From NCBI GenBank assembly GCA_021843755.1, contig JAKBWB010000041.1, forward strand, positions 1 through 64,000: a stretch of DNA of 64,000 nucleotides. The letters run 5' to 3'. Positions 1-64,000 of the stretch are shown here, in pieces. The position numbers and the translations under genes were made by a program. The first letter of the stretch is position 1, and every line of letters starts with the position of its first letter. The notes beneath the pieces are model-generated. The model did not search any database, had not been told where the DNA came from, and worked only from the letters and a program-made list of their open reading frames with translations. The stretch is from Pseudomonadota bacterium. Its GTDB lineage: Bacteria; Pseudomonadota; Gammaproteobacteria; Steroidobacterales; Steroidobacteraceae.

Positions 1-22
1 AAACGGCAGGCCCAGCCTGCCG
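1..22 (-). terminator. Riboswitch expression-platform terminator
   Basis: On the minus strand CGGCAGG-CTGGG-CCTGCCG forms a 7-bp GC stem followed by TTT at the window edge. It lies directly 3' of the glycine aptamer, as an intrinsic-terminator platform would. The U-tract is cut by the window end, so its full length is unknown. Confidence 0.6.
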
Positions 23-115
23 CCCCTCTGTCCGGTGACCTGAGAGATCGGGCGCAAGTGCGCCTCTCCCCTTCGGTGGGCCGGCGCCGCGAGGCGTCCG
101 CCGCTCTCCAGAGAT
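23..115 (-). ncRNA. Glycine riboswitch aptamer (single)
   Basis: Read on the minus strand, this shows the glycine-riboswitch core in order: CTGGAGAG, then a stem, then CACCGAAGGGG, a second arm, CTCTCAGGT and finally GGACAGAGGGG. The opening CTCT and the closing AGAG can form P1. Only one aptamer is visible. A 7-bp hairpin (GCAGGCG/CGCCTGC, 121-141) lies just 5' of it, where single-aptamer versions often keep a ghost helix. The switch would control a gene to the left, outside the window; a glycine-cleavage or glycine-transport gene is the usual target, but that is inferred. Confidence 0.85.
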
Positions 116-396
116 CCCGTGCAGGCGTAGCGATCGCCTGCATCATCTGCCGTTCGTGTGCCTGAGCGTTTCCGGGCGGAAATTGCGCCTTCGGCGTCCC
201 GGCGGCATGCCGGGCCCTCTCCGTGCAGACGGATTGACGAGACTCGGTAATGATACCAGTCTTGCGGCTCGATTGGAGTCCGCGCCGCGCATGCCCGGGG
301 CGAGGGACGCCCGACCCGCGGCGGTGGTCGCGGCCGGCGGCCCGGCCCGGTAAAATCGGCTGGCTCCACGGCCCACCCCGTCACTGGCAGGTTCCC

Positions 397-1644
397 ATGT
401 CCTCGATCCCCCGCCGCTCGTCCGTCCCCGTCCAGATTGGCGCCATCCGTGTCGGCGGCGACGCGCCGGTCGTCGTCCAGTCGATGACGAACACGGACAC
501 CGCCGACGCCGAGGGTACGGCTCAGCAGGTCAAATCACTTGCCCGCGCCGGCTCCGAGCTGGTACGCGTCACCGTAAACACGGCCGAGGCTGCCGAGGCG
601 GTGCCGCGGATCCGTGACCGGCTGGATCAGATGGGCGCCGGCGTGCCGCTGATCGGCGATTTTCATTTCAATGGCCACAAGCTGCTGCGCGAGCATCCGG
701 CCTGCGCCGAAGCACTCGCCAAGTACCGCATCAATCCGGGCAACGTCGGGCGTGGCAGCAAGCGTGACCCGCAGTTCGCCGAGATGATCGAGACCGCCTG
801 CCGCTACGGCAAGCCGGTACGCATCGGCGTCAACTGGGGCAGTCTGGATCAGGATCTGCTCACGCGCCTGATGGACGAGAACTCTGCCAGCGACCAGCCC
901 CTGAGCGCGCAACAGATCATGCGCAACGCGGTAGTGCTCTCAGCGCTCGACAGCGCGCGCCGGGCCGAAACCCTCGGCATGCCCCACGATCGCATCATTC
1001 TTTCGGCGAAAGTGAGCGGCGTGCAGGACCTGATCGCGATCTACGGCGAGCTCGCCGGCCGCTGCGACTATCCGCTGCATCTGGGCCTGACCGAAGCCGG
1101 CATGGGCTCCAAGGGAATCGTCGCCTCCACCGCGGGCATGGCCGTGCTCCTGCAGCGGGGAATCGGCGACACGATTCGTGTATCGCTCACGCCCGAACCG
1201 GGCGGCGACCGCACACAGGAGGTGATCGTGGCCCAGGAGATCCTGCAGACGATGGGCCTGCGCTCGTTCCTGCCGCTCGTGACGGCCTGCCCCGGTTGCG
1301 GGCGCACGACCAGCACCGTCTTCCAGGAACTGGCCCAACGCATCCAGACGCACATCCGCCACCGGATGCCGGCGTGGCGGCACGAGTACCAGGGAGTCGA
1401 GGACATGACCGTCGCGGTCATGGGCTGCGTGGTCAACGGCCCCGGCGAGAGCAAGCATGCCAATATCGGCATCAGTCTGCCGGGCACGGGCGAGCGGCCC
1501 GTGGCGCCGGTCTACGAGGACGGGGAGAAGACCGTGACGCTCAAGGGAGATCACATCGCAGAGGAATTCCAGGATCTGCTCGAGCAATACGTGGCGCGCA
1601 AGTTCAGCAAGAGGCAGGCCGCGTCCGAGACCGCGGGCGCCTGA
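397..1644 (+). CDS. ispG: 4-hydroxy-3-methylbut-2-enyl diphosphate synthase (IspG/GcpE)
   Basis: IspG converts 2-C-methyl-D-erythritol 2,4-cyclodiphosphate to HMBPP, the penultimate step of the MEP isoprenoid pathway, using a [4Fe-4S] cluster. The three cluster cysteines are visible: CPGCGRT (Cys298, Cys301) and GCVVNGPGE (Cys344), with the conserved Glu just after. The spacing between the second and third cysteines is about ten residues longer than in E. coli IspG. The N-terminal half has the TIM-barrel motifs [12 protein letters not shown] and GDFHFNGH. The ATG at 397 gives 415 aa. The frame is open further upstream but that part has no IspG similarity. phhB follows 10 nt downstream, so the two may be co-transcribed. 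Confidence 0.95.
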
Positions 1645-1654
1645 GGGCCCGGCG

Positions 1655-1993
1655 ATGAGCGAGCTGACCGACAAGAAATGCAAGCCTTGCGAGGGTGGCG
1701 TGCCGCCGCTCACCCGCGAGCAGGCCGAAGCGCTGGCCAGGCACCTCTCGCCCCAGTGGATTGTTTCCCACGAAGGGCCGTTCCTCAGACGGGAGTTCAA
1801 GTTCCTGGACTTCTACCGGACCATGAGCTTCGTGAACGCGCTCGCCCACATCGCCAACATCGAGGATCACCATCCGGATCTCGAGATCGGCTACAACTAT
1901 TGCCGCGTGCGGTACACCACGCACGCGATCAACGGGCTTTCGGAAAACGATTTCATCTGCGCCGCGAAGATCGATCGGATCCCGCTCAGCTGA
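1655..1993 (+). CDS. phhB: Pterin-4a-carbinolamine dehydratase
   Basis: A 112-aa PCD/DCoH-family protein. The family dehydrates 4a-hydroxytetrahydrobiopterin, recycling the pterin cofactor of phenylalanine hydroxylase; many bacteria keep it without that hydroxylase, perhaps for molybdopterin-related roles. The signature EDHHPDLEIGYNYCRVRYTTHA is split here as EDHHPD (active-site His pair), the aromatic Y-N-Y, and TTHA with the third catalytic His. It follows ispG closely. It converges with ubiI, whose stop lies only a few bases away, so transcription from both sides meets here. No phenylalanine hydroxylase gene is in the window. Confidence 0.93.
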   Translation: MSELTDKKCKPCEGGVPPLTREQAEALARHLSPQWIVSHEGPFLRREFKFLDFYRTMSFVNALAHIANIEDHHPDLEIGYNYCRVRYTTHAINGLSENDFICAAKIDRIPLS

Positions 1994-3242
1994 GCCAGGC
2001 ATCGCCCCGACGTGCGGCCTCGGGCAGCTCACCCGCCAACCCGAGCGCGCGGGTGATGAAGAAACGCTTGACCTCGTCGCTGCGATTGACCCAGGACAGC
2101 CCCCGCTGCGCGAGCCTCGAGAGCGGACCGGCGCCATGGGCGAGGAAGCGGTTGAATGCATCGATGGCCAGCGCCAGCGGCACGAGCTCGCTCTTGCGCC
2201 AGCGCTCGTAGCGGCGCAACGGGCTCATCGCCCCCGGGTCCTCCCCCGCCCGATGGGCCCGCAGCACGCACTCGGCGAGCGCCGCCGCATCGAGCAAGCC
2301 CAGGTTCACGCCCTGACCCGCCAGCGGATGCACCACATGCGCGGCATCACCGATCAGCGCGCAGCGAGCCGCGGTGAAGCGCTCGGCCTGTACGCGGCGC
2401 AAGGGCAGCGCGGCACGTTCGGTACACAACCGCACGGTGCCGAGCACGCCGTCGGACGCAGTGAGCAGCGCCTGCTCGAAGGCCGGTCCATCCATCCCGA
2501 GCAGCTCGCCCGCAACCGCCTCGTCGACAGACCAGACGATGGAGCTCGAACCGTCGGCCAACGGCAGGAATGCCAGCGTCCCGGTGCGCAGGAAGCGCTG
2601 CCAGGCCGTGTGCTCATGTGGACGCTCGGTGCGAACGTTCGCAACGATCGCCTTCTGCCCATAGCTGTGCGCATGGGCGAACAGGCCGACCGCCTCGCGC
2701 ACTCTTGAATGGGCCCCATCGGCGCCGATCAGCAACCGGCATCGCTCGATGCCAGAACCGGTACGCACCTGCACCGCCTGCTCACCGATCGTCACCGCCG
2801 ACAGTGTCTCCGGGAGGATCGTCCCGCCGGACGCCGCGAACGCCTCGAGCGCCGCGCACTGCGCCAGTCGATTCTCCGCGATGACCCCGAGATTGGCCTC
2901 ACCCGCGTACGCGGCATCGAACATCAGCGCCTGCGGACTGCGGGCCGACAGTGTCTCTGGCCAGACGCACATGCGCTCGTAGGGCTCCATGCGCTGCGGC
3001 GCCATGTGCTCCCAGGCGCCGGCGGCGCGCAGAATGCGCTCGCTGGCGCGTGACCAGGCGGATACCCGCGCGTCGAGTGGCGCGTCCGGCGCCGGAGGCG
3101 TAGGGCGCGCCGGCTCGAGCAACCCGACCGTCAGCGACCGACGCGCCTTGGCGGTTGCACGCTGCAGCAGCGCCGCCGCGCACGCGCCGACCGGCCCACC
3201 GCCGATGACCAGCACGTCCCAATCCGTTCGGACGCCGCTCAT
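1986..3242 (-). CDS. ubiI: UbiI/VisC-type FAD-dependent ubiquinone hydroxylase
   Basis: A class-A flavoprotein monooxygenase of the UbiH/UbiF/VisC family, 418 aa. The N-terminal dinucleotide fold is DVLVIGGGPVGA. The middle NADPH/FAD motif is LLIGADGAHSRVR. The C-terminal family signature is GDAAHVVHPLAGQGVNLGLLDA. In ubiquinone synthesis this enzyme hydroxylates the benzene ring; position (UbiI performs C5 in E. coli) is assigned from gene order, not sequence. Its ATG overlaps the ubiH stop (ATGA), so it is the last gene of a translationally coupled ygfB-pepP-ubiH-ubiI operon. Being paired with ubiH and a separate coq7 would account for all three ring hydroxylations. Confidence 0.88.
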   Translation of the reverse strand: MSGVRTDWDVLVIGGGPVGACAAALLQRATAKARRSLTVGLLEPARPTPPAPDAPLDARVSAWSRASERILRAAGAWEHMAPQRMEPYERMCVWPETLSARSPQALMFDAAYAGEANLGVIAENRLAQCAALEAFAASGGTILPETLSAVTIGEQAVQVRTGSGIERCRLLIGADGAHSRVREAVGLFAHAHSYGQKAIVANVRTERPHEHTAWQRFLRTGTLAFLPLADGSSSIVWSVDEAVAGELLGMDGPAFEQALLTASDGVLGTVRLCTERAALPLRRVQAERFTAARCALIGDAAHVVHPLAGQGVNLGLLDAAALAECVLRAHRAGEDPGAMSPLRRYERWRKSELVPLALAIDAFNRFLAHGAGPLSRLAQRGLSWVNRSDEVKRFFITRALGLAGELPEAARRGDAWLS

Positions 3243-4495
3243 GTCAGGGTCAAGCCCCGCGCCAGGCGCGGCGTCGGGCCGCCGAACCCCAGACTCACCC
3301 GCGCCAGAGCCCGCTTGGCCGGCGGGGAAAGATCGAACAGCACCAGGCCCAAGTCGCGCAGCACGCTCACGCCGGGCAGGCGGCTGGCGAACAGCCTGAC
3401 CAGGGAATCGGTAAACCGCACTACGCCGCCGCGGTCCGCGGCGCGCGCACGACAGTAGCCGTCCAGCAGCTCGGGCACACCCGGATCACCGCCGGCGGCG
3501 ACAATGTGCTCGGCTAACAGTGCCGCATCGCGCAGCCCGAGGTTGAAACCCTGACCTGCGACCGGATGCAGCCCCTGAGCCGCATTGCCGACCAGCACGG
3601 TCCGTGTGCCCACACTCGCGGCGGCGCGTGAGAGCTGCAGAGGATACGAGGCCCGCCGTCCCGCGCGCAGCAGCCGCCCGATGCGCCACCCGAAGCGCCC
3701 CTGGAGCGCGGCCAAGTACGCCGCATCGCTCAGCTGCAGCACTTGCGCCGCATGCGCCGGAGTACAGGCCCAGACCGTGCCGTAACCTCCATCGCGCAGC
3801 GGCAGCACGGCCACCGGCCCTGAGGCTGTGAAGCGCTCGTACGCCGTCCCGTCGTTCGGCCGATCGGTGACCACCGCCGCGGTGATCGCCACCTGATCGT
3901 AATCCGCGACCGCCGCGGCGATACCCGCCGCGGCGCGCACCACGGACTGAGCCCCGTCTGCCGCGACCAACAGCCGCGCAGTGACGATCTCGTCCGTCCC
4001 GTCGCCGTCGGTCACGGTCAGGGCTGCCCCGTCTGCGGCGATCTCGATCGCCGTAACGCGCGCCGGAACTCGCACCGTGACGCCCTCGGTTTGCTGCAAA
4101 GCACGCCACAGGGTGGCACCGATCACACGATTGGGGATTACGTAGCCGAACGCCTCGACCCCCTGCTCCTCGGCGCGCAAGCGTGCGCTGCCGAAACGGC
4201 CCGCATCCGATACATGAATGACGCGGATGGGAGCCGCCTCGCGCGCAAGATGATCCCACACGCCCAACCCCTCGAAGATGCGTCGGCTGGCGTTACCCAG
4301 CGCCGTGGTACGCTCGTCGAAGCTCGGCTGCACGCTGGAGTCCGGCGCCACGCCCTCGATCAGCAGGACGCGCCGGGCCGCGCCGGCCAGTGCGAGCGCA
4401 AGACTCGCCCCCACCAAGCCGCCGCCGACGATCACGATGTCGCACGCGCGCGGGCGACTCGCATTGCGCCGGCGCGTGCGCTCAGTGGCGCTCAC
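3239..4495 (-). CDS. ubiH: 2-octaprenyl-6-methoxyphenol hydroxylase (UbiH)
   Basis: An FAD monooxygenase of ubiquinone biosynthesis, 418 aa from the GTG at 4495. The frame extends about 43 codons further upstream, but that part is antisense-like Arg-rich sequence inside pepP. The GTG is preceded by GGGGGAC and places the Rossmann motif DIVIVGGGLVGAS near residue 20, as the family requires. It overlaps the pepP 3' end by 14 nt. The UbiH-specific C-terminal motif is VGNAAQGLHPVAGQGFNLGL, with Asn-Ala-Ala-Gln in place of the Asp-Ala-Ala-His of UbiI. LLVAADGAQS is the middle FAD motif. Confidence 0.9.
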   Translation of the reverse strand: MSATERTRRRNASRPRACDIVIVGGGLVGASLALALAGAARRVLLIEGVAPDSSVQPSFDERTTALGNASRRIFEGLGVWDHLAREAAPIRVIHVSDAGRFGSARLRAEEQGVEAFGYVIPNRVIGATLWRALQQTEGVTVRVPARVTAIEIAADGAALTVTDGDGTDEIVTARLLVAADGAQSVVRAAAGIAAAVADYDQVAITAAVVTDRPNDGTAYERFTASGPVAVLPLRDGGYGTVWACTPAHAAQVLQLSDAAYLAALQGRFGWRIGRLLRAGRRASYPLQLSRAAASVGTRTVLVGNAAQGLHPVAGQGFNLGLRDAALLAEHIVAAGGDPGVPELLDGYCRARAADRGGVVRFTDSLVRLFASRLPGVSVLRDLGLVLFDLSPPAKRALARVSLGFGGPTPRLARGLTLT

Positions 4496-5873
4496 GCGTC
4501 CCCCGCCGCGCACTCCGGGCTGCCCGCCTGCGCGGCGCCTTCGGCGCCTCGGCATGGACCTCGGCCATGAGCATCTCGATCTGATCCGGATCCTTCGGTG
4601 CGCCGTCGCTGAGGACCTCGGCACCGTTGCGGGTCACCATAACATCGTCCTCGATCCGCACCCCTATGCCTTGCAGGCGCTTCGGCACGCCGCGCGCGCC
4701 GCGGGGGATATAGATGCCCGGCTCGACGGTGAGGACCATGCCCGGCTCGAGCACGCGCCAGGCCTCGCCCGTCTTGTAATCGCCCACATCGTGCACGTCC
4801 ATGCCGAGCCAATGGCCGGTGCGGTGCATGAAGAACCGCCGGTAAGCGCCATCGCGCTCGAGCTTCGCCGGGCGGCCCTTGAGCAATCCAAGCCGCACCA
4901 GCCCCTGCGTAACGACGCGCACGGCTGCCTCATGCGGCTCGTTCCAGTGATTGCCCGGACGCACCTTGGCAATCGCCGCAAGATTCGCTTCGAGCACCAC
5001 GTCATACACGGCTCGCTGCTCGGGAGTGAAGCGCCCTGCGACCGGAAAGGTACGCGTGATATCCGACGCGTAATAGTTGTACTCACAGCCGGCATCGATC
5101 AGCACAACATCGTCCGCGCGCAGGACCGCGTCGTTCTCGATGTAATGCAGGATGCAGCTATTGGCGCCCCCACCGACGATCGGCTGATACGCCGTGTCGG
5201 CGCCGTGGCGGCGGAACTCGTGCACGATCTCGGCCATCAGCTCGTATTCCATGCGGCCGGGGCGGCAGGCGCGCATGGCGCGCACGTGGGCGAGCGCACC
5301 GATGCGCGCCGCGGAGCGCATCAGCTCGAGCTCGGCACGCGACTTGATCAGCCGCAGCTCGTGCAGCACCTGGTCGAGCGCCACGAATTCCTGGGGGGGA
5401 TGGCGGCCATTGCGCGCCTGCGTGCGCAAACCGTTCACCCAGCCGACCACGCGCTGATCAAATTGCGGATACATACCCATGGCGTAAAAGACCTTGGCGC
5501 GGTTCTCCATCAGCCCCGGCAGGATCTCGTCGATGTCGGCGATCGGGAAGGCATCGTCCGCGCCATGGATGCGCCGCGCGCCGGCCGGGCCGGCGCGCCG
5601 TCCATCCCAGATCTCGCGGGTCGGGTCGCGCTCGCGCACGAACAGGATGTACTCGGCCTGCTCACGTCCCGGCACGAGCACCGCCACGGATTCCGGTTCG
5701 CCGAAACCCGTCAGGTAGTGGAAGTCGCTGTCCTGGCGATACGGATAATCGACGTCATTGTTGCGCGTGCGCACCGGCGCGGAGGGCACGATGGCGATGG
5801 CATCGCGCCCCATCAGGCGCATCAGCGTACTGCGCCGGCGGACGAACTCTTCTGCGACCGTAACGGTTTTCAA
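4482..5873 (-). CDS. pepP: Xaa-Pro aminopeptidase P
   Basis: A pita-bread metallopeptidase (M24B) that removes N-terminal residues before proline, 463 aa. The N-terminal creatinase-like domain carries RNNDVDYPYRQDSDFHYLTGF. All five metal ligands can be seen: DAGCEYNYYASDITR (two Asp), HRTGHWLGMDVHDVG (His), EPGIYIP (Glu) and EDDVMVT (Glu). The start codon overlaps the ygfB stop (ATGA). Position between ygfB and ubiH matches the enteric operon. The C-terminal tail is Arg-rich and slightly longer than E. coli PepP. Confidence 0.95.
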   Translation of the reverse strand: MKTVTVAEEFVRRRSTLMRLMGRDAIAIVPSAPVRTRNNDVDYPYRQDSDFHYLTGFGEPESVAVLVPGREQAEYILFVRERDPTREIWDGRRAGPAGARRIHGADDAFPIADIDEILPGLMENRAKVFYAMGMYPQFDQRVVGWVNGLRTQARNGRHPPQEFVALDQVLHELRLIKSRAELELMRSAARIGALAHVRAMRACRPGRMEYELMAEIVHEFRRHGADTAYQPIVGGGANSCILHYIENDAVLRADDVVLIDAGCEYNYYASDITRTFPVAGRFTPEQRAVYDVVLEANLAAIAKVRPGNHWNEPHEAAVRVVTQGLVRLGLLKGRPAKLERDGAYRRFFMHRTGHWLGMDVHDVGDYKTGEAWRVLEPGMVLTVEPGIYIPRGARGVPKRLQGIGVRIEDDVMVTRNGAEVLSDGAPKDPDQIEMLMAEVHAEAPKAPRRRAARSARRGTRERH

Positions 5874-6436
5874 TGGAACGATGCTCCGGGTAAGAGGGGT
5901 GCAGCCGAGCTCTCGCGCAGCGGCGCCAGCTCCTCGAACACCACTTGGACGCTGACGCGCAGGAACTCCACGAGCTCCGCATACGCCGCTTCGTTCGACT
6001 CTTCGCTCTGGTCCGTGTCGACCGCGGCGCGGCCGATTTCGGTAATGTCCTCGACGATCTCGCTCAGCTCGTCGGGCATGCGCGACGTATCACGCAACAC
6101 ACCCAGACCCAGGCCGTACAGGAATCCCTGACACCACAGGCCGAGCGCGGCGGCGCGCTCGATGATCGACTGGTCATCCGCCGGCAGCAGCAGATCGAAG
6201 CCCATGTCCGGGGCGAACAGCGCCTCCGCGGTGCTCCGATACAGCTCGCGCAGGAGCGCGGCGCTGGGAGGGCGGGCTTTGCCCTCCGGCAGGATGTCGC
6301 CCAGCCAGTCCTCGAATCGGTAGTCGGACACCGAGCACAGAGAGCCGGAGAGCGTGCCGTGGGCCTCGGCCGCGTCGGCCAGCGAGTGCTCCTCGGTGAG
6401 GGCACTTTGAATGTCCGCATAGTTTTCCGGGAGCAT
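5870..6436 (-). CDS. ygfB: YgfB/YecA (UPF0149) family protein
   Basis: An all-helical 188-aa protein of the YgfB family, with EAHGTLSGSLC near the N-terminus and the acidic C-terminal half typical of the family. Its biochemical role is not established; in Pseudomonas a YgfB homologue modulates gene expression. It is the first gene of the pepP-ubiH-ubiI operon and faces away from the TIGR02449-zapA pair. A CATAAT hexamer (6445-6450) ends only 8 nt before the ATG with no Shine-Dalgarno, so the transcript may start at or next to the start codon. Confidence 0.88.
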   Translation of the reverse strand: MLPENYADIQSALTEEHSLADAAEAHGTLSGSLCSVSDYRFEDWLGDILPEGKARPPSAALLRELYRSTAEALFAPDMGFDLLLPADDQSIIERAAALGLWCQGFLYGLGLGVLRDTSRMPDELSEIVEDITEIGRAAVDTDQSEESNEAAYAELVEFLRVSVQVVFEELAPLRESSAAPLLPGASFH

Positions 6437-6508
6437 TGCCGCGCATTATGCAGCATGTGCACGCTGAGGGATGCGCCGGGTCGCCGGGCACCCGCCTTCG
6501 CCCGCAGA

Positions 6509-6538
6509 TTGACCTCGCCGAGAGCTCCGCACTATAGT
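6509..6538 (+). promoter_or_regulatory. Sigma70-type promoter for TIGR02449-zapA
   Basis: TTGACC (6509-6514), an 18-nt spacer and TATAGT (6533-6538). The ATG at 6548 is 9 nt after the -10, so the 5' leader would be only a few nucleotides and has no Shine-Dalgarno. Confidence 0.6.
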
Positions 6539-6547
6539 CGCGCCAGC

Positions 6548-6778
6548 ATGACCGCCCCCGCACCCTCGCCGCTCGACGCCGAGCTCGCCTACCTGACGCG
6601 GCGGGTAGAGGAACTGCTCGGCGTCGTGGAAGGCCTGCGTGATGAAAACCGCGCGCTCAAGCAGCGCCACGAGTCGCTCGCCAACGAGCGCGCCTCGCTG
6701 CTGCAGAAGAACGAGCAGGTGCGCGCGCGCGTCGAAGCCATGATCGGACGATTGAAGGCCCTGGAGCACAGCGCATGA
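6548..6778 (+). CDS. Small coiled-coil protein, TIGR02449 family
   Basis: A 76-aa protein that is nearly all heptad coiled coil (LTRRVEELLGVVEGLRDENRALKQRHESL and onward), matching the TIGR02449 family found just upstream of zapA in gammaproteobacteria. It resembles ZapB-like division proteins in form, but a division role is inferred only from position. The stop overlaps the zapA ATG (ATGA), so the two are translationally coupled. It has a clear promoter directly upstream. Confidence 0.85.
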   Translation: MTAPAPSPLDAELAYLTRRVEELLGVVEGLRDENRALKQRHESLANERASLLQKNEQVRARVEAMIGRLKALEHSA

Positions 6779-7089
6779 GCCAGGACCCGGCCCGCGTCAA
6801 CGTGCGCATTCTCGATCGCGATTACATGGTCGCCTGTCCGCACGATGAGCGGCCGGCGCTGCTCGATGCGGCCGAATACCTCAATGCGCGCATGCGCGAG
6901 GTGCGCGACAGCGGCAAGGTGGTTGGACTCGATCGCGTTGCGGTCATGGTCGCGCTCAATATGGCCAACGAGCTGCTGCAGCTGCGCACGCGGGGCAACC
7001 GGGTCACGGTCGAGGCCAGCGACAAGGTGCGCGCACTGCGCGAGCGCCTCGAGAGTGCGCTCGGGCACACCCAGCGGCTCGAGCTGTGA
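6775..7089 (+). CDS. zapA: Cell division protein ZapA
   Basis: A 104-aa ZapA: MSQDPARVNVRILDRDYMVACP is the N-terminal beta domain, and the C-terminal half from VVGLDRVAVMVALNMANELL is helical coiled coil. ZapA crosslinks FtsZ filaments at midcell. It is coupled by a 4-nt overlap to the TIGR02449 gene and followed by the 6S RNA gene and fau, the arrangement conserved across gammaproteobacteria. Confidence 0.93.
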   Translation: MSQDPARVNVRILDRDYMVACPHDERPALLDAAEYLNARMREVRDSGKVVGLDRVAVMVALNMANELLQLRTRGNRVTVEASDKVRALRERLESALGHTQRLEL

Positions 7090-7135
7090 GCCGCACCGAG
7101 CCTGCGCCCGGACCGGGTTTGGTGTAGAGTGACCC

Positions 7136-7332
7136 GAGCGTCGCCTGCGGTGCTCGACACGCGGGTCGGGTTACCTCGGACCCTAATTGAAACACCCATG
7201 GGACTTCTGGGCTTGCCGGCAGAATTGTGCAGGTCCGCCCCGAGCGGAAAGCCTTACCTGCTGCAGCTCGTCCCACCTGTTGCTCCGGTTCGAGAGCAAC
7301 GGCCCGCACCGGCACAGGCGGGTGACGCTTCC
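7136..7332 (+). ncRNA. ssrS: 6S RNA
   Basis: 6S RNA binds sigma70-RNA polymerase holoenzyme by mimicking an open promoter. Three things support it. The place is right, between zapA and fau. The ends pair: GCGTCGCCTG (7138-7147) with CAGGCGGGTGACGC (7315-7328). The 3' half follows the E. coli order of GGTCCG, CCGAG, AAGCCTTA, then CACCT and a hairpin (GTTGCTC/GAGCAAC). The exact ends are estimates. The proposed fau start overlaps its 3' end slightly, consistent with processing from a zapA-ssrS-fau transcript. Confidence 0.85.
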
Positions 7333-7945
7333 TGATTGCACCCCGGAGCACGCCCGCGAGTCCTTGCGGACCGTGCTCCGCCAAGCGCGCCGCAGCGTTC
7401 CCGATCCGCAACGCGCGCGCGCTGCGCGCAGCGTCGCGCTCCGTGCCGTGCGCGTACTGCGGTTGCGCCGGGGATGGCGCATCGGGCTGTACGCCGCCCT
7501 GCCCGAGGAGCTCGATACCTCCGAGTTGATCGCGATGGCGCGCCGACGGGGCTGTCGCGTCTACCTGCCTCGCATCGGCGCGCGCGGCCCGGCACGATCC
7601 ATGCAATTCGCGCAGATCGGCACGCGGGTACACCGCAATCGATTCGGCATCGCCGAGCCGCATGGGCCGGCACTGCCTGATGCGCGCCCGTTGCACATCA
7701 TTTTTCTGCCCCTCGTCGGCTTCGACCGCCGCGGCACCCGGCTCGGCATGGGCGGCGGGTACTACGATCGCGCACTGGCGTTTTGCCGCATGCGCGCCAC
7801 GGAGCGCAGACCCCTGCTCGTCGGACTCGCTTATGCCCTGCAGCAGCGCGAGTACATCGCGCGCGCCGCGCACGACGTACCGCTCGACATGGTGATAACC
7901 GAGCGCGGGATCATCCGTTGCACCCGCATCCGCGGCGCACCGTGA
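7322..7945 (+). CDS. fau: 5-formyltetrahydrofolate cyclo-ligase
   Basis: Converts 5-formyl-THF to 5,10-methenyl-THF with ATP. The family signature FLPLVGFDRRGTRLGMGGGYYDR is present in two adjacent parts (PLVGFDRRG and LGMGGGYYDR). The GTG at 7322 gives 207 aa, close to the usual 180-200. The frame stays open to 7187, but that extension would lie inside the 6S RNA gene and is Cys/Ser-rich without family similarity. Downstream position relative to 6S RNA is the conserved one. Confidence 0.88.
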   Translation: MTLPDCTPEHARESLRTVLRQARRSVPDPQRARAARSVALRAVRVLRLRRGWRIGLYAALPEELDTSELIAMARRRGCRVYLPRIGARGPARSMQFAQIGTRVHRNRFGIAEPHGPALPDARPLHIIFLPLVGFDRRGTRLGMGGGYYDRALAFCRMRATERRPLLVGLAYALQQREYIARAAHDVPLDMVITERGIIRCTRIRGAP

Positions 7946-8112
7946 CCATGCGAGCGCGGCACCGCATGCGTCACGAGTAGCTGCCGGCGCGAGTCGCCTT
8001 GCGGCGAGCGACGGACAGGATGACCGCACCCGACCCGCCGATGCATGAACGGCGGAGCGATCGACCGCTCCCGCGCTTCTGCATGCCGTTACCACATCCT
8101 CTGAAGACTTGC

Positions 8113-8140
8113 TTGTATTTTTGCCTCGCATGTATATACT
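8113..8140 (+). promoter_or_regulatory. Promoter before the Lys/Ala peptide gene
   Basis: An AT-rich patch unlike its surroundings holds TTGTAT (8113-8118), a 16-nt spacer and TATACT (8135-8140). A start about 8147 gives a 30-nt leader that ends in a good Shine-Dalgarno for the gene at 8177. Confidence 0.55.
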
Positions 8141-8176
8141 CGGCCCTCGGACTAACCCGACAATTGGAGAGCCAAC

Positions 8177-8230
8177 ATGGCGAAGGCAAAGAAGAAGGCC
8201 GCGAAGAAGAAAGCTGCAAAGAAGAAGTGA
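8177..8230 (+). CDS. 17-residue Lys/Ala-repeat peptide
   Basis: The ORF encodes MAKAKKKAAKKKAAKKK, with ten lysines in 17 residues in an AAKKK repeat. It has its own AT-rich promoter-like sequence and a good Shine-Dalgarno (GGAGAG, 7 nt before the ATG), so it looks like a real gene rather than a chance frame. An 8-bp GC stem-loop (8243-8264) follows but has no U-tract. The sequence resembles the tails of bacterial histone-H1-like proteins, which bind nucleic acids through charge. A DNA- or RNA-binding role is inferred from composition only. It lies between fau and rpiA. Confidence 0.6.
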   Translation: MAKAKKKAAKKKAAKKK

Positions 8231-8335
8231 GGCCTTTCGCTCGGCGGCCGCTCCGGCGGCCGCCGGGTGAAGCAAAGTTCGATGCCCTCGTGCCCGCGCA
8301 AGCGGGCACATTCGTTTCCAGCCCCGGGAAAATCC

Positions 8336-9019
8336 GTGACACAGCCCACAACCGGTCCGACACAGGACGAGGTTCACGCCAAGAAGCGCCGCTGCGCGCA
8401 GGCCGCGCTGCACTACGTCGAGTCGGGCAGCGTGCTCGGCGTGGGAACCGGCTCGACAGTGGGGTATTTCATCGAGGCGCTCGCCGCGCGACCGGGGTTG
8501 ATCCAGGCGGCCGTGTCGAGCTCCGAAGCGACCAGCGCCCTGCTGCGTGCCGCCGGCATCGAGGTACTCGACCTCAACGAGGTCGGCACGGTACATCTGT
8601 ACATCGACGGAGCCGACCAGGCCACCCGTGCCCGGCACTTGATCAAGGGTGGGGGCGGCGCGCTCACGCGCGAGAAGATCGTGGCAGCCGCTGCCGAGCG
8701 CTTCGTGTGCATCATCGATGACGGCAAGCTCGCCGACGCTCTGGGAGGGTTTCCCTTGCCGATCGAGGTCATTCCGATGGCTCGCGCGCTGGTGACGCGC
8801 GCGATCGAGGCGCGGGGTGGCCATGCGGTGTGGCGTCGCGGCTTCGTGACCGATAACGGCAATCAGATCATCGACGTGCAGGGACTGCCGATCAGCGATC
8901 CCCCGGCGCTCGAGCGCGAACTCGATGCCATCACGGGCGTGGTCACCGTGGGATTGTTTGCGCTGCGGCCGGCGGACCTGCTGCTGGTCGGCACGGAAGC
9001 CGGCACGGAGACGATCTAG
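8336..9019 (+). CDS. rpiA: Ribose-5-phosphate isomerase A
   Basis: Interconverts ribose 5-phosphate and ribulose 5-phosphate. Visible motifs are [19 protein letters not shown] (catalytic Asp), [12 protein letters not shown] and [10 protein letters not shown]. The GTG at 8336 with GGGAAA before it gives 227 aa, near the usual 219. An ATG at 8267 in frame would add 23 residues that read through a hairpin (GTGCCCGC/GCGGGCAC) and look non-coding. Convergent with the yihY-like gene. Confidence 0.93.
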
Positions 9020-9029
9020 GCGTCGCGCC

Positions 9030-10379
9030 TCACGGACCGTTGCCGGAGGCCAACACCAGGGTCGCCCGGGGCGGCTCCTGAACCAGGTCGCGCAGCGTAA
9101 GATCACCGCAGCGGCCGCGACGCGCTTCATCGATCGCCCCGAGCAGGCGGTCCACCGGGGCAATCGGCAGCACGCGCGGATTGAAATCGCCCGTTTGCCG
9201 GTTGCGGGCGACCTCCAATATTTCCGCAACCGTGATGTGCCCCAGATCGCGCGCGGGCACCAGCTCGTCCTCGTCGGTCACCAGCAGGATCCCGGAGCGC
9301 TCCAGGGGCAAAACCGTTTCCGCCACGGCAACGGAGGGCAGACCGAGTTCGGCCGCGAGACTGTTCAGGCGCCAACGCCGCTCGCCCGTGAGATATGCGC
9401 GCCCCACCAGATACATCACCCGCAGCGAGAGCTGCTCGACCTCGGCGCCCGAGAGCTCCAGCGCCTGCAGCCCGAGGCGCAAGTAGGCCGGGTTTTGGAC
9501 GTAGAAGGACAGCAGCGCCCCGGCGAGCAGGATGAGCCATCCGGAGTACGTCCACAGCAGGGCCGCCACGATGAATGCGAATCCGGCGTAGACGATCGCC
9601 AGACGCGGCGAGTGCACCACGAAGGCCGTGAACATGTGCCCGACCGCCGCCCACAGAACCCCCGCGACGACCGCGCCGATCAGCGCCGGGCGCATTCGCA
9701 CCCGGGTGTTCGGCACCAGAATATAGAGGCCGGTGAAGAACACGATGACCATCACGTAGGGCGCGAGCTTGATCCCCGCCGCCGTCAGGATATCGAGCAA
9801 TGGCAGGTGCCTCAGATCGCGAAACGGCGCACTGTCGATCGCGCGGTGTGACAACCCGATGAACATCACCAGAAGAATCGGGCCGGCGACCAGCAGCGTC
9901 AGATACTCGGTGACGCGGCGGGCCAGACTGCGCGGCTTCTGCACGCGCCAGAGGAAATTGAAGCTGTCCTCGACCTTCTTGATCGTGATGATCAGCGTCA
10001 CGGCGAGCAGCGCCAGGCCGACCGAGCCGAGCAACCCGCCCCCAATCCGATTGGCGAACAGCACCACGCGCGATGTCAGCTTGGGAGCCTCCTGCGGGCC
10101 GAGCGCGCTGAAGAACTGGTAGACCACCGGCGCAAGGTCGCCACCGGCGCCGAGGAGCTTGAGGATCGCGAAGCTGAAGGCCGCCAAGGGAATCAGCGTG
10201 AGCAGGGTCGTATACACCAGGCTCATCGCCCGCAGGTTGATCTCCCCGCGAGTCAGCAGATCGCGCACTACGGCGTAGACGTAGCTCAGCCCATGGATGA
10301 ACGGACCGCGGTCCACCGGGCCGCGCCCGGTGCCGCCGAAGAACCAGTCATCGAGAAATGACCAGAATTTTGCCCACAT
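9030..10379 (-). CDS. yihY: YihY/BrkB-family inner-membrane protein with C-terminal winged-helix-like region
   Basis: A 449-aa integral membrane protein of the YihY/virulence factor BrkB family. About six membrane segments fill residues 45-290, including MSLVYTTLLTLIPLAAFSFAIL and LLVAGPILLVMFIGLS. The family was once called RNase BN, which was wrong; its function is unknown. After the last membrane segment comes a soluble tail of about 150 aa (from LSGAEVEQLSLRV) with wHTH-like helices such as RWRLNSLAAELGLPSVAVAETV. The long tail is found in a subset of the family. Its stop faces the rpiA stop. Confidence 0.85.
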   Translation of the reverse strand: MWAKFWSFLDDWFFGGTGRGPVDRGPFIHGLSYVYAVVRDLLTRGEINLRAMSLVYTTLLTLIPLAAFSFAILKLLGAGGDLAPVVYQFFSALGPQEAPKLTSRVVLFANRIGGGLLGSVGLALLAVTLIITIKKVEDSFNFLWRVQKPRSLARRVTEYLTLLVAGPILLVMFIGLSHRAIDSAPFRDLRHLPLLDILTAAGIKLAPYVMVIVFFTGLYILVPNTRVRMRPALIGAVVAGVLWAAVGHMFTAFVVHSPRLAIVYAGFAFIVAALLWTYSGWLILLAGALLSFYVQNPAYLRLGLQALELSGAEVEQLSLRVMYLVGRAYLTGERRWRLNSLAAELGLPSVAVAETVLPLERSGILLVTDEDELVPARDLGHITVAEILEVARNRQTGDFNPRVLPIAPVDRLLGAIDEARRGRCGDLTLRDLVQEPPRATLVLASGNGP

Positions 10380-10432
10380 GACGCTGGAAGATTACGCCTG
10401 GGCGCGTTCCGCTGCCCAGTTCGCTGCACGGC

Positions 10433-11224
10433 TCAAGTCTTCATCCCCCGTCGAGCCCGAATCAGCTCGAAGGCCTCGATGACTTGCTGCGTCCGCTGCT
10501 TGGCGTGCTCGAGCATCGAGTCCGGCAGGCCGTTGGCCTTGAGCTTGTCGGGATGGTTGCGGCTGAGCTGCCGGCGATAGGCCTTCACGATGTCGCGATC
10601 GCTGTCCCCCGGGCTCACCCCGAGAACGCTGTAGGCGCGCTCGAGATCCTGCGCCGTATCACGACCGGGCGGCTGGCCGAAGGCGTGCGCCTGAATGCGC
10701 AGCGCCGCCTCGATCTGCGCGAGTTCGAGCCCCGACAGACCGAGCCGCGCGGCGATGCTCCTGAGCATCCGCCGCACGGGCCCCTCGAGATCATTGCCGG
10801 CAAGCGCGGCGCGCACCTGCAATTCGACGAACACACGCTTCAGGTGCGGCCGGCCGAGGCAGGCACGATTGAGCTCGGCAAGCTCCGCTTGCAGATCGAA
10901 CTGCGGCTGCTTGCCCTCCGTGAAATACTCGATCGCCGAGCGCACCTGCGCAGCGGACAGCCGCAGCTGCGTCATCACCCCGCGGGCGGCGGCGATTTCC
11001 TGTTCGGAGACGCGCCCGTCCGCCTTGGCGAGGCAGCCCATGACGCGGAACGTCGCGCGGAAGAATTGTTCGCCGATCGCGGCCGAGTGCGTCGCGCGGC
11101 CCGAACGCTGCTCGGCGTAGACATCGAACTGATGTCCGATCAGAACCCCGAGCGCGGCCCCGATGGGACCGAAGCCGAGCACCAAGCCGAGCACACCGCC
11201 GGCGACCTTGCCGGTGTACTTCAT
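10433..11224 (-). CDS. djlA: DjlA-like membrane-anchored J-domain co-chaperone
   Basis: 263 aa from the ATG at 11224, which yields the family N-terminus MKYTGKVAGGVLGLVLGFG, a single membrane anchor. A TerB-like helical domain follows (FFRATFRVMGCLAKADGRVSEQEI). The C-terminal J domain has the HPD motif in SRNHPDKLKANG. DjlA stimulates DnaK ATPase at the inner membrane. The frame is open 20 codons upstream, but that part would remove the N-terminal anchor from the end. It diverges from purC over a 49-bp gap. Confidence 0.9.
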   Translation of the reverse strand: MKYTGKVAGGVLGLVLGFGPIGAALGVLIGHQFDVYAEQRSGRATHSAAIGEQFFRATFRVMGCLAKADGRVSEQEIAAARGVMTQLRLSAAQVRSAIEYFTEGKQPQFDLQAELAELNRACLGRPHLKRVFVELQVRAALAGNDLEGPVRRMLRSIAARLGLSGLELAQIEAALRIQAHAFGQPPGRDTAQDLERAYSVLGVSPGDSDRDIVKAYRRQLSRNHPDKLKANGLPDSMLEHAKQRTQQVIEAFELIRARRGMKT

Positions 11225-11260
11225 GGACGAGGGCGGACGTGCGGGCCGTGCATGCACTGC

Positions 11261-11266
11261 TATAGT
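11261..11266 (+). promoter_or_regulatory. -10 element of purC
   Basis: TATAGT ends 7 nt before the purC ATG, and the intervening AGCAAGC is not a Shine-Dalgarno. A start about 7 nt downstream would give a leaderless purC mRNA. The -35 is weak. Confidence 0.4.
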
Positions 11267-11273
11267 AGCAAGC

Positions 11274-12170
11274 ATGGCTGCCACAACCGTTTACCGGACC
11301 TCGCTGCGCGCTCTGGAGAAGATCCACGAAGGCAAGGTTCGGGACATTTACGCAGTGGGGGCGGATGCGCTGCTGATCGTTACCACCGATCGCCTGTCGG
11401 CATTCGACGTGGTGCTGCCCGACCCCATCCCCGGCAAGGGCCGGATCCTGAATAGCATCTCGCAGTTCTGGTTCGAGCGCACGGCCCATATCGTGCCGAA
11501 TCACCTCACCGGGCGGGCGATCGAGACGGTGGTCACCGACGCCGAGGAGCGCTCGCTGCTCGCCGAGCGTGCCGCTATCGTCAAGCGGCTGCAGCCGTTG
11601 CCGATCGAGGCCGTGGTCCGGGGCTACCTCATCGGGTCGGGATGGAAGGATTACCAGAAGACCGGGCACGTATGCGGCACCGCCCTGCCTGCGGGCCTGC
11701 CCCTTGCGGGGGCACTGCCGGAACCGATCTTCACGCCGGCGACCAAAGCGGCCGCGGGCGAGCACGACCAGAACATCTCGTTCACCGAAACCGAGAGACT
11801 GATCGGCGCTGCGCTTGCAGCCAAGGTGCGGGATACCGCCATCGCGCTATACACGTTCGCCGCCGCGCATGCGCGGCGGCGCGGCATCATCATCGCCGAT
11901 ACCAAGTTCGAATTCGGTCTCGACGAACACGGGACGCTGACGCTGATCGACGAAGCGCTGACGCCCGATTCCTCGAGATTCTGGCCGGCGGATTCGTACC
12001 GGCCCGGCACGAGCCCGCCGAGCTTCGACAAGCAGTTCGTGCGCGATTACCTTGAAACACTCGACTGGAACAAACGGGCTCCGGGTCCGAAGCTCCCGCC
12101 TGAAATCATTGCGCGCAGCAGCGAGAAGTACCATGAAGCGCTGCGCCGTCTGAGCGGACCGGCCGCATGA
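11274..12170 (+). CDS. purC: SAICAR synthase
   Basis: Joins aspartate to CAIR in purine synthesis. It belongs to the longer (298 aa) class of the family. Motifs are [49 protein letters not shown] and [15 protein letters not shown]. The ATG at 11274 is preferred over upstream in-frame codons, which would overlap djlA. The stop overlaps the rpe start (ATGA), coupling purine and pentose-phosphate genes in one transcript. Confidence 0.95.
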
Positions 12171-12835
12171 ACGCTCTGTGGATCGCCCCATCCATACTCT
12201 CGGCCGACTTCGCACGGCTCGCAGAGGAGGTCGATGCCGTCGTGGACGCCGGCGCCGACCTGATCCACTTCGACGTGATGGACAATCACTACGTGCCGAA
12301 CCTGACGATCGGCCCGCTCGTGTGCGAGGCATTGCACAAACACGGAACGAAAGTACCGATCGACGTCCACTTGATGATTCGTCCGGTCGACCGGATCGTG
12401 CCGGACTTCGCTCGCGCCGGTGCCGGCTTCATCACGTTTCATCCCGAGGCGGTGGATCACGTGGATCGCACCATCGATCTGATCCGCGAGCACGGCTGCC
12501 GCCCCGGACTGGCGATCAACCCCGGCACGCCGCTCGACTGGCTCGATTACACGCTCGAGAAGCTCGATCTGGTGCTGATCATGTCCGTCAATCCGGGCTT
12601 CGCGGGGCAGCGATTCATCCCCACGGCGCTGCGCAAGCTCGAAGCGGTGCGCCGGCGAATCGAGACCAGCGGCCGCGCCATACGTCTGGAAGTCGACGGT
12701 GGGATCAAGGTCGAGAATATCCAGGCCTGCGCGCGTGCCGGCGCGGATACCTTCGTGGCCGGATCGGCCATCTTCGGCAGCGACGACTACGCCGCGACGC
12801 TGCGGGCCATGCGCGCACAGATCGCCGGCGCCTGA
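12167..12835 (+). CDS. rpe: Ribulose-phosphate 3-epimerase
   Basis: Interconverts ribulose 5-phosphate and xylulose 5-phosphate. A 222-aa TIM barrel with [29 protein letters not shown] (metal-binding His and Asp), [24 protein letters not shown] and EVDGGI. Four-nucleotide overlap with purC. Convergent with crp; the 21-bp gap holds a small GC-rich inverted repeat. Confidence 0.95.
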
Positions 12836-12856
12836 GACAGGCGCGCACCGCGCGCC

Positions 12857-13591
12857 CTATTCCTCCTGTTGCTGTCCGGAGCCCGCCGGGCGCGCCGGCT
12901 TGCCCGATTGCTTGACCGGTACGACCACCGGACGTGTCCGCATCTTCGGCCGGGCATTGAAGACGACGATCGTCTTGCCGGTGGCGCGCAGCAGCCCCTG
13001 ATCCTCGAGGACCTTCAGGACCCGGCCCGCCATCTCGCGCGAGCAGCCGACCAGGCGGGACAGCTCTTGCCGGCTGACCTTGATCTGCATGCCCTCCGGG
13101 TGCGTCATGGCATCCGGTTCCTCACACAGATTATTGATGGCGTGCGCGACGCGCCCGGTCACATCCACGAACGCGAGATCACCGAGCTTACGATTGGTAC
13201 GATCGAGACGCGTCGCGAGTTGCGTCGCAAGCTCGAACACCAAGCCCGGACTCTCGGCGGCAATCTGGCGAAAGCGCGAGTAGGTCATCTCGGCCAGCTC
13301 ACAGGCGTTACGCGTGCGCACCCACGCGCTGCGGGTTGCCTCGTCCTGGAAAAACAGGCCCATCTCGCCGAAAAACTGTCCTCGATTGAGGTAGGCAAGA
13401 ACCATTTCATTGCCTTCCTCGTCCTCGATCATCACTTCGACCGAGCCGCTGATGATGTAGTAGAGGACGTCGGGCAGATCACCGGCATGAATCACGACGG
13501 TCTTCGAAGGAACGGTGCGGATGCGGCAATAACTGAGGAACCGATTGATTGCCGGAATGTCACTCAGCGGCTTGACGATGTTTTCTTCCAT
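12857..13591 (-). CDS. crp: CRP/Vfr/Clp-family transcription regulator
   Basis: 244 aa: N-terminal cyclic-nucleotide domain, then a dimer helix and an HTH. The phosphate-binding cassette GEMGLFFQDEATRSAWVRT keeps the Glu and Arg-Ser of cAMP-binding CRPs. The dimer helix has Thr-Asn (DRTNRKLG) where E. coli CRP has Thr-Ser. The HTH VSRQELSRLVGCSREMAGRVLK keeps the Arg-Glu pair that reads the TGTGA half-site. After the domain end (KTIVVFNAR) there is an extra Pro/Lys-rich tail of about 29 residues. GGGGGAG before the ATG is a good ribosome-binding site. Ligand (cAMP or cyclic-di-GMP, as in Xanthomonas Clp) cannot be decided from sequence alone. Confidence 0.92.
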   Translation of the reverse strand: MEENIVKPLSDIPAINRFLSYCRIRTVPSKTVVIHAGDLPDVLYYIISGSVEVMIEDEEGNEMVLAYLNRGQFFGEMGLFFQDEATRSAWVRTRNACELAEMTYSRFRQIAAESPGLVFELATQLATRLDRTNRKLGDLAFVDVTGRVAHAINNLCEEPDAMTHPEGMQIKVSRQELSRLVGCSREMAGRVLKVLEDQGLLRATGKTIVVFNARPKMRTRPVVVPVKQSGKPARPAGSGQQQEE

Positions 13592-13637
13592 TGCCGGCTC
13601 CCCCCGTTTGGATGGGCTTCAGGAGAAGATTACTTAA

Positions 13638-13655
13638 TTTACCTCGCCAGGTAAA
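13638..13655. promoter_or_regulatory. Palindrome upstream of crp
   Basis: TTTACCT-CGCC-AGGTAAA is a perfect 7-bp inverted repeat in the 118-bp gap between coq7 and crp, about 50 bp before the crp ATG. It is not a TGTGA-N6-TCACA site. It could be an operator for crp or a weak hairpin in its leader. Confidence 0.4.
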
Positions 13656-13709
13656 AGGCTACCGCACCGGAAGCTGCGAAAACCAGAGGTATTACGGTCG
13701 CCGCCCTGA

Positions 13710-14348
13710 TCAGATCCAGTGCGCGGTCGTGGTCATGACTCTTGCCGTCGCACCCATAAGCGCTCGAACCGGCGATGGCAGGTCGATGCCGCCGGCGGCC
13801 TTGGCGTGCGCGCCGTGAACGATCTCGTCGGCCCGCATCTGTTCCACGATGGCGCGGCTGCGATGATCATGCGGCGGCAGCGCCCCCAGGTGCCCGTCGA
13901 GGTGACCCTCGACTTGCCGCTCGGTCTCGACGACGAATCCCAGGCTCACGCGGTCGCCCAGCAAGCCGGCCAGGGCCCCGATCGCGAACGAGCCGGCATA
14001 CCACAACGGATCCAGCATGCTGGGGCGGGAGGTGAGCTCAGTGAGGCGAGTCGCACACCAGGCGAGGTGATCGGTCTCTTCCCGGGCCGCCTTCAGCAGC
14101 ATCTCCCGCGTGGCATCATCGCGTGCCACGAGCGCCTGGCCGTGGTAGAGGGCTTGCGCGGCGATCTCGCCGGCATGATTCACTCGCATCAGCGATGCGG
14201 CTTGCCGCCGTTCGTCGGCCGTGAGCTCGGACTCTGCTGCGTCAGGTCCGCCCGGAACGGGTCGTGCCGGATGTGCGGGTGCCCACAGGGCCCGCAGCGC
14301 CCGGTCGGCGGCGGCCACCCAGGAATCGAAGGAGCGGCAAGCTTCCAT
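13710..14348 (-). CDS. coq7: Coq7-type demethoxyubiquinone hydroxylase
   Basis: A di-iron hydroxylase that adds the C6 hydroxyl of ubiquinone, replacing UbiF in many proteobacteria. 212 aa. Di-iron ligands are visible in [39 protein letters not shown] and [12 protein letters not shown]. The ATG at 14348 is chosen because the in-frame ATG at 14357 overlaps a TATAAT box (14356-14361) that ends 7 nt before 14348. The frame remains open for 200 codons upstream, but that stretch is antisense to rplM. It completes the hydroxylase set with ubiH and ubiI. Confidence 0.9.
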
Positions 14349-14355
14349 GGGAGGC

Positions 14356-14361
14356 ATTATA
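14356..14361 (-). promoter_or_regulatory. -10 element of coq7
   Basis: A consensus TATAAT on the minus strand, 7 nt (GCCTCCC) before the coq7 ATG, with no Shine-Dalgarno. This predicts a leaderless mRNA. Confidence 0.45.
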
Positions 14362-14412
14362 GAAGCTTCGGGCGCCGGCGGGGACCGAACTGACTGCGCG
14401 GGCACGCGCTTT

Positions 14413-14441
14413 TTGCAATGCGCGCGCGCCTTCAGTAGACT
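14413..14441 (+). promoter_or_regulatory. Promoter of rplM-rpsI
   Basis: TTGCAA (14413-14418), a 17-nt spacer and TAGACT (14436-14441). The leader to the rplM ATG is about 50 nt, which would allow the L13 autoregulation known in E. coli; no such structure was demonstrated here. Confidence 0.6.
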
Positions 14442-14498
14442 TGCCGGCCCTTTTGAATCGGGTCCTCTTTGGATCGAAGCCCCCCTGCAGAGGCTCAT

Positions 14499-14927
14499 AT
14501 GAAGACGGTTTTCGCCAAATCCGGCAGTGTCCGGGGCGATTGGTTCGTAGTCGATGCGACCGGCAAGACGCTCGGGCGCCTCGCGACGGAAATCGCCCAT
14601 CGCCTGAAAGGCAAGCATAAGGCTGATTACAGCCCCCACGTCGACATGGGCGACCACATCGTGGTGCTCAATGCCGGCAAGGTGCGTGTCACCGGCCGCA
14701 AGCTCACCGACAAGATCTACTATCACCACACCGGGCACATCGGCGGCATCAAGTCGATTGCGCTCGAGAAGCTGCTCGCCGAGCACCCCGAGCGGGCGAT
14801 CGAATTCGCGGTCAAGGGGATGCTGCCGAAGAACCCGCTGGGTCGGCGCATGTTCAGGAAGCTGCATGTGTTTGCCGGCGGAGAGCATCCGCACCAGGCT
14901 CAGCAGCCGCGTCCGCTTGCGATCTGA
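14499..14927 (+). CDS. rplM: 50S ribosomal protein L13
   Basis: 142 aa, the usual length. [33 protein letters not shown] and [31 protein letters not shown] are the conserved N- and C-terminal regions. The ATG at 14499 is chosen by family alignment; an upstream in-frame ATG would add ten unrelated residues. GAGG precedes it. It sits upstream of rpsI in the standard two-gene operon. Confidence 0.97.
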
Positions 14928-15018
14928 AGGCTCCGGGGGCACTGACCCGACGAGCACCCGCTCGAGGTGAGTGGGCAGGCATCACGCTCCCGGGATGGAA
15001 TCTTTTGAGGTTTATCGA

Positions 15019-15411
15019 ATGGCAGTCCAGCAAAACTACGGTACGGGTCGGCGCAAGACCGCTACGGCGCGCGTTTACCTGCGCGCCGGCACGGGTCAGA
15101 TCACCGTCAACGATCGGCCGCTCGATGAATTCTTCGGCCGCGAGACCGGACGAATGATCGTGCGCCAGCCGCTCGAGGCCCTGGAACTCACCGGTCGATT
15201 CGACATCAGTGTCACCGTCGACGGCGGCGGCATCACCGGTCAGGCCGGCGCCATCCGCCACGGCATCACCCGCGCGCTGATCCAGTACGACGAGACTTAC
15301 CGCAAACCGCTGCGTGACGCCGGCTTCGTCACCCGCGACGCGCGCGAAGTGGAGCGCAAGAAGGTCGGCCGGCGTAAAGCACGCCGCGGCACCCAGTACT
15401 CGAAGCGCTGA
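15019..15411 (+). CDS. rpsI: 30S ribosomal protein S9
   Basis: 130 aa with [39 protein letters not shown] and the basic C-terminal tail [17 protein letters not shown] that reaches the P-site tRNA. The ATG at 15019 is set by the family N-terminus; the frame is open 16 codons further upstream without similarity. Confidence 0.97.
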
Positions 15412-15491
15412 CCGGGTCTTGAAGCTCTCGCCGAGGCAGGTTTCAATAGCCGCCCCGGCGCGGTCCGCTCGATACGCGCACCGCCCGAATT

Positions 15492-15562
15492 TGCGGCATC
15501 GTCGGGCGGCAGGACAACGGTCTTTGACTCCGTTCACCCAGGTTCGACCCGATCGCCGGCAG
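15492..15562 (+). pseudogene. Degenerate tRNA-Gln (UUG) remnant
   Basis: The stretch aligns with the intact tRNA-Gln 215 bp downstream. The D-arm (ATCGTC...AGGAC), the anticodon arm (ACGG-CTTTGAC-TCCGT, anticodon UUG) and AGGTTCGA are conserved. The T-stem is destroyed (CCAGG versus CGATC), the acceptor stem has about three mismatches, one anticodon-stem pair is lost and no CCA follows. It is therefore unlikely to make a functional tRNA. Confidence 0.6.
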
Positions 15563-15706
15563 CGTTTTGGGCGGGGCGCGGCGCCGGGCCCGAAGGGCCG
15601 AGGCTCAGGACGAGCCACACAATCCTGGACTCCCGGCGGTGGCTTGCGGTCGAAAGCGGATCTGGCTTCAATACGGGTTGAAGCTGAACGAGTGTCGTAT
15701 GGAATT

Positions 15707-15780
15707 TGGGGGATCGTCTAGTGGTAGGACAACGGACTCTGACTCCGTTTACCTAGGTTCGAATCCTAGTCCCCCAGCCA
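15707..15780 (+). tRNA. tRNA-Gln (CUG)
   Basis: A full cloverleaf: acceptor TGGGGGA/TCCCCCA, D-stem GTC/GAC, anticodon stem ACGGA/TCCGT with loop CTCTGAC (anticodon CTG), T-stem CTAGG/CCTAG with TTCGAAT, discriminator G and encoded CCA. It marks the left border of the accessory island. Confidence 0.95.
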
Positions 15781-15791
15781 AAACGAGAGAG

Positions 15792-15819
15792 GCCCGCCCA
15801 CCGGCGGGCCTGTCTTTTC
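15792..15819 (+). terminator. Intrinsic terminator of tRNA-Gln
   Basis: GGCCCGCC-CACC-GGCGGGCC forms an 8-bp GC stem followed by TGTCTTTT, 11 nt after the tRNA. Confidence 0.85.
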
Positions 15820-15885
15820 CAGCATCCTTTGGCCGGAACGGCCAATGGATGCTGGAAAGCGAGCACGGCCAAATGATGCTGGAAC
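15819..15885. repeat. Left-flank repeats, CGGCCA-N7-CTGGAA type
   Basis: There are three copies. One is inverted at 15819-15839 (TTCCGGCCAAAGGATGCTGGA on the minus strand, ends CGGCCA and CTGGA). Two are forward, at 15838-15858 and 15865-15885, 27 bp apart. The inverted and first forward copies form a near-perfect 16-bp hairpin. The same half-motifs with the same 7-bp gap recur at 35634-35771. They look like transposase-binding sites at the end of a Tn7-like or IS21-like element. Confidence 0.55.
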
Positions 15886-16215
15886 GAACGCGGACAGATA
15901 TTCATGGACCGCAAACGGCTACGAGACGCGGCCGGCGGGGCTCATCACTTTATCCAGGTGTGAATCCGGGACTCTCATCGGGAAGGGCCGGACGCGACGG
16001 AACGCCACAATAGACGCTGGGATTAGGGATCGGCCAGGACCGCGCAAATAGGCTCAGCAGCGGCGTCCGAAACCGAGCCCCCTCTCTTCTCTCCCCCAGC
16101 TGGGGTCGCTGCCCAGGCGCCCCTGCAAGACGCTAGAGAGCCCATGGATGCCTTCGCTTACCTGATCGTCAGCAATTCTACGCTGGTGATTGCCAGGAAC
16201 ATCGTGTTCACGGGC
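15886..16215. other. Non-coding stretch between left repeats and tniQ
   Basis: No gene, tRNA or convincing terminator is seen in these 330 bp. It lies between the repeats and the tniQ stop and is probably the remainder of the element end. Confidence 0.5.
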
Positions 16216-17541
16216 TCAGCCTCCTGAGTCTCGCGAAGAGGTACGCGGCGGGCGTCCCGCGAGTACATCCTCAAGTGCCCGCGATCGGCAGGTGTTGCGG
16301 GCACTGAAAAAGCAGCAGAGGTTCGCGGCTTGCTGGACACGCGCCCGGGTCGGCTCGACACCGCGGCGCCGCAGTTCGGCGGTTGCCGCGGAAAACACGG
16401 CGTAGGATGAGTCGTACAGTTGCTGCCATCGCATGCGTCGCACTGCATCGTGCCGCCTCGACACTGTATGACATTCAATCGGGTATCGTCGGCAAGCATC
16501 CGAGCGGTCGACGCCGAACGGCGCGAGGACCGAAACCAGGCTAGGCACACTCTCATCATCAGCCGCATCGACTAATGCACTCCGTACGGATGTCCAGTCA
16601 TGACGTTCGTAACGAGTGGGAAGGATCCGCGCAGCTCCGTTACTTCCACGCGCGTCGATAGCAGCCCCAACTTCTGTGTAGCGACCGCGGAACAACTCCG
16701 TGACATCGGCGTCCGCAAGGTGCGCCAGCTCGAACAGCGCCGGAAATTCTACAGCCTCAGTTCCCTTGAGCCAGTGGAGAACTGTCGCGCGTGCAAGCCG
16801 TGCTTGTGTCGCCGCCCGCACAGGCTTGCGGTCGAATCGCTTGTCTACCATTTCTCGAATTCCGGCGGTGAGCATCTCTCGAGTAAACGACTTGCTCTCG
16901 GCATTGGAAAGAGCCAGCAGCTTGCCAGCCTCGGCCGCAATCCAGAGGTCTCGCCCGCTCGCCAAAACGGTCGCACCAACGCACTGGAAGCCGATACTGC
17001 CGCACCGGCCACAGACGCCCGGAAGCGAGACGCGCCGGTTAAGTGGCAGATGTGCGGACGGCGGTGCACCACATTCCGCTGTGGACATCAGACGGATGCC
17101 GTGCACGGGACACGCACTCACTACCCGCAGCTCCCAGAGGAGAGGTGCGTGGACGTGGGTCTCTTCGATCCGCCGACGTACACATTCCGGACAGAAGCGT
17201 GCCGTCCGCGCGTAGCAAAGCCGACGAGCAGAAATGACTTGCCGAAAGCGGGCGAGCGTACCCGGAACGAGGTCCACGCCGGTCGCATCGGAGAGCATGA
17301 TCGCAAGACGCTCCGCGCGATCACTGGTTCCGGAGACTGAAAAATTGCGCCAGATGACGTTGAGGTTCGCGTCCGGACGGTAGTGAGACTGCCGCGATGC
17401 GATCGTCGCGACCACCTCGCGCGGAATCATGGAGTGCTCGGCGGCGAGCCGGAGGAGGTAGCTGCGCAGGCTCTCGACCTGTGGTGTACCGACTCCGATC
17501 AGCGGCAGGCCGTAGAATATCGAGCGACTGGTATCACGCAC
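16216..17541 (-). CDS. tniQ: TniQ/TnsD-family target-selection protein
   Basis: 441 aa from the GTG at 17541, chosen because GGAGGT stands 5 nt before it and it overlaps the tniB stop by only 8 nt; an upstream ATG at 17598 would overlap by 65 nt. The N-terminal TniQ motif ESLRSYLLRLAAEH is followed by zinc-binding pairs (RFCPECVRRR, SACPVHGIRL, GVCGRCGS). TniQ/TnsD proteins bring the transposase core to its target. At 441 aa it is longer than Tn5053 TniQ and approaches TnsD, so a C-terminal DNA-recognition part is likely. Given the tRNA next to the element, tRNA-directed targeting is plausible but inferred. It is the last gene of a leftward tnsAB-tniB-tniQ operon. Confidence 0.85.
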   Translation of the reverse strand: MRDTSRSIFYGLPLIGVGTPQVESLRSYLLRLAAEHSMIPREVVATIASRQSHYRPDANLNVIWRNFSVSGTSDRAERLAIMLSDATGVDLVPGTLARFRQVISARRLCYARTARFCPECVRRRIEETHVHAPLLWELRVVSACPVHGIRLMSTAECGAPPSAHLPLNRRVSLPGVCGRCGSIGFQCVGATVLASGRDLWIAAEAGKLLALSNAESKSFTREMLTAGIREMVDKRFDRKPVRAATQARLARATVLHWLKGTEAVEFPALFELAHLADADVTELFRGRYTEVGAAIDARGSNGAARILPTRYERHDWTSVRSALVDAADDESVPSLVSVLAPFGVDRSDACRRYPIECHTVSRRHDAVRRMRWQQLYDSSYAVFSAATAELRRRGVEPTRARVQQAANLCCFFSARNTCRSRALEDVLAGRPPRTSSRDSGG

Positions 17542-18580
17542 GGCCCACCTCCATGCGACGACGCAGTTCTGCAAGCCGCTTGGAATCCCAAGCGCCATGA
17601 CCGTAGAGCGCCTCCTCGATCTCTTGTTCGCCGCTGACGATTTCCTGCTCGATAATCGCGCGTAGCTTGGTCGCCATCGCAGCGCGCTGGAGGAATCCGC
17701 AGTCCCACCTGCCGTCGTTCAGCAACTGCATCGCGAGCGCGTCGAGCAAGAAGCTCTTCAGGAGGCCGACGCAGCCAAGCGAGATGGTCATCAGCTCGTC
17801 CCAGATGGCGACGAAATTGGGCACATCAGGGAGCGGCCACTTCTCCTGGAGGCTGAGTACGATTTTCATGAAGGCGGTGCAGTCCTCGCTGCGCTCGGGT
17901 CGGTACCGTTCGAAGTGGACGAACGCAGAGCGGCGTGCAACCTGGGCATGCGACTCCACCAGCGAAAACAGATCGAATGAACCGACGAGAACGAGCTTGG
18001 TTCCTGTGGTATTCGCCAACGATTTAAGCGTGTCCATCACCGCCGAGTCCTTCGCGAACTTCAGCAGATGGTACGCCTCGTCGATGACGACGACTTTGGT
18101 GCGGCGGCGCTTCAGGCCCTTCTCGACGAGCGTCCGCAGCTGCCGAATTGTCATCCGCCTGGCCGGTCGAAGGATCATGTGCCCGTCGGCCTCCTCAATG
18201 AACGTTTTCCGATCGGGAGCGGGCTCCTGCAGGGCCGTTCGGAGATCCTCGTAAAGGCCCCGGAATCCGTGTCGAGTGTCACCATCGCAATAAGCCTCGA
18301 CGTTGGCGACGGGGATTGCCGAGATGTCGCTCGCCGCTACGTCCGCGTAGTGATCGTAAAAATGACTCAGCGCGTAGCGTGAGAGCGTCGACTTACCTGT
18401 ACCCGTTGCGCCCACAATGTAGACGATGTTTGATTCGCTGTGCGGCATCAGCAGCGGATGGATCTGCTCCAGCACGGCGTCAAGCTTCGGGTGGCGCACC
18501 CGAACGTCATGAAACGCTTTCTGCAACCCGCGCTGGGCGTCGTTCAGAGCCCCCCAATCGGTGGAATTCAGTTTTTTCAT
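17534..18580 (-). CDS. tniB: TniB/TnsC-family AAA+ transposition ATPase
   Basis: 348 aa. Walker A is GATGTGKST (residues 57-65) and Walker B is VVVIDEAYHL (Asp167-Glu168). Proteins of this family polymerise on DNA and pass the target chosen by TniQ/TnsD to the transposase. It lies 33 nt after the transposase gene and overlaps tniQ. Together these define a Tn7/Tn5053-like transposition module. Confidence 0.88.
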   Translation of the reverse strand: MKKLNSTDWGALNDAQRGLQKAFHDVRVRHPKLDAVLEQIHPLLMPHSESNIVYIVGATGTGKSTLSRYALSHFYDHYADVAASDISAIPVANVEAYCDGDTRHGFRGLYEDLRTALQEPAPDRKTFIEEADGHMILRPARRMTIRQLRTLVEKGLKRRRTKVVVIDEAYHLLKFAKDSAVMDTLKSLANTTGTKLVLVGSFDLFSLVESHAQVARRSAFVHFERYRPERSEDCTAFMKIVLSLQEKWPLPDVPNFVAIWDELMTISLGCVGLLKSFLLDALAMQLLNDGRWDCGFLQRAAMATKLRAIIEQEIVSGEQEIEEALYGHGAWDSKRLAELRRRMEVGRA

Positions 18581-18613
18581 AGTTGCGGACCGCTTAGTGA
18601 GTAATGGTTCCAG

Positions 18614-21355
18614 TTAGAAATAGGAAAAGGATTTAGCCTCGGGGACGTTGTCACCTCGCGTCGCAGGTTCGGTAACCGTGACGTCCGCAGGCTTGGGAGT
18701 CTCTGCCGGTGGGTGGGGACGCTGCCGTGTCGACGTCGTTCCAGCAGTCGGTTCCTGCTTCGGGGCACTGGCGACTGCGGTGCCGGCGAGTTCGAGATCG
18801 CCAGCCCGTGCGCTGCGGGCGCCTGCGCAGGCCTCGGCCATGCCGAGACGGGAGTACAGCATGTGGGCTTCGACTGCTTGTTCGCGCAGACGCGGATCCC
18901 AGCGCTCGGGGATCCACAGCTCCTGCTTACGGTGCGACCCCGCGGACGAGCGGCGCGCCTGCTGCGCCCGCGTGCGTCGCTCCCGATTCTCCGTGCGTTT
19001 TGCGATCTCGTATTCGTGCCGGAATCTCCCGTCGAGGCGACCGCCATCACGCGCCTGCGCGATCACCCAATCGCCGCGGAAGCACACGTAGACGACTCGT
19101 GCGCACCACATTTCCACGCGGACTTCGACCTCCTCCTTTGGCTTGGCTTTTGCGAGGCATTCGTGCCAGTAGTGCATACCGTCAACGAAGACACCGCGCT
19201 GCCGATCCACCACGCGCGTTGGCTTGTTTCCCGAGTGGGGTGCCGTGAGCAGTCGGAAGTACTCGTCATACCGGACGATTACGTGATCCCGGGACCCGAG
19301 TTCGACCACGAGACGGCGCTCACGGTCGTTCGGCGAGACGCCAAACCGTGGATGCACGCGGGCTGGGTGAATCTCGAACAGGAAATGCTCGATGCTCCCG
19401 TGCAGTGCTGGGAGCGTCCAGCGGATGAAGTTCCCTGGTTGTACCTCCGCGCTCACCATCCTGGGATTCTTCAAGCAGCGTGTATTGCCGTCCTGCGCCG
19501 CGATCACTTCGGTTTCAGTCACGCCGAGCATTCGCTCAACGAGTGTCGAGTCGCGGGGCTTCGAGCGTCGGCGCCATCGAATGTTGACGCGGAACAGATC
19601 ACAAAACCGCTTGAGGGCGGCGGAATGGAACTCCGCGCCATTATCGAGGACGATCGTGTCCGGCAACCGCCCGTTCCGGCGCACGTAGTCGCGCAGAATC
19701 ATCAGCACGGTGTTCGCCGATGGCGCGTCGTAGCTGAGGTACATGGCCCGCGCCTTGCCCACCGCGCCATCGAAAGCGATCGTGAGGTACGGCTTCCCCA
19801 AGTCCTCGATCTCCATGCCACGGCACAGCTGGTTCACTGTCGTGTGGTCGATGTAGACGATGGCGTGGGGACGCACTCCGTGCACAGGCTGCTCGTGGTC
19901 GTACCAGAGCGGGATCGGCGCCTGCTGATAGGCGGCTCGCCGGCCCTCCCGGGCCTTGATGTCCACATGATCCTTGATCCAGACGTAGAAGCCGCTTTCG
20001 GACATCGGGACGAGTCCGCGCTCCTCGCAACGTGCCTTGAACTGCACGTACGTCGCGGACACCGGCTGCCGGTTCGGCTGGTTATGGTGCTGGTCGACAA
20101 TCTCCTGCGCGATCTCGAGCACGGCCTGGGGCAGCCGTCGCCTCGTATTGCCGCCACGCTGCGGTGCGAGGAGCTTCAGTTGCTCCTGCACGGACGTCAC
20201 ACCCTTGATCGCCTGCCGGTAGCGCCGAAGCGTCCGCTCGGGAATCCCAGCGCCCTCCGGGTGGCGGATTGCCTCCAAGCGCCTCATGGCAACCCCGAGT
20301 TCCTTCTCGTTCGCGACGACCGCGCTGACGTCATACTCCACGGTCCGGTTGCGAGCGGACTCTGGAACCTCGATCGCTGACTCCCGAAAAAGCTGCTCGA
20401 CCAGCACGAGTGGCAGCGTGCAGGTGCTCTTGTCCTCGGCGCGAGCGACGACTGATGTCGCACCCGCAAGCACCACTTCCAGCGAACGACCGTCGAAGAT
20501 AAACCGGCTACCAGGACGCAGCGCGAGCTCGCACGGCGGCGCTGGCATGACTGCGGCAGCGGTGGTCAGGGCATGCGCCCGGTAGATCGTCTCGCTGCGG
20601 AATAGCAGCAGGTCCTCCACTTGGTCCAGCCGCTGAGTGTGGAGATTCGCGTAGATGTCTCCCGCGAGCACAAGCTGGAATACCTGGTCGGCCTTGAAAC
20701 CGTGCTCGTGCACGAGGGCGAGATGCGGAACAATCTTCTTCTCATCGACGACCGCCCTGATGGCCGTCGCGACGTCATCTGGCACAGGCGGCGCATCCTC
20801 GCGAGCGAAATCTGCCAGGAAGTCGAGATTGGCGACGAAGATCCGTGGCAGCTCGTCGGCGGAACGGAGCCTGTACTCGATATTGAGGGCCGACAAGTAC
20901 TCCTCCGCCGGCACATGGTGCCACCGCCCCGCATCGTCCTTGTAGAACCGCTTCGGATTCTTTTGCGCAGCCTCAAGCAGTCGCTGCTCTTCGCGCCACT
21001 CCTCGACGCGGAAGCCGGTCTGGGTGATGACCAGCGCGTCCGGCACGTGCTGAGTCCGGGTGCGGCCGTCTTTCAGTCCCTCAATGAGCAGGTCGATCTT
21101 GAACGGCTGAGGCCAGTACTCGAGGACGGACTTGTCGTTCTCGTAGAGAACGATCGCGGGCAGCTCGACCGTTCGGCTTTCGGCGAGGACAGGACGGCCC
21201 ATCTTTCGGCTTTGGTACCGGGTGCGCACCGTGTCGGTGCGGCGCTGAATTTCACGCGCCGGACCTGCGTCCCTGGCCTCGCGAATCAGAATTCGGCCGC
21301 TCGACGGAATCTTGTACCGGCCGAGGAGTTCGTTGAGTTCGACTTCCGAGAGCAT
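18614..21355 (-). CDS. tnsAB: TnsA-TnsB fusion transposase of a Tn7-like element
   Basis: 913 aa, far longer than TniA (about 560) or Tn7 TnsB (702). The C-terminal two thirds is a Mu/TnsB-type integrase: VYIDHTTVN (Asp503), IVLDNGAEF (Asp571) and STLVERMLG (Glu607). The last two are 35 residues apart, the canonical D,D(35)E spacing. The N-terminal 250 residues resemble TnsA endonuclease: SRKMGRPVLAES (Glu59), LEYWPQPFKI and HVPDALVI (Asp106). Where TnsA has the Glu-x-Lys of its nuclease site, this protein reads VEEWREE, so the lysine is not obvious. If the domain is active, transposition would be cut-and-paste; if not, replicative. An AT-rich promoter region lies upstream. Confidence 0.82.
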   Translation of the reverse strand: MLSEVELNELLGRYKIPSSGRILIREARDAGPAREIQRRTDTVRTRYQSRKMGRPVLAESRTVELPAIVLYENDKSVLEYWPQPFKIDLLIEGLKDGRTRTQHVPDALVITQTGFRVEEWREEQRLLEAAQKNPKRFYKDDAGRWHHVPAEEYLSALNIEYRLRSADELPRIFVANLDFLADFAREDAPPVPDDVATAIRAVVDEKKIVPHLALVHEHGFKADQVFQLVLAGDIYANLHTQRLDQVEDLLLFRSETIYRAHALTTAAAVMPAPPCELALRPGSRFIFDGRSLEVVLAGATSVVARAEDKSTCTLPLVLVEQLFRESAIEVPESARNRTVEYDVSAVVANEKELGVAMRRLEAIRHPEGAGIPERTLRRYRQAIKGVTSVQEQLKLLAPQRGGNTRRRLPQAVLEIAQEIVDQHHNQPNRQPVSATYVQFKARCEERGLVPMSESGFYVWIKDHVDIKAREGRRAAYQQAPIPLWYDHEQPVHGVRPHAIVYIDHTTVNQLCRGMEIEDLGKPYLTIAFDGAVGKARAMYLSYDAPSANTVLMILRDYVRRNGRLPDTIVLDNGAEFHSAALKRFCDLFRVNIRWRRRSKPRDSTLVERMLGVTETEVIAAQDGNTRCLKNPRMVSAEVQPGNFIRWTLPALHGSIEHFLFEIHPARVHPRFGVSPNDRERRLVVELGSRDHVIVRYDEYFRLLTAPHSGNKPTRVVDRQRGVFVDGMHYWHECLAKAKPKEEVEVRVEMWCARVVYVCFRGDWVIAQARDGGRLDGRFRHEYEIAKRTENRERRTRAQQARRSSAGSHRKQELWIPERWDPRLREQAVEAHMLYSRLGMAEACAGARSARAGDLELAGTAVASAPKQEPTAGTTSTRQRPHPPAETPKPADVTVTEPATRGDNVPEAKSFSYF

Positions 21356-21490
21356 GACCTTCGTTCGATCCAGATGAGCTACGGGGAGTCTGGGCAGACT
21401 TTTTATTCAGCATCCGTATAAATCATATATTACACCGTAAAAACGCGACATCAATCGGTGTTTTTGCATTCATGGGCTACCTTAGTGCGC
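21356..21490. promoter_or_regulatory. Divergent AT-rich promoter region
   Basis: The gap between tnsAB and the divergent small gene is strikingly AT-rich (for example TATAAATCATATATTACACC around 21416-21435) and holds several -10-like hexamers on both strands. A short AGTC-TGGGCA-GACT hairpin with TTTTT follows on the plus strand at 21387-21404. It is a candidate shared control region, and possibly one end of the transposition module. Confidence 0.45.
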
Positions 21491-21850
21491 ATGACCCAGC
21501 GCCGGAGCACTTTGCCGGGCCGCAAAGGCCGTTTTGAACCCACGGATCCCAGTCGCGTGGCGCCGCGGGTCCGTACTGTCCGTTCGACCTGGGACGATGA
21601 GGCCCGCAGGATCATCCGCAGCGAAATGGAACGGCGCGGCATCAGCTACAAGCAGCTCGTTCAGCTCCTCGAGACCCAGACTGATCCACGGCCCGACTTT
21701 CCCGTTTCCGAGCGAAATCTGATCAGCCGCATTTCCCGCGGAACATTCAGCTTCAGCTTCGCGCTGCAGGTTCTGCGTGCGATGGGGGTCCGGTCGCTCG
21801 ACGTATCGGCTGTCGATCCCCCGCCAATCAGGTCTCGAAGCAGGGCCTAG
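21491..21850 (+). CDS. Small HTH-like protein (DUF6471-like)
   Basis: 119 aa from the ATG at 21491. A basic N-terminus (MTQRRSTLPGRKGRF) precedes a compact helical domain, WDDEARRIIRSEMERRGISYKQLVQLLE...SERNLISRISRGTFSFSFALQVLRAMG, here abbreviated. The pattern fits a lambda-repressor-like HTH and resembles DUF6471 proteins. It diverges from tnsAB across a 135-bp AT-rich region, so it may regulate transposition, the downstream defence cassette, or both. That role is inferred from position. Confidence 0.6.
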   Translation: MTQRRSTLPGRKGRFEPTDPSRVAPRVRTVRSTWDDEARRIIRSEMERRGISYKQLVQLLETQTDPRPDFPVSERNLISRISRGTFSFSFALQVLRAMGVRSLDVSAVDPPPIRSRSRA

Positions 21851-21991
21851 AGCGCCCGTATCGTCAATTCAGTTCTCAGTCACCCGATGCTCCCCGCGCG
21901 GGGTGGCGACTCTCGACGTGCTGGAGCGCTCCCCCGCATGGGTCCCGCAGCTTCGGCGCCGTCTACGGCAAAGCCCGCGGGCCTGATTATG

Positions 21992-22033
21992 TATATCGCG
22001 TGATGTTGCTAATGCGATATATCACGTGATATA
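21992..22033. promoter_or_regulatory. Paired operator-like palindromes before the helicase gene
   Basis: TATATCACGTGATATA (22018-22033) is a perfect 16-bp palindrome. A second, partly conserved copy, TATATCGCGTGATG, starts 26 bp upstream at 21992. Both lie 28-70 bp before the ATG of the HTH-helicase gene, where a repressor would block transcription. The helicase's own N-terminal HTH or the DUF6471-like protein are the obvious candidates to bind. Confidence 0.6.
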
Positions 22034-22060
22034 AGCCAGTACTCGAATTGGGAATTTCCA

Positions 22061-25000
22061 ATGAATCCTGATCAGATCCGCCGTCTACGCAAGAAACTGG
22101 ATCTTACGCAGCAGCAGCTCGCGGAGCTGCTGGGGGTTTCGTTCGTCACCCTGAATCGATGGGAGAACGGCCAGTCGAGGCCCTCAGCGATGGGGCTGGC
22201 TAAGTTGCAGGAGCTCGAGGGGCGGTCAGGCACCCGTGGGGATACCCTGGGCGATAGTGACGCGAGTTTGGCGCTCTCCGCCCTCGACGCCACGCCTAGG
22301 CTCGATTTCCTCGGGGACGCGAATGCCCTACGCGTGCTCGTCGAGGGCGAGCGGCTGTCCTACGGACATCTGTTCAACCCGGCATTCGCGACTGAGATTA
22401 GCGAGATCGATCCGCTGCCACATCAGCGGATTGCGGTCTATCAGCGCATGCTGCCCCAGCATCGCCTGCGATTCCTGCTGGCCGACGATGCCGGTGCCGG
22501 CAAGACGATCATGACCGGCTTGTACGTGCGCGAGAGCCTCTCTCGCAGGACGATCCGCCGAGTCTTGGTGGTGCCGCCAGCCGGTCTGGTTGGAAACTGG
22601 TACCGCGAGCTCCGCCGGCTGTTCCAGCTGCAGTTCAAGATCGTGACCGGTGCCGACGCGAAGGATGGCAATCCGTTTATCGGGGCTGGCAGCGATCTCA
22701 TCGTGGTGAGCATGGATAGCTTGCGTTCACAGCGTCTGTTCAATGCTCTGCGCGACCCTCAAGTCGTGCCCTATGACTTGGTCGTGTTCGATGAGGCGCA
22801 CAAGCTCTCGGCGAACCGCGATTTGGACGGAACATTCCGGGCGACGGACCGATATCGCCTAGCCGAGGCAATCGCTGGCGTGCGCGAGCTTCCCGATGAA
22901 TGGCGCTTGCCTTGGTCGGCGCATCACCTGCTGCTCCTCACCGCTACCCCGCACATGGGCAAGGAGTACCCATACTATTGCCTGTGGCGACTGCTGGAAC
23001 CCGAGCTGTTCAGCACCGAGACCGCGTTCGCCAAGTTTCCGCCCAATTCCCGCAGCCGTTACTTCATCCGCCGCGTCAAGGAGGAGATGGTCGATCTCCG
23101 CGGCAAGGCGCTCTATCCCGAGCGCATTTGCGACACGGTGAGCTACGACCTCTCCCAGGGCGAGATCAGCGAGCAGGCGCTCTACGATCGCACGACGGCG
23201 TACATCCGCCACTACTACAACCAGGCGCGACTGTTAAACCGGCAGGCCGCGCGGTTCGCCATGACAGTATTCCAGCGGCGCATGGCCAGCAGCACCTGGG
23301 CATTGCTCTGCTCCTTCCGCAATCGCCTAGCGAAGCTCAATGCGCTGATCGACGACATCCAATCGGGTCGGATGCCCGAGGAGGAGCTGCGCAGCCAGCA
23401 AGAGCGGTTAAACCGGAAGGTCCGGGAGGGGCGGCTGGTGGACGTTCTGGCCGCGAAGACTGCCGACGAGGAGACTGCAACAGCGAGCGTAGAGGAGCAC
23501 GAGGAGAGCGAAGCCGAAGCGCTTGGCGCCTTCATTGCCACTAGCCTGGCGGAGCTCATGGAGGAGCGTAATCAGGTGCAGGAACTGATCGCGCTTGCCG
23601 AGACGGTCCACGCCAGTGGCCAGGAGTCGAAGTTCGAGCGCATGGCGGCGCTGCTGCGCTCGCCGCAGTACCGCGACCAGAAGGTGATCATCTACACCGA
23701 GCACCGCGACACCCTTGAATTCCTCACGCGGCGCCTGGAAGGCATGGGCTACGCCGACCAAGTGGCCTACATTCACGGCGGACTGAGCTTCGAAGAGCGC
23801 GATACCCAGGTCGAGCGTTTCCGCCGGTCCCACGACGCCGAGGGCAAAGGGGCGCGCTTCTTCATTGGCACTGACGCTGCTGCCGAAGGCATCAACCTAC
23901 AGTTCTGCTGGATCCTCTTTAACTACGACGTCCCGTGGAACCCGGCGCGGCTCGAACAGCGCATGGGTCGGATTCACCGCTATGGCCAGAAGCGTGACCG
24001 CGTAGCCATCGTGAACCTCGTCGCAGGCAAGACGCGCGAGGGGCGAGTCATAAAGACCTTGCTGGATAAGCTGGAGGAGATCCGGAAGCAACTTGGATCG
24101 GACAAGGTGTTCGATGTGGTCGGCCGCATCTTCGAAGGCATGGCCATTACCGACTACATCCAGCGCGCCGTGGAATCGGATGACGAGGCGGACAAGAAGG
24201 CGCTGGAACTCGCCGGTCAACTCACGCCGGAGCAGATCAACGCCATCGAGGCCCGTGAGGCCACCATCTACGGCAAGGGGGGTGACGTCCGCATCGATCT
24301 GCCCCAGCTCCGTGAGGCGATGGCCATCGAGGAGATGCGCCGCCTCCTGCCCGGCTACGTTCGCCGATATCTCGAGCACGCCGCACCCGTGGTCGGCATC
24401 GACTTCGTCGGTGATCTCGATGATCGATTCTTCATGCGGCCGCGCAAGCGCGGCGCGCTCGACAGTGTCCTACCGGTGCTTGAAACCTACCCCGAGTCAG
24501 CCCGAAACCGGTTCACTGTGTACCGGCCGGACGATGGGCGCGAGGCCATCTTCCTGCACCCCGGCGAGCCCGTATTCGAGCGCCTATCGGCCATGGCCAT
24601 CGAAAGCGCGCGCAACGACGCCTTGCGCGGGGCGATCTTCACAGACGTCAGCGCCACCGCACCCTACCTCTTTCACGTTGCTCGCGTCAGTGTCGAGCGC
24701 GGTATCGATCCCGGCTTGCCTGCCTTCCACACCCCAGAAGCTATCGAACAGCGCTTGGTTGGATTGAAGCAATACGCAGACGGGCGACTGATCGAGGCGC
24801 CGGTGGAACACTTGCTGCTCCTGAAGCCGACAGCGAAGCCGAGCCCTGGCAGCGTGGTATTTCTGGCCCAGAGCGACACATGGCGTCTGGCCGCGCAGGA
24901 GCACATCCAGCGTGACGTCGTCGGCAAGTTGGCGGATCTGCAGCGCATGACCGCCACTACCCGTCTCTCGGAAACCGAGGAGTACCTGCAACGGGCGTTC

Positions 25001-25645
25001 GACTATCAGGAGTCCGAACTGGCCGCGGCGCGCAAGCGCTTCGCCGAGAAGGCGCGCGACGGCAGCGGGACAGCCCCCGCCGAGCTGGATCGAATCAAGG
25101 CTCAGCAGAAAAGCTTGGCGCAGCGGCGCGAGCAGGCTTTACTGCAGGCGCGGCGCGAGGTCGATCTGATCCAAGCGGGCCGCGTCGAGATGCTCGCCTC
25201 CGCATTAGTTCAGCCGTCCGCCGACCCCGACGACATCAATGCGCGTGATGCCGAAGTCGAGCGCATCGCGGTAGAGGTGGCCATTGCCTTCGAAACCGCA
25301 CAAGGCGCCGACGTGCGCGACGTCTCCACCGCGCCCAAGGCGCGCCTGGCCCTGCTGAACGACTACCCGGGCTTCGACCTGCTGTCCAAGCGGGCGAGCG
25401 AGGAGCGTGCCATCGAGGTCAAGGGCCGCGTAGGTGTCGGCGAGATTGAGATGACGGAGAACGAATGGGCCCGAGCCTGCATCCTGCGTGAGCGGTACTG
25501 GCTCTACGTCGTGTTCGACTGCGGCGGACCCCAGCCACGTTTACTGAGGGTGCAGGACCCCTTCTCGAAGCTGATTGCCAAGGCACGCGGCAGCGTCGCG
25601 ATTGCGTACAGCGACATTGCCAACGCTTCGGAGGCCGCTGAATGA
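22061..25645 (+). CDS. XRE HTH - SF2/SNF2-like helicase - DUF3883 fusion protein
   Basis: 1194 aa, first gene of the putative defence cassette. Residues 5-50 are an XRE helix-turn-helix (RRLRKKLDLTQQQLAELLGV...LNRWENGQSRPS). The helicase core follows: Walker A ADDAGAGKT (about 142-150), VFDEAHKLS (about 242-250), LTATPHMGK, and the C-terminal lobe with GTDAAAEGINLQF and RLEQRMGRIHRYGQ. A long helical region follows. The C-terminus (about 1105-1180) resembles DUF3883, with a nuclease-like ERAIEVKGRVG strand. SNF2-type helicases with methyltransferases occur in DISARM and related systems. The HTH at the N-terminus is unusual for these helicases and suggests self-regulation. Two palindromes lie upstream. 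Confidence 0.82.
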   Translation: MNPDQIRRLRKKLDLTQQQLAELLGVSFVTLNRWENGQSRPSAMGLAKLQELEGRSGTRGDTLGDSDASLALSALDATPRLDFLGDANALRVLVEGERLSYGHLFNPAFATEISEIDPLPHQRIAVYQRMLPQHRLRFLLADDAGAGKTIMTGLYVRESLSRRTIRRVLVVPPAGLVGNWYRELRRLFQLQFKIVTGADAKDGNPFIGAGSDLIVVSMDSLRSQRLFNALRDPQVVPYDLVVFDEAHKLSANRDLDGTFRATDRYRLAEAIAGVRELPDEWRLPWSAHHLLLLTATPHMGKEYPYYCLWRLLEPELFSTETAFAKFPPNSRSRYFIRRVKEEMVDLRGKALYPERICDTVSYDLSQGEISEQALYDRTTAYIRHYYNQARLLNRQAARFAMTVFQRRMASSTWALLCSFRNRLAKLNALIDDIQSGRMPEEELRSQQERLNRKVREGRLVDVLAAKTADEETATASVEEHEESEAEALGAFIATSLAELMEERNQVQELIALAETVHASGQESKFERMAALLRSPQYRDQKVIIYTEHRDTLEFLTRRLEGMGYADQVAYIHGGLSFEERDTQVERFRRSHDAEGKGARFFIGTDAAAEGINLQFCWILFNYDVPWNPARLEQRMGRIHRYGQKRDRVAIVNLVAGKTREGRVIKTLLDKLEEIRKQLGSDKVFDVVGRIFEGMAITDYIQRAVESDDEADKKALELAGQLTPEQINAIEAREATIYGKGGDVRIDLPQLREAMAIEEMRRLLPGYVRRYLEHAAPVVGIDFVGDLDDRFFMRPRKRGALDSVLPVLETYPESARNRFTVYRPDDGREAIFLHPGEPVFERLSAMAIESARNDALRGAIFTDVSATAPYLFHVARVSVERGIDPGLPAFHTPEAIEQRLVGLKQYADGRLIEAPVEHLLLLKPTAKPSPGSVVFLAQSDTWRLAAQEHIQRDVVGKLADLQRMTATTRLSETEEYLQRAFDYQESELAAARKRFAEKARDGSGTAPAELDRIKAQQKSLAQRREQALLQARREVDLIQAGRVEMLASALVQPSADPDDINARDAEVERIAVEVAIAFETAQGADVRDVSTAPKARLALLNDYPGFDLLSKRASEERAIEVKGRVGVGEIEMTENEWARACILRERYWLYVVFDCGGPQPRLLRVQDPFSKLIAKARGSVAIAYSDIANASEAAE

Positions 25646-25667
25646 TCGGCAAACGCTTGAAAAAGAA

Positions 25668-25712
25668 ACGCCTCCGCGAGGGAGGCGTCGGGCCGGAGAT
25701 GCGATCTCCGGC
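25668..25712. other. Two tandem hairpins between helicase and NYN genes
   Basis: ACGCCTCC-GCGAG-GGAGGCGT (25668-25688) is followed by GCCGGAGAT-GCG-ATCTCCGGC (25692-25712). On the minus strand the first is followed by TTTCTTTTTC, so it would work as a leftward intrinsic terminator. On the plus strand no U-tract follows either hairpin, so they may instead stabilise or attenuate the cassette mRNA. Confidence 0.55.
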
Positions 25713-25787
25713 GGGGTTGAGGGCGCAGCATACCACGAGCCGCCCATCGCCTGTCAACTATGCCTTGGTGGCGGAGGCGGGCCGCGC

Positions 25788-26408
25788 ATGACCCGGACTA
25801 TTACCTATATCGATGGCTTTAACCTTTACTTCGGACTTCGGAGCAAGGGTTGGCGGCGGTACTACTGGCTCGATCTGTACCAGTTGTCGATGTCACTGCT
25901 TAAACCTGAGCAACAGCTCGATGCAGTCCACTACTTCACGGCGCGCATCCGTGCCAACGGCCACAACGTGGACGACATGCGCCGGCAATCTCTCTACATC
26001 GAGGCGCTTCAGACCCTGCCGGTGACGACGCTGCACTTTGGGCACTATCTCGACAAGCCGAGACAATGCCGCCAGTGCGGTGCACGCTGGATGGACTATG
26101 AGGAGAAGATGACAGACGTCAATATCGCCGTGCAGATACTGGCGGATGCGTTTGATGATCGGTTTGACACCGCCCTGATCGTCTCGGCCGATAGTGATCT
26201 CACGACGCCGGTTGTCAAGGTGCGGGAACGCTTCCCGGCCAAGCGTGTCGTGATCGCGGAGCCACCGGGGCGGCACTCGACGGCGCTGTGCAGCGCAGCG
26301 AACGGCTACTATACAGTCGGTGAGGCCAAGCTCAGGTCGTCGCAACTTCCCGCCCAAGTGCCGCGCGCCGACGGGTTCGTGCTTTCGCGACCAGCCCACT
26401 GGGATTGA
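25788..26408 (+). CDS. NYN/PIN-like ribonuclease-domain protein
   Basis: 206 aa from the ATG at 25788 (GGAGG upstream). A NYN (LabA/DUF88) fold with the acidic catalytic set in the expected order: TYIDGFNLY (Asp9), KMTDVNIAVQ (Asp110) and IVSADSDLTTPV (Asp135/137). One CxxC pair (CRQCG) in the middle may bind metal with a nearby residue. NYN domains cut RNA. In this cassette it could be the toxic or invader-cutting effector, though that is inferred. It ends 13 nt before the methyltransferase gene, so it is part of the same operon. Confidence 0.8.
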   Translation: MTRTITYIDGFNLYFGLRSKGWRRYYWLDLYQLSMSLLKPEQQLDAVHYFTARIRANGHNVDDMRRQSLYIEALQTLPVTTLHFGHYLDKPRQCRQCGARWMDYEEKMTDVNIAVQILADAFDDRFDTALIVSADSDLTTPVVKVRERFPAKRVVIAEPPGRHSTALCSAANGYYTVGEAKLRSSQLPAQVPRADGFVLSRPAHWD

Positions 26409-26421
26409 CCAAGGAAAAAAC

Positions 26422-29400
26422 ATGAACAACAACGACAAGCGTCTGATCGAGGTCGCCTTCCCGCTCAAGGAAACTTCTATCGACTCCGTGCACGAGAAGA
26501 ACGTGCGGCATGGACACATCTCCACGCTGCACATCTGGCCTGCACGCCGTCCCCTTGCCGCGAGCCGCGCGGCGCTGATAGCCACCCTCTTGCCAGACCC
26601 GGGTGACAAGGAGAAGCGCGATGAATTGCTCAAGCGAATCGGTGGCACACTCCGCAAGACGTTAAAAAAGAAAACGCTGCCCAACGGGCAAACTGAGGAG
26701 ATTGAGGCCTGGGCGACGGAGGGCGGCGTGCTTGCTTGGGGTCGCGAAAATGGCCCCGCAATGGACTGGTTTCGTTCCGAGATCCGAAAGGCCTATGGTG
26801 GCCGTCCACCGAAAGTCTTAGATCCGTTCGCGGGAGGGGGCGCAATCCCACTGGAGGCTTTGCGCTTGGGATGCGAAGTGACCGCGGCCGATATCAATCC
26901 AGTAGCATGGTTCATTCTTAGGTGTACGCTCGACTACCCCCAAAAACTGGCGGCGCTCGCTTTCCCCTTACCTGACTTTGTGTTGGCTGACGCAGATTTC
27001 ATGCGAACATATCTCAGGGCCAAGGGTATGGCGTCTGCACAGATAGAGCGTCACCTTAGTCACTTGGAGTCAACCCAATCCTCACCGCCTCCAGATCATG
27101 CGATGGAGACCGTCGCTCGCGGCGAAAGCCTAAGCTTGCTGGAGCAGCCGGAACTTAATCCTGAATTGCTGAAGACGGGGCTTGCATGGCACGTTCGCGC
27201 TTGGGGCCGCCGAGTTCTACGGGAGGCTCGGAGGGATCTGGCCCGCCTCTATCCGGTGTATGCAGAGTTCTGCACCCTAACCCCGTATCGACGGGTTGAT
27301 CTGGATAGCGGAACCACCTTGAAGCTTGTGCCCGTAGATGACGGTGGCGCACCACAGGTCGATCTTCTCAATGCTGGCTTCGATTCAGCGTATCTAGAGA
27401 ACCCGGCTAACCCGCGTTGGATCGCAAAGCCGACAACAGCCTACCTTTGGGCAAGGACAGTCAAATGCAAGGCCTGCCGAGCGGAATTGCCTCTGCTCAA
27501 GACTCGCTGGCTGGCAAAAAAGAACGAGAAGCGCGTCATATTGACAATGACGCCAAACACTGAGAAATCAGGCGTCCACTTTGGAATCGATTCGGAAGTC
27601 AAGTTGCCCAGAGGAAATGCCGCACACAGGCGAGAGTTCGACAAGCGAATTGGCGCCGGAACAATGAGTCGCACAGGAGCAACCTGTCCTTGTTGTGGAA
27701 CGATTATGACCATGGAAGACCTTCGACTTGAGGGTCGCGCAGGCAGACTCGGGGCAAGGATTAGTGCTGTTGCGGTGGAAGCCCCTGCCGGCAAAGAGTT
27801 CAGGTTGCCCACTCAAGCCGAGTTGGATGCCTGCACCATCGCTGAACACGAACTCGGCTCGCTCTTTGAATCGGTCCCCTTTGGTCTACCGACGGAGCCG
27901 CTAGCGGGAGCGGAGGCGCCAGGGTTCCGAGTGCCGCTTTACGGCCTAGATCGATGGGACAAGCTCTACACGCATCGCCAACTCATGGCTGTCGGACGCT
28001 TGGTCCTGTCTATCCGACAGCTTCGTCAACATCTTGGGACGAACGTTGCCTATTCGAATGGAATTCAGGCCTTGCTCGCGATCGCACTCGATCGAACCGC
28101 GAACTATTTGAGCACGATCTGCATCTGGGAGTCGAAGGCTCAAGAGGTCAAACAGACATTCTTGCGCTACGCATTTCCCATCACTTGGGATTTTGCGGAG
28201 GGTAATCCTCTGGCGCCGAACGACCGCTTCTTTAATGGCGCCCTTTCCAATGTTGCATCAGCAGTCGAGAGTCTCACAAGCGAGGTCTTCAGAGACGCTC
28301 CGAGTGCGACTGTCCTTAACCAGAGCGCTATCGACATGGTCGGCGAGCAGGACATTGTGGTTACCGACCCTCCGTACTACGACGCGATACCCTACTCCGA
28401 CCTGATGGATTTCTTCTATGTCTGGCTGAGGCGAACGCTGTACGGTCTTTCGCCAGAGCTCACCGCGGCGTTCCGCGAGCCACTTGCACCCAAGTGGGAT
28501 CATGAGAAGGGCGATGGGGAGCTCATTGACGACGCCTCGAGATTCGGGGGCAGTAAGGAAGCCTCAAAGCGCAATTATGAACAGGGAATGGCTCGAGCGT
28601 TCTCTTCATGTCATCGTGCTCTCGGAGCTTCAGGAAGATTGGTCATCGTGTTTGCACACAAGCAACCAGATGCGTGGGAAACGCTCGTCACAGCGATCAT
28701 CAAAGCTGGATTTGTGGTTGATGGCAGCTGGCCTATTGCGACTGAGATGCAGGGTGGCATTCGCAACCACGGGCGTGCGTCCTTGGCATCCTCGGTATGG
28801 CTAGTGTGCCGAAAGCGTGACCCGCTCGCCCGCGCCGGATGGGATACGCAGGTGCTTAAGGAGATGGAGTCCAGCATCACAACCAAGCTCCGCGACTTCT
28901 GGGACGCGGGAATCCGCGGCCCTGACTTCGTCTGGGCTGCTACCGGCCCGGCTCTGGAGTCGTACAGCCGCTATCCGGCGGTCAAAAGGGCGTCAGAGCC
29001 CGGCGCATTGATGTCCGTCACGGATTTCCTGGGCCATGTGCGCCGCATCGTGGTGGACTTCGTCGTTGGTCGTGTTCTCTCTCATGGACGGTCCGAGCCC
29101 ACGCCCGGCGACCATCCGCTGGACGATGCGACGACCTATTATTTGCTGCATCGCAATGACTTCGGCCTCAAGGAGGCACCAGCCGGGCCATGCATCCTCT
29201 ATGCCGTTTCTTGTGGACTAACGGAGCGCGAACTTGCCGATCAGTACGAACTGCTGGCGCGGACCGGCGGTGCGGACAATGTCGAGGACGATGAACCTTC
29301 GGACGGCGCCGAGGATGACGAGGCCGAGGAAGCCGCCCCCTCGGGCGCTGGTGGCAAGTACAAGCTGAAAGACTGGCGTGCCCGCAAGCACCGCTCGTTG

Positions 29401-29673
29401 GGTATGGAGACGACCAGCGGCCGTGCGATTCCGCTGATCGACCAAGTCCACAAGCTGATGCAGCTGTGGGTGGGGGGCGACGTCGTCAACGTCAACGATT
29501 ACCTCGATAGGCGCGCGCTGCGCCGTAGCCAAGTGTTCGCGCAGCTGATCCAGGCCTTGATTGAGAAGAGCCGCACCGAAGGTTCCGTTGAAGAGTGCTC
29601 AATCCTGGAGCGGCTGCAGAACTACCTGCGCTCTCTCGGCAGCACTGCGCAAGCCCCGCTCGGGCTCGAATAA
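26422..29673 (+). CDS. DUF1156-containing DNA methyltransferase
   Basis: 1083 aa. The DUF1156 N-terminus reads RLIEVAFPLKETSIDSVHEK then NVRHGHISTLHIWPARRPLA. The SAM site is LDPFAGGGAIPLEAL (Asp134 start). The catalytic motif is VTDPPYYDAIPYSD (DPPY 649-652), of the amino-methyltransferase type (N6-adenine or N4-cytosine). A zinc-finger-like set (CKACRAELPL, CPCCGTIM) lies between. The C-terminal 150 aa include an acidic linker (about 955-975). The ATG at 26422 has AAGGAAAAAA before it; an upstream in-frame start has no family similarity. Base composition from about 26.9 to 28.9 kb is visibly less GC-rich than the rest of the window. It likely marks self DNA for the cassette. Confidence 0.87.
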   Translation: MNNNDKRLIEVAFPLKETSIDSVHEKNVRHGHISTLHIWPARRPLAASRAALIATLLPDPGDKEKRDELLKRIGGTLRKTLKKKTLPNGQTEEIEAWATEGGVLAWGRENGPAMDWFRSEIRKAYGGRPPKVLDPFAGGGAIPLEALRLGCEVTAADINPVAWFILRCTLDYPQKLAALAFPLPDFVLADADFMRTYLRAKGMASAQIERHLSHLESTQSSPPPDHAMETVARGESLSLLEQPELNPELLKTGLAWHVRAWGRRVLREARRDLARLYPVYAEFCTLTPYRRVDLDSGTTLKLVPVDDGGAPQVDLLNAGFDSAYLENPANPRWIAKPTTAYLWARTVKCKACRAELPLLKTRWLAKKNEKRVILTMTPNTEKSGVHFGIDSEVKLPRGNAAHRREFDKRIGAGTMSRTGATCPCCGTIMTMEDLRLEGRAGRLGARISAVAVEAPAGKEFRLPTQAELDACTIAEHELGSLFESVPFGLPTEPLAGAEAPGFRVPLYGLDRWDKLYTHRQLMAVGRLVLSIRQLRQHLGTNVAYSNGIQALLAIALDRTANYLSTICIWESKAQEVKQTFLRYAFPITWDFAEGNPLAPNDRFFNGALSNVASAVESLTSEVFRDAPSATVLNQSAIDMVGEQDIVVTDPPYYDAIPYSDLMDFFYVWLRRTLYGLSPELTAAFREPLAPKWDHEKGDGELIDDASRFGGSKEASKRNYEQGMARAFSSCHRALGASGRLVIVFAHKQPDAWETLVTAIIKAGFVVDGSWPIATEMQGGIRNHGRASLASSVWLVCRKRDPLARAGWDTQVLKEMESSITTKLRDFWDAGIRGPDFVWAATGPALESYSRYPAVKRASEPGALMSVTDFLGHVRRIVVDFVVGRVLSHGRSEPTPGDHPLDDATTYYLLHRNDFGLKEAPAGPCILYAVSCGLTERELADQYELLARTGGADNVEDDEPSDGAEDDEAEEAAPSGAGGKYKLKDWRARKHRSLGMETTSGRAIPLIDQVHKLMQLWVGGDVVNVNDYLDRRALRRSQVFAQLIQALIEKSRTEGSVEECSILERLQNYLRSLGSTAQAPLGLE

Positions 29674-29691
29674 CGATAAGGAGAACGAACA

Positions 29692-32600
29692 ATGCCAAAG
29701 ACCACCATCAAGCCCTGGCACCAGATCGTGCAGCTGCGCGACGACATCACCGATCAGGAGTTGTCGCAAAAGCAGTTCGCCGCGGATCTGTATGACGTCG
29801 TGATGGGCCGCAACCCCGGCGTCTACCACGACGCGAAGGAGTTCTTCGCGCTCACGTACCCCACGGTCAAGCTGCGCGATCTGGCGCGTGACGTCACCCA
29901 CCGCTTGGCGGGTAAGTCCGAGAAGGCCGTCCGCCAGCTGCATATGACGTTCGGCGGCGGCAAGACGCACTCCCTGATCACGCTGGTACACCTAGTGCGT
30001 GATCCCGCGAATCTGCCAGATATTCCGGCGGTGCAGCAATTCAAGGCGCACTGCGCGCTCGACGGCGGCTTGCCGAAGGCGCACGTGGCATCGGTGGTGT
30101 TCGACCGCCTCGATGCGGAAAAAGGCATGGAGGTCACCGCGCCGGATGGTAGCGTGGCGACGATCAAGATGCCCTGGAGCGCGATTGCCTGGCAACTGGC
30201 CGGTGCGGCGGGCATGAAGCTGCTGAAGAATGACGGCACTGAGCGCGCGACGCCCCCAGCCACCGGCGTGATGGAGGACCTGCTTAAGCTCGCTCGGAAG
30301 GACGGGCGAGGTGTCCTGATCTTGTTCGATGAGGTGTTGTGGTTCGTGCGCATAATGGCCGATACCGATCCGGCATGGATTGGCCGCATGCGCGAGTTCA
30401 TGCACAGCCTGACCCAGGCCGTAGCCAAGGTCCCGCAGTGCTGCCTGGTGGCATCGTTGCTGGCGTCGGACCCCGGCAAGATGGACGAGCTCGGCAAGCA
30501 GATCAGTAAGGAGCTGTACGACGAATTCAAGCGCGTGGCCGACGAGGGTATTCAACCGGTCGAAAGTCAGGACGTCCCGGAAATCCTTCGGCGGCGTCTT
30601 CTCAAACTGGAAAGCTATACCGACCGCTCACAATGGCCCAGCCAGGTCTTTGGCGCGCTCCGTGGCGTGGAGGGAATCGATGACTACACAGCCAAGAATC
30701 GCGCGACAGAGGAAAAGCGTTACACGGACGCATATCCGTTTCATCCCGCGTTGATCGAGACCCTATACCAGAAATGGACTCAGCTCGAGGGATTCCAGCA
30801 GACGCGCGGCATCCTGAAGACCCTGGCCTCTGCGTTGCGCGACGCGGTCAAATGGGACCAGCAGCCGCTCATAGGCGCGGAGATCTTCCTGGTTGACCCG
30901 AAGACGGAGGGGCTCAGCGTAGCGGCGCGTGAGCTGGCAAACGTGGCGCAGCTAGAGCAGTACGACGGTCGCCGCCAGAACTGGACGGCCATCCTCGAGG
31001 CCGAACTTGCGCATGCGCGCAAGGCGCAGGACGGTTTGCTCGGAGTCCAGCATCGGGAGGTTGAGCAGGCGGTTATCGCGACCTTCCTGCACTCTCAGCC
31101 CATCGGCCAGCGCGCGACCACTCGCGATATGAAGATCTTGATAGGCGTGGGTTCACCGGATCGAATCGAGCTGGACAAGGGGCTGACTCGCTGGTCGGAC
31201 GCCTCCTGGTATCTCGACGACACGTTCACCGGTGACCGTGAGGGGGGGCTCCCCAAAGTATGGCGCCTTGGCTCCAAGCCAAACCTGAAGCAGATGCATC
31301 ATGATGCACGCCAGAACGTCAGCGCCACCCTGGTAGATGAAGTTTTAGAGAAGGAGATTCGCGGGGCGGGCAAGCTGACCGAGGGTGCGCGCGGAGCAGG
31401 CGCCAAGGTGCACGTGCTACCGGCTCGCCCGGCGGACATAGAGGACGATGGCGAGTTCCATTACGCGGTGCTGGGCCCAAAGGCAGCCAGCGACGGTAAG
31501 CCGAGTGCCGAGGCCAAGCGGTTCATCAACGAGACGACGGGCCCCGAGAAGCCACGCGCCCAGAACCGCAACGCCGTGGTACTGGCGGTGCCGTCTAAGG
31601 ATGGCATCGACGTGGCCCGTGAGAAGGTGCGTGACCTCCTTGGCTGGGAAAAGGTTCGAGAGATGCTCAAGGAGCGCAGCGACATCGACACGGCAGCGAC
31701 GACGCGCCTTGAGGGAAATATTCGGGCGGCGCGGGGCGAGATGGTTTCCCAGATCGTCATGGCCTACTGCGTCGCAGTGACGATTAACGATAGCAATGAC
31801 GTAGCGGCTTACCGCATCAACGTCGATAACGACCCGCTGTTTCCCAAGATGGTGGCGGACAAGCGCCTGCGAATCGAAAGCACGGCCGTGAACGCCGAAG
31901 CGCTTCTGCCTGGCGGACCGTTCGATCTGTGGAGTGCTGGCGATAAAGCGCGCTTCGTGAAGGATCTCGTCGGCGCCTTCGCGGCTACGGCCAGGTTGCC
32001 GAAGATGCTGAATCGGGCGGCTATTCTGGAGACATTGCTGCAGGGTTGTGAGGCGGGCGACTTCGTGCTGCGGGTTACGCGTGCCGACAAGTCGACGCGC
32101 ACCTTCTGGAAGTGCCGGCCCGACGACATCGCCGTCCAGGACTCAAGCCTCGAAGTGGTTCTATCGGACGCTGCATCGCTTTCAGAGCTTGACGCACAAC
32201 TGCTCGGTCCGAATAAGTTACCCGGCCTGTGGAACAAGGAACCTATCAGCCTGGCAGATCTCTCAGCGTACTTCTCAGGTAAGCATTTCGTCGGAATCGA
32301 TAAGGGTGGCTACACTGAAAACGTGCTGATCCCTGAGGCCACGGCGCAGGCGATTACCCACGCTGTCGCGGGCGCGGTCAAGAGCGGCAGGATCTGGTTG
32401 GTGAACGGGACAGTTAGCGTGCTGGGTGAAGACGTGCCTGCTGGCTTCGTCAATGATACTGCGCAACTGTTCTCGCCGCCGCTGCCGCTCGCGAGCGTTG
32501 ATGTACTTGCGGCGCAATTGCCTATGGCGTGGCAGGGAGATGTGACGAACGCGCACCTCATTCATGCGGCACTCTCGTCGAAGGCTGGCAAGGTGCTGCC

Positions 32601-32970
32601 CTGGACGCGGGTCGCCGGTGCCCTCGATGAAGCCTTCCGGCTTGGACTTATCGAACGAACCCTCGACTCGGGCGCTTGGCCATGCGACCTCGGCGGCGCA
32701 GCGTCGGTCAAGATAGTGATGCGCAAGGCCGAGGTCAAGGAGCCGTCACCTAAGTACGGCGGATCGAAGACAGCCAGCGCTGATCTTCAGACCCACGAAG
32801 TTCAGGATCTTGCGGAGCACATCGACGCGCTGCGCGAGGCAACTGCCGGCCACGCCTTGCGCATCCGGGTGACAGTGGAGGTCGGCGGCGGCAATCCGGT
32901 CGATCAGTCGGTTGTCGACAAGGTGAACGCAGTGCTCGATCGGATCAAGGCTGGCTGGAAGGCGGAGTAG
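29692..32970 (+). CDS. DUF499 P-loop ATPase
   Basis: 1092 aa. Walker A-like FGGGKTHSL (residues 87-95) lies in LHMTFGGGKTHSLITLVHLV. Walker B is GVLILFDEVLWFVR (Asp213). The rest is long and helical with a Lys/Glu-rich C-terminus. DUF499 genes recur next to DUF1156 methyltransferases and helicases in genomic defence islands; their biochemical role is not known. It begins 19 nt after the methyltransferase stop with AAGGAG, so it belongs to the same operon and is its last obvious member. Loose resemblance to the large ATPases of BREX is noted but not claimed as homology. Confidence 0.85.
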   Translation: MPKTTIKPWHQIVQLRDDITDQELSQKQFAADLYDVVMGRNPGVYHDAKEFFALTYPTVKLRDLARDVTHRLAGKSEKAVRQLHMTFGGGKTHSLITLVHLVRDPANLPDIPAVQQFKAHCALDGGLPKAHVASVVFDRLDAEKGMEVTAPDGSVATIKMPWSAIAWQLAGAAGMKLLKNDGTERATPPATGVMEDLLKLARKDGRGVLILFDEVLWFVRIMADTDPAWIGRMREFMHSLTQAVAKVPQCCLVASLLASDPGKMDELGKQISKELYDEFKRVADEGIQPVESQDVPEILRRRLLKLESYTDRSQWPSQVFGALRGVEGIDDYTAKNRATEEKRYTDAYPFHPALIETLYQKWTQLEGFQQTRGILKTLASALRDAVKWDQQPLIGAEIFLVDPKTEGLSVAARELANVAQLEQYDGRRQNWTAILEAELAHARKAQDGLLGVQHREVEQAVIATFLHSQPIGQRATTRDMKILIGVGSPDRIELDKGLTRWSDASWYLDDTFTGDREGGLPKVWRLGSKPNLKQMHHDARQNVSATLVDEVLEKEIRGAGKLTEGARGAGAKVHVLPARPADIEDDGEFHYAVLGPKAASDGKPSAEAKRFINETTGPEKPRAQNRNAVVLAVPSKDGIDVAREKVRDLLGWEKVREMLKERSDIDTAATTRLEGNIRAARGEMVSQIVMAYCVAVTINDSNDVAAYRINVDNDPLFPKMVADKRLRIESTAVNAEALLPGGPFDLWSAGDKARFVKDLVGAFAATARLPKMLNRAAILETLLQGCEAGDFVLRVTRADKSTRTFWKCRPDDIAVQDSSLEVVLSDAASLSELDAQLLGPNKLPGLWNKEPISLADLSAYFSGKHFVGIDKGGYTENVLIPEATAQAITHAVAGAVKSGRIWLVNGTVSVLGEDVPAGFVNDTAQLFSPPLPLASVDVLAAQLPMAWQGDVTNAHLIHAALSSKAGKVLPWTRVAGALDEAFRLGLIERTLDSGAWPCDLGGAASVKIVMRKAEVKEPSPKYGGSKTASADLQTHEVQDLAEHIDALREATAGHALRIRVTVEVGGGNPVDQSVVDKVNAVLDRIKAGWKAE

Positions 32971-33354
32971 GTCCGCGCGAGATCATCCAGGCTCCCCTCC
33001 GCTTGGCGACAGCGGCCGGAGGAATTATGCCGGAAGCACCATCCGCTCTCGGGCCACCGGACTCGCTCTGCACGGGTCGGCCCGATGGCTGATTCGAACT
33101 ACGTGCCGGCTTACGGCAGATTCTGTCGTTGTAGCGCTCTGTAGAACAAGATTCTGCCGACATGACCTAAATATGTGGTCTTATCCACCAGCACATAAAA
33201 ACCAGTCGCGTGTACTGGTCCCGTCGTCCCCGGTCCAGAAAGGATCACTGGTGGGCTTGACGCGTCCATGTGTGGATCTCGAGCTAGTCGCGCTGGGGCA
33301 TCCTGCGCTCCACTCGAGCTCACGCTTCTGTGCGGACGGCGCGGCCCCCCTCAG
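32971..33354. other. Intergenic region with inverted repeats
   Basis: No gene is seen. An inverted repeat, CGGCAGA (33114-33120) and TCTGCCG (33153-33159) with further partial pairing inside, sits at the centre. Smaller stems follow (GTGG/CCAC and ACCAG/CTGGT near 33175-33225). This could be a DUF499 transcript end, an old element end or a structured RNA. Confidence 0.4.
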
Positions 33355-33389
33355 TTGATGCTTTATACGCATGCGGGTAAAATGCGCAT
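33355..33389 (+). promoter_or_regulatory. Promoter with two palindromes before the XRE gene
   Basis: TTGATG (33355-33360), a 17-nt spacer and TAAAAT (33378-33383), which ends 6 nt before the ATG at 33390. Two perfect 8-bp palindromes overlap the promoter: CGCATGCG (33368-33375) in the spacer and ATGCGCAT (33382-33389) at the start site. This is a good arrangement for autorepression by the XRE protein and predicts a leaderless mRNA. Confidence 0.6.
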
Positions 33390-33935
33390 ATGGATGATAT
33401 TGGGCCTAAGATCGCTCGCCTGCGTAAGCAGAAGAGCATGAGCCAGGAACAGCTGGCGAGTGCGGCGCGCATTTCGCAGGCGACCGTGTCACGTCTGGAG
33501 AAGCAGGAACAGGAAGCCAGCATCAAGACCCTGGCAAAGCTCGCACGCGCCCTATCCGTTGGCCTCTCGGAGCTGGCACCACCTGAAGCCCTGCGTCCAG
33601 GAGACCTCTCCGACGACGCGTTCTACGCATTTTGCGAAAACCCGTTCTGCGCGAGGAACAAGTTAAAGCTGGCTGACAAGCGGCCTACGGTCTATTGGGA
33701 GTCTTGGCAGTCCTACCGCGGTGAGAACTGGTCAGACGTAAATTTCTGCCGCGTGTGCGGCGGCGACCTAGTGAAAGAGTGTTCGAGCTGCGGGTTCAGA
33801 CTGACGGACAAAGGCGGCCGATTCTGCACCCGCTGCGGCAAAGAGCTTACGGAAAGACCGACTGAGGAAGAGTGGACACGGATACGTGCCCAGCTACAGC
33901 CGGGCGAAGATTTCGATGACGACATACCGTTTTGA
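33390..33935 (+). CDS. XRE-family regulator with zinc-ribbon C-terminus
   Basis: 181 aa. The N-terminal HTH is IGPKIARLRKQKSMSQEQLA then RISQATVSRLEKQEQEASIK. The C-terminal half has cysteine pairs in zinc-ribbon style: CENPFC, CRVCGG, CSSCGF and CTRCGK. The acidic end is EDFDDDIPF. It may regulate the cassette or itself, given the palindromes over its promoter. The zinc-ribbon part could bind nucleic acid or a partner protein. It is followed by a long inverted repeat (33941-33977). Confidence 0.75.
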   Translation: MDDIGPKIARLRKQKSMSQEQLASAARISQATVSRLEKQEQEASIKTLAKLARALSVGLSELAPPEALRPGDLSDDAFYAFCENPFCARNKLKLADKRPTVYWESWQSYRGENWSDVNFCRVCGGDLVKECSSCGFRLTDKGGRFCTRCGKELTERPTEEEWTRIRAQLQPGEDFDDDIPF

Positions 33936-33940
33936 AGGGT

Positions 33941-33977
33941 GGCAGGCCTGCGCATGGTTCAGATGCACAGGCCTGCC
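33941..33977 (+). terminator. Long inverted repeat after the XRE gene
   Basis: GGCAGGCCTG and CAGGCCTGCC form a perfect 10-bp stem with a 17-nt loop, starting 5 nt after the XRE stop. No U-tract follows, so it may be a rho-dependent or processing signal rather than an intrinsic terminator. Confidence 0.4.
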
Positions 33978-34164
33978 GTGGTTCCAACCCAAAAGCGACG
34001 CAAACCCAGGCATTGCCCGCTCTTGTCAGCGCTCCCCGGTCGGATAGACCTCTGGCAGTTTAGTGCCAGCCGGTGGGTGATGCCAAGTTCCGAGCCCGGA
34101 ACCTGTTCACAGCACAGATCAAGCCGCTGTCCGTCAGCAAGCATCACCCACGAGGTTTTTGACC

Positions 34165-34470
34165 ATGACGAAAGAGTATCAGGTGACGTGCATCACGAAG
34201 CCGGACCGCTTCAGCACTCATGAGCACATCACTCACATCGGGAATATGTCGGGCAACTGGAAATTGCCTCGCGAGGACGCGATTCGCCGAATCGATAGCA
34301 AGCAGGACGCGTTCTACACCATCGACAAGGCCACGGGCCGCAAGGTTTACGTGGGCGTTGTGCGCGGTGACGGCAATAAGGCGCCGTACCTGCGCACGTA
34401 TGCCGATGGCAAGTGGAACGATAACCTGCTCGCGCAACAGGAATGCGGCGCGAACTGCAGCATCATCTAG
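34165..34470 (+). CDS. DUF3892 family protein
   Basis: 101 aa from the ATG at 34165 with GAGG upstream. The family pattern is visible: YQVTCITKPDRFSTHEHITH, a Trp, REDAIRRID, YVGVVRGDGNKAPYLRTYAD and the final DNLLAQQECGANC. DUF3892 proteins are small and of unknown function, often found in mobile regions. A strong terminator follows immediately, so it is probably a single-gene transcript. Confidence 0.75.
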   Translation: MTKEYQVTCITKPDRFSTHEHITHIGNMSGNWKLPREDAIRRIDSKQDAFYTIDKATGRKVYVGVVRGDGNKAPYLRTYADGKWNDNLLAQQECGANCSII

Positions 34471-34480
34471 GACGGAAGGC

Positions 34481-34513
34481 GCGGTCGGCGGCGAAAGCCG
34501 CTGACCGCTTTTT
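34481..34513 (+). terminator. Intrinsic terminator after DUF3892
   Basis: GCGGTC-GGCGGC-GAAA-GCCGCT-GACCGC forms a 12-bp stem with a GAAA tetraloop, followed by TTTTT. Confidence 0.9.
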
Positions 34514-34663
34514 ATGGTCAGGCGCAGTACCGACTCCAACGCTACCGCTGAGTCCGGATCGTCGCATCGGACGAGGCCAGTGAACTCGAGGCGCTCGGGA
34601 TTTTTGATTCCAGGGAGGGCGGCACAGGCCTTCATCGATCGATGGCATGTGGCTGTGTAATTT

Positions 34664-36055
34664 ATGTCAAATTATGACGCTGCCGAGATGCCTGTCGCGA
34701 ACCGGTACGAGTCCGTGATGCCAGGTGACGGCGTTATCCGGACCTTCGGGCTATTGGTAGCCGGAACCGACGAGAGCGATCTGGTCGCTATGGGAACCGG
34801 GTTCCTTGTGGCGCCCAATGTGGCCCTCACCGCCCGCCACGTCATTGACGAGATCTTCACGCGATTTGAGGGCCGACTACCCCCCGATGCGATAGCAGAT
34901 ACCAGGTTCGGCCTCGATTTCGCTCAATTAGAGCCGTCTGGGGGCCTTACCAAGTGGAAAGTCCGACGGTACGGCTACTCACCATCGATAGATATCGCAG
35001 CGCTGATCCTCGAGCCCGAACATCCTCTGCCAGAGGATTATTCGTGGGAGGGTTACCTGCCTGAGATCTCGGTGTTTCCGCCGCCGGCCGGTAGCATGAT
35101 TACAGCCTATGGCTATCCCGGGTCTCGTCCTCGGGTCGATGAAAAGGGGATCGCGCGGATTGCAGTCGACCCACGCCGATCTACCGGCAAGGTATTGGAA
35201 ATCCACTTGGATCGGAGGGACCGCTCGATGCTTCCCTTCCCATGTTTTCACACAGATGCCGCTTTTGACGGAGGGATGAGCGGGGATCCCGTGCTCGACC
35301 AGCAAGGCCTTGTAATCGGGGTGGTGACCTCTAGCTTTGCGCCGGCATCCGATGGAGAGCCGCACGCCTCGTATGTCTCCCTATTGTGGTCTGCGCTGGG
35401 ACTGGCGCTGCCCGTCGAGGCCTCGACCCTGCACCCCACCACACCGTATCCGCTGCTGCGCCTCGCTCATCAGGAAGGCAGTATGCGAGTTCGCGGTGTC
35501 GAGGCGGTAAGCCTTGAGCAATCCGGCACCTCGTGCCGAATCAATGTAGCGTTCCCCCGCGCTTCTGAGCCGGCCGAGCCGCAGGAGGGCAAATCGCTCA
35601 CTACGGCCACTGCGCCGGTTCGCTCATCTGCGAACACGGCCATCCTTACGTGGATCTTGAGGAAGACGGCCATCGATCCCTGGAATGGCAATGGGATGCC
35701 ACCAGAAAGACTGCGGATACTTCCCGAAATGCGGCCATCGGACCCTGGATTTCCGGCCATTCGACCCCGGTATCCACAGGCCTCGACGTTTTGGCGGGGA
35801 CGGGATGAGAACCGTAGGTTCGACAAATTTGCCGGGAGCAAATTGAGCGGCAATGAACTCGCAAAAGCACTTGGCCGCGGCGGCTACCCGCATCGCACGC
35901 CAGAGCGGCGGTCATCTTCGGGCGGTCATCTTCGATTGACGGCTGATTCATCCCCCGCACATCACGCAACAGATTCCGGCGCATATCCCTCTGAAGGTCG
36001 GCACGCTCGCCACGATTCCGGGCGACGGCGCAGCCTATCTGAAGATAGACCGTGA
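34664..36055 (+). CDS. Trypsin-like serine protease, 3' end running into repeats
   Basis: The frame is 463 codons. A chymotrypsin-fold triad is visible: GTGFLVAPNVALTARHV (His59), SPSIDIAALIL (Asp110) and FDGGMSGDPV (Ser206). Such proteases occur next to defence genes, where they can be triggered effectors. From about residue 324 onward the reading frame crosses four CGGCCA-N7-CTGGA-type repeats and then a 13-bp tandem repeat, and the translation looks like low-complexity Arg/Pro sequence rather than a domain. The natural C-terminus has probably been replaced by an element end. No signal peptide is seen, so it should be cytoplasmic. Confidence 0.65.
   Translation: MSNYDAAEMPVANRYESVMPGDGVIRTFGLLVAGTDESDLVAMGTGFLVAPNVALTARHVIDEIFTRFEGRLPPDAIADTRFGLDFAQLEPSGGLTKWKVRRYGYSPSIDIAALILEPEHPLPEDYSWEGYLPEISVFPPPAGSMITAYGYPGSRPRVDEKGIARIAVDPRRSTGKVLEIHLDRRDRSMLPFPCFHTDAAFDGGMSGDPVLDQQGLVIGVVTSSFAPASDGEPHASYVSLLWSALGLALPVEASTLHPTTPYPLLRLAHQEGSMRVRGVEAVSLEQSGTSCRINVAFPRASEPAEPQEGKSLTTATAPVRSSANTAILTWILRKTAIDPWNGNGMPPERLRILPEMRPSDPGFPAIRPRYPQASTFWRGRDENRRFDKFAGSKLSGNELAKALGRGGYPHRTPERRSSSGGHLRLTADSSPAHHATDSGAYPSEGRHARHDSGRRRSLSEDRP
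35634..35771 (+). repeat. Right-flank repeats, CGGCCA-N7-CTGGAA type
   Basis: Four forward copies of a 21-bp unit begin at about 35634, 35664, 35729 and 35751. Their cores are CGGCCA TCCTTAC GTGGAT, CGGCCA TCGATCC CTGGAA, CGGCCA TCGGACC CTGGAT and CGGCCA TTCGACC CCGGTA. The 7-bp gap matches the left-flank copies at 15819-15885. Orientation is the same as the two forward left copies, which is not what a simple pair of inverted ends would show, so these may belong to a different, decayed element (IS21-like ends have such repeats). Confidence 0.5.
35908..35934 (+). repeat. 13-bp tandem repeat
   Basis: GCGGTCATCTTCG occurs twice (35908-35920 and 35922-35934), one base apart. It lies inside the disordered 3' part of the protease frame and is probably part of the same element end. 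Confidence 0.5.
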
Positions 36056-36346
36056 CCGGTTGCTGAGACGGCCGGACTGCGGAAATCTGCCGCAAAACAG
36101 CGACGCACATCCCAAAGCCGGCCTGCACATGCGGCACGCGAACTGTCAAAATACGGTCGTGGGCCGTGCGCCGTTGAAGGTCACAGCTAAAGGATTTTTT
36201 TTATTTTTTTTGTTCGCAAATTCACAGCGGCAGTAGACTGTCGCCGCCGCAGCACCTGCCACCCTGAGGAGGTCCGTTGCGGCCGGGATTTTCACCCCTG
36301 CAGCGGTCTCGAGTAGAGGAAAATTCAGACACACCCCGGCACCCGG
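36056..36346. other. Right boundary region of the island
   Basis: No gene is recognised. It contains an unusual T-rich run (about 36191-36210, two blocks of T separated by one A) that stands out in this GC-rich genome. The island probably ends between the repeats and this point. Confidence 0.4.
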
Positions 36347-37615
36347 ATGGCAAACGTAACCATCAACGACAGGACTGGCCGGCCGGATGACAGCTTCATC
36401 CGCAAAACAGAGCTCATCATCAGTAGTGTGTTGCGCGGCGGCGTACTCCTGAGCGTTGCAGTAATACTCGGCGGTATCCTCTACTACTACGGGCTGCGCC
36501 TGCTTGGCCGGCTTCCCCACACGACGTTTCCCGACACCCTGGGGCAAGTCGGCTTGGGCCTGAAGAACATCGAGCCGGTGGCGATCGTCACCGCCGGCCT
36601 GCTCGTGCTGCTCGCCACGCCGGTCCTGCGCGTCGCGGTGTCGATTGCCGCCTTTGCGATCGAGAAAGATCGCACCTACGTCATCATCACCGCGATCGTT
36701 CTGGCCATCCTGCTGTTCAGCATCTTCGGGATCGGCCCCTACCTGGGCCAGCCTGGCCTCACGGACGTGCCGAATACCACGTTCGCCTCCCTGCTCTTCA
36801 TCGCGCTGAGCAGCGTGTTCGCGGGCTTCGTCGGCGCGCTGGCCGGGCTCGGTGGCGGCGTATTCATCGTGCCGATCCTGACGCTCATCTTCCACGTGTC
36901 ATTCGCCACTGCGATCGGCGCCTCCATCGTGTCCGTGATCGCCACCTCCTCGGGTGCGGCGGCGGCCTATGTTCGCGATCGAATGACCAACCTCAGGGTC
37001 GGCATGTTCCTGGAGATCGCCACGACCACAGGGGCAGTCTGCGGCGCCCTCATCTCATCCATGCTGAACGATACGGTGCTGTTCGTCGTGTTCGGCATCG
37101 TCCTGCTGATCTCCGCGATACCGCTCGTGGCACGCCTCGGGGAAGAACTGCCACGAGACGTGCAGAACCACAAGTGGGCCGCGGGACTGAAACTTCCCGG
37201 CACTTACTCGGACCGCCGCACCCACCAGGACATTCCCTACCATGTCGCGCACGTGCGCATCGGCTTCGGCATGATGTACGTGGCGGGACTGATTTCCGGC
37301 CTGCTCGGCATCGGCAGTGGCACCTTCAAGGTGCTGGCGATGGACACCGCGATGCGGTTGCCGATGAAGGTCTCGACCACCACCAGCAATTTCATGATCG
37401 GTGTGACGGCGGCCGCGTCCGCCGGCATCTTCTTTCAACGCGGGGACATCGACCCGCTGATCGCCGCGCCAGTGGCGCTCGGGGTGCTCGGCGGTTCGAT
37501 GCTCGGCGCAAAGACGCTCAACCACATGTCGAACGTGCACCTGAAGAAGGTGTTCGTGCCCATGATCCTCCTGGTGGCGATCAGCATGTTGGCCCGCGGT
37601 CTCGGCTGGCTGTAG
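36347..37615 (+). CDS. DUF1634-TauE/SafE fusion membrane transporter
   Basis: 422 aa. The N-terminal 130 residues have three membrane segments that match DUF1634: ELIISSVLRGGVLLSVAVIL, GLLVLLATPVLRVAVSIAAF and TYVIITAIVLAILLFSIFGI. From about residue 155 the TauE/SafE sulfite/organosulfonate exporter family follows, with its two glycine repeats: FAGFVGALAGLGGGVFIVPIL and VAGLISGLLGIGSGTFKVLA. In many genomes DUF1634 and TauE/SafE are separate neighbouring genes; here they are one polypeptide. Substrate is unknown; sulfur-containing anions are typical for the family. Confidence 0.85.
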   Translation: MANVTINDRTGRPDDSFIRKTELIISSVLRGGVLLSVAVILGGILYYYGLRLLGRLPHTTFPDTLGQVGLGLKNIEPVAIVTAGLLVLLATPVLRVAVSIAAFAIEKDRTYVIITAIVLAILLFSIFGIGPYLGQPGLTDVPNTTFASLLFIALSSVFAGFVGALAGLGGGVFIVPILTLIFHVSFATAIGASIVSVIATSSGAAAAYVRDRMTNLRVGMFLEIATTTGAVCGALISSMLNDTVLFVVFGIVLLISAIPLVARLGEELPRDVQNHKWAAGLKLPGTYSDRRTHQDIPYHVAHVRIGFGMMYVAGLISGLLGIGSGTFKVLAMDTAMRLPMKVSTTTSNFMIGVTAAASAGIFFQRGDIDPLIAAPVALGVLGGSMLGAKTLNHMSNVHLKKVFVPMILLVAISMLARGLGWL

Positions 37616-37653
37616 CGGCGCGGCCCGGGTCGTGCAGCCCCTGCGGGCACGCC

Positions 37654-38460
37654 TCAGGGACGCATCAGCAGCGGCACTGAGCTCGAGTGGACCAGCCGGC
37701 TCGAGGTGCCCGGCACCAACCAGTTCAGGATCTCACCGCGCCGGAAGGCGCCCATGACGAGCCCGTCCGCGTGGAACGCCGTGGCCGCATCGAGCAGCAC
37801 GGTCGCGGTCCGCCGCCCCTCGGACGCCACACTGCGATAGCTGGCACCGGCGGCGATGGGACTGAGGGCGGCGCGCGCATCCTCTAGCGCACTGTCCTCC
37901 TGATCGATCGCCAGCACCTCGACCTGCTCGGCGGCGGTGAGAAACGGCCGGAACGCGTCCAGGGCGCGGCGCAGCGGCGGCACATCCCGCCAGCCCACCA
38001 TCAGCCGTCGAGCGAATCCGCCTTCCCAGGTGTGCGGGACCATCACGACGGGATGACGCGTGCGCAGCAGCGCCGCGCGCAGTGCCTCGCGGTGCCCGAC
38101 GGGCTGCGAATTCGGCGCGGCCAGCACGACCATGCTGGCCGTCTTGCGGTAATGCCGCATGACCCGCCATTCATCGCCCTTGTAGAGATCGAACTCGGCG
38201 GAAATGCCGTTGGCTTGGGTCCACTCCGCGACGATCCCGCTCAGCTTCTCGGTCTCCGCCCGCTCGCGATCGACCAGGTGCTCAACCTCGTACTCCGAGA
38301 GCTGCTCCTGCGACGGCAGCAGGATCGAGCGCGGCCCGATCTCGACGTGTGCAAACCGCAGCTTCTGGCCGAGCCGTTCGCTCACCACCGAGGCGATGCG
38401 CAGGCATTGTGTTGCGCCGGTCGTGGACGCCAACAGCACGAGAATGAATTTCGATTCCAT
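37654..38460 (-). CDS. Universal stress protein family protein
   Basis: 268 aa from the ATG at 38460, which puts the first beta strand (KFILVLLAST) at the N-terminus. Two Usp-like halves are present. The second ends with the nucleotide-binding motif MGAFRRGEILNWLVPGTSSRLVHSSSVPLL, shown in parts as MGAFRRGE and GTSSRLVHSS. This suggests ATP binding. It is convergent with the TauE-fusion gene. Tandem Usp proteins respond to stress and starvation; a specific role cannot be read here. Confidence 0.8.
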   Translation of the reverse strand: MESKFILVLLASTTGATQCLRIASVVSERLGQKLRFAHVEIGPRSILLPSQEQLSEYEVEHLVDRERAETEKLSGIVAEWTQANGISAEFDLYKGDEWRVMRHYRKTASMVVLAAPNSQPVGHREALRAALLRTRHPVVMVPHTWEGGFARRLMVGWRDVPPLRRALDAFRPFLTAAEQVEVLAIDQEDSALEDARAALSPIAAGASYRSVASEGRRTATVLLDAATAFHADGLVMGAFRRGEILNWLVPGTSSRLVHSSSVPLLMRP

Positions 38461-38692
38461 GGTCGGCACCTCGGAAACTGAGCCCAATCTCGGCGGCCCT
38501 CCAAGCCCGATATTATCGCGAGGAACGCTCCGATGCGCGCGCCCACCGGGGCACCGCGAGCTCCTCCGGCGCGCCAGCCCGCGCCGCCACAGGCGTGCAG
38601 CAGCCAGACGGCCATGCTCGCGGCCAAGCCCGCACGGGCGCCCCTATCCCGCCGCAGAGGTGCTCGGGCCGCCAGTGACACCGTCCGATGGC

Positions 38693-40105
38693 CTAACGGC
38701 GCGCCCGCACGCGTTTGAGGCGCCGCCACAATAGACTCAGTCCCAACCAGCCGCAGAACGTCGCCAGCGGCCACGCCAGCAGTTGCGGCAGCCAGAATCC
38801 CAGCGCGGCGAGCACGATCAGCGCGGCACCCGCGACCGTCAACACTCCACGCTCGGAATTCCCGAGCACACGGCGGTTCGCGATGGCGGCGCCCACCGTA
38901 TTGGCCAGACGCAAGGCGCTGGCAGCCGCGCGCGAGGAGCTTCCACCGCGCAGATTGCGCGCGACGCTGCCGCGGGGCCGCGGCCGGCGACCCTGCAGCA
39001 CCAGCTCGGTCGAGCGCTCCAGATCACGCAAATACTGTGCCTGCATCTGCGTGGCGAACCCGACATCCTCGACGGCGGCATCGATCTCGCAGTTGGCCAG
39101 CCAGCTGGAGAGATTGAGATTGGACGAGCCCACGCGCGCCCAGCGGCCATCGGCTACCGCGGTCTTGGCGTGCATCATGCTGCCGTTCCATTCGAATACC
39201 CGGATGCCCGCCTCGAGCAGCGGGCGGTAGCCGGCACGCGAGAGCGCGGCAACCGCCGGCAGATTGTTGCTGCCCGGTACGAGCAGACGCACGTCCACGC
39301 CGTCGGTCACCGCGGCGGCCAGGGCCTGTACGTACGTTGGGATTCCGACGAAATACGCGTCGCTGATCCACAGGCTCTCGGTAGCCATGGCCGCGATCAG
39401 ACTGTCGAGCCGGAACATCGCGCCATGGGCAGGCTGCGTGGCGATGATGCGCAGCGCCACCTCCCCACACGGGGCTGGTGCCGGCGCCGGATCGAACGGC
39501 AACGGATCGCCGAGTCCGCCCCAGCTGTCGCGAAACGCGGCTTCGATGCCGGTCACCGCGGGTCCCTCGATCAGCAATCCACTGTCGCGCCACGGTGCCA
39601 CGCCCTGCGCCGCATCGCCCAGCCACTTGGCCGCGACGCACACCCCGGAGACCGATCCGACCCGCCCGTCCACGGCGAGCAATTTGCGGTGGTCGCGACC
39701 CACCCACCCGAGCGGGCTCTCCAGGCGCGGCCGATTGAACGCGCGCACCGCAACACCCGCGGCACGCAGCGGGGAAAAGAACCGACGGCCGGCGTTGCCG
39801 AGCGTACCGAACCAGTCATGAATCACCGCGACGTGCACCCCGGCACGGGCCCGCTCGATCAGCAGATCGCGAAAGTGCCGGCCGACGGCATCGTCGGCGA
39901 TGATGTAGTTCTCGAGCAGCACGTCATGGCGCGCCGCTGCGATCATCGCCGCCCAGGCCTCGAAGTGCGCACTACCGTCGATCAGCAGCTGCACGCGATT
40001 GCCGGCCACCAGGGGGGCCCCGGCTGCGCGGCTGAGCGCCTGGCCGGCAAGCAGGCGCAGAGAGGCCCGATTCGGGTGGGGCGGATGATTCTGCAGGGTC
40101 TGCAT
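38693..40105 (-). CDS. Phospholipase D family cardiolipin synthase-like protein
   Basis: 470 aa. Two HKD motifs are present: GRDHRKLLAVDGRVGSVSG and SMMHAKTAVADGRWARVGSSNLN, which together make one active site. The first half matches ClsB-type synthases (LLENYIIADDAVGRHFRDLL). Residues after about 385 form an Arg-rich linker and a C-terminal hydrophobic pair (VLTVAGAALIVLAALGFWLP and LLAWPLATFCGWLGLSLLW) that anchor it in the membrane. It probably makes cardiolipin from phosphatidylglycerol (and possibly phosphatidylethanolamine). Confidence 0.85.
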   Translation of the reverse strand: MQTLQNHPPHPNRASLRLLAGQALSRAAGAPLVAGNRVQLLIDGSAHFEAWAAMIAAARHDVLLENYIIADDAVGRHFRDLLIERARAGVHVAVIHDWFGTLGNAGRRFFSPLRAAGVAVRAFNRPRLESPLGWVGRDHRKLLAVDGRVGSVSGVCVAAKWLGDAAQGVAPWRDSGLLIEGPAVTGIEAAFRDSWGGLGDPLPFDPAPAPAPCGEVALRIIATQPAHGAMFRLDSLIAAMATESLWISDAYFVGIPTYVQALAAAVTDGVDVRLLVPGSNNLPAVAALSRAGYRPLLEAGIRVFEWNGSMMHAKTAVADGRWARVGSSNLNLSSWLANCEIDAAVEDVGFATQMQAQYLRDLERSTELVLQGRRPRPRGSVARNLRGGSSSRAAASALRLANTVGAAIANRRVLGNSERGVLTVAGAALIVLAALGFWLPQLLAWPLATFCGWLGLSLLWRRLKRVRARR

Positions 40106-40212
40106 CGGTACGCTCTAGACCGGCAGGGCACGGGTGGGGCGCCGGCGAAGCAGCGGCTGGCGGGCCGCGCAATGGGTTCCGGTCAACGTTGTCCCCCAAG
40201 CCTGCCAGCGGC

Positions 40213-41568
40213 TCAATCCCCGGCGATCGTCATCTCTCCCACCAGCACCGAGCCACTGCGGATCGTACTGCGGACATCGATGTCGTTGCCGATCGCCACG
40301 ATGTTGCCGTACATCTCGCGCAAATTCCCCGCGATGGTCACTTCGTGCACCGGATGCACGATCGCGCCATCCTCGACCCAGAATCCGCTTGCGCCGCGCG
40401 AATAATCGCCCGTCACGCCGTTGACGCCCTGGCCCATCAGCTCCGTGACCCACAGACCCCGGCCCATCTGTCTCAACAGCGCCTCGCGCGAATGTGCGCC
40501 CGCTGCGCCATCCGCCGCGACCAGCAGATTGTGGATGCCGCCGGCGTTGCCCGTGGTCTTCAGACCCAGACGCCGCGCCGAGTAGCTCCCGAGCACATAG
40601 CCACGCAGAACGCCCTGCTCGACGAGTTCCCGATCGAGCGTGGCGGCGCCCTCGGCATCGAACGGGGCGCTGCCGAGTCCCTTGGGGATGTGCGGCCGCT
40701 CGCTGATGCGCACGAACTGCGGGAAGACCCGCTGTCCGGCCGCAGCAAGCAGGAACGAGGCTTTGCGATACTGGCTCGGGCCGCTGATCGCGCCGACGAA
40801 GTGTTGAAACAGCCCACGGGCCATCTCGGGGGCGAACAGGACCGGCGCACGCCGGGTGCTCAGCTTGCGCGCCCCGAGCCGCGCGCACGCGCGCCGGCCG
40901 GCCTGCACGCCGACCGCCTCGGGCGTCTCCAGATCGAGCGCGTCGCGGGCGGCCGTGTACCAGTAGTCCCGCTGCATCTCATTGCCGTGCCGGGCGATGA
41001 GCGAGCAGCTGATCGAGTGGCTGGTCGCGGAAAACCCGGCCAGAAACCCATACGAATTGCCGTACACGCCGGTGTGGCGCTGGCTGCCCACGGAGGCGCC
41101 CTCGGAGTTGGTGATGCGCGCGTCGACGTCCATGCCGGCGCGCTCGCAGCGCCGGGCGATGCCGATCGCCTCCTCGGCCGCCAGCGCCCAGGGGTAGTCG
41201 AGGTCGAGCTCGGGAATCTCGCGCGCCAGCGCCTCGGGCTCGATCAGACCCGCATAAGGATCTTCGGCGGTAAAACGCGCGATGGCACACGCCTTGGCGA
41301 CGATTGAGCAGACGGCCTCCCGGCTCAGATCCGCGGTGCTTGCGGCGCCCTTGCGCTTGCCGAAATACACCGTCACCGCCAGTCCGCGATCGCGCTGATA
41401 TTCGATCGTCTCGACCTCACCGAGGCGAACCGTCACACCGAGTCCCTGCCCGATGCTGGCATCGGCCTCGGCCTGGGAAGCGCCGAGTCGGGCGGCTTCC
41501 GCCAATGCACAGCGCACGGCGTCTTGAAGCGTGTTCGCGGAAGCGTTGGGCTCGAGTCCCTGTTGCAT
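40213..41568 (-). CDS. pmbA: PmbA/TldE family metalloprotease subunit
   Basis: 451 aa. PmbA (TldE) works with TldD in degrading or maturing peptides such as microcin B17 and the CcdA antitoxin. Conserved blocks are TIEYQRDRGLAVTVYFGKRKG, ITNSEGASVGS, LFAPEMARGLFQHFVGAISG, GLKTTGNAGGIHNLLV and GVNGVTGDYSRGASGFWVE. TldE lacks the zinc motif of TldD, as expected here. It diverges from yjgA, a neighbour pair conserved in gammaproteobacteria. Confidence 0.93.
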   Translation of the reverse strand: MQQGLEPNASANTLQDAVRCALAEAARLGASQAEADASIGQGLGVTVRLGEVETIEYQRDRGLAVTVYFGKRKGAASTADLSREAVCSIVAKACAIARFTAEDPYAGLIEPEALAREIPELDLDYPWALAAEEAIGIARRCERAGMDVDARITNSEGASVGSQRHTGVYGNSYGFLAGFSATSHSISCSLIARHGNEMQRDYWYTAARDALDLETPEAVGVQAGRRACARLGARKLSTRRAPVLFAPEMARGLFQHFVGAISGPSQYRKASFLLAAAGQRVFPQFVRISERPHIPKGLGSAPFDAEGAATLDRELVEQGVLRGYVLGSYSARRLGLKTTGNAGGIHNLLVAADGAAGAHSREALLRQMGRGLWVTELMGQGVNGVTGDYSRGASGFWVEDGAIVHPVHEVTIAGNLREMYGNIVAIGNDIDVRSTIRSGSVLVGEMTIAGD

Positions 41569-41657
41569 GAGGAGTCCTCGTTGCGCGGTCGGCCGCCGCC
41601 GGACGCGTCCCGGCGGGCACGCCCGCCGCGGTGCTCACGCGAACCGACGGAATACGC

Positions 41658-41663
41658 TAGTGT
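41658..41663 (+). promoter_or_regulatory. -10 element of yjgA
   Basis: TAGTGT ends 7 nt (AGCAGCC) before the yjgA ATG at 41671. There is no Shine-Dalgarno, so a leaderless start is possible. Confidence 0.35.
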
Positions 41664-41670
41664 AGCAGCC

Positions 41671-42216
41671 ATGGCCAGCCGACCAGCGGATCTTCCCATG
41701 CCCGCACCTGAACCCGCGGCGCCCGAGCCGAACGCCGAACCGCCGAGCAAGAGCGAGAGAAAACGCCGAGCGCATGCCGCACAAGACCTCGGCGAGGCGC
41801 TGATCGCGCTGCGCGAGCCCGATCTGGCGGCGTTGCAGCTGCCTGCGGCGCTGCTCGAGGCCGTGCGCGAGGCGCGCCGGATCCGCAGCCGCGCGGCAGC
41901 CGTGCGGCAGCGCCAGTACATCGGCAAGCTGATGCGCCAGATCGACCCGGAGCCCATCCGCCGGACGCTGGCCGCCCGCAGCGAGAAGGACGCCCAGGAG
42001 ACGCAGCGCTTCAAACGGGCCGAGCAGTGGCGAGCGCGATTGGTCGGTGAAGGGGATGCGGCGCTCGAGGCGCTCGCCGCGCTGCGCCCGGACCTCGATC
42101 GATCGCATTGGGCGGCGCTCGCGGCCGCGGCACGGACCGAGCAGCCCGCGGGAGCCGCCCGGCAGGGCCCGGCGGGCCGGGCGCTGTTTCGCGCGTTACG
42201 CGACTTGCTTGGGTAG
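41671..42216 (+). CDS. yjgA: YjgA/DarP (DUF615) ribosome-associated protein
   Basis: 181 aa. DUF615 features are [24 protein letters not shown] (in two parts [11 protein letters not shown] and [10 protein letters not shown]), [21 protein letters not shown] and the C-terminal helix. In E. coli this protein binds late pre-50S particles and helps 23S rRNA domain maturation. The ATG at 41671 gives an Ala/Pro-rich N-terminal extension before SKSERKRR. It is divergent from pmbA and followed by purE 10 nt downstream. Confidence 0.88.
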
Positions 42217-42219
42217 AAT
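42214..42219 (+). promoter_or_regulatory. -10 element of purE
   Basis: TAGAAT ends 7 nt (CCGCCCC) before the purE ATG, overlapping the end of yjgA. No Shine-Dalgarno is present. It would allow purEK expression apart from yjgA. Confidence 0.4.
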
Positions 42220-42226
42220 CCGCCCC

Positions 42227-42724
42227 ATGCAAGCGCTGATCGGCATCATCATGGGTTCGAGGTCCGATTGGGAGACGCTGCGCGCGGCCGCCGCGATGTT
42301 GGACAAATTGGGGGTCGCCTACGAAGTCCGGGTGATCTCGGCGCACCGCACGCCGGACCTGCTGTTCGAATACGCCGCCACCGCCCGTGAGCGCGGGCTG
42401 GAGGCCATCATCGCCGGCGCCGGCGGCGCGGCGCACCTGCCCGGCATGACCGCCGCCAAGACCACTCTGCCGGTGCTCGGCGTACCCGTGCAGTCGAAGA
42501 CCCTCAGCGGACTCGATTCGCTCCTGTCGATCGTGCAGATGCCCGCCGGCGTACCGGTGGCGACCTTCGCGATCGGCGAGGCGGGCGCGGCCAACGCGGC
42601 ACTGTGCGCCGCGGCGATCCTCGCCAACAGACATCCGGAGGTCGACTCGGCGCTCGCGGCGTTCCGCCGCGATCAGACCGCAGCGGTGCTCGCCCAACCC
42701 GACCCGCGCGCAGCCCGCACATGA
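42227..42724 (+). CDS. purE: N5-carboxyaminoimidazole ribonucleotide mutase
   Basis: 165 aa class-I Pur[61 protein letters not shown] and [18 protein letters not shown]. It moves the carboxyl of N5-CAIR to make CAIR. Its stop overlaps the purK ATG (ATGA). Confidence 0.95.
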
Positions 42725-43830
42725 CCATCGGTATCATCGGAGGCGGCCAGCTCGGCCGCATGTTGGCATTGGCCGGCTATCCGCTCGGGCTCAACTTTCT
42801 CTTCCTCGACCCGGCGCGCGAGGCGCCCGCGGGCCAGGTTGCGACCGTGGTGCACGGTGAGTTCACCGACCCGCAGATCCTGAAGTGGCTCTCGCGCGAA
42901 TCCCAGGTGCTGACTTTCGACTGGGAGAACGTGTCGGTCGAGGCGCTGCGCAAGCACGCCGGCGGCGCGCGCCGCGCGCGCATCTGCCCGCCCGCCACGG
43001 CGCTCGCCGTCGCGCAGGACCGCGTCGCGGAAAAGCGCCTGTTCGAGCGGCTCGGCATCCCCACCACACGCTGGCGCGCGGTCGGCTCACCGCCGGCACT
43101 CGAGCGCGCGTTGCGCGAGATCGGCGTGCCCGGGGTACTCAAGACCCGCCGCATGGGCTACGACGGCAAGGGCCAGTTGCGCATCCGCACCCGCGAGGAT
43201 GCGCAGCGCGCCTGGGAGGCGCTCGGCAGCGTTCCGCTTCTGTACGAAGAATGGGTGGCGTACGAGTGCGAAGTATCCATCATCGGCGCGCGCAGTACCC
43301 GCGGGCAAACGGTCGTCTACCCGCTGAACGGCAACGTACACGCTGACGGTATCCTGCAGGTAACCCGCGCGCCGTTCGGCCCGGCCCGCTGGCATCGCAC
43401 GGCCACACAGTATCTGTCGCGCTGCCTGCAGCACTTCCACTACACAGGCGTGCTGACCATCGAGTTCTTCGTGCGCAACGGCCGGCTGCTCGCCAACGAG
43501 ATAGCCCCGCGCGTGCACAACTCCGGCCACTGGACGATCGAAGGCTGTGCCACCAGCCAGTTCGAGAATCATCTGCGCGCGATTCTCGGCTTGCCGCTCG
43601 GCTCGACCCGTCCATTGGGACACAGCGCCATGGTCAATCTGATCGGCCGGATCCCCGCGCGCGACAAGCTGCTCGCGCTCGAGGGTCTGCATCTGCACGA
43701 TTATGGCAAACAGCCCCGCCCCGGCCGCAAGCTCGGTCACTGCACCCTCGTGGCATCCTCGCCCGGCCGGCGCGACCGGCTCGCGCGCACGGTCCTGGGG
43801 CTGGTGGCCTCGCACGTGCGCCTGCCGTAG
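42721..43830 (+). CDS. purK: N5-carboxyaminoimidazole ribonucleotide synthase
   Basis: 369-aa ATP-grasp enzyme that carboxylates AIR with bicarbonate and ATP. Motifs: [45 protein letters not shown] (ATP-binding), [13 protein letters not shown] and [17 protein letters not shown]. Translationally coupled to purE; with purC at 11 kb it supplies consecutive purine steps. Confidence 0.95.
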
Positions 43831-43843
43831 CATACCCCCCAGC

Positions 43844-45149
43844 CATGTACATCGAGCCCTTTCACCTGAAAGAGCTGCCGTTTCGGCTCAGCCCCGATCC
43901 GCAGTTCCTGTATCTGTCCAAACAGCACGCCCGCGCCAAGGCGTACATGGAATCGACCATCTGGTTCGCCGACGGCTTCGTGGTGATCACCGGCGAAATC
44001 GGGGCGGGCAAGACAACCCTGATCGAATCGTTCCTGCGGGAGATTCCCCAGGACGTGGTGGTCGCGCAGATCAATCAGACCCAGGTCTCGGCGGTCGACT
44101 TCCTGCAATCGCTTCTGGCGCAATTCGGCTTCTCGCCGTTCAAGATGAAGAAGAGCGAGCTGCTGGCCACACTCAACAACTTCCTGATCGAGCAGTACGC
44201 AGCCGGCCGGCGGGTACTGCTGGTGGTCGACGAGGCGCAAAACCTCTCGCAGCGCGTGCTGGAGGAGGTGCGGCTGCTCTCGGGCGTCGAGACCACCAAG
44301 GAAAAGGTGCTGCGCATCATCCTTGCCGGACAGCCCGAGCTCAACGCCAAGCTCGATGCTCCGGAGCTCGTGCAGCTCAATCAGCGCATCCGGCTGCGCT
44401 TTCATCTGTCCGCGCTCTCGTCGGAGGAAACCGCCGAGTACATCCGGCACCGCCTGGAAGTGGCCGGCGCCGGCGCCCGGGAGATCTTCGCGCCGGACAC
44501 CTTCGGGGAAATCTACCGTTATACGGGCGGCGTCCCGCGTCTGATCAATACCCTGTGCGACACCGCCTTGATGTCGGCGTTCACGGCCGACCGGGATCAG
44601 GTCAGCGCCGCGGACGTGGCCAACGCGGTAGCCGAGCTGCAATGGGTCGAGTATGCCGCGCGCCCCCACCCCCTGGGCGCGCCGGCCGCCGCCCGCATGC
44701 GTGGCGGACGTGAACCGGCGATGCCGCCGCTTGCGCGCCTGCTGGTCGCCGAGAATGGCCGCACGCTCCAGGAGCTGCCGCTGCTGCCCGGACGGATCAT
44801 CGTCGGGCGTACGCCCGACAACGACCTGCAGATCGAGAGCCGCTTCATCAGCCGCCATCACTGTCAGATCACAACCGCCGGCCAGGCCAGCATCATCGAG
44901 GATCTGAACAGCACCAACGGGCTGTACGTACGCTCGCAGCGCGTGCATCGGCATTATCTGCGCAACGGCGATGTGGTACTGATCGGCAAGCACGAGCTGT
45001 TGTACCTCGATGAGCGCGCACCGCGCGGGCACGGGAATATGACCGACACTCTGCCCGGCATTCCGGCGCTGGGTCACGACGAGGCGACCCTCGCCGGCGA
45101 GGACCTGCCGCTCGAGATTCCGACGATCTCGCCCCGCTCTCAGTCCTGA
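43844..45149 (+). CDS. ExeA/GspA-type AAA ATPase with C-terminal FHA domain
   Basis: 434 aa. The N-terminal AAA domain matches the ExeA/GspA and XrtA-associated ATPase group: FRLSPDPQFLYLSKQHA, Walker A GEIGAGKTTL, Walker B VLLVVDEAQNLS and sensor NQRIRLRFHLSALS. After an Ala/Pro-rich linker, the last 120 residues are an FHA domain: IIVGRTPDNDLQIES, FISRHHCQI and DLNSTNGLYV, which binds phosphothreonine peptides. The combination suggests a secretion or surface-polysaccharide ATPase controlled by phosphorylation; that is inference. The ATG follows purK by about a dozen bases; it is convergent with the plsB-linked small gene. Confidence 0.8.
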
Positions 45150-45406
45150 CCCGCGCCGGGCCCGGGACGCCCCTTGCGATCCGGTACGGCCGCATCGCGC
45201 CCGGCATAGCGTCTGCCGAGCTCGCGAAAATCACGCCGCCGCAACAAGATCACCGTGCCGGCCAGCACGGCCACGAAGCCCGCTATGCCGGTGAACGCGG
45301 CCAGCGCCCGGGGCTCGGTCACGAAGTAACTGACGGCGATCCCGCCAACGCCGAGTGCGATGTACAGCCACGGCAATCCCTCGTACAGCGGTCGGGAGAA
45401 ATGCAT
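45140..45406 (-). CDS. Small two-helix membrane protein
   Basis: 88 aa from the ATG at 45406 with GAGG upstream. Two membrane helices are visible: LPWLYIALGVGGIAVSYFV and ALAAFTGIAGFVAVLAGTVIL, followed by a basic, Gly/Pro-rich tail. It starts 7 nt after the plsB stop, so it is co-translated with plsB. I do not recognise the family. Confidence 0.65.
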   Translation of the reverse strand: MHFSRPLYEGLPWLYIALGVGGIAVSYFVTEPRALAAFTGIAGFVAVLAGTVILLRRRDFRELGRRYAGRDAAVPDRKGRPGPGAGQD

Positions 45407-45413
45407 GGGAGCC

Positions 45414-47840
45414 TCACACGTGGGTGACCTGAAGAATGCTGTGGCGGATCTGCTCGCTGAGGACGAATTGCGCATCGTCCGCGACCTGCATCAACACCGT
45501 GTCGAACTCGAGTGTTCCGGTACCGTTGCCGCGGATCACGCCGCGCCGGCGCAGCAGATCGATGAAATTGGCGAACAGGGATCGGTCGAAGAATTCCGGG
45601 GAGTTCAGGCCGTACAGCACGGCGATGCGCTGCGCGGCCAGCTGGCAGCGCTCCTCGAGCGTCGCCTGGCTGATGGCCCCCGAGCCCGCCTGCAGCAGCA
45701 GCGCGATCGCGAGATAGTACCGCTCGATGGTCTGCAGAGTCGCCTGTGCCAGTATGGACAGCTGCATCGCCTGCGCGCTCGAGGGCGGCGGCCGCCGCCA
45801 CACGCCGCGTGCAGCGTGCCGCTCGATCAAGCCGTGGCGGGCCAGCTCGGCAAGGACGCTCGCCACCACGTCCGGCAGCTCCACCTCGTTCCAGCGCAGG
45901 AACAGTTCCGCCGCGATATACGGATAGATGCGCCCCCCGAGGCGCTGCATGTTCTCGTGCGTCACTTCGGCGTTGCTCAAGAACACGCACGCCAGCAGGG
46001 ACGGCATCGCGAACAGATGCAGCACGTTGTTGCGGAAGTACGCGGCCAGCACTGCGCTCTCATCGCTCATGTGCAGCACATCGCCCGAGGGATGAGCCTG
46101 CCGCTGCAGCACCTTCATCGCCTCGCCGTAGGCGATGATCTCTTTACCCGACAGCTCGGTCACGGTGACCCGCTCGCTGTAGGGCACTCCGCACAGCAGC
46201 GCCCGATATAAATCGATCTGGCGGACCAGATCGGTCTCCGGCAGCGCTTGGCGTGGCATGGCCAGCAGGACCGTCGCCAGCAGGTTGACCGGCATCACCG
46301 CGGCCGCCGAGTTGATGTTGCGCATGATCCGGACGGCGAGCTCCTCCACAACCGCGCCGACACGCGCGGTGCGCGCATCCGCCTCGGTGGTCCGTTCCGG
46401 CCACGGCCCGGACCGCGCCAGGATCTGTTCGAGCGCGATCGGCTCGCCCAGATTGACGTGCACGCGCCCGAAGCGCTCGCGCAGCTTGCCGAGCGAGCGC
46501 ACCAGGCCGCGGACGCTCTCCTTTTCCTTGGGCTTGCCGGAGAGCTCCCCGACGTAGGTACTGCCCTCCATGATGCGCTCGTAGCCGAAATACACCGGCA
46601 CGAACATCACCGGGCGCAGCGGCTCGCGCAGGTAGCTGCGCACGGTCATCGACAGCATGCCGGTCTTGGGCTGCAGCAGCCGACCGGTGCGGCTGCGCCC
46701 TCCCTCGATGAAATATTCGAGCGAATGCCCGCGCGCCATGATCGCCGCCAGATACGTCATGAACACGACGGTGTACAGGGCGTTGCCGCGGAAGCGCCGG
46801 CGGATGAAGAAGGCTCCGCCCATGCGCAGGAACCGCCCGACCACCGGCAGATTCAGATTCACGCCGGCCGCGATGTGCGGCACCGCATAGCCGTTGACGT
46901 AGATGACGTACGACAGCAGCAGATAATCCATGTGGCTGCGGTGGCAGGGCACGTAGATGATCTCGTTGCCCTGCGCGACCCGCTCGAGCGTCTCGAGATG
47001 CCCCACGGTCACACCATCGTACAGCCGGTTCCAGAGCCAGGTGAGAACCCGCTCGAGGAACCGCACGAACGCGTGCGAGTAGTTCGCGGCGATCTCGTTG
47101 GCGTAGCCGGCGGCCTCGCGCAGCGCGGCGCGGCGCGTGATCTTTTTTTCGCGCATCAACTGGACGACGGCGGCACGCACGGCGCTGGTACGCAATACCC
47201 GGGTGACCACCGTGCGCCGGTGGGACAGATCCGGGCCGATACGAGCGGCGCGCCGCTGCACGAACTGAGCGCGCAGCGAACGGGTGATGCGCCGGCCTCG
47301 CAGCGCAAGCCCGCTCTCCTGGCCGATGAGGCTGCGCAGTGAGACCGGCTCGCCGAATTCGACCAGCGTGTCGCGGCCGTTGATCAGCACCTGCAGGAAT
47401 TTGCGCACACGGCTGGAGAGCGCCCAGTTCTCCACCAGCAGCAGGCGCAGCCAGGATTTCTCGCGCTGTGGCGCGCGGCCCCAATAGACCGATACCGGCA
47501 CCAGATCGAAGTCCGCATTGGGATCGGCCTCGAGCAGGCGCAACAGCTGCTCGATCTGTGGCGGCGGGCGGCGATCGACACGCTCGTTCCAGAAGCCGCG
47601 CACGCGGCTGAGATACAGATACGAGGGCCGCTCGCCCCGACGGCGCAAGCGCCGCTTGCGCGGCCTGGGAAGATGCACACGCTCGCAGACGTTCTGCAGC
47701 ACCGCCAGATCGACCGCGCTGCGCTGCTCGAGCACGTAACAGACCGGGCGCCGCCGCTCGCGCAGGCGAGCCTCCCCGTCCTCCGGGAGGATCTTGTAGC
47801 GCACCCAAAGTGCCAGTACTCGATGTAACAGCCAGCTCAT
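45414..47840 (-). CDS. plsB: Glycerol-3-phosphate 1-O-acyltransferase
   Basis: 808 aa, typical of PlsB. Acyltransferase block I is PCHRSHMDYLLLSYV (HX4D), followed by the blocks GAFFIRRRFRGNALY, FIEGGRSRTGRLLQPKTGML and MFVPVYFGYERIMEG. It adds the first acyl chain to glycerol 3-phosphate at the inner membrane. It is part of a leftward run with an upstream alpha/beta hydrolase and a downstream small membrane protein. Confidence 0.95.
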   Translation of the reverse strand: MSWLLHRVLALWVRYKILPEDGEARLRERRRPVCYVLEQRSAVDLAVLQNVCERVHLPRPRKRRLRRRGERPSYLYLSRVRGFWNERVDRRPPPQIEQLLRLLEADPNADFDLVPVSVYWGRAPQREKSWLRLLLVENWALSSRVRKFLQVLINGRDTLVEFGEPVSLRSLIGQESGLALRGRRITRSLRAQFVQRRAARIGPDLSHRRTVVTRVLRTSAVRAAVVQLMREKKITRRAALREAAGYANEIAANYSHAFVRFLERVLTWLWNRLYDGVTVGHLETLERVAQGNEIIYVPCHRSHMDYLLLSYVIYVNGYAVPHIAAGVNLNLPVVGRFLRMGGAFFIRRRFRGNALYTVVFMTYLAAIMARGHSLEYFIEGGRSRTGRLLQPKTGMLSMTVRSYLREPLRPVMFVPVYFGYERIMEGSTYVGELSGKPKEKESVRGLVRSLGKLRERFGRVHVNLGEPIALEQILARSGPWPERTTEADARTARVGAVVEELAVRIMRNINSAAAVMPVNLLATVLLAMPRQALPETDLVRQIDLYRALLCGVPYSERVTVTELSGKEIIAYGEAMKVLQRQAHPSGDVLHMSDESAVLAAYFRNNVLHLFAMPSLLACVFLSNAEVTHENMQRLGGRIYPYIAAELFLRWNEVELPDVVASVLAELARHGLIERHAARGVWRRPPPSSAQAMQLSILAQATLQTIERYYLAIALLLQAGSGAISQATLEERCQLAAQRIAVLYGLNSPEFFDRSLFANFIDLLRRRGVIRGNGTGTLEFDTVLMQVADDAQFVLSEQIRHSILQVTHV

Positions 47841-47897
47841 GCGATCGTCAGCGCCAAGACCCCGGCGCTGGTTGCCCCGATCCCTGCGCTGCGGGTC

Positions 47898-48476
47898 TTA
47901 TTCGCAGTCCGGCGCGGGCAGATCGAGCGCAATGAGGAAGTACTCAAATAGATTCTGAATGTAGCGGATCTGGTTGTGCAGATTGTGATCGCTGTCGAGC
48001 AGGTGCAGCGCGGCGCGCGAGGCCTGAGCGAATCGCACGCTGTGCTCGTAAGGCACGACCTGGTCGCGCCAGCCGTGCACCACCGCCGTGGGACAATCGA
48101 CGATGCCGGAGCGCAGCGGCGGCAGATCCGGGAAATACAGCGCCGGAGCCATCAGAAAGACGCCACGTGCATGCAGGACCGAGGCGCTGGCTACGGTCAC
48201 GTAACCGCCGAGGCTCGAGCCGGCCAGCACCAGTTCCCCGCTCAATTCCTTGCAGTAATCGGCAAGCCGTGCGATGCGCTCCCGGGGCGCGTCGAGCCCG
48301 CGGTAATCGACCGAATGGACCTCGTATCCTTCGCCGCGAACCACTTCGGCGAGCGCGGTGATCTTGCGCCCCCACGGACCGCTCGCCTGGCCATGCGAGA
48401 ACACGACGTGCCGCTGCGGCGTACTCGCGACCGGCGCGCCGCTGTGCTCCTCGGCCGAAGGCACTGCATCACTCAT
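47898..48476 (-). CDS. Alpha/beta hydrolase (YqiA-like)
   Basis: 192 aa. HVVFSHGQASGPWGRK is the oxyanion strand-turn; VLAGSSLGGYVTVAS holds the nucleophile (Ser in GSSLGG); the Asp (VHGWRDQVVPYEHS) and the His (DSDHNLHNQ) complete the triad. Short, lidless hydrolases of this type include the esterase YqiA. Substrate unknown. It lies between the sheath gene and plsB with gaps of about 50 bp on each side, all on the minus strand. Confidence 0.78.
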   Translation of the reverse strand: MSDAVPSAEEHSGAPVASTPQRHVVFSHGQASGPWGRKITALAEVVRGEGYEVHSVDYRGLDAPRERIARLADYCKELSGELVLAGSSLGGYVTVASASVLHARGVFLMAPALYFPDLPPLRSGIVDCPTAVVHGWRDQVVPYEHSVRFAQASRAALHLLDSDHNLHNQIRYIQNLFEYFLIALDLPAPDCE

Positions 48477-48528
48477 CGCACAATGATGCCGGCAAAACGC
48501 GGTCTAAGCCATAGTCCTCGGCAGGCGC

Positions 48529-50115
48529 CTAGTGGCTCATCACCGCCTCGGCGGGCAGCCCGCTCGAGGGCCGAGTCGCCAGGCGGTTGACCGAGACTGG
48601 TCGGGCACGGCTGACCGCCGGCTGGTGGCTGACCAGCCAGGTATCGAACTCCCCGGCACGCCGCGCGGCGATACCGAACAGAAGGTTGACACGCCCCAAG
48701 GCAACCGAATCCGGCTGGTTGACGCGCTCGTCGCATACGACGAAGTAGCGCTCCTGCGCCGAGGCGCCGGCAAACGCCCCCTCGGCCGCGAATCGCGCCA
48801 GATAGGCATCCACGAGCGAGCGGCCGCGCGCCCAGGTGATGGGCGCGTTCTGCTCGAACAGCATCCAGCGCGTCCCGCGCTCGACACTGGCCGCGATGCG
48901 CAGCGCCAGACGCCGGGCGGAGAGGAATCTCCAGTCGGGCGAGCCGCTGCCACCCGTGGCCAGCGTACGCGCGCTCACCGGCGGGATATCGGGCGAACGG
49001 ACCGCCACCAGAGTGTTGATACCCGTCTGGGCGAGCCGCACACGCTGCGCCGGCGACACTTCGACCGCAGGCAGCAGCCCGGCGCGCAGGACCGCCTCGT
49101 CATCGCAGCCCCCGAGCGGCCGGTACGCCTCGGCGCGCGAGAGCAAGCCCGCGGCTGCACCGCAGCAGGCGAAGGTCTCGTGCCGGCCGCGCAGCCGGTC
49201 GAACGCGCGCAATCTGGGGTAGTACAGGACGGCGTGGTCACTGCGGAATGGCCAGTCGCGCATCGCCTCGATCGCCTCCTGCGGGCATGTCCAGTCGCTC
49301 GGCGGATCGACGATCAGCAACGCATGACACTCGCGGCACAGACGCGCCGCGACCAGCAGGGTACCGAGACCGACGTCATGCTCGCGGGAAAGCGGCGGAA
49401 TACAGAGGAAATCGAAAACCTCGGCGCGCAGCGCGAACAATCCCGTGCCATCGGCTGCCGATCCGATCACGTCGTAGTCCGTGAGGGGCCCGCCGTCATC
49501 GCCATCGGAATTCGACGCAACGTAGCCGACCGAGAATCCGCTTGCCCCCGGCCCCGTGCGGTCCGGACGCCGTTGCGGCAGCGGAGCAACCGCTCGCGCC
49601 AGCTGCGAGCGCTGCAGCGCATCGACGATGAACCGCTCGGAGTCCGGCTGCAGTGAGACCCGGCGGAATATCTCCTGGTCCTCCACCCGCTCGGAGCCGG
49701 CCGCACGCACCCGCTGCAGCACAAGGTTGAACAGCCCTTCGCTCTCGGCAATCCCATCGTAATCGACGGACGCCCGCAGGTACTCCCGCGAGCCCGGCTG
49801 CAGGCCCAGCAGCCGCAACACCTCGGCGCCCGCCGGCAGAGTCACGGTCGGCGCATGCCCGCCGTTGGCGACGCGCACTACCAGAGCCTGACCGCCGCCG
49901 CTGGCGAAGAACTGCTCGACGGCGTACGAGAGGCTCGAGGGCTGCCACAGCCCGCCGAAGATCTGCTGAAACTCGGTGAAGCTCGCCACCGGCACCGCGC
50001 GATTCAGCGGCCCCTTGAGGGTACGGCCGACGAAGGCGGTCACCGGCGGGCGATACGCGGCCGCCGGCTCAGTCTCGTCGTACTCGAGGGAGAAGCTCGG
50101 ACCGCCCTCAGCCAC
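48529..50115 (-). CDS. Contractile phage-tail sheath family protein (orphan)
   Basis: 528 aa, GTG start. Tail-sheath features: the N-terminal VTAFVGRTLKGPLNRAVPV and FTEFQQIFGG, then YAVEQFFASGGGQALVVRVA, and the C-terminal domain with RRLALRIAASVERGTRWMLF, EQNAPITWARGRSLVDAYLA and a final ERYFVVCDERVNQ. These are the strands that interlock in sheaths of phages, R-type pyocins and related injection systems. No tube, baseplate, spike or other phage gene is in the window; its neighbours are an L,D-transpeptidase and a hydrolase, and GC content matches the core. It may be domesticated, or part of a system with genes elsewhere. Confidence 0.75.
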   Translation of the reverse strand: MAEGGPSFSLEYDETEPAAAYRPPVTAFVGRTLKGPLNRAVPVASFTEFQQIFGGLWQPSSLSYAVEQFFASGGGQALVVRVANGGHAPTVTLPAGAEVLRLLGLQPGSREYLRASVDYDGIAESEGLFNLVLQRVRAAGSERVEDQEIFRRVSLQPDSERFIVDALQRSQLARAVAPLPQRRPDRTGPGASGFSVGYVASNSDGDDGGPLTDYDVIGSAADGTGLFALRAEVFDFLCIPPLSREHDVGLGTLLVAARLCRECHALLIVDPPSDWTCPQEAIEAMRDWPFRSDHAVLYYPRLRAFDRLRGRHETFACCGAAAGLLSRAEAYRPLGGCDDEAVLRAGLLPAVEVSPAQRVRLAQTGINTLVAVRSPDIPPVSARTLATGGSGSPDWRFLSARRLALRIAASVERGTRWMLFEQNAPITWARGRSLVDAYLARFAAEGAFAGASAQERYFVVCDERVNQPDSVALGRVNLLFGIAARRAGEFDTWLVSHQPAVSRARPVSVNRLATRPSSGLPAEAVMSH

Positions 50116-50185
50116 CGATGTGTCGCCCCAACGTTGTTCTTTTCGATACCCTGCGACTGTAACACAAGAGCCGCCGTGCCGAACC

Positions 50186-51415
50186 TCACGGCATCCGGTG
50201 CGACCGGAGCGTCTGGCCGCCGCGCCGATGCGCGGACACCTTGCCGGTGAGCGCAGCTCCGGGAGGATCGGCGGCCGCGGGGTCCTTCGGCATCGCCCTC
50301 GAACGGATCTGGTTCAGAACCTTGTCGAATTGGGCGGTCGTGAGCGGCAGATGCGTCTGGCCATTCCACGCCGACCCCAAGGGCAGACGGTTTTGCACCA
50401 GGGTCGCCACCATTCCCCCGTGCACCGGGCCCCGGCCCGAAACCGGCAGCGGCACCACCCTGGGGTCGTCCACCAGGCGCCTCACCCGCGTCCAATCGAT
50501 CTTCTCGTCCGAGCGCGTGAGGTCGGTGACCCAGCGGTGGGGCAGCATGCGCGCCAGCAGCGCGGGGTCCGTCTTCCACGGCCGCTTGTCATCCTGCAAC
50601 GCACCATAGGCCTGCATGTACAACCGCCCGTTCTGCCAGGCGAACAGGAACGGTTGATTGACGACACGCACCGGCGTGCCGTTCGGCACCATCTTGAAGA
50701 GCTGTCGGATGTCCTCCGGGTACAGGTGAATGCAGCCGTGGCTGACGCGCCGTCCGACTCCGGCCGGTCTGTCGGTACCGTGGATGAGGATCTCCGGATA
50801 ACTCAGGTGCAGTGCGTAGTTGCCGAGCGGGTTGTCGGGACCGGCCGCGACCACCCGCGGCAGCGGCGTGCCGCGCCGGGCATGCGAGGCGAGGATCGAG
50901 CGCGGAACGATCCATTCGGGATGCGCCTGGTGCCAGGTGACGCGCGTCACCATCGTGGGCGTGGGGTGGCCGAGCCTGCCGATCCCGACCGGATGCGTGA
51001 TGACGACTTGCGGCTGTCCCGGCGCGTGCGGCGGGTAGTAGAACAGCCGCATCGCGGCGATATCGACCACGATACCCACGTGCGGCGCATCCGGGAGGAT
51101 GAACTCCGTCGGCACGATCACGCGCGTGCCCACCGGAGCGAGCCACGGGTTGACCTTGGGATTGGCGCGCTTGATCGAGTCGTACCCGACATCGAACAGA
51201 CGGGCGATGTCGGACAGGACCTGGTGCGGTTTGATCCGCACGATCTGCACGCGGCCGATCATCTGCTGTCCCGGCGCGAGCACGAACCGCTCGGTCTGGA
51301 CCGGCACCGGCAAAGCGGCGGGGGCGGCGGCCGCCGGCGGGCACGGGCCAGAGCCCGCAAACCCGGCGACGGACAGACACACCGCGACGATGACTCTGGT
51401 GTTGGTGCGATTCAT
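50186..51415 (-). CDS. L,D-transpeptidase (YkuD) with LysM-like N-terminus
   Basis: 409 aa. A signal peptide (TRVIVAVCLSVAGFAGSGPC) leads to a LysM-like segment (QVLSDIARLFDVGYDSIKRAN). The YkuD catalytic domain follows, with HGTDRPAGVGRRVSHGCIHL in two parts: the His of ILIHGTD and the nucleophile Cys of SHGCIHLY. These enzymes form 3-3 crosslinks in peptidoglycan or attach Braun-type lipoprotein. The C-terminal 130 aa are an extra, Pro-rich region. It is the first gene of a possible leftward run leading to plsB. Confidence 0.9.
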   Translation of the reverse strand: MNRTNTRVIVAVCLSVAGFAGSGPCPPAAAAPAALPVPVQTERFVLAPGQQMIGRVQIVRIKPHQVLSDIARLFDVGYDSIKRANPKVNPWLAPVGTRVIVPTEFILPDAPHVGIVVDIAAMRLFYYPPHAPGQPQVVITHPVGIGRLGHPTPTMVTRVTWHQAHPEWIVPRSILASHARRGTPLPRVVAAGPDNPLGNYALHLSYPEILIHGTDRPAGVGRRVSHGCIHLYPEDIRQLFKMVPNGTPVRVVNQPFLFAWQNGRLYMQAYGALQDDKRPWKTDPALLARMLPHRWVTDLTRSDEKIDWTRVRRLVDDPRVVPLPVSGRGPVHGGMVATLVQNRLPLGSAWNGQTHLPLTTAQFDKVLNQIRSRAMPKDPAAADPPGAALTGKVSAHRRGGQTLRSHRMP

Positions 51416-51462
51416 GAATCACATTATGACAGGTCGCCGGGACACGTGGTCGGGGCAGACAC

Positions 51463-51493
51463 AAAAATGCCCCGATCCTGCACGGACCGGGGC
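51463..51493 (-). terminator. Intrinsic terminator (minus strand)
   Basis: On the minus strand GCCCCGGTCC-GTGCA-GGATCGGGGC is followed by ATTTTTG. It lies about 45 nt after the stop of the small minus-strand ORF at 51540 and before the transpeptidase start. Confidence 0.85.
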
Positions 51494-51539
51494 GATGAGG
51501 CGGACGTTCCTCGAGGGGGCTGTCCGCCCGCAGGGGGAC

Positions 51540-51743
51540 TCAGTGAAGGCGCGCCCAATGAAGAATCCGTATGTCCTCCGAGTCCAGATTGAAATTGACC
51601 GCCAGCAACAAGCGCAATTCGCCGAGCTCGCGCCGGTCACGCAGCGGCTCACGCAGCTCGACCACCCCGCTCCATTCATGCGCGGCCACTGGCTCGGCTC
51701 CCGCGCCGCCGGTCAAGAAATGCGTGTAGTACTTGGCCGCCAC
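51540..51743 (-). CDS. Small hypothetical protein, 67 aa
   Basis: GTG start. The protein begins AAKYYTHFLTGGAGAEPVAA after the initiator and ends SEDIRILHWARLH, with a coherent mix of aromatic and charged residues. A TACACT hexamer (51750-51755) ends 6 nt before the GTG, and a strong terminator follows the stop, so it looks like a complete small transcription unit. The overlapping plus-strand frames have no such signals. I do not recognise a family. Confidence 0.5.
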   Translation of the reverse strand: MAAKYYTHFLTGGAGAEPVAAHEWSGVVELREPLRDRRELGELRLLLAVNFNLDSEDIRILHWARLH

Positions 51744-51863
51744 GTGATCAGTGTAGGTCGATGGCGACAGTCCCGACCGTGAAGCGGTACGCAGAATGTC
51801 CGCCCTCTGGCACTATGTGACCTGGGTGCGCGCTCAGGCGGCCCAGTGATCCGTCCGCATCGC

Positions 51864-52379
51864 ATGAGCCGATACCGCCCGCCGCAGCCGCCGTCGTCCC
51901 CCTACATCACCCCCGAGGGCGCCGCCCGGCTGCGCGAGGAGCTGGAGAGGCTCTGGCGCATCGAGCGCCCGCAGGTGACCCGGGCGGTGGCCGAGGCCGC
52001 CGCTCAGGGTGACCGCTCCGAAAACGCGGAATACACGTATGGCAAGCGCCGCTTGCGCGAGATCGACCGCCGGGTGCGCCACCTGCGCAAGCGCCTGGAG
52101 AGTCTCGTGGTGGTCAACCAGCCGCCTGCCGACCCGGAGCGGGTCTACTTCGGCGCCTGGGTCACGCTCGAGATGCTCGGGGATGGCCGCGACGCGCGCT
52201 ACCGTATCGTCGGACCCGACGAAATCGACCGTGAGCCCGGCTACATCAGCATGGATTCCCCGCTCGGTCGCGCGTTGCTCGGAAGGCGGCTCGAGGAGCA
52301 GGTGAGCGTGCAGCTGCCGGGCGGCCTGCGTCGCTTCGTCATCGTCGAGATCGAATACGCCGCCGACCCGTCTCGTTGA
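51864..52379 (+). CDS. greB: Transcription elongation factor GreB
   Basis: 171 aa from the ATG at 51864; an in-frame GTG at 51846 would add six residues. The N-terminal coiled coil has [20 protein letters not shown] and the acidic-tip region [20 protein letters not shown]. The C-terminal FKBP-like domain has [18 protein letters not shown] and [10 protein letters not shown]. Gre factors trigger RNA cleavage in backtracked polymerase. The [14 protein letters not shown] tip is the GreB rather than GreA version. Convergent with hss. Confidence 0.93.
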
Positions 52380-52530
52380 GGGCACGCGGCCACCACGCGG
52401 CGCGCGCCCGCAGACTCCGCGGCCGCAAACCGGCGATCGAGCCTGCCCGGGGCTCCCGGCCGGCGTTCCGGGCGGGATGTGCGCGAAGCTTAAGGATGCG
52501 GGGCCGCGCTGCGCTCCGCCGGTATTGGCC

Positions 52531-53961
52531 CTACCACGCCACCCGCACGTTCTTGAACTGCCACGGATCAGCGACATCGATGTCCTCGGGAAAGAGCCGG
52601 CCGCGCTCATGCAGGGGCGTCCAGTCGCTGTAGCGGCCGACCACCGGCCCCAGATAGGGCCGGCAGATCTCCAGGTTGCGCCGGAAATCCATCTCGTCCG
52701 GCTCGACGATGCCGCGGTTGGGGTTTTCGATCGCCCACACCACGCCCGAAAGCACCGCCGCGGTGACCTGCAGACTCGTGGCGTTGTTCCACGGCGCCAG
52801 CCGGCGCGCCTCCTCGATCGAGAGCTGCGAGCCATACCAGTACGCGTTCTTGCCGTGTCCGGCCAGCAGCACGCCGAGCTCGTCGATGCCGGTGGTGATC
52901 TCGTCGCGCAGCAGGCGCTGGCGCTCCTGCTGCAGATAGTTGCGGCCCGCGAACTCGTGAATGGACATCACTGCCGCGTCGCACGGGTGATACGCGTAGT
53001 GCACGGTCGGGCGGTAGAGGACCTGCGAGCCCTCGCGCACCGTGAGGTAGTCCGCGATCGAAATCGACTCGGCGTGCGTGATGCAGAATCCGTGGAAGGA
53101 TCCGGCCAGCGGCGTCCAGGTACGCACGCGAGTGCCGGCTCCCGGCTGCAGCAGATAAATCGCGGCCTGGGAGCCCGATTCGTGCCGCTTGCCGTCGCGC
53201 GGGAAGTTGCGCTCGTGGGTGCCCCAGCCGATCTCGCTCGGCTGCGAGCCCTCGCTCACGAACCCGTCGACGGACCAGGTATTGACGAACTCCCCCGGCT
53301 GCTTCGGTGTGTTGGCGACCTGCGTGTCGCGCTCGGCGATGTGGATGGTCCGCACGCCGAGCTCGCGCGCAAGCGCGCCCCACTCGGCGCGCGAGGCGGG
53401 GGAGCCGGCCTCGACCCCGGTGTCGGCGGCGATATCGAGCAGCGCCTGCTTGACGAAGTGCGACACGAGACCGGGGTTGGCGCCGTGCGTCAGCACCGCG
53501 GTAGGCGCGCGCTCGTTCCCCTGGCGCAGCGCGAGCGCTTCCTCGCGCAGAGCATAGTTCGTACGGCGCCCGGCCGGCAGCGTCGGATCCGTGTAACCCC
53601 CGGGCCAGGGCTCGATACACGTATCGAGATACATCGTGCCCTTCTCCCAGCACAGCCTCACCAGCGCCAGGCTCGAGACGTTCACCGAAACGTTCACGAG
53701 GAAGTCGCCGCGGCCGAGCAGCGGGCCGAGAACCCGCCGGTAGTTCTCACGCGTGAGCGGCTCGTGAATGACGCGTACGCCGAGCTGCGCCGCCTCCGCG
53801 CCGCCGGTGTCCTCGGCTGTCACGATGGTAATGCGCTCAGCGCGCACACCGAGGTGGCGCAGCAGCAGCGGCAGAACGCCCTGTCCGATGCTGCCGAAGC
53901 CAACCAGGATGATTCGGCCGGGAAATTCGACGTGGATCTTGTATTCGCTCATCTCGCTCAC
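52531..53961 (-). CDS. hss: Homospermidine synthase
   Basis: 476 aa. The N-terminal NAD-binding fold is IILVGFGSIGQGVLPLLLRH. Conserved catalytic stretches include CWEKGTMYLDTCIEPWPGGY, THGANPGLVSHFVKQALLDI and EIGWGTHERNFP. It makes homospermidine from two putrescines (or putrescine and spermidine) with NAD+. A second ATG at codon 4 is also possible. Together with speA about 2 kb away it points to a polyamine pathway that includes homospermidine. It converges with greB. Confidence 0.92.
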   Translation of the reverse strand: MSEMSEYKIHVEFPGRIILVGFGSIGQGVLPLLLRHLGVRAERITIVTAEDTGGAEAAQLGVRVIHEPLTRENYRRVLGPLLGRGDFLVNVSVNVSSLALVRLCWEKGTMYLDTCIEPWPGGYTDPTLPAGRRTNYALREEALALRQGNERAPTAVLTHGANPGLVSHFVKQALLDIAADTGVEAGSPASRAEWGALARELGVRTIHIAERDTQVANTPKQPGEFVNTWSVDGFVSEGSQPSEIGWGTHERNFPRDGKRHESGSQAAIYLLQPGAGTRVRTWTPLAGSFHGFCITHAESISIADYLTVREGSQVLYRPTVHYAYHPCDAAVMSIHEFAGRNYLQQERQRLLRDEITTGIDELGVLLAGHGKNAYWYGSQLSIEEARRLAPWNNATSLQVTAAVLSGVVWAIENPNRGIVEPDEMDFRRNLEICRPYLGPVVGRYSDWTPLHERGRLFPEDIDVADPWQFKNVRVAW

Positions 53962-54067
53962 GAATCTCGGAAGTGATCGCCCGGTGCCGCAGCCAACGGC
54001 ACCGACCCGCCCGCCTCGCGGACGCGAGGCAGAGTATCAAAGCCGGCCGGCAGGTGAAACGCCGCGC

Positions 54068-54733
54068 CTAGCTGACGCGCCAGTGCGGCGGGTAGGTTCG
54101 CTCGTAGCCGGGCAGGGCCTCTATGCGCGCCAGCCAGCGCCCGAGCGCCGGATAGTTGACCTCCACGGGCAGAAAGCGCGAGGCGAGTTCGCGCGCCGCC
54201 GGGCGCTCGAGCGCGCGCCGCAACAGCTGAATGCCCGGGAAAATGACCATGTCGAGCGCGGAGAAACGCTCGCCGACCACCCAATCGGACTTCGACAGCC
54301 GTCCTTCGATGGTGCGCGCCTCACTGGCCGCAGCGTGCATCGCCCGGGTGATCTCGTCGGCGCGCAGATCGGCGCCGCCGGAAAACACCGCGTGGGTGAT
54401 CGTGCGCAGATGCGGCTCGATGTAGGATTGGTACTCGCTGATCACCCGCATGATCGTGCCACCTTCCTCGGGCGTCGTCCCGAAGATCGGCGGATCCGGA
54501 TATTTCAGGTCGAGGTAGTAGAGGATGGCGAGCGACTCGAAACACACGTACTCGCCGTCCTTGAGCACCGGCACGCGGCCGCGGGGATTCATCTGCAGCA
54601 GATGCGGGGATTTGTGCTCCTGCTTGGAAAACTGCAACAGGTGCGCGGTGTACGGCAGCCCCTTGTGCTCGAGCGCGAGCAGCACCCGCCATGCATACGG
54701 ACTCCCGCTGCCCCAGTAGACCTCGATCGCCAT
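54068..54733 (-). CDS. Glutathione S-transferase family protein
   Basis: 221 aa from the ATG at 54733 (GAGGGG upstream); an upstream in-frame ATG would overlap the divergent sulfurtransferase promoter. The N-terminal thioredoxin fold has YWGSGSPYAWRVLLALEHKG and NPRGRVPVLKDGEYVCFESLAI (in parts, with the cis-Pro VPVL and the Glu-Ser of the glutathione site). The C-terminal helical domain is SKSDWVVGERFSALDMVIFP. The Ser in GSGSPY suggests a serine-type enzyme. Divergent from sseA. Confidence 0.88.
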   Translation of the reverse strand: MAIEVYWGSGSPYAWRVLLALEHKGLPYTAHLLQFSKQEHKSPHLLQMNPRGRVPVLKDGEYVCFESLAILYYLDLKYPDPPIFGTTPEEGGTIMRVISEYQSYIEPHLRTITHAVFSGGADLRADEITRAMHAAASEARTIEGRLSKSDWVVGERFSALDMVIFPGIQLLRRALERPAARELASRFLPVEVNYPALGRWLARIEALPGYERTYPPHWRVS

Positions 54734-54849
54734 GAGCCCCTCTAGGTGATTTTGCGCCCGGAATTGTACCGGGTTCGCCCCCGGAGCGATCATTACCGAT
54801 TGTGCGCCGATCCCATGTGGCGCTCGCGGCATAGAATGGTGGCAGGCAC

Positions 54850-55713
54850 ATGTTCGACACGCTCATCAGCGCGCCACAGCTCGCGCAACGGCTCGGCGAG
54901 GCAAGCCTCGCGGTCCTCGACTGCCGCTTCGATCTGACCCGGCCGCAGTGGGGCGAGCAGGCGTACGCCGAGGCACACATCCCCGGGGCGCTTTATGCGC
55001 ACCTGGAGCGGGATTTGTCGGGTACACCCTCGAGCGCCACCGGCCGCCATCCGCTGCCCTCGCCGGCCTCGCTCGCCGAATCCTTCGGACGCTGGGGTAT
55101 CGGGGCGCACACGCAGGTGGTGGCCTATGACCAGGGACCCGGCGCCTATGCCGCGCGCTTGTGGTGGCTGCTGCGGTGGATGGGACACGAGCGGGCGGCG
55201 GTGCTCGACGGAGGACTCGCTGCCTGGGAGGCCCGCGCTCTGCCGCTGGAGCGCGGCGGACCCGCCGCCGCCACCACGCCCTGCCGCTTCTACGGGCAAC
55301 CCGACCCGCGCATGCTGGCGCGGACCGAGGAGATCGAGCAGGCGGTGGCGTCCGGCCGGCTCGAGCGGCGCGAGATCCTGTTGATCGATGCCCGCGGCGC
55401 CGATCGGTTCGCGGGTGAGAATGAGACGCTCGATCCGATCGCCGGCCACATCCCCGGGGCGGTGAACCTGCCGTTCGCCGCCAACCTCGAGGGCGGGAGC
55501 TTTCTGCCGCCGGCCATGCTGCGCCGGCGCTTTCTGCAGGCGCTGGCGGGCCGCGCGCCCGAATCGGCCATCTGCATGTGCGGCTCCGGCGTAACCGCCT
55601 GCCACAACCTGCTCGCCCTGAGCGTCGCGGGCCTGTCCGGCGCGCGCCTCTACGCCGGCTCCTGGAGCGAGTGGATCCGCGATCCGCGCCGTCCGGTGAC
55701 GCGTGGCGCCTGA
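54850..55713 (+). CDS. sseA: 3-mercaptopyruvate sulfurtransferase-like protein
   Basis: 287 aa with two rhodanese domains. The first is catalytically silent (VLDCRFDLTRPQWGEQAYAE then HIPGALYAHLERDLSG). The second has the active loop ICMCGSGVTACHN; CGSGVTAC is the mercaptopyruvate type, whereas thiosulfate rhodaneses usually have CRKGVT. TAGAAT (54832-54837) lies 12 nt before the ATG. Divergent from the GST gene. Confidence 0.88.
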   Translation: MFDTLISAPQLAQRLGEASLAVLDCRFDLTRPQWGEQAYAEAHIPGALYAHLERDLSGTPSSATGRHPLPSPASLAESFGRWGIGAHTQVVAYDQGPGAYAARLWWLLRWMGHERAAVLDGGLAAWEARALPLERGGPAAATTPCRFYGQPDPRMLARTEEIEQAVASGRLERREILLIDARGADRFAGENETLDPIAGHIPGAVNLPFAANLEGGSFLPPAMLRRRFLQALAGRAPESAICMCGSGVTACHNLLALSVAGLSGARLYAGSWSEWIRDPRRPVTRGA

Positions 55714-55815
55714 TCGGCACGCCGAAAAAATTTTGGCGCGGGACTATCGCTGCCGCCCCTTTTTGATATCGTGCGGACGCAACGCACTCCCGCTCGTCGC
55801 ACGGAAAACACCGCC

Positions 55816-57789
55816 GTGGCCGTAGACCCCCAGCGCATCGGCAATCGCCAGTACAACCCGACCGCCCCCTGGTGCATCGAGGACTCCCTCGACCTCTATC
55901 ACGTCAACGAGTGGGGCAAGGGTTACTTCGGCATCAACGCGGCCGGACACGTGGTGGTGCGGCCCGATACGCAACCCGGCAGCGACATCGATCTGTACGA
56001 GGTGATCGAGGGGCTGAAGCTGCGCGAGCTCGCCACGCCCGTGGTGGTGCGCTTCTCGGACATCCTCGCGCATCGCCTGAAGCACTTGCACGATGCGTTC
56101 GCCCAGGCCATCACCGAGAACGATTATCGCAACCGCTATGCGGCGGTGTTTCCGATCAAAGTCAATCAACAGCGTCTGGTGGTCGAAGAGGTGTACCGCT
56201 ACGGCGCGGCATTCGGTTTCGGGCTGGAGGTGGGCTCCAAGCCGGAGCTGCTCGCGGTGATGGCGATGACCGAAAACGCTCCGGACCGCTTGATCGTGTG
56301 CAACGGGTTCAAGGACGACAGTTACATCGAGGCGGTAACGCTCGCGACCAAGCTCGGCCGGACCATCATCCCGGTCGTCGAGAACTACGAAGAGCTGCCG
56401 CTGATTCTCAAGCACGCCGAGAGATACCAGATCCGCCCGCGCATTGGCGTGCGGGTGAAGCTGGTGACCGAAGGCTCGGGCAAGTGGCGCGACTCGACGG
56501 GAGAGAAATCGAAGTTCGGCCTGTTCATCACCGAGATCCTGGAGCTGGTGCGCGAGCTGAAGGCACGCGACATGCTCGACTGCCTGCAGCTCGTGCATTG
56601 CCATCCGGGCAGCCAGCTGCAGGACATCCGCCGGCTCAAGGACGCCATCAACGAGCTCGCGCACGTGTACGCGGAGCTGAAGCTCATGGGCGCAGGACTG
56701 CAGTACATCGACGTCGGGGGCGGGCTGGGCGTCGACTACGACGGCAGTGGCACCAATTACTCCTCGTCGATCAACTACACGCTGAACGAGTATGCCAGCG
56801 ACGTCGTCTATCGGATTGCGAGCGTCTGCAACGCCCGCGAGGTGCCGCATCCGATGATCGTGAGCGAGTCGGGCCGCGCGATCGCCGCGTATCACAGCGT
56901 GCTGATCTTCGACGCGCTGGGATCCTCCGCGCTCGATAAATTCCACGTGACCGGCCGCGAAGAGGAAGACTACGGCGGCGACGACGAACTCCCCCAGCCG
57001 GTCAGAGACCTGTTCGACGCGTTTCGCTCCGTCAGCCGCCGCCGCCTGGTCGAGTGCTACCACGATGCGCTCACGGCCCGCGACCAGGTGCTGCAGATGT
57101 TCAATCTCGGACTGCTGTCCCTCGAGTTTCGGGGGCTTGCCGAGCGTCTGTTCTGGGCCACGTGCGCCAAGATCCGCGACTGCTGCCGCCGCCTGGAGCG
57201 GGAGCCGGAGGAACTCGAAGGGCTGGAGTCGATCCTCTCGGATACCTACTTCTGCAACGTCTCGGTCTTTCAGTCGCTGCCGGACAGCTGGGCGATCGAT
57301 CAGCTCTTTCCGATCATGCCGATCCACCGTTTGGACGAGCGTCCGAGCCGCACCGGGGTGTTGGCGGACATCACCTGTGATTCCGACGGCAAGATCGATC
57401 ATTTCGTCTCGCTGCGCGACGTCAAACACACGCTCGAGCTGCACGAGCTGCGGCCCGCAGAGAAGTACTATCTGGCGGCCTTTCTCGTCGGGGCCTATCA
57501 GGAAACGCTCGGGGATCTGCACAATCTCTTCGGCGATACGCACGTGGTGCACGTCAGGCGTCACGACGAGGGCGGCTGGTGGATCGAAGAGGTCGTCAAG
57601 GGCGACACGGCCAACAGGGTGCTCGAGTACATGGAGTACGATGTCGCCGAGCTCTCCCCCGCGCTGATGCGCGACTGCGAGCGCGCCATACGCGACGGCC
57701 GCATGACGATTGCCGAGAGCCAGGTGCTCAAGCGCTTCTATGAGCGGGAACTCGACGGCTATGCCTATCTCGAGCAGGCAGGCTCCTGA
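55816..57789 (+). CDS. speA: Biosynthetic arginine decarboxylase
   Basis: 657 aa from the GTG at 55816; another GTG at 55771 is in frame and cannot be excluded. A PLP enzyme of alanine-racemase fold: AAVFPIKVNQQRLV holds the PLP lysine, FGLEVGSKPEL and VCNGFKDDSYIEAV follow, and the PLP phosphate loop is YIDVGGGLGVDYDGS. The C-terminal active site is DITCDSDGKIDHF. It makes agmatine from arginine. Together with hss it feeds putrescine-derived polyamines, but no agmatinase or agmatine deiminase gene is visible here. Confidence 0.94.
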   Translation: MAVDPQRIGNRQYNPTAPWCIEDSLDLYHVNEWGKGYFGINAAGHVVVRPDTQPGSDIDLYEVIEGLKLRELATPVVVRFSDILAHRLKHLHDAFAQAITENDYRNRYAAVFPIKVNQQRLVVEEVYRYGAAFGFGLEVGSKPELLAVMAMTENAPDRLIVCNGFKDDSYIEAVTLATKLGRTIIPVVENYEELPLILKHAERYQIRPRIGVRVKLVTEGSGKWRDSTGEKSKFGLFITEILELVRELKARDMLDCLQLVHCHPGSQLQDIRRLKDAINELAHVYAELKLMGAGLQYIDVGGGLGVDYDGSGTNYSSSINYTLNEYASDVVYRIASVCNAREVPHPMIVSESGRAIAAYHSVLIFDALGSSALDKFHVTGREEEDYGGDDELPQPVRDLFDAFRSVSRRRLVECYHDALTARDQVLQMFNLGLLSLEFRGLAERLFWATCAKIRDCCRRLEREPEELEGLESILSDTYFCNVSVFQSLPDSWAIDQLFPIMPIHRLDERPSRTGVLADITCDSDGKIDHFVSLRDVKHTLELHELRPAEKYYLAAFLVGAYQETLGDLHNLFGDTHVVHVRRHDEGGWWIEEVVKGDTANRVLEYMEYDVAELSPALMRDCERAIRDGRMTIAESQVLKRFYERELDGYAYLEQAGS

Positions 57790-58114
57790 CCATTGTTGCG
57801 TTCATGCAACATGCTTGTCATCGGGAGAATGTGCGCGGAATCCGCCCTGTTTGCTTCCCGCAAACGCCGGGAGTAGCATCCGGCCGTAGCCAGCTCGTAG
57901 TGGATTGATCACGTTTGCGTTCCCGGCTTCCTCGATCCGCTCCATCCCATGCATCTTCGGTACACCTTCCCGATGCAGATTACCGGGCCATCCGGGGCAC
58001 GCCTCGATCAAGCCGGACCCACTGCATCCATAGGCTGGCCCACCCGATTGATTTTGCGATCCCCGCGGTCCGCTTCAGCGGCTCGCGGCCCGCGCTGCCA
58101 AGAGAGACCTCCGG
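57790..58114 (+). other. Intergenic region, probable long leader of the RRM gene
   Basis: No gene was recognised. A short spacer follows speA, then about 250 bp lead to the RRM gene. Cold-shock-type RNA-binding protein genes often have long leaders, which would fit, but I see no defined structure. Confidence 0.4.
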
Positions 58115-58396
58115 ATGACGACGATTTACGTGGGCAATCTGCCTTTCTCGGCCACCGAGCAGGACGTGAAGGCGCTCTTCGAACGACATGGCAAGGTGGA
58201 TTCCGTCAAGTTGATCAATGACCGGGAAACCGGCAAGCCACGCGGCTTCGGCTTCGTGGAAATGTCACCGGGCGAGGCTCAGGGGGCGATTCAGGCGCTG
58301 AACGGCTTTCAGATGAATGGCCGGGCGCTGCGGGTCAACGAGGCGCAGGAGCGCGCACCGCGACCCCGTACGGGCGGCGGGCCGTACCGCCGCTGA
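58115..58396 (+). CDS. RRM-type RNA-binding protein
   Basis: 93 aa. One RNA-recognition motif: RNP2 TIYVGNLPFS and RNP1 GKPRGFGFVEM, with the surrounding helices. The short Arg/Gly/Pro-rich tail is PRPRTGGGPYRR. Such single-RRM proteins are common in cyanobacteria and proteobacteria and are often cold-induced. The RNA target is unknown. Confidence 0.92.
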   Translation: MTTIYVGNLPFSATEQDVKALFERHGKVDSVKLINDRETGKPRGFGFVEMSPGEAQGAIQALNGFQMNGRALRVNEAQERAPRPRTGGGPYRR

Positions 58397-58777
58397 CCGG
58401 GCCGGGGCCCCTGGGGCCGGGCGCTCGGTGCCGAGGCACCGCAGCACGCCCGGCCACAGGTCTTGCACGCAGCCGGATCAGCACTCAGCGCGCTCCGGCG
58501 CGGATTTGTCTTACGCGAAGTCGGCCGAGCCGCCTCGCGCCACGGCGAGCGCGCCGGCGGGCGCAACCGTAGCGGATTCCCCTGCCCCGCCGCCCCAGTC
58601 CCATCGATCCCCAGGGTTGGCGCGAAGCGACGACCGGCCCACTGCCCCCCGCTTTGAATCCCGCAACGCCCGGCGCCGAAACGGGACCCCACCCCCCAAA
58701 TGGGACCAGCAGCAGTCCCGCTCTCCCTCAAGCAGGGGTTTTTTTTGGGCCGGCTCCCGTCCACAATCACAGACCTC
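58397..58777. other. Intergenic region with a T8 tract
   Basis: No gene was recognised. Near its end CCCT-CAAGC-AGGG is followed by GTTTTTTTT (about 58725-58747), a short-stem intrinsic terminator candidate, about 30 nt before the next gene. The rest is GC-rich with no feature I can name. Confidence 0.4.
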
Positions 58778-59605
58778 ATGCGAGCGCTTCCCACAGCTGC
58801 CTCGACCGCCGTAGCCGCCCTGTTCGTGCTGGCCGGCTGTGCCACCATCAGCGGCCGGCATGCCACGGCCGTCGACCTGGACGCGATCCTGGCGGGCCCT
58901 CGACCCGCGGCGGACCGCGCGTGCGACCGCTACCGCCATCCGGTACAGACACTGTTGTTCTTCGGCTTGCGCCCGACGACCCATGTGATGCAGGTATGGC
59001 CGAAATCGGGCTACTACACTCGGATCATCGCGCCGCTGGTACGCCGGCACGGCTTGTTCTACGCCGCCCTGATCGCCCCCGGCAACAGCCCCTTTCTGAG
59101 AAAGCGCGCCGCGGCTTACCGCGCGCTGCTCACGTCCCAACCCGATCTGTACGACCGCGTCCGGGTCGTCACTTTCCCGACGAACGGTGGCAATGCCGTC
59201 ACCCCGGATTCGCTCAACATGGTGTTGGCCTTCGGCGCGCTGCACAAATGGCTCGCTGAAGGCATCGCGCGCGAAGCATTGACGACGATCAATCGCGCGC
59301 TCGCCCCCGGCGGGGTATTCGGCGTCGTCGACAATCGGGCCGCCCCCGCGGCACCCGTGGACCGGCGCGCGCGCAACGGCTATGTGAGCCAGTCCTATGC
59401 CATCCGCCTCATCGAGTCGTACGGTTTCAGACTGGTCGCGACGTCCGAGGTAAACGCCAACCCGCGCGATACCAGGCACTACCCGGCGGGCGTCTGGACA
59501 CTGCCGCCGGATTATCGGCTCGGCGCACTCCATCGCCGCCGTTACCGCAAGATCGGCGAACCCGATCGCTTCACGCTGAAGTTCGTCAAAGCCGGCAATC
59601 CCTGA
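58778..59605 (+). CDS. Lipoprotein-type class I SAM methyltransferase (COG4798-like)
   Basis: 275 aa from the ATG at 58778. A lipoprotein signal peptide ends in VLAGC, predicting lipidation at the Cys. The remaining protein has a Rossmann-type methyltransferase layout similar to COG4798: HVMQVWPKSGYYTRIIAPLV, HGLFYAALIAPGN, DSLNMVLAFGALHKW, LAPGGVFGVVDNRA and LIESYGFRLVATSEV. The usual glycine-rich SAM loop is replaced by WPKSGYYT. How SAM would reach an envelope enzyme is unclear. The ATG is preceded by a short-stem hairpin with T8. Confidence 0.75.
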   Translation: MRALPTAASTAVAALFVLAGCATISGRHATAVDLDAILAGPRPAADRACDRYRHPVQTLLFFGLRPTTHVMQVWPKSGYYTRIIAPLVRRHGLFYAALIAPGNSPFLRKRAAAYRALLTSQPDLYDRVRVVTFPTNGGNAVTPDSLNMVLAFGALHKWLAEGIAREALTTINRALAPGGVFGVVDNRAAPAAPVDRRARNGYVSQSYAIRLIESYGFRLVATSEVNANPRDTRHYPAGVWTLPPDYRLGALHRRRYRKIGEPDRFTLKFVKAGNP

Positions 59606-59626
59606 GCCGCACGCCGCGGCCGCCCG

Positions 59627-61711
59627 TCACCACATGTCGCGCAGCCGGGCGCCGACATCGAGCCGAGGCTCGAGCCGGCCGGGGGACGATGGCTCGCCGC
59701 CAACCGTCACGGCGGGCGCCACCATCTGCACGTGCGCCAGCACCGCATCGGTCAGAAAGCGGCTGCGGCCGCCGTAGACGTGCGCATCGCCATGGTGATG
59801 CTGACCTGTGAGGAAGAACTTCAACGGAGCAAACAGCAGCAGATCGTTCTGCGCGCGTGTCAGCGCCACGTAGAACAGCCGCCGCTCCTCTTCGAGCAGC
59901 TCCGCCCGGCCGGCGGCGAACTCCGAGGGGAAGCTGCCGTCGACGACATTGAGCAGGTAGACGGTGTCCCACTCCATTCCCTTGGCGGAGTGCACGGTCG
60001 ACAAGACCAGATAGTCCTCGTCGAGCGCCGGCGGGCCGGACAGATCGCCGGCTGCGGCCGGCGGATCGAGCGCGAGCTCGGTGAGAAAGCGCTCGCGCGA
60101 CGGGAATTGGCCCGCCAGCAACGTCAGCTGCTCCAGATCGCCGCCGCGCGTGTGCGCCTGCTCGTAGAGGCGCTCGAAATGCGGCTGGTACCACTGGCGC
60201 GCGTGCTCGACCTGTCCCGGCCACGGGCAGTCCGGCGCGGCGAGCTCCGCCAGCAAATCAACGAGGGTCGGCCAATGTGCCGCGGCGGCGGCCGGCGGCT
60301 CGAGCCCGCGCAGCGCGCCCAACCGGCCGCCGAGCCCCGCGAGGCCCTCGAGCACCCGGCGAGCGTTCACCGGTCCCATGCCGGGCAACAACTGCAGCAC
60401 GCGCGAGGCCGCGAGAGCGTTGTGTGGGTTGTCCGCCCAGCGCAGCAGCGCCAGCAGGTCCTTGACGTGGCCGGCATCGAGAAAGCGCAAGCCCCCGTAC
60501 TTGACGAAGGGAATGCCGCGGCGGGCCAACTCGATCTCCAGCACATCGCTGTGGCTCGAGGAGCGGAACAGCACGCCTTGGCGGCGCAGCGGCACGTGCG
60601 CTTCGCGGCGACGCAGCACCTCGTCGCAGATGCATTCGGCCTGCTGGCGCAGGTCCGCCACCGTGACCAGGCGCGGGCGCACACCGCTGCCGCGCTCGGC
60701 ATGCAGCTCCTTGCGGTACTGGCGCGGCGCCTCGGCCATCACGGCGTTGGCGAGATCGAGAATCGGCTGCGTCGAGCGGTAGTTTCGCGCCAGCGTGATC
60801 ACCTCGGCGCGCGGCGTGAAGCGTTCGGGAAACGCCAGGATGTTCTGCACCGATGCGGCGCGGAATGAATAGATCGACTGCGCATCGTCGCCGACCACCG
60901 CCACGCCAGCGCCGTCGGGTTTCAGCGCATACAGGATATCGGCCTGCAGTGTGTTGGTGTCCTGGTATTCGTCGACGAGCACGTGGTCGAACTGCGCGCC
61001 GATCCGCTGCGCGAGCTGCGCATCGCTCATCATGACGTGCCAGTACAGCAGCAGATCGTCATAATCGAGCAGGCTCTCGCGCTGCTTGCGCTCGACATAG
61101 GCCCGATACAGCCCGGTGAGCGCCTCCTCCCAGTGCGCGCACCAAGGGAACTGGCCCTCGAGCGTGGCACGCAGCGTCCCGCGGGTGTTGACCCGGTGGG
61201 AATAGATCTGCAGGCAGGTGTCCTTGCGGGGGAATCGCTGCTCCTTTTGGGCCAGACCGAGTTCCGTGCGCAGCGCGTCGAGCACATCGGCGGCGTCGCC
61301 GCGATCCAGGACGGTAAATTGCGGATCGAGCCGCAGCGCGCCGGCATAGTGACGCAGCAGCCGGTTGGCGATCGAGTGGAAGGTGCCGGCCCATGCGAGC
61401 CGCCGCCCGAGCGCCGCGGCACCGGCAGCGCGGCCCGCCCCGAGCGCGCCCGCGGCGACGTCGGCCGCCCGGCCGCGCATCTCGGCCGCGGCGCGCCGCG
61501 TGAACGTCAGCAGCAGAATGCGCGCCGGATCCACGCCGTGAATCAGCAGATGCGCCACCCGATGCGCCAGCGTGTTGGTCTTCCCGGTGCCCGCTCCGGC
61601 CACGATCAGCAGCGGTCCGGCGCGCACGCCACGGCCGGGCAGCGCTTGCCCGTGGGCTGCCGCCCGGCGCTGCGGCTCGTTGAGTCGCTCGAGATGGGAC
61701 ACGCTCGACAT
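59627..61711 (-). CDS. UvrD/Rep-type SF1A DNA helicase
   Basis: 694 aa. Helicase motifs in order: LLIVAGAGTGKTNTLAHRV (Ia/Walker A), HVLVDEYQDTNTLQ (II), VVGDDAQSIYSFRAA (III), LARNYRSTQPI (IV), LSTVHSAKGMEWDTVYLLNV (V) and EERRLFYVALTRAQNDLLL (VI). It unwinds DNA 3' to 5'. It is shorter at the C-terminus than UvrD and may be a paralogue. TATAGT (61723-61728) lies 11 nt before its ATG. Confidence 0.88.
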   Translation of the reverse strand: MSSVSHLERLNEPQRRAAAHGQALPGRGVRAGPLLIVAGAGTGKTNTLAHRVAHLLIHGVDPARILLLTFTRRAAAEMRGRAADVAAGALGAGRAAGAAALGRRLAWAGTFHSIANRLLRHYAGALRLDPQFTVLDRGDAADVLDALRTELGLAQKEQRFPRKDTCLQIYSHRVNTRGTLRATLEGQFPWCAHWEEALTGLYRAYVERKQRESLLDYDDLLLYWHVMMSDAQLAQRIGAQFDHVLVDEYQDTNTLQADILYALKPDGAGVAVVGDDAQSIYSFRAASVQNILAFPERFTPRAEVITLARNYRSTQPILDLANAVMAEAPRQYRKELHAERGSGVRPRLVTVADLRQQAECICDEVLRRREAHVPLRRQGVLFRSSSHSDVLEIELARRGIPFVKYGGLRFLDAGHVKDLLALLRWADNPHNALAASRVLQLLPGMGPVNARRVLEGLAGLGGRLGALRGLEPPAAAAAHWPTLVDLLAELAAPDCPWPGQVEHARQWYQPHFERLYEQAHTRGGDLEQLTLLAGQFPSRERFLTELALDPPAAAGDLSGPPALDEDYLVLSTVHSAKGMEWDTVYLLNVVDGSFPSEFAAGRAELLEEERRLFYVALTRAQNDLLLFAPLKFFLTGQHHHGDAHVYGGRSRFLTDAVLAHVQMVAPAVTVGGEPSSPGRLEPRLDVGARLRDMW

Positions 61712-61801
61712 CTGGTAGGGCGACTATACGAGAACGCTCGAACGGTCGCCACGAATCGCGGATATCCAGCAGCGCGGTGCCGCGCTTACTGGACGCAACG
61801 G

Positions 61802-62788
61802 TCAGACTCGAGCGTAGCCGGGCGTCACCGCGTCATCGAGATCGGCGCCAAGGTCGGTGAGCCGCCGCCGCACGTCCGCTTCGATGCCCGCGAAGTCGAG
61901 CGCAAGACCCGCGATCTCGTGCTGCGAGACCCGGCAGTCGCTGAAATCCACCGCCAGACCCGTACCGAGCGACACGACCGTGCCGGTCTGCTCGCGGTAC
62001 TGCACGGAGCGATCCAGACGATCCACGTCCAGCACCAGATCGGCAGCCGACGCAGCCGTGGCATGCGAGAGCAGATAGACCCCGAGGAACGCCCGATACG
62101 ACAGCTCGTCGCCCCATGCGCCAAGCTGCGTTTGCAGCCTACCGAGCTGCCGCTGCACTCCGGACGTCCAGCGCGGGATCCGCGGCAGACCGAGGCTGTG
62201 CGCAAACCGGCCGGCGGGCGAATCGATCGGCGCCAGGGCCAGGATCAGAAAGTGACAGAGCTCGAAATACGGCATCGGTCCCTGCGCCCGGTAGCTGCGG
62301 CACGAGAGCCACTGCTGCCGCGGATTGCGCCGGATCACCAGGTGAAAGCCGCCGAGCGCGCTCTTCAGCGCGCGGGCCCGCGCGAGGGAGCGCGAAAAGC
62401 CCAACACCGCGGTCTTGCCGTCCCGCCGCGCGTGCTCGATCAGGCGCGAGAGATAGGCGACTTCCCCGCGCACGCCGTCCCGGGGAAAGTAGTGCTCGAG
62501 CGCGAACGCCTCGCGATAGCCGGGCACGCCGCGCACGAAGCCCCGCAGCAGCGGGAGGTACTCGACGCGGTACGGCGCGGCCAGCGCCGGATGGCGCGAG
62601 TTCCACCCTGCCGCCGTGTCGCGCGCGATGCCCCTGCGGGAAGTATGGGCGAGGCGCTCGGCAAACGGCTCGTAGAAACACGTCGTGCGCTCCACGGCGC
62701 GAAATCGGCTCCAGACATACGTGCTGGCGCAGCGCAAGCCCCCATGCAGGAACACAACACCGCGGTCGTCGCTCGAATTTCGGGTCAT
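61802..62788 (-). CDS. Sulfotransferase-like protein
   Basis: 328 aa from the ATG at 62788; a longer frame adds 19 unrelated residues. The N-terminal strand-loop GVVFLHGGLRCASTYVWSRF looks like the PAPS 5'-phosphosulfate loop, and VIRRNPRQQWLSCRSY looks like the 3'-phosphate motif (Arg and Ser). Such enzymes sulfate lipids, sugars or proteins. The family assignment is by motif and moderate. It lies next to an FkbM methyltransferase gene, so both may act on an extracellular glycan. Confidence 0.55.
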   Translation of the reverse strand: MTRNSSDDRGVVFLHGGLRCASTYVWSRFRAVERTTCFYEPFAERLAHTSRRGIARDTAAGWNSRHPALAAPYRVEYLPLLRGFVRGVPGYREAFALEHYFPRDGVRGEVAYLSRLIEHARRDGKTAVLGFSRSLARARALKSALGGFHLVIRRNPRQQWLSCRSYRAQGPMPYFELCHFLILALAPIDSPAGRFAHSLGLPRIPRWTSGVQRQLGRLQTQLGAWGDELSYRAFLGVYLLSHATAASAADLVLDVDRLDRSVQYREQTGTVVSLGTGLAVDFSDCRVSQHEIAGLALDFAGIEADVRRRLTDLGADLDDAVTPGYARV

Positions 62789-63247
62789 GTCAGGATGATG
62801 CACTGATCTGTCTGCCGGAATCTGTACTCGCGCCGGCAGCCGCACCCGCAGCTCTCTCGCTCGCCCGTGAGCGTCTCCAGCACATGCATTGCGCCGGCGC
62901 GATCACCGGCTGCCGGCAATTGTAACGATCGTCGCCGGGCTCATGGAAGCCTTCCCGGCGGTACGGATGATCGCCGGCCCTGGGCGCCCCGCACCGCCAT
63001 CGCCCGGTCCCGCGGCCCGCACTGTCGTTGACACGCGGGATTTCCACGGCTAGCCTTTCGAGCCAATCCGCCGCCGCAGCTCACGCAGGCTTCCCGGTTC
63101 GCTCTGGTCGATGCGCCGCGCCGCCCGCGAGCACCGGATGCTCCCTCCTGCGGCGCCGTCGTCCCGCGGATGCCGAGTCCGGCGGCCTCGGTACCCGGGT
63201 AATCATGGCACCGTCGGTCGCGGGCGCGACCGGCGCCGGGGAACACC
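62789..63247. other. Intergenic region before the FkbM gene
   Basis: Nothing coding was recognised. It holds a probable promoter (next entry) and GC-rich sequence with short inverted repeats. Confidence 0.4.
63028..63056 (+). promoter_or_regulatory. Promoter-like sequence for the FkbM gene
   Basis: A perfect TTGACA (63028-63033), a 17-nt spacer and TAGCCT (63051-63056). It would give a leader of about 185 nt. Confidence 0.45.
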
Positions 63248-64000
63248 GTGCGAATCTATATCAATCGGGCGCTGGAGCGGCTCAACTACGACAGCCTCCT
63301 GGTCAAGCGCGGCCGGTGGCAGCAGCTTCGGCAGGATGCCTCCCGCTGGCAGCGGTTGCGTCCGCTTGCCGGCGCAAGCGACCTGATGGTCAGCCACGCC
63401 GGCGAGATCCTCGAGCTGTTGCGCAACGTCGATGAGCTGCGGTCGCAGTTCGGACAGGATGCTTTCGTCCTCTCGCAGCTGCTGTTCAAGAAGGGAGGCT
63501 ACTTCGTCGACTTCGGTGCCACGGACGGCGTCCTCGGCAGCAACAGCTACATACTCGAGCGACGGTACGGTTGGACGGGAATACTGGCCGAGCCCGCCCG
63601 CTGCTGGCACGCGGCATTGCAGCGCAACCGCGGCGCGCACATTGAATTCTCCTGCGTCTCGGCCAGCTCTGGTCGAACGATTCCGTTCTACGAAAAAGGC
63701 GTGCTGTCCAGTGCGCGCAGCCAGCTGTCCTTCGGGAAGAAGCTCAAGCGTCTGACCAAACCCGGACGCTTCTATGAGGTGCCGACGATTTCGCTGCTCG
63801 ATCTGCTGCAAAAGCATGGCGCGCCGCCGGTGATCGACTACCTCTCGCTCGACACGGAAGGCACCGAGCTGCAGATCCTCGGCGCGTTCGACTTCTCGGC
63901 ATTCCGCTTCAGGGTCATCACCTGCGAACACAACTACTCGCCGAACCGGGACCGGATCTTTGCGCTGCTGAGCGCGCACGGCTACCGGCGGGTATGCGAG
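63248..64000 (+). CDS. FkbM-family methyltransferase (partial, runs off the window)
   Basis: Open from the GTG at 63248 (GGGGAAC upstream) to the window edge, 251 codons without a stop. Family features: ELRSQFGQDAFVLSQLLFKK, GYFVDFGATDGVLGSNSYIL (SAM-binding start), TGILAEPARCWHAAL and IDYLSLDTEGTELQILGAFD (the conserved DTEG block). FkbM proteins O-methylate sugars or secondary metabolites. The 3' end is missing. Confidence 0.85.
   Translation, partial: MRIYINRALERLNYDSLLVKRGRWQQLRQDASRWQRLRPLAGASDLMVSHAGEILELLRNVDELRSQFGQDAFVLSQLLFKKGGYFVDFGATDGVLGSNSYILERRYGWTGILAEPARCWHAALQRNRGAHIEFSCVSASSGRTIPFYEKGVLSSARSQLSFGKKLKRLTKPGRFYEVPTISLLDLLQKHGAPPVIDYLSLDTEGTELQILGAFDFSAFRFRVITCEHNYSPNRDRIFALLSAHGYRRVCE

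Follow-up and report, generated by a model that had tools for sequence, protein, structure and literature searches.

An orphan contractile-sheath gene, probably domesticated, in an envelope-gene neighbourhood of a gammaproteobacterial order

Contractile sheaths have usually been treated as meaningful only together with their tube. We analysed a sheath gene in a 64,000-nucleotide stretch of gammaproteobacterial DNA (the window) and considered it moderately probable that it descended from an extracellular contractile injection system (eCIS) sheath that was domesticated once, lost its role in injection and came to act through its outer domain in a neighbourhood of envelope genes. A sheath without a tube, kept across an order under selection about as strong as that on plsB, would be a clear exaptation of a part of an injection machine. 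The gene and its surroundings were as follows:

48529..50115, minus strand: orphan contractile-sheath protein, 528 aa, GTG start, assigned by homology and predicted fold
50186..51415, minus strand: L,D-transpeptidase (LDT, YkuD), upstream neighbour of the sheath and recurrently linked to it; best NCBIfam match LdtE, under its cut-off
47898..48476, minus strand: alpha/beta hydrolase, downstream of the sheath
45414..47840, minus strand: plsB, glycerol-3-phosphate acyltransferase, by profile match
50172..50193, minus strand: weak terminator-like hairpin (consensus match only), overlapping the LDT stop and lying before the sheath start

The sheath gene was a single reading frame of 528 codons with the limits that the earlier note had given. 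By sequence, the protein was assigned to the sheath family through PHROG (phrog_23 'tail sheath', E 1.9e-30) and the PDB (eCIS-type sheaths 8bky, E 3.2e-35, and 8bl4, E 5.6e-35), and it missed the Pfam and NCBIfam cut-offs. Namely, PF17482 scored 19.3 bits, below its cut-off of 26.9, PF04984 had no match in the whole genome, this gene included, and no NCBIfam family matched the protein at E 1. An AlphaFold2 model from an input alignment of 65 rows had a pLDDT of 84.5 and a pTM of 0.81, and an input of 20 close relatives instead gave a pLDDT of 48. The 65-row model had the sheath fold, with its best structural match to the Streptomyces CIS sheath 9gts_2A (Z 33.4, rmsd 2.6, 327 residues) and its top Foldseek match to the contracted sheath of H. 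borinquense (9ezm, 450 residues aligned). No signal peptide was seen in the protein by eye. Homology and the predicted fold agreed with the earlier description of a well-preserved sheath protein, and on this combination of sequence and model the window gene encodes a genuine contractile-sheath protein.

The assembly that contained the window (3.32 Mb, 72 contigs, 96.8% complete) had a single sheath match. It had no match to the gp19 tube (PF06841), and hence none adjoining the sheath, and none to the gp25/TssE family (PF04965), the Pvc16_N cap (PF14065) or Baseplate_J (PF04865). The phage tube (PF04985) was matched in none of the 60 genomes of the relatives set, our genome included. The identified neighbours of the sheath were housekeeping genes, with no AAA ATPase or eCIS_core among them, and no nearby prophage or eCIS containing the sheath was found. 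Thus, what the earlier note had seen locally, a lack of tube and baseplate genes near the sheath, held for the tested tail families anywhere in the assembly.

That note had also allowed for a dispersed contractile system. In such a case, the genes for tube and baseplate would lie at other sites in the genome and would be too diverged for profiles to detect. Diverged proteins can escape profiles, as the window sheath itself escaped PF04984, and PF06841 and PF14065 had no match in 14 control genomes. However, these two profiles, for which the eCIS copies in G005, G042 and G044 were the positive controls, did find eCIS tubes and caps in relatives, and the gp25, Baseplate_J and phage-tube profiles, for which control genomes were positive, matched nothing in our genome. 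Since these partner families were absent and conservation of the arm and the C-terminal assembly domain was mostly lost (see below), the dispersed system was left unsupported, and we considered it very improbable.

Other genomes of the relatives set did contain contractile machines. Four of the 60 had a gp19 tube: those in G005, G042 and G044 adjoined sheaths of a separate system, and the one in G058 was a fragment among eCIS remains. Matches to gp25 were found in 10 of the 60 genomes and to Baseplate_J in 5, and ten proteins were scanned from four such loci (G006, G036, G012 and G014). The tail genes of G006 and G036 belonged to T6SS loci with VipB, accompanied in G006 by VipA and Hcp, and those of G012 formed a phage tail module; in G014, Baseplate_J was the sole gene recognised among the scanned proteins. 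The T6SS of G006 and G036 and the phage tail module of G012 are machines separate from the orphan sheath.

The placement of the sheath among an LDT, a hydrolase and plsB was confirmed for all three neighbours, which shared its strand. According to the coordinates, the gaps in the series LDT, sheath, hydrolase and plsB were 70, 52 and 57 bases. The shared composition reported earlier was also recovered, with similar GC and GC3 values for the sheath gene (0.701 and 0.843), the LDT gene (0.685 and 0.868), the hydrolase gene (0.653 and 0.782) and plsB (0.667 and 0.871). The hairpin upstream of the sheath may partially separate it from the LDT gene. As a separate observation, positions 45100-52000 of the window held 11 terminator-like hairpins versus 2.6 expected from shuffles, and 7 of the 11 were inside plsB.

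This neighbourhood was conserved in relatives. The arrangement LDT-sheath-hydrolase-plsB was present in 16 of the 19 loci from the genus (L021-L039), the exceptions being L036, which began within the sheath gene, and L038 and L039, which had no LDT match. More widely, 37 of 59 loci had an LDT gene called in the vicinity of the sheath and 22 had none; this count left out eight of 67 loci, either because the gene caller missed the sheath (L063, L068 and L150) or because the sheaths were not orphans (L049 and L056-L059). In all 37 loci the LDT gene was upstream and on the same strand, at a distance of one to seven genes (directly adjacent in 12), and these loci came from seven families. Additionally, LemA, TPM proteins, lipoyl synthase and S49 and M48 peptidases recurred around the sheath, and an oxoprolinase was near it in 27 loci, mostly on the opposite strand. 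A hidden tail operon in the diverged members of the genus, where up to 5 kb separated sheath and hydrolase, was rejected, the inserts being an oxoprolinase and an amino-acid permease.

The setting of the sheath had an envelope flavour, and its linkage to LDT may be plain retained synteny since the oxoprolinase recurred near it as well. L,D-transpeptidases work outside the cytoplasm, and therefore direct contact between LDT and the sheath protein is unlikely. Two further sets of genes were noticed around the sheath. In six loci of family f15 (L165, L167, L169, L174, L179 and L180), two uncharacterised proteins of about 210 and 220 aa were encoded on the same strand, directly after the orphan sheath or one gene later; their L174 representatives had no Pfam or NCBIfam match, and they are possible candidates for sheath partners. 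Around the sheath, 23 loci encoded a conserved protein about 65 aa long (e.g., L054:14606-14803, minus strand), and its L054 representative also had no Pfam or NCBIfam match.

Far from being lost in all relatives, the sheath had a match in 52 of the 60 relatives-set genomes and in 143 of 196 genomes of the order, ours included, nearly always as a single copy; 53 genomes of the order had no match. These order matches covered 116 of 146 good genomes and 48 of 60 sampled genera. The score was at least 136 bits in 141 of the 143 genomes, with only weak matches in G044 and G051, and bit score alone failed to split orphans from eCIS sheaths, which reached 257 bits. A gp19 tube was detected in 7 of the 196 genomes. 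Among the 141 with a strong match there were four such genomes (G042, G058, G504 and G529), each with the tube on a contig other than that of the orphan, and in G042, G504 and G529 the tube adjoined another sheath. The reading frames were open and free of stops in nearly all of the listed order matches.

Against eight close relatives, the sheath gene had a dN/dS of 0.14-0.22 and was therefore under purifying selection. In the same eight pairs, the values were 0.15-0.21 for plsB and 0.12-0.41 for LDT.

Remains of eCIS were observed in and near the order. Locus L212 (G058:C56) contained an apparently decayed eCIS with fragments of the ATPase, sheath, tube and core genes, and L183/L209 (G711:C22) another, in which an ATPase fragment adjoined the sheath. 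At L049 (G056:C3, positions 8658-10205), a genome with the orphan had a second, lone sheath of the eCIS type for which no tube was detected, and this may be a recent relic or stem from another domestication. Such remains (L212, L209 and perhaps L049) would be the precedent for reading the orphan itself as a slowly decaying eCIS relic with no present function. However, its low dN/dS, its stop-free frames, its retention across the order and its new, clade-specific conserved residues made this reading barely credible.

Sheaths from outside the order were mostly accompanied by a tube. Within the class, 40 further genomes matched, and a tube adjoined the sheath in 23 of the 25 loci fetched and in all 9 loci scoring at least 150 bits. 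In a phylum sample, 27 of 398 genomes matched, and a tube was present in 16 of 26 loci examined with 1.5 kb flanks; the tube profile was built from five eCIS tubes. The ten tube-less phylum loci were L183, seven low-scoring sheaths, and L206 and L207, which were second pieces of genes already counted.

In a first tree of 77 rows, made with a careful search, 46 orphan rows formed a clade with support of 100/98. The label of orphan meant here that no tube was in the fetched stretch, and four of the rows labelled in this way (L095, two of L098, and L049) were placed among eCIS-type sheaths. A second, 91-row tree came from a short search, with near-duplicates from the genus and rows no longer than 380 aa excluded; its 73 orphan rows formed one clade (SH-aLRT 100) with no other row inside. 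The sister group of this clade consisted of nine eCIS-type rows, all with a tube except L049. Both L049 and L183 were treated separately in this tree and in the conservation counts below, and both fell outside the orphan clade. For the part of the 141 order matches that the trees cover, the simplest account would be a single domestication and, after it, mostly vertical inheritance.

A prophage or mobile origin was considered and rejected, as 50,697 phage records held no relative at E 1e-5. Viral contigs searched with the window protein as query gave no relative confirmed by tblastn; with sheath alignments (eCIS and others) as queries, distant sheaths did appear in them, and these were used for structure alignment. 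Sixty plasmid records matched, all below 60% identity (best 35.5% among the 10 of 60 matches listed), and in the two plasmid loci that were fetched, both rhizobial, a tube adjoined the sheath. The phage records also bear on the possibility that the orphan is a decoy or immunity protein, co-assembling with the sheaths of contractile phages or rival eCIS and poisoning them. In principle, a protein that resembles a sheath but has no partners could have a dominant-negative effect. Its wide, near-core distribution, its recurrent housekeeping neighbourhood, the relaxation of its assembly surfaces and the lack of relatives in phages argued against this, and we regarded it as quite improbable.

The domestication that we favour was also consistent with where conservation was located in the protein. 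Three regions were central to this comparison:

50044..50115, minus strand: N-terminal arm, aa 1-24, with the eCIS motif PGVYxEE lost or weakened
49426..49860, minus strand: middle insert, aa 86-230, the most conserved part of the orphans relative to eCIS sheaths
48616..48945, minus strand: C-terminal assembly domain, aa 391-500, fold kept in the model, eCIS-invariant columns mostly gone

Passages of PMC9230969 describe a sheath core, made of N- and C-terminal parts, that appears to serve tube contact and assembly, with the domains outside this core located farther from the tube. In AlgoCIS, according to excerpts of PMC8894135, sheath subunits interweave through a conserved handshake and touch the tube through an attachment helix in domain I. 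Since the former passages place non-core domains farther out, aa 86-230 would correspond to an outer insert that points away from the tube in real sheaths.

Conservation was compared between 98 orphan rows and 11 eCIS rows that had a tube; a column counted as invariant when at least 10 of 11 rows agreed, and the orphan values were averages over 40 subsets of matched divergence. In a second test, one orphan was taken from each of 11 families, giving sets that were more divergent than the matched subsets. The invariant columns in eCIS sheaths, matched orphans and one-per-family orphans, respectively, numbered 16, 1.0 and 1.5 for aa 1-24; 19, 30.6 and 14.2 for aa 25-85; 13, 59.1 and 33.4 for aa 86-230; 26, 39.2 and 14.0 for aa 231-330; 30, 14.8 and 4.3 for aa 331-390; and 73, 28.2 and 6.5 for aa 391-500. 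These counts are to be read with region borders that were chosen after the alignment was seen, an eCIS set that was small (11 rows), and an eCIS middle region that was harder to align, so that its invariant count may be too low. In both tests the middle insert was up and the N-terminal arm and the C-terminal third were down, and the direction differed for aa 25-85 and 231-330. The near-invariant orphan residues of the middle insert included R114, D120, R135, Q147, D213, Y214, D215 and S219. As far as alignments can tell, selection has moved from the arms and the C-terminal assembly domain to the middle insert, and this pattern is the reverse of that expected from working sheaths.

The strongest rival, although in our view unlikely, was a polymer without a tube, in which arm exchange would let the protein self-assemble into cytoplasmic rings or tubules that act as a scaffold. 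The full sheath fold was predicted, residues G7 and I18 of the N-terminal arm were conserved in orphans and eCIS sheaths alike, and a G-I-x-V-x-E-like strand was retained by eye in many families. Yet conservation of the arm handshake was strongly relaxed: a weak strand pattern was left, with G-I-x-V persisting in many orphans, and residues 1-18 had low confidence in the monomer model. In the matched subsets, the N-terminal arm had 1 invariant column where eCIS sheaths had 16, and the C-terminal domain had 28 where they had 73. AlgoCIS subunits, in the same excerpts of PMC8894135, interweave by the conserved handshake and contact the tube through the attachment helix.

Returning to the favoured domestication, an eCIS sheath would have been domesticated once, early in this gammaproteobacterial order. 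The tube, baseplate, cap and ATPase would have been lost, and the sheath gene alone retained and inherited mainly vertically. The resulting protein would not inject; it would probably be soluble and cytoplasmic, as a monomer or a small oligomer. Its middle insert may have become a specific binding surface (R114, D120, R135, Q147, D213, Y214 and D215) for a putative partner in the cytosol or at the inner membrane. Because LDT and envelope-protease genes neighbour the sheath, its role would probably be in envelope or cell-wall maintenance. Only tentatively do we extend this to the order as a whole, where an injection sleeve may have turned into a non-injecting protein whose outer decoration domain is the working surface and is tied to peptidoglycan or envelope maintenance. 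The earlier suggestion of a domesticated sheath with a new function was supported, since the orphans formed a single clade, were retained across the order under purifying selection, had no partners that could be found and showed relocated constraint; the biochemical function itself is one that we infer.

Domesticated parts of phage tails or eCIS are known in general as a kind. Our literature searches, which covered passages of PMC8894135, PMC8213781, PMC9230969, PMC13314943 and PMC8894136, turned up no account of a sheath that was orphaned or domesticated, nor of a lone sheath spread across an order. The new element here is the apparent shift of constraint toward the middle insert. This finding supplies residues for mutation and a partner to seek, and it cautions that a sheath gene alone is insufficient for calling an eCIS.

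Among known systems, a T6SS was not indicated, as our genome had no TssE/gp25 match (PF04965), and neither was a prophage or tailocin, given the lack of phage tubes (PF04985) in all 60 genomes and the housekeeping neighbours. The H. borinquense protein 9ezm was solved within a contracted sheath, whereas no partners were found for the orphan. The gammaproteobacterial eCIS sheaths L108-L115 were sister rows to the orphans, with 31-39% identity to the window protein. Unlike the orphan, all eight had a tube beside the sheath, and L108, the only one annotated, also had T4_baseplate, Pvc16_N, AAA and eCIS_core genes. In general, eCIS sheaths (Afp2/Pvc2/Alg2/Cis2; 8bky, 8bl4 and 9gts from Streptomyces) were like the orphan in sequence and predicted fold. 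The orphan differed from these systems in having no tube, baseplate or cap match in its locus or genome, and from their sheaths in having arms and a C-terminal domain that were much less conserved and a middle insert that was newly conserved.
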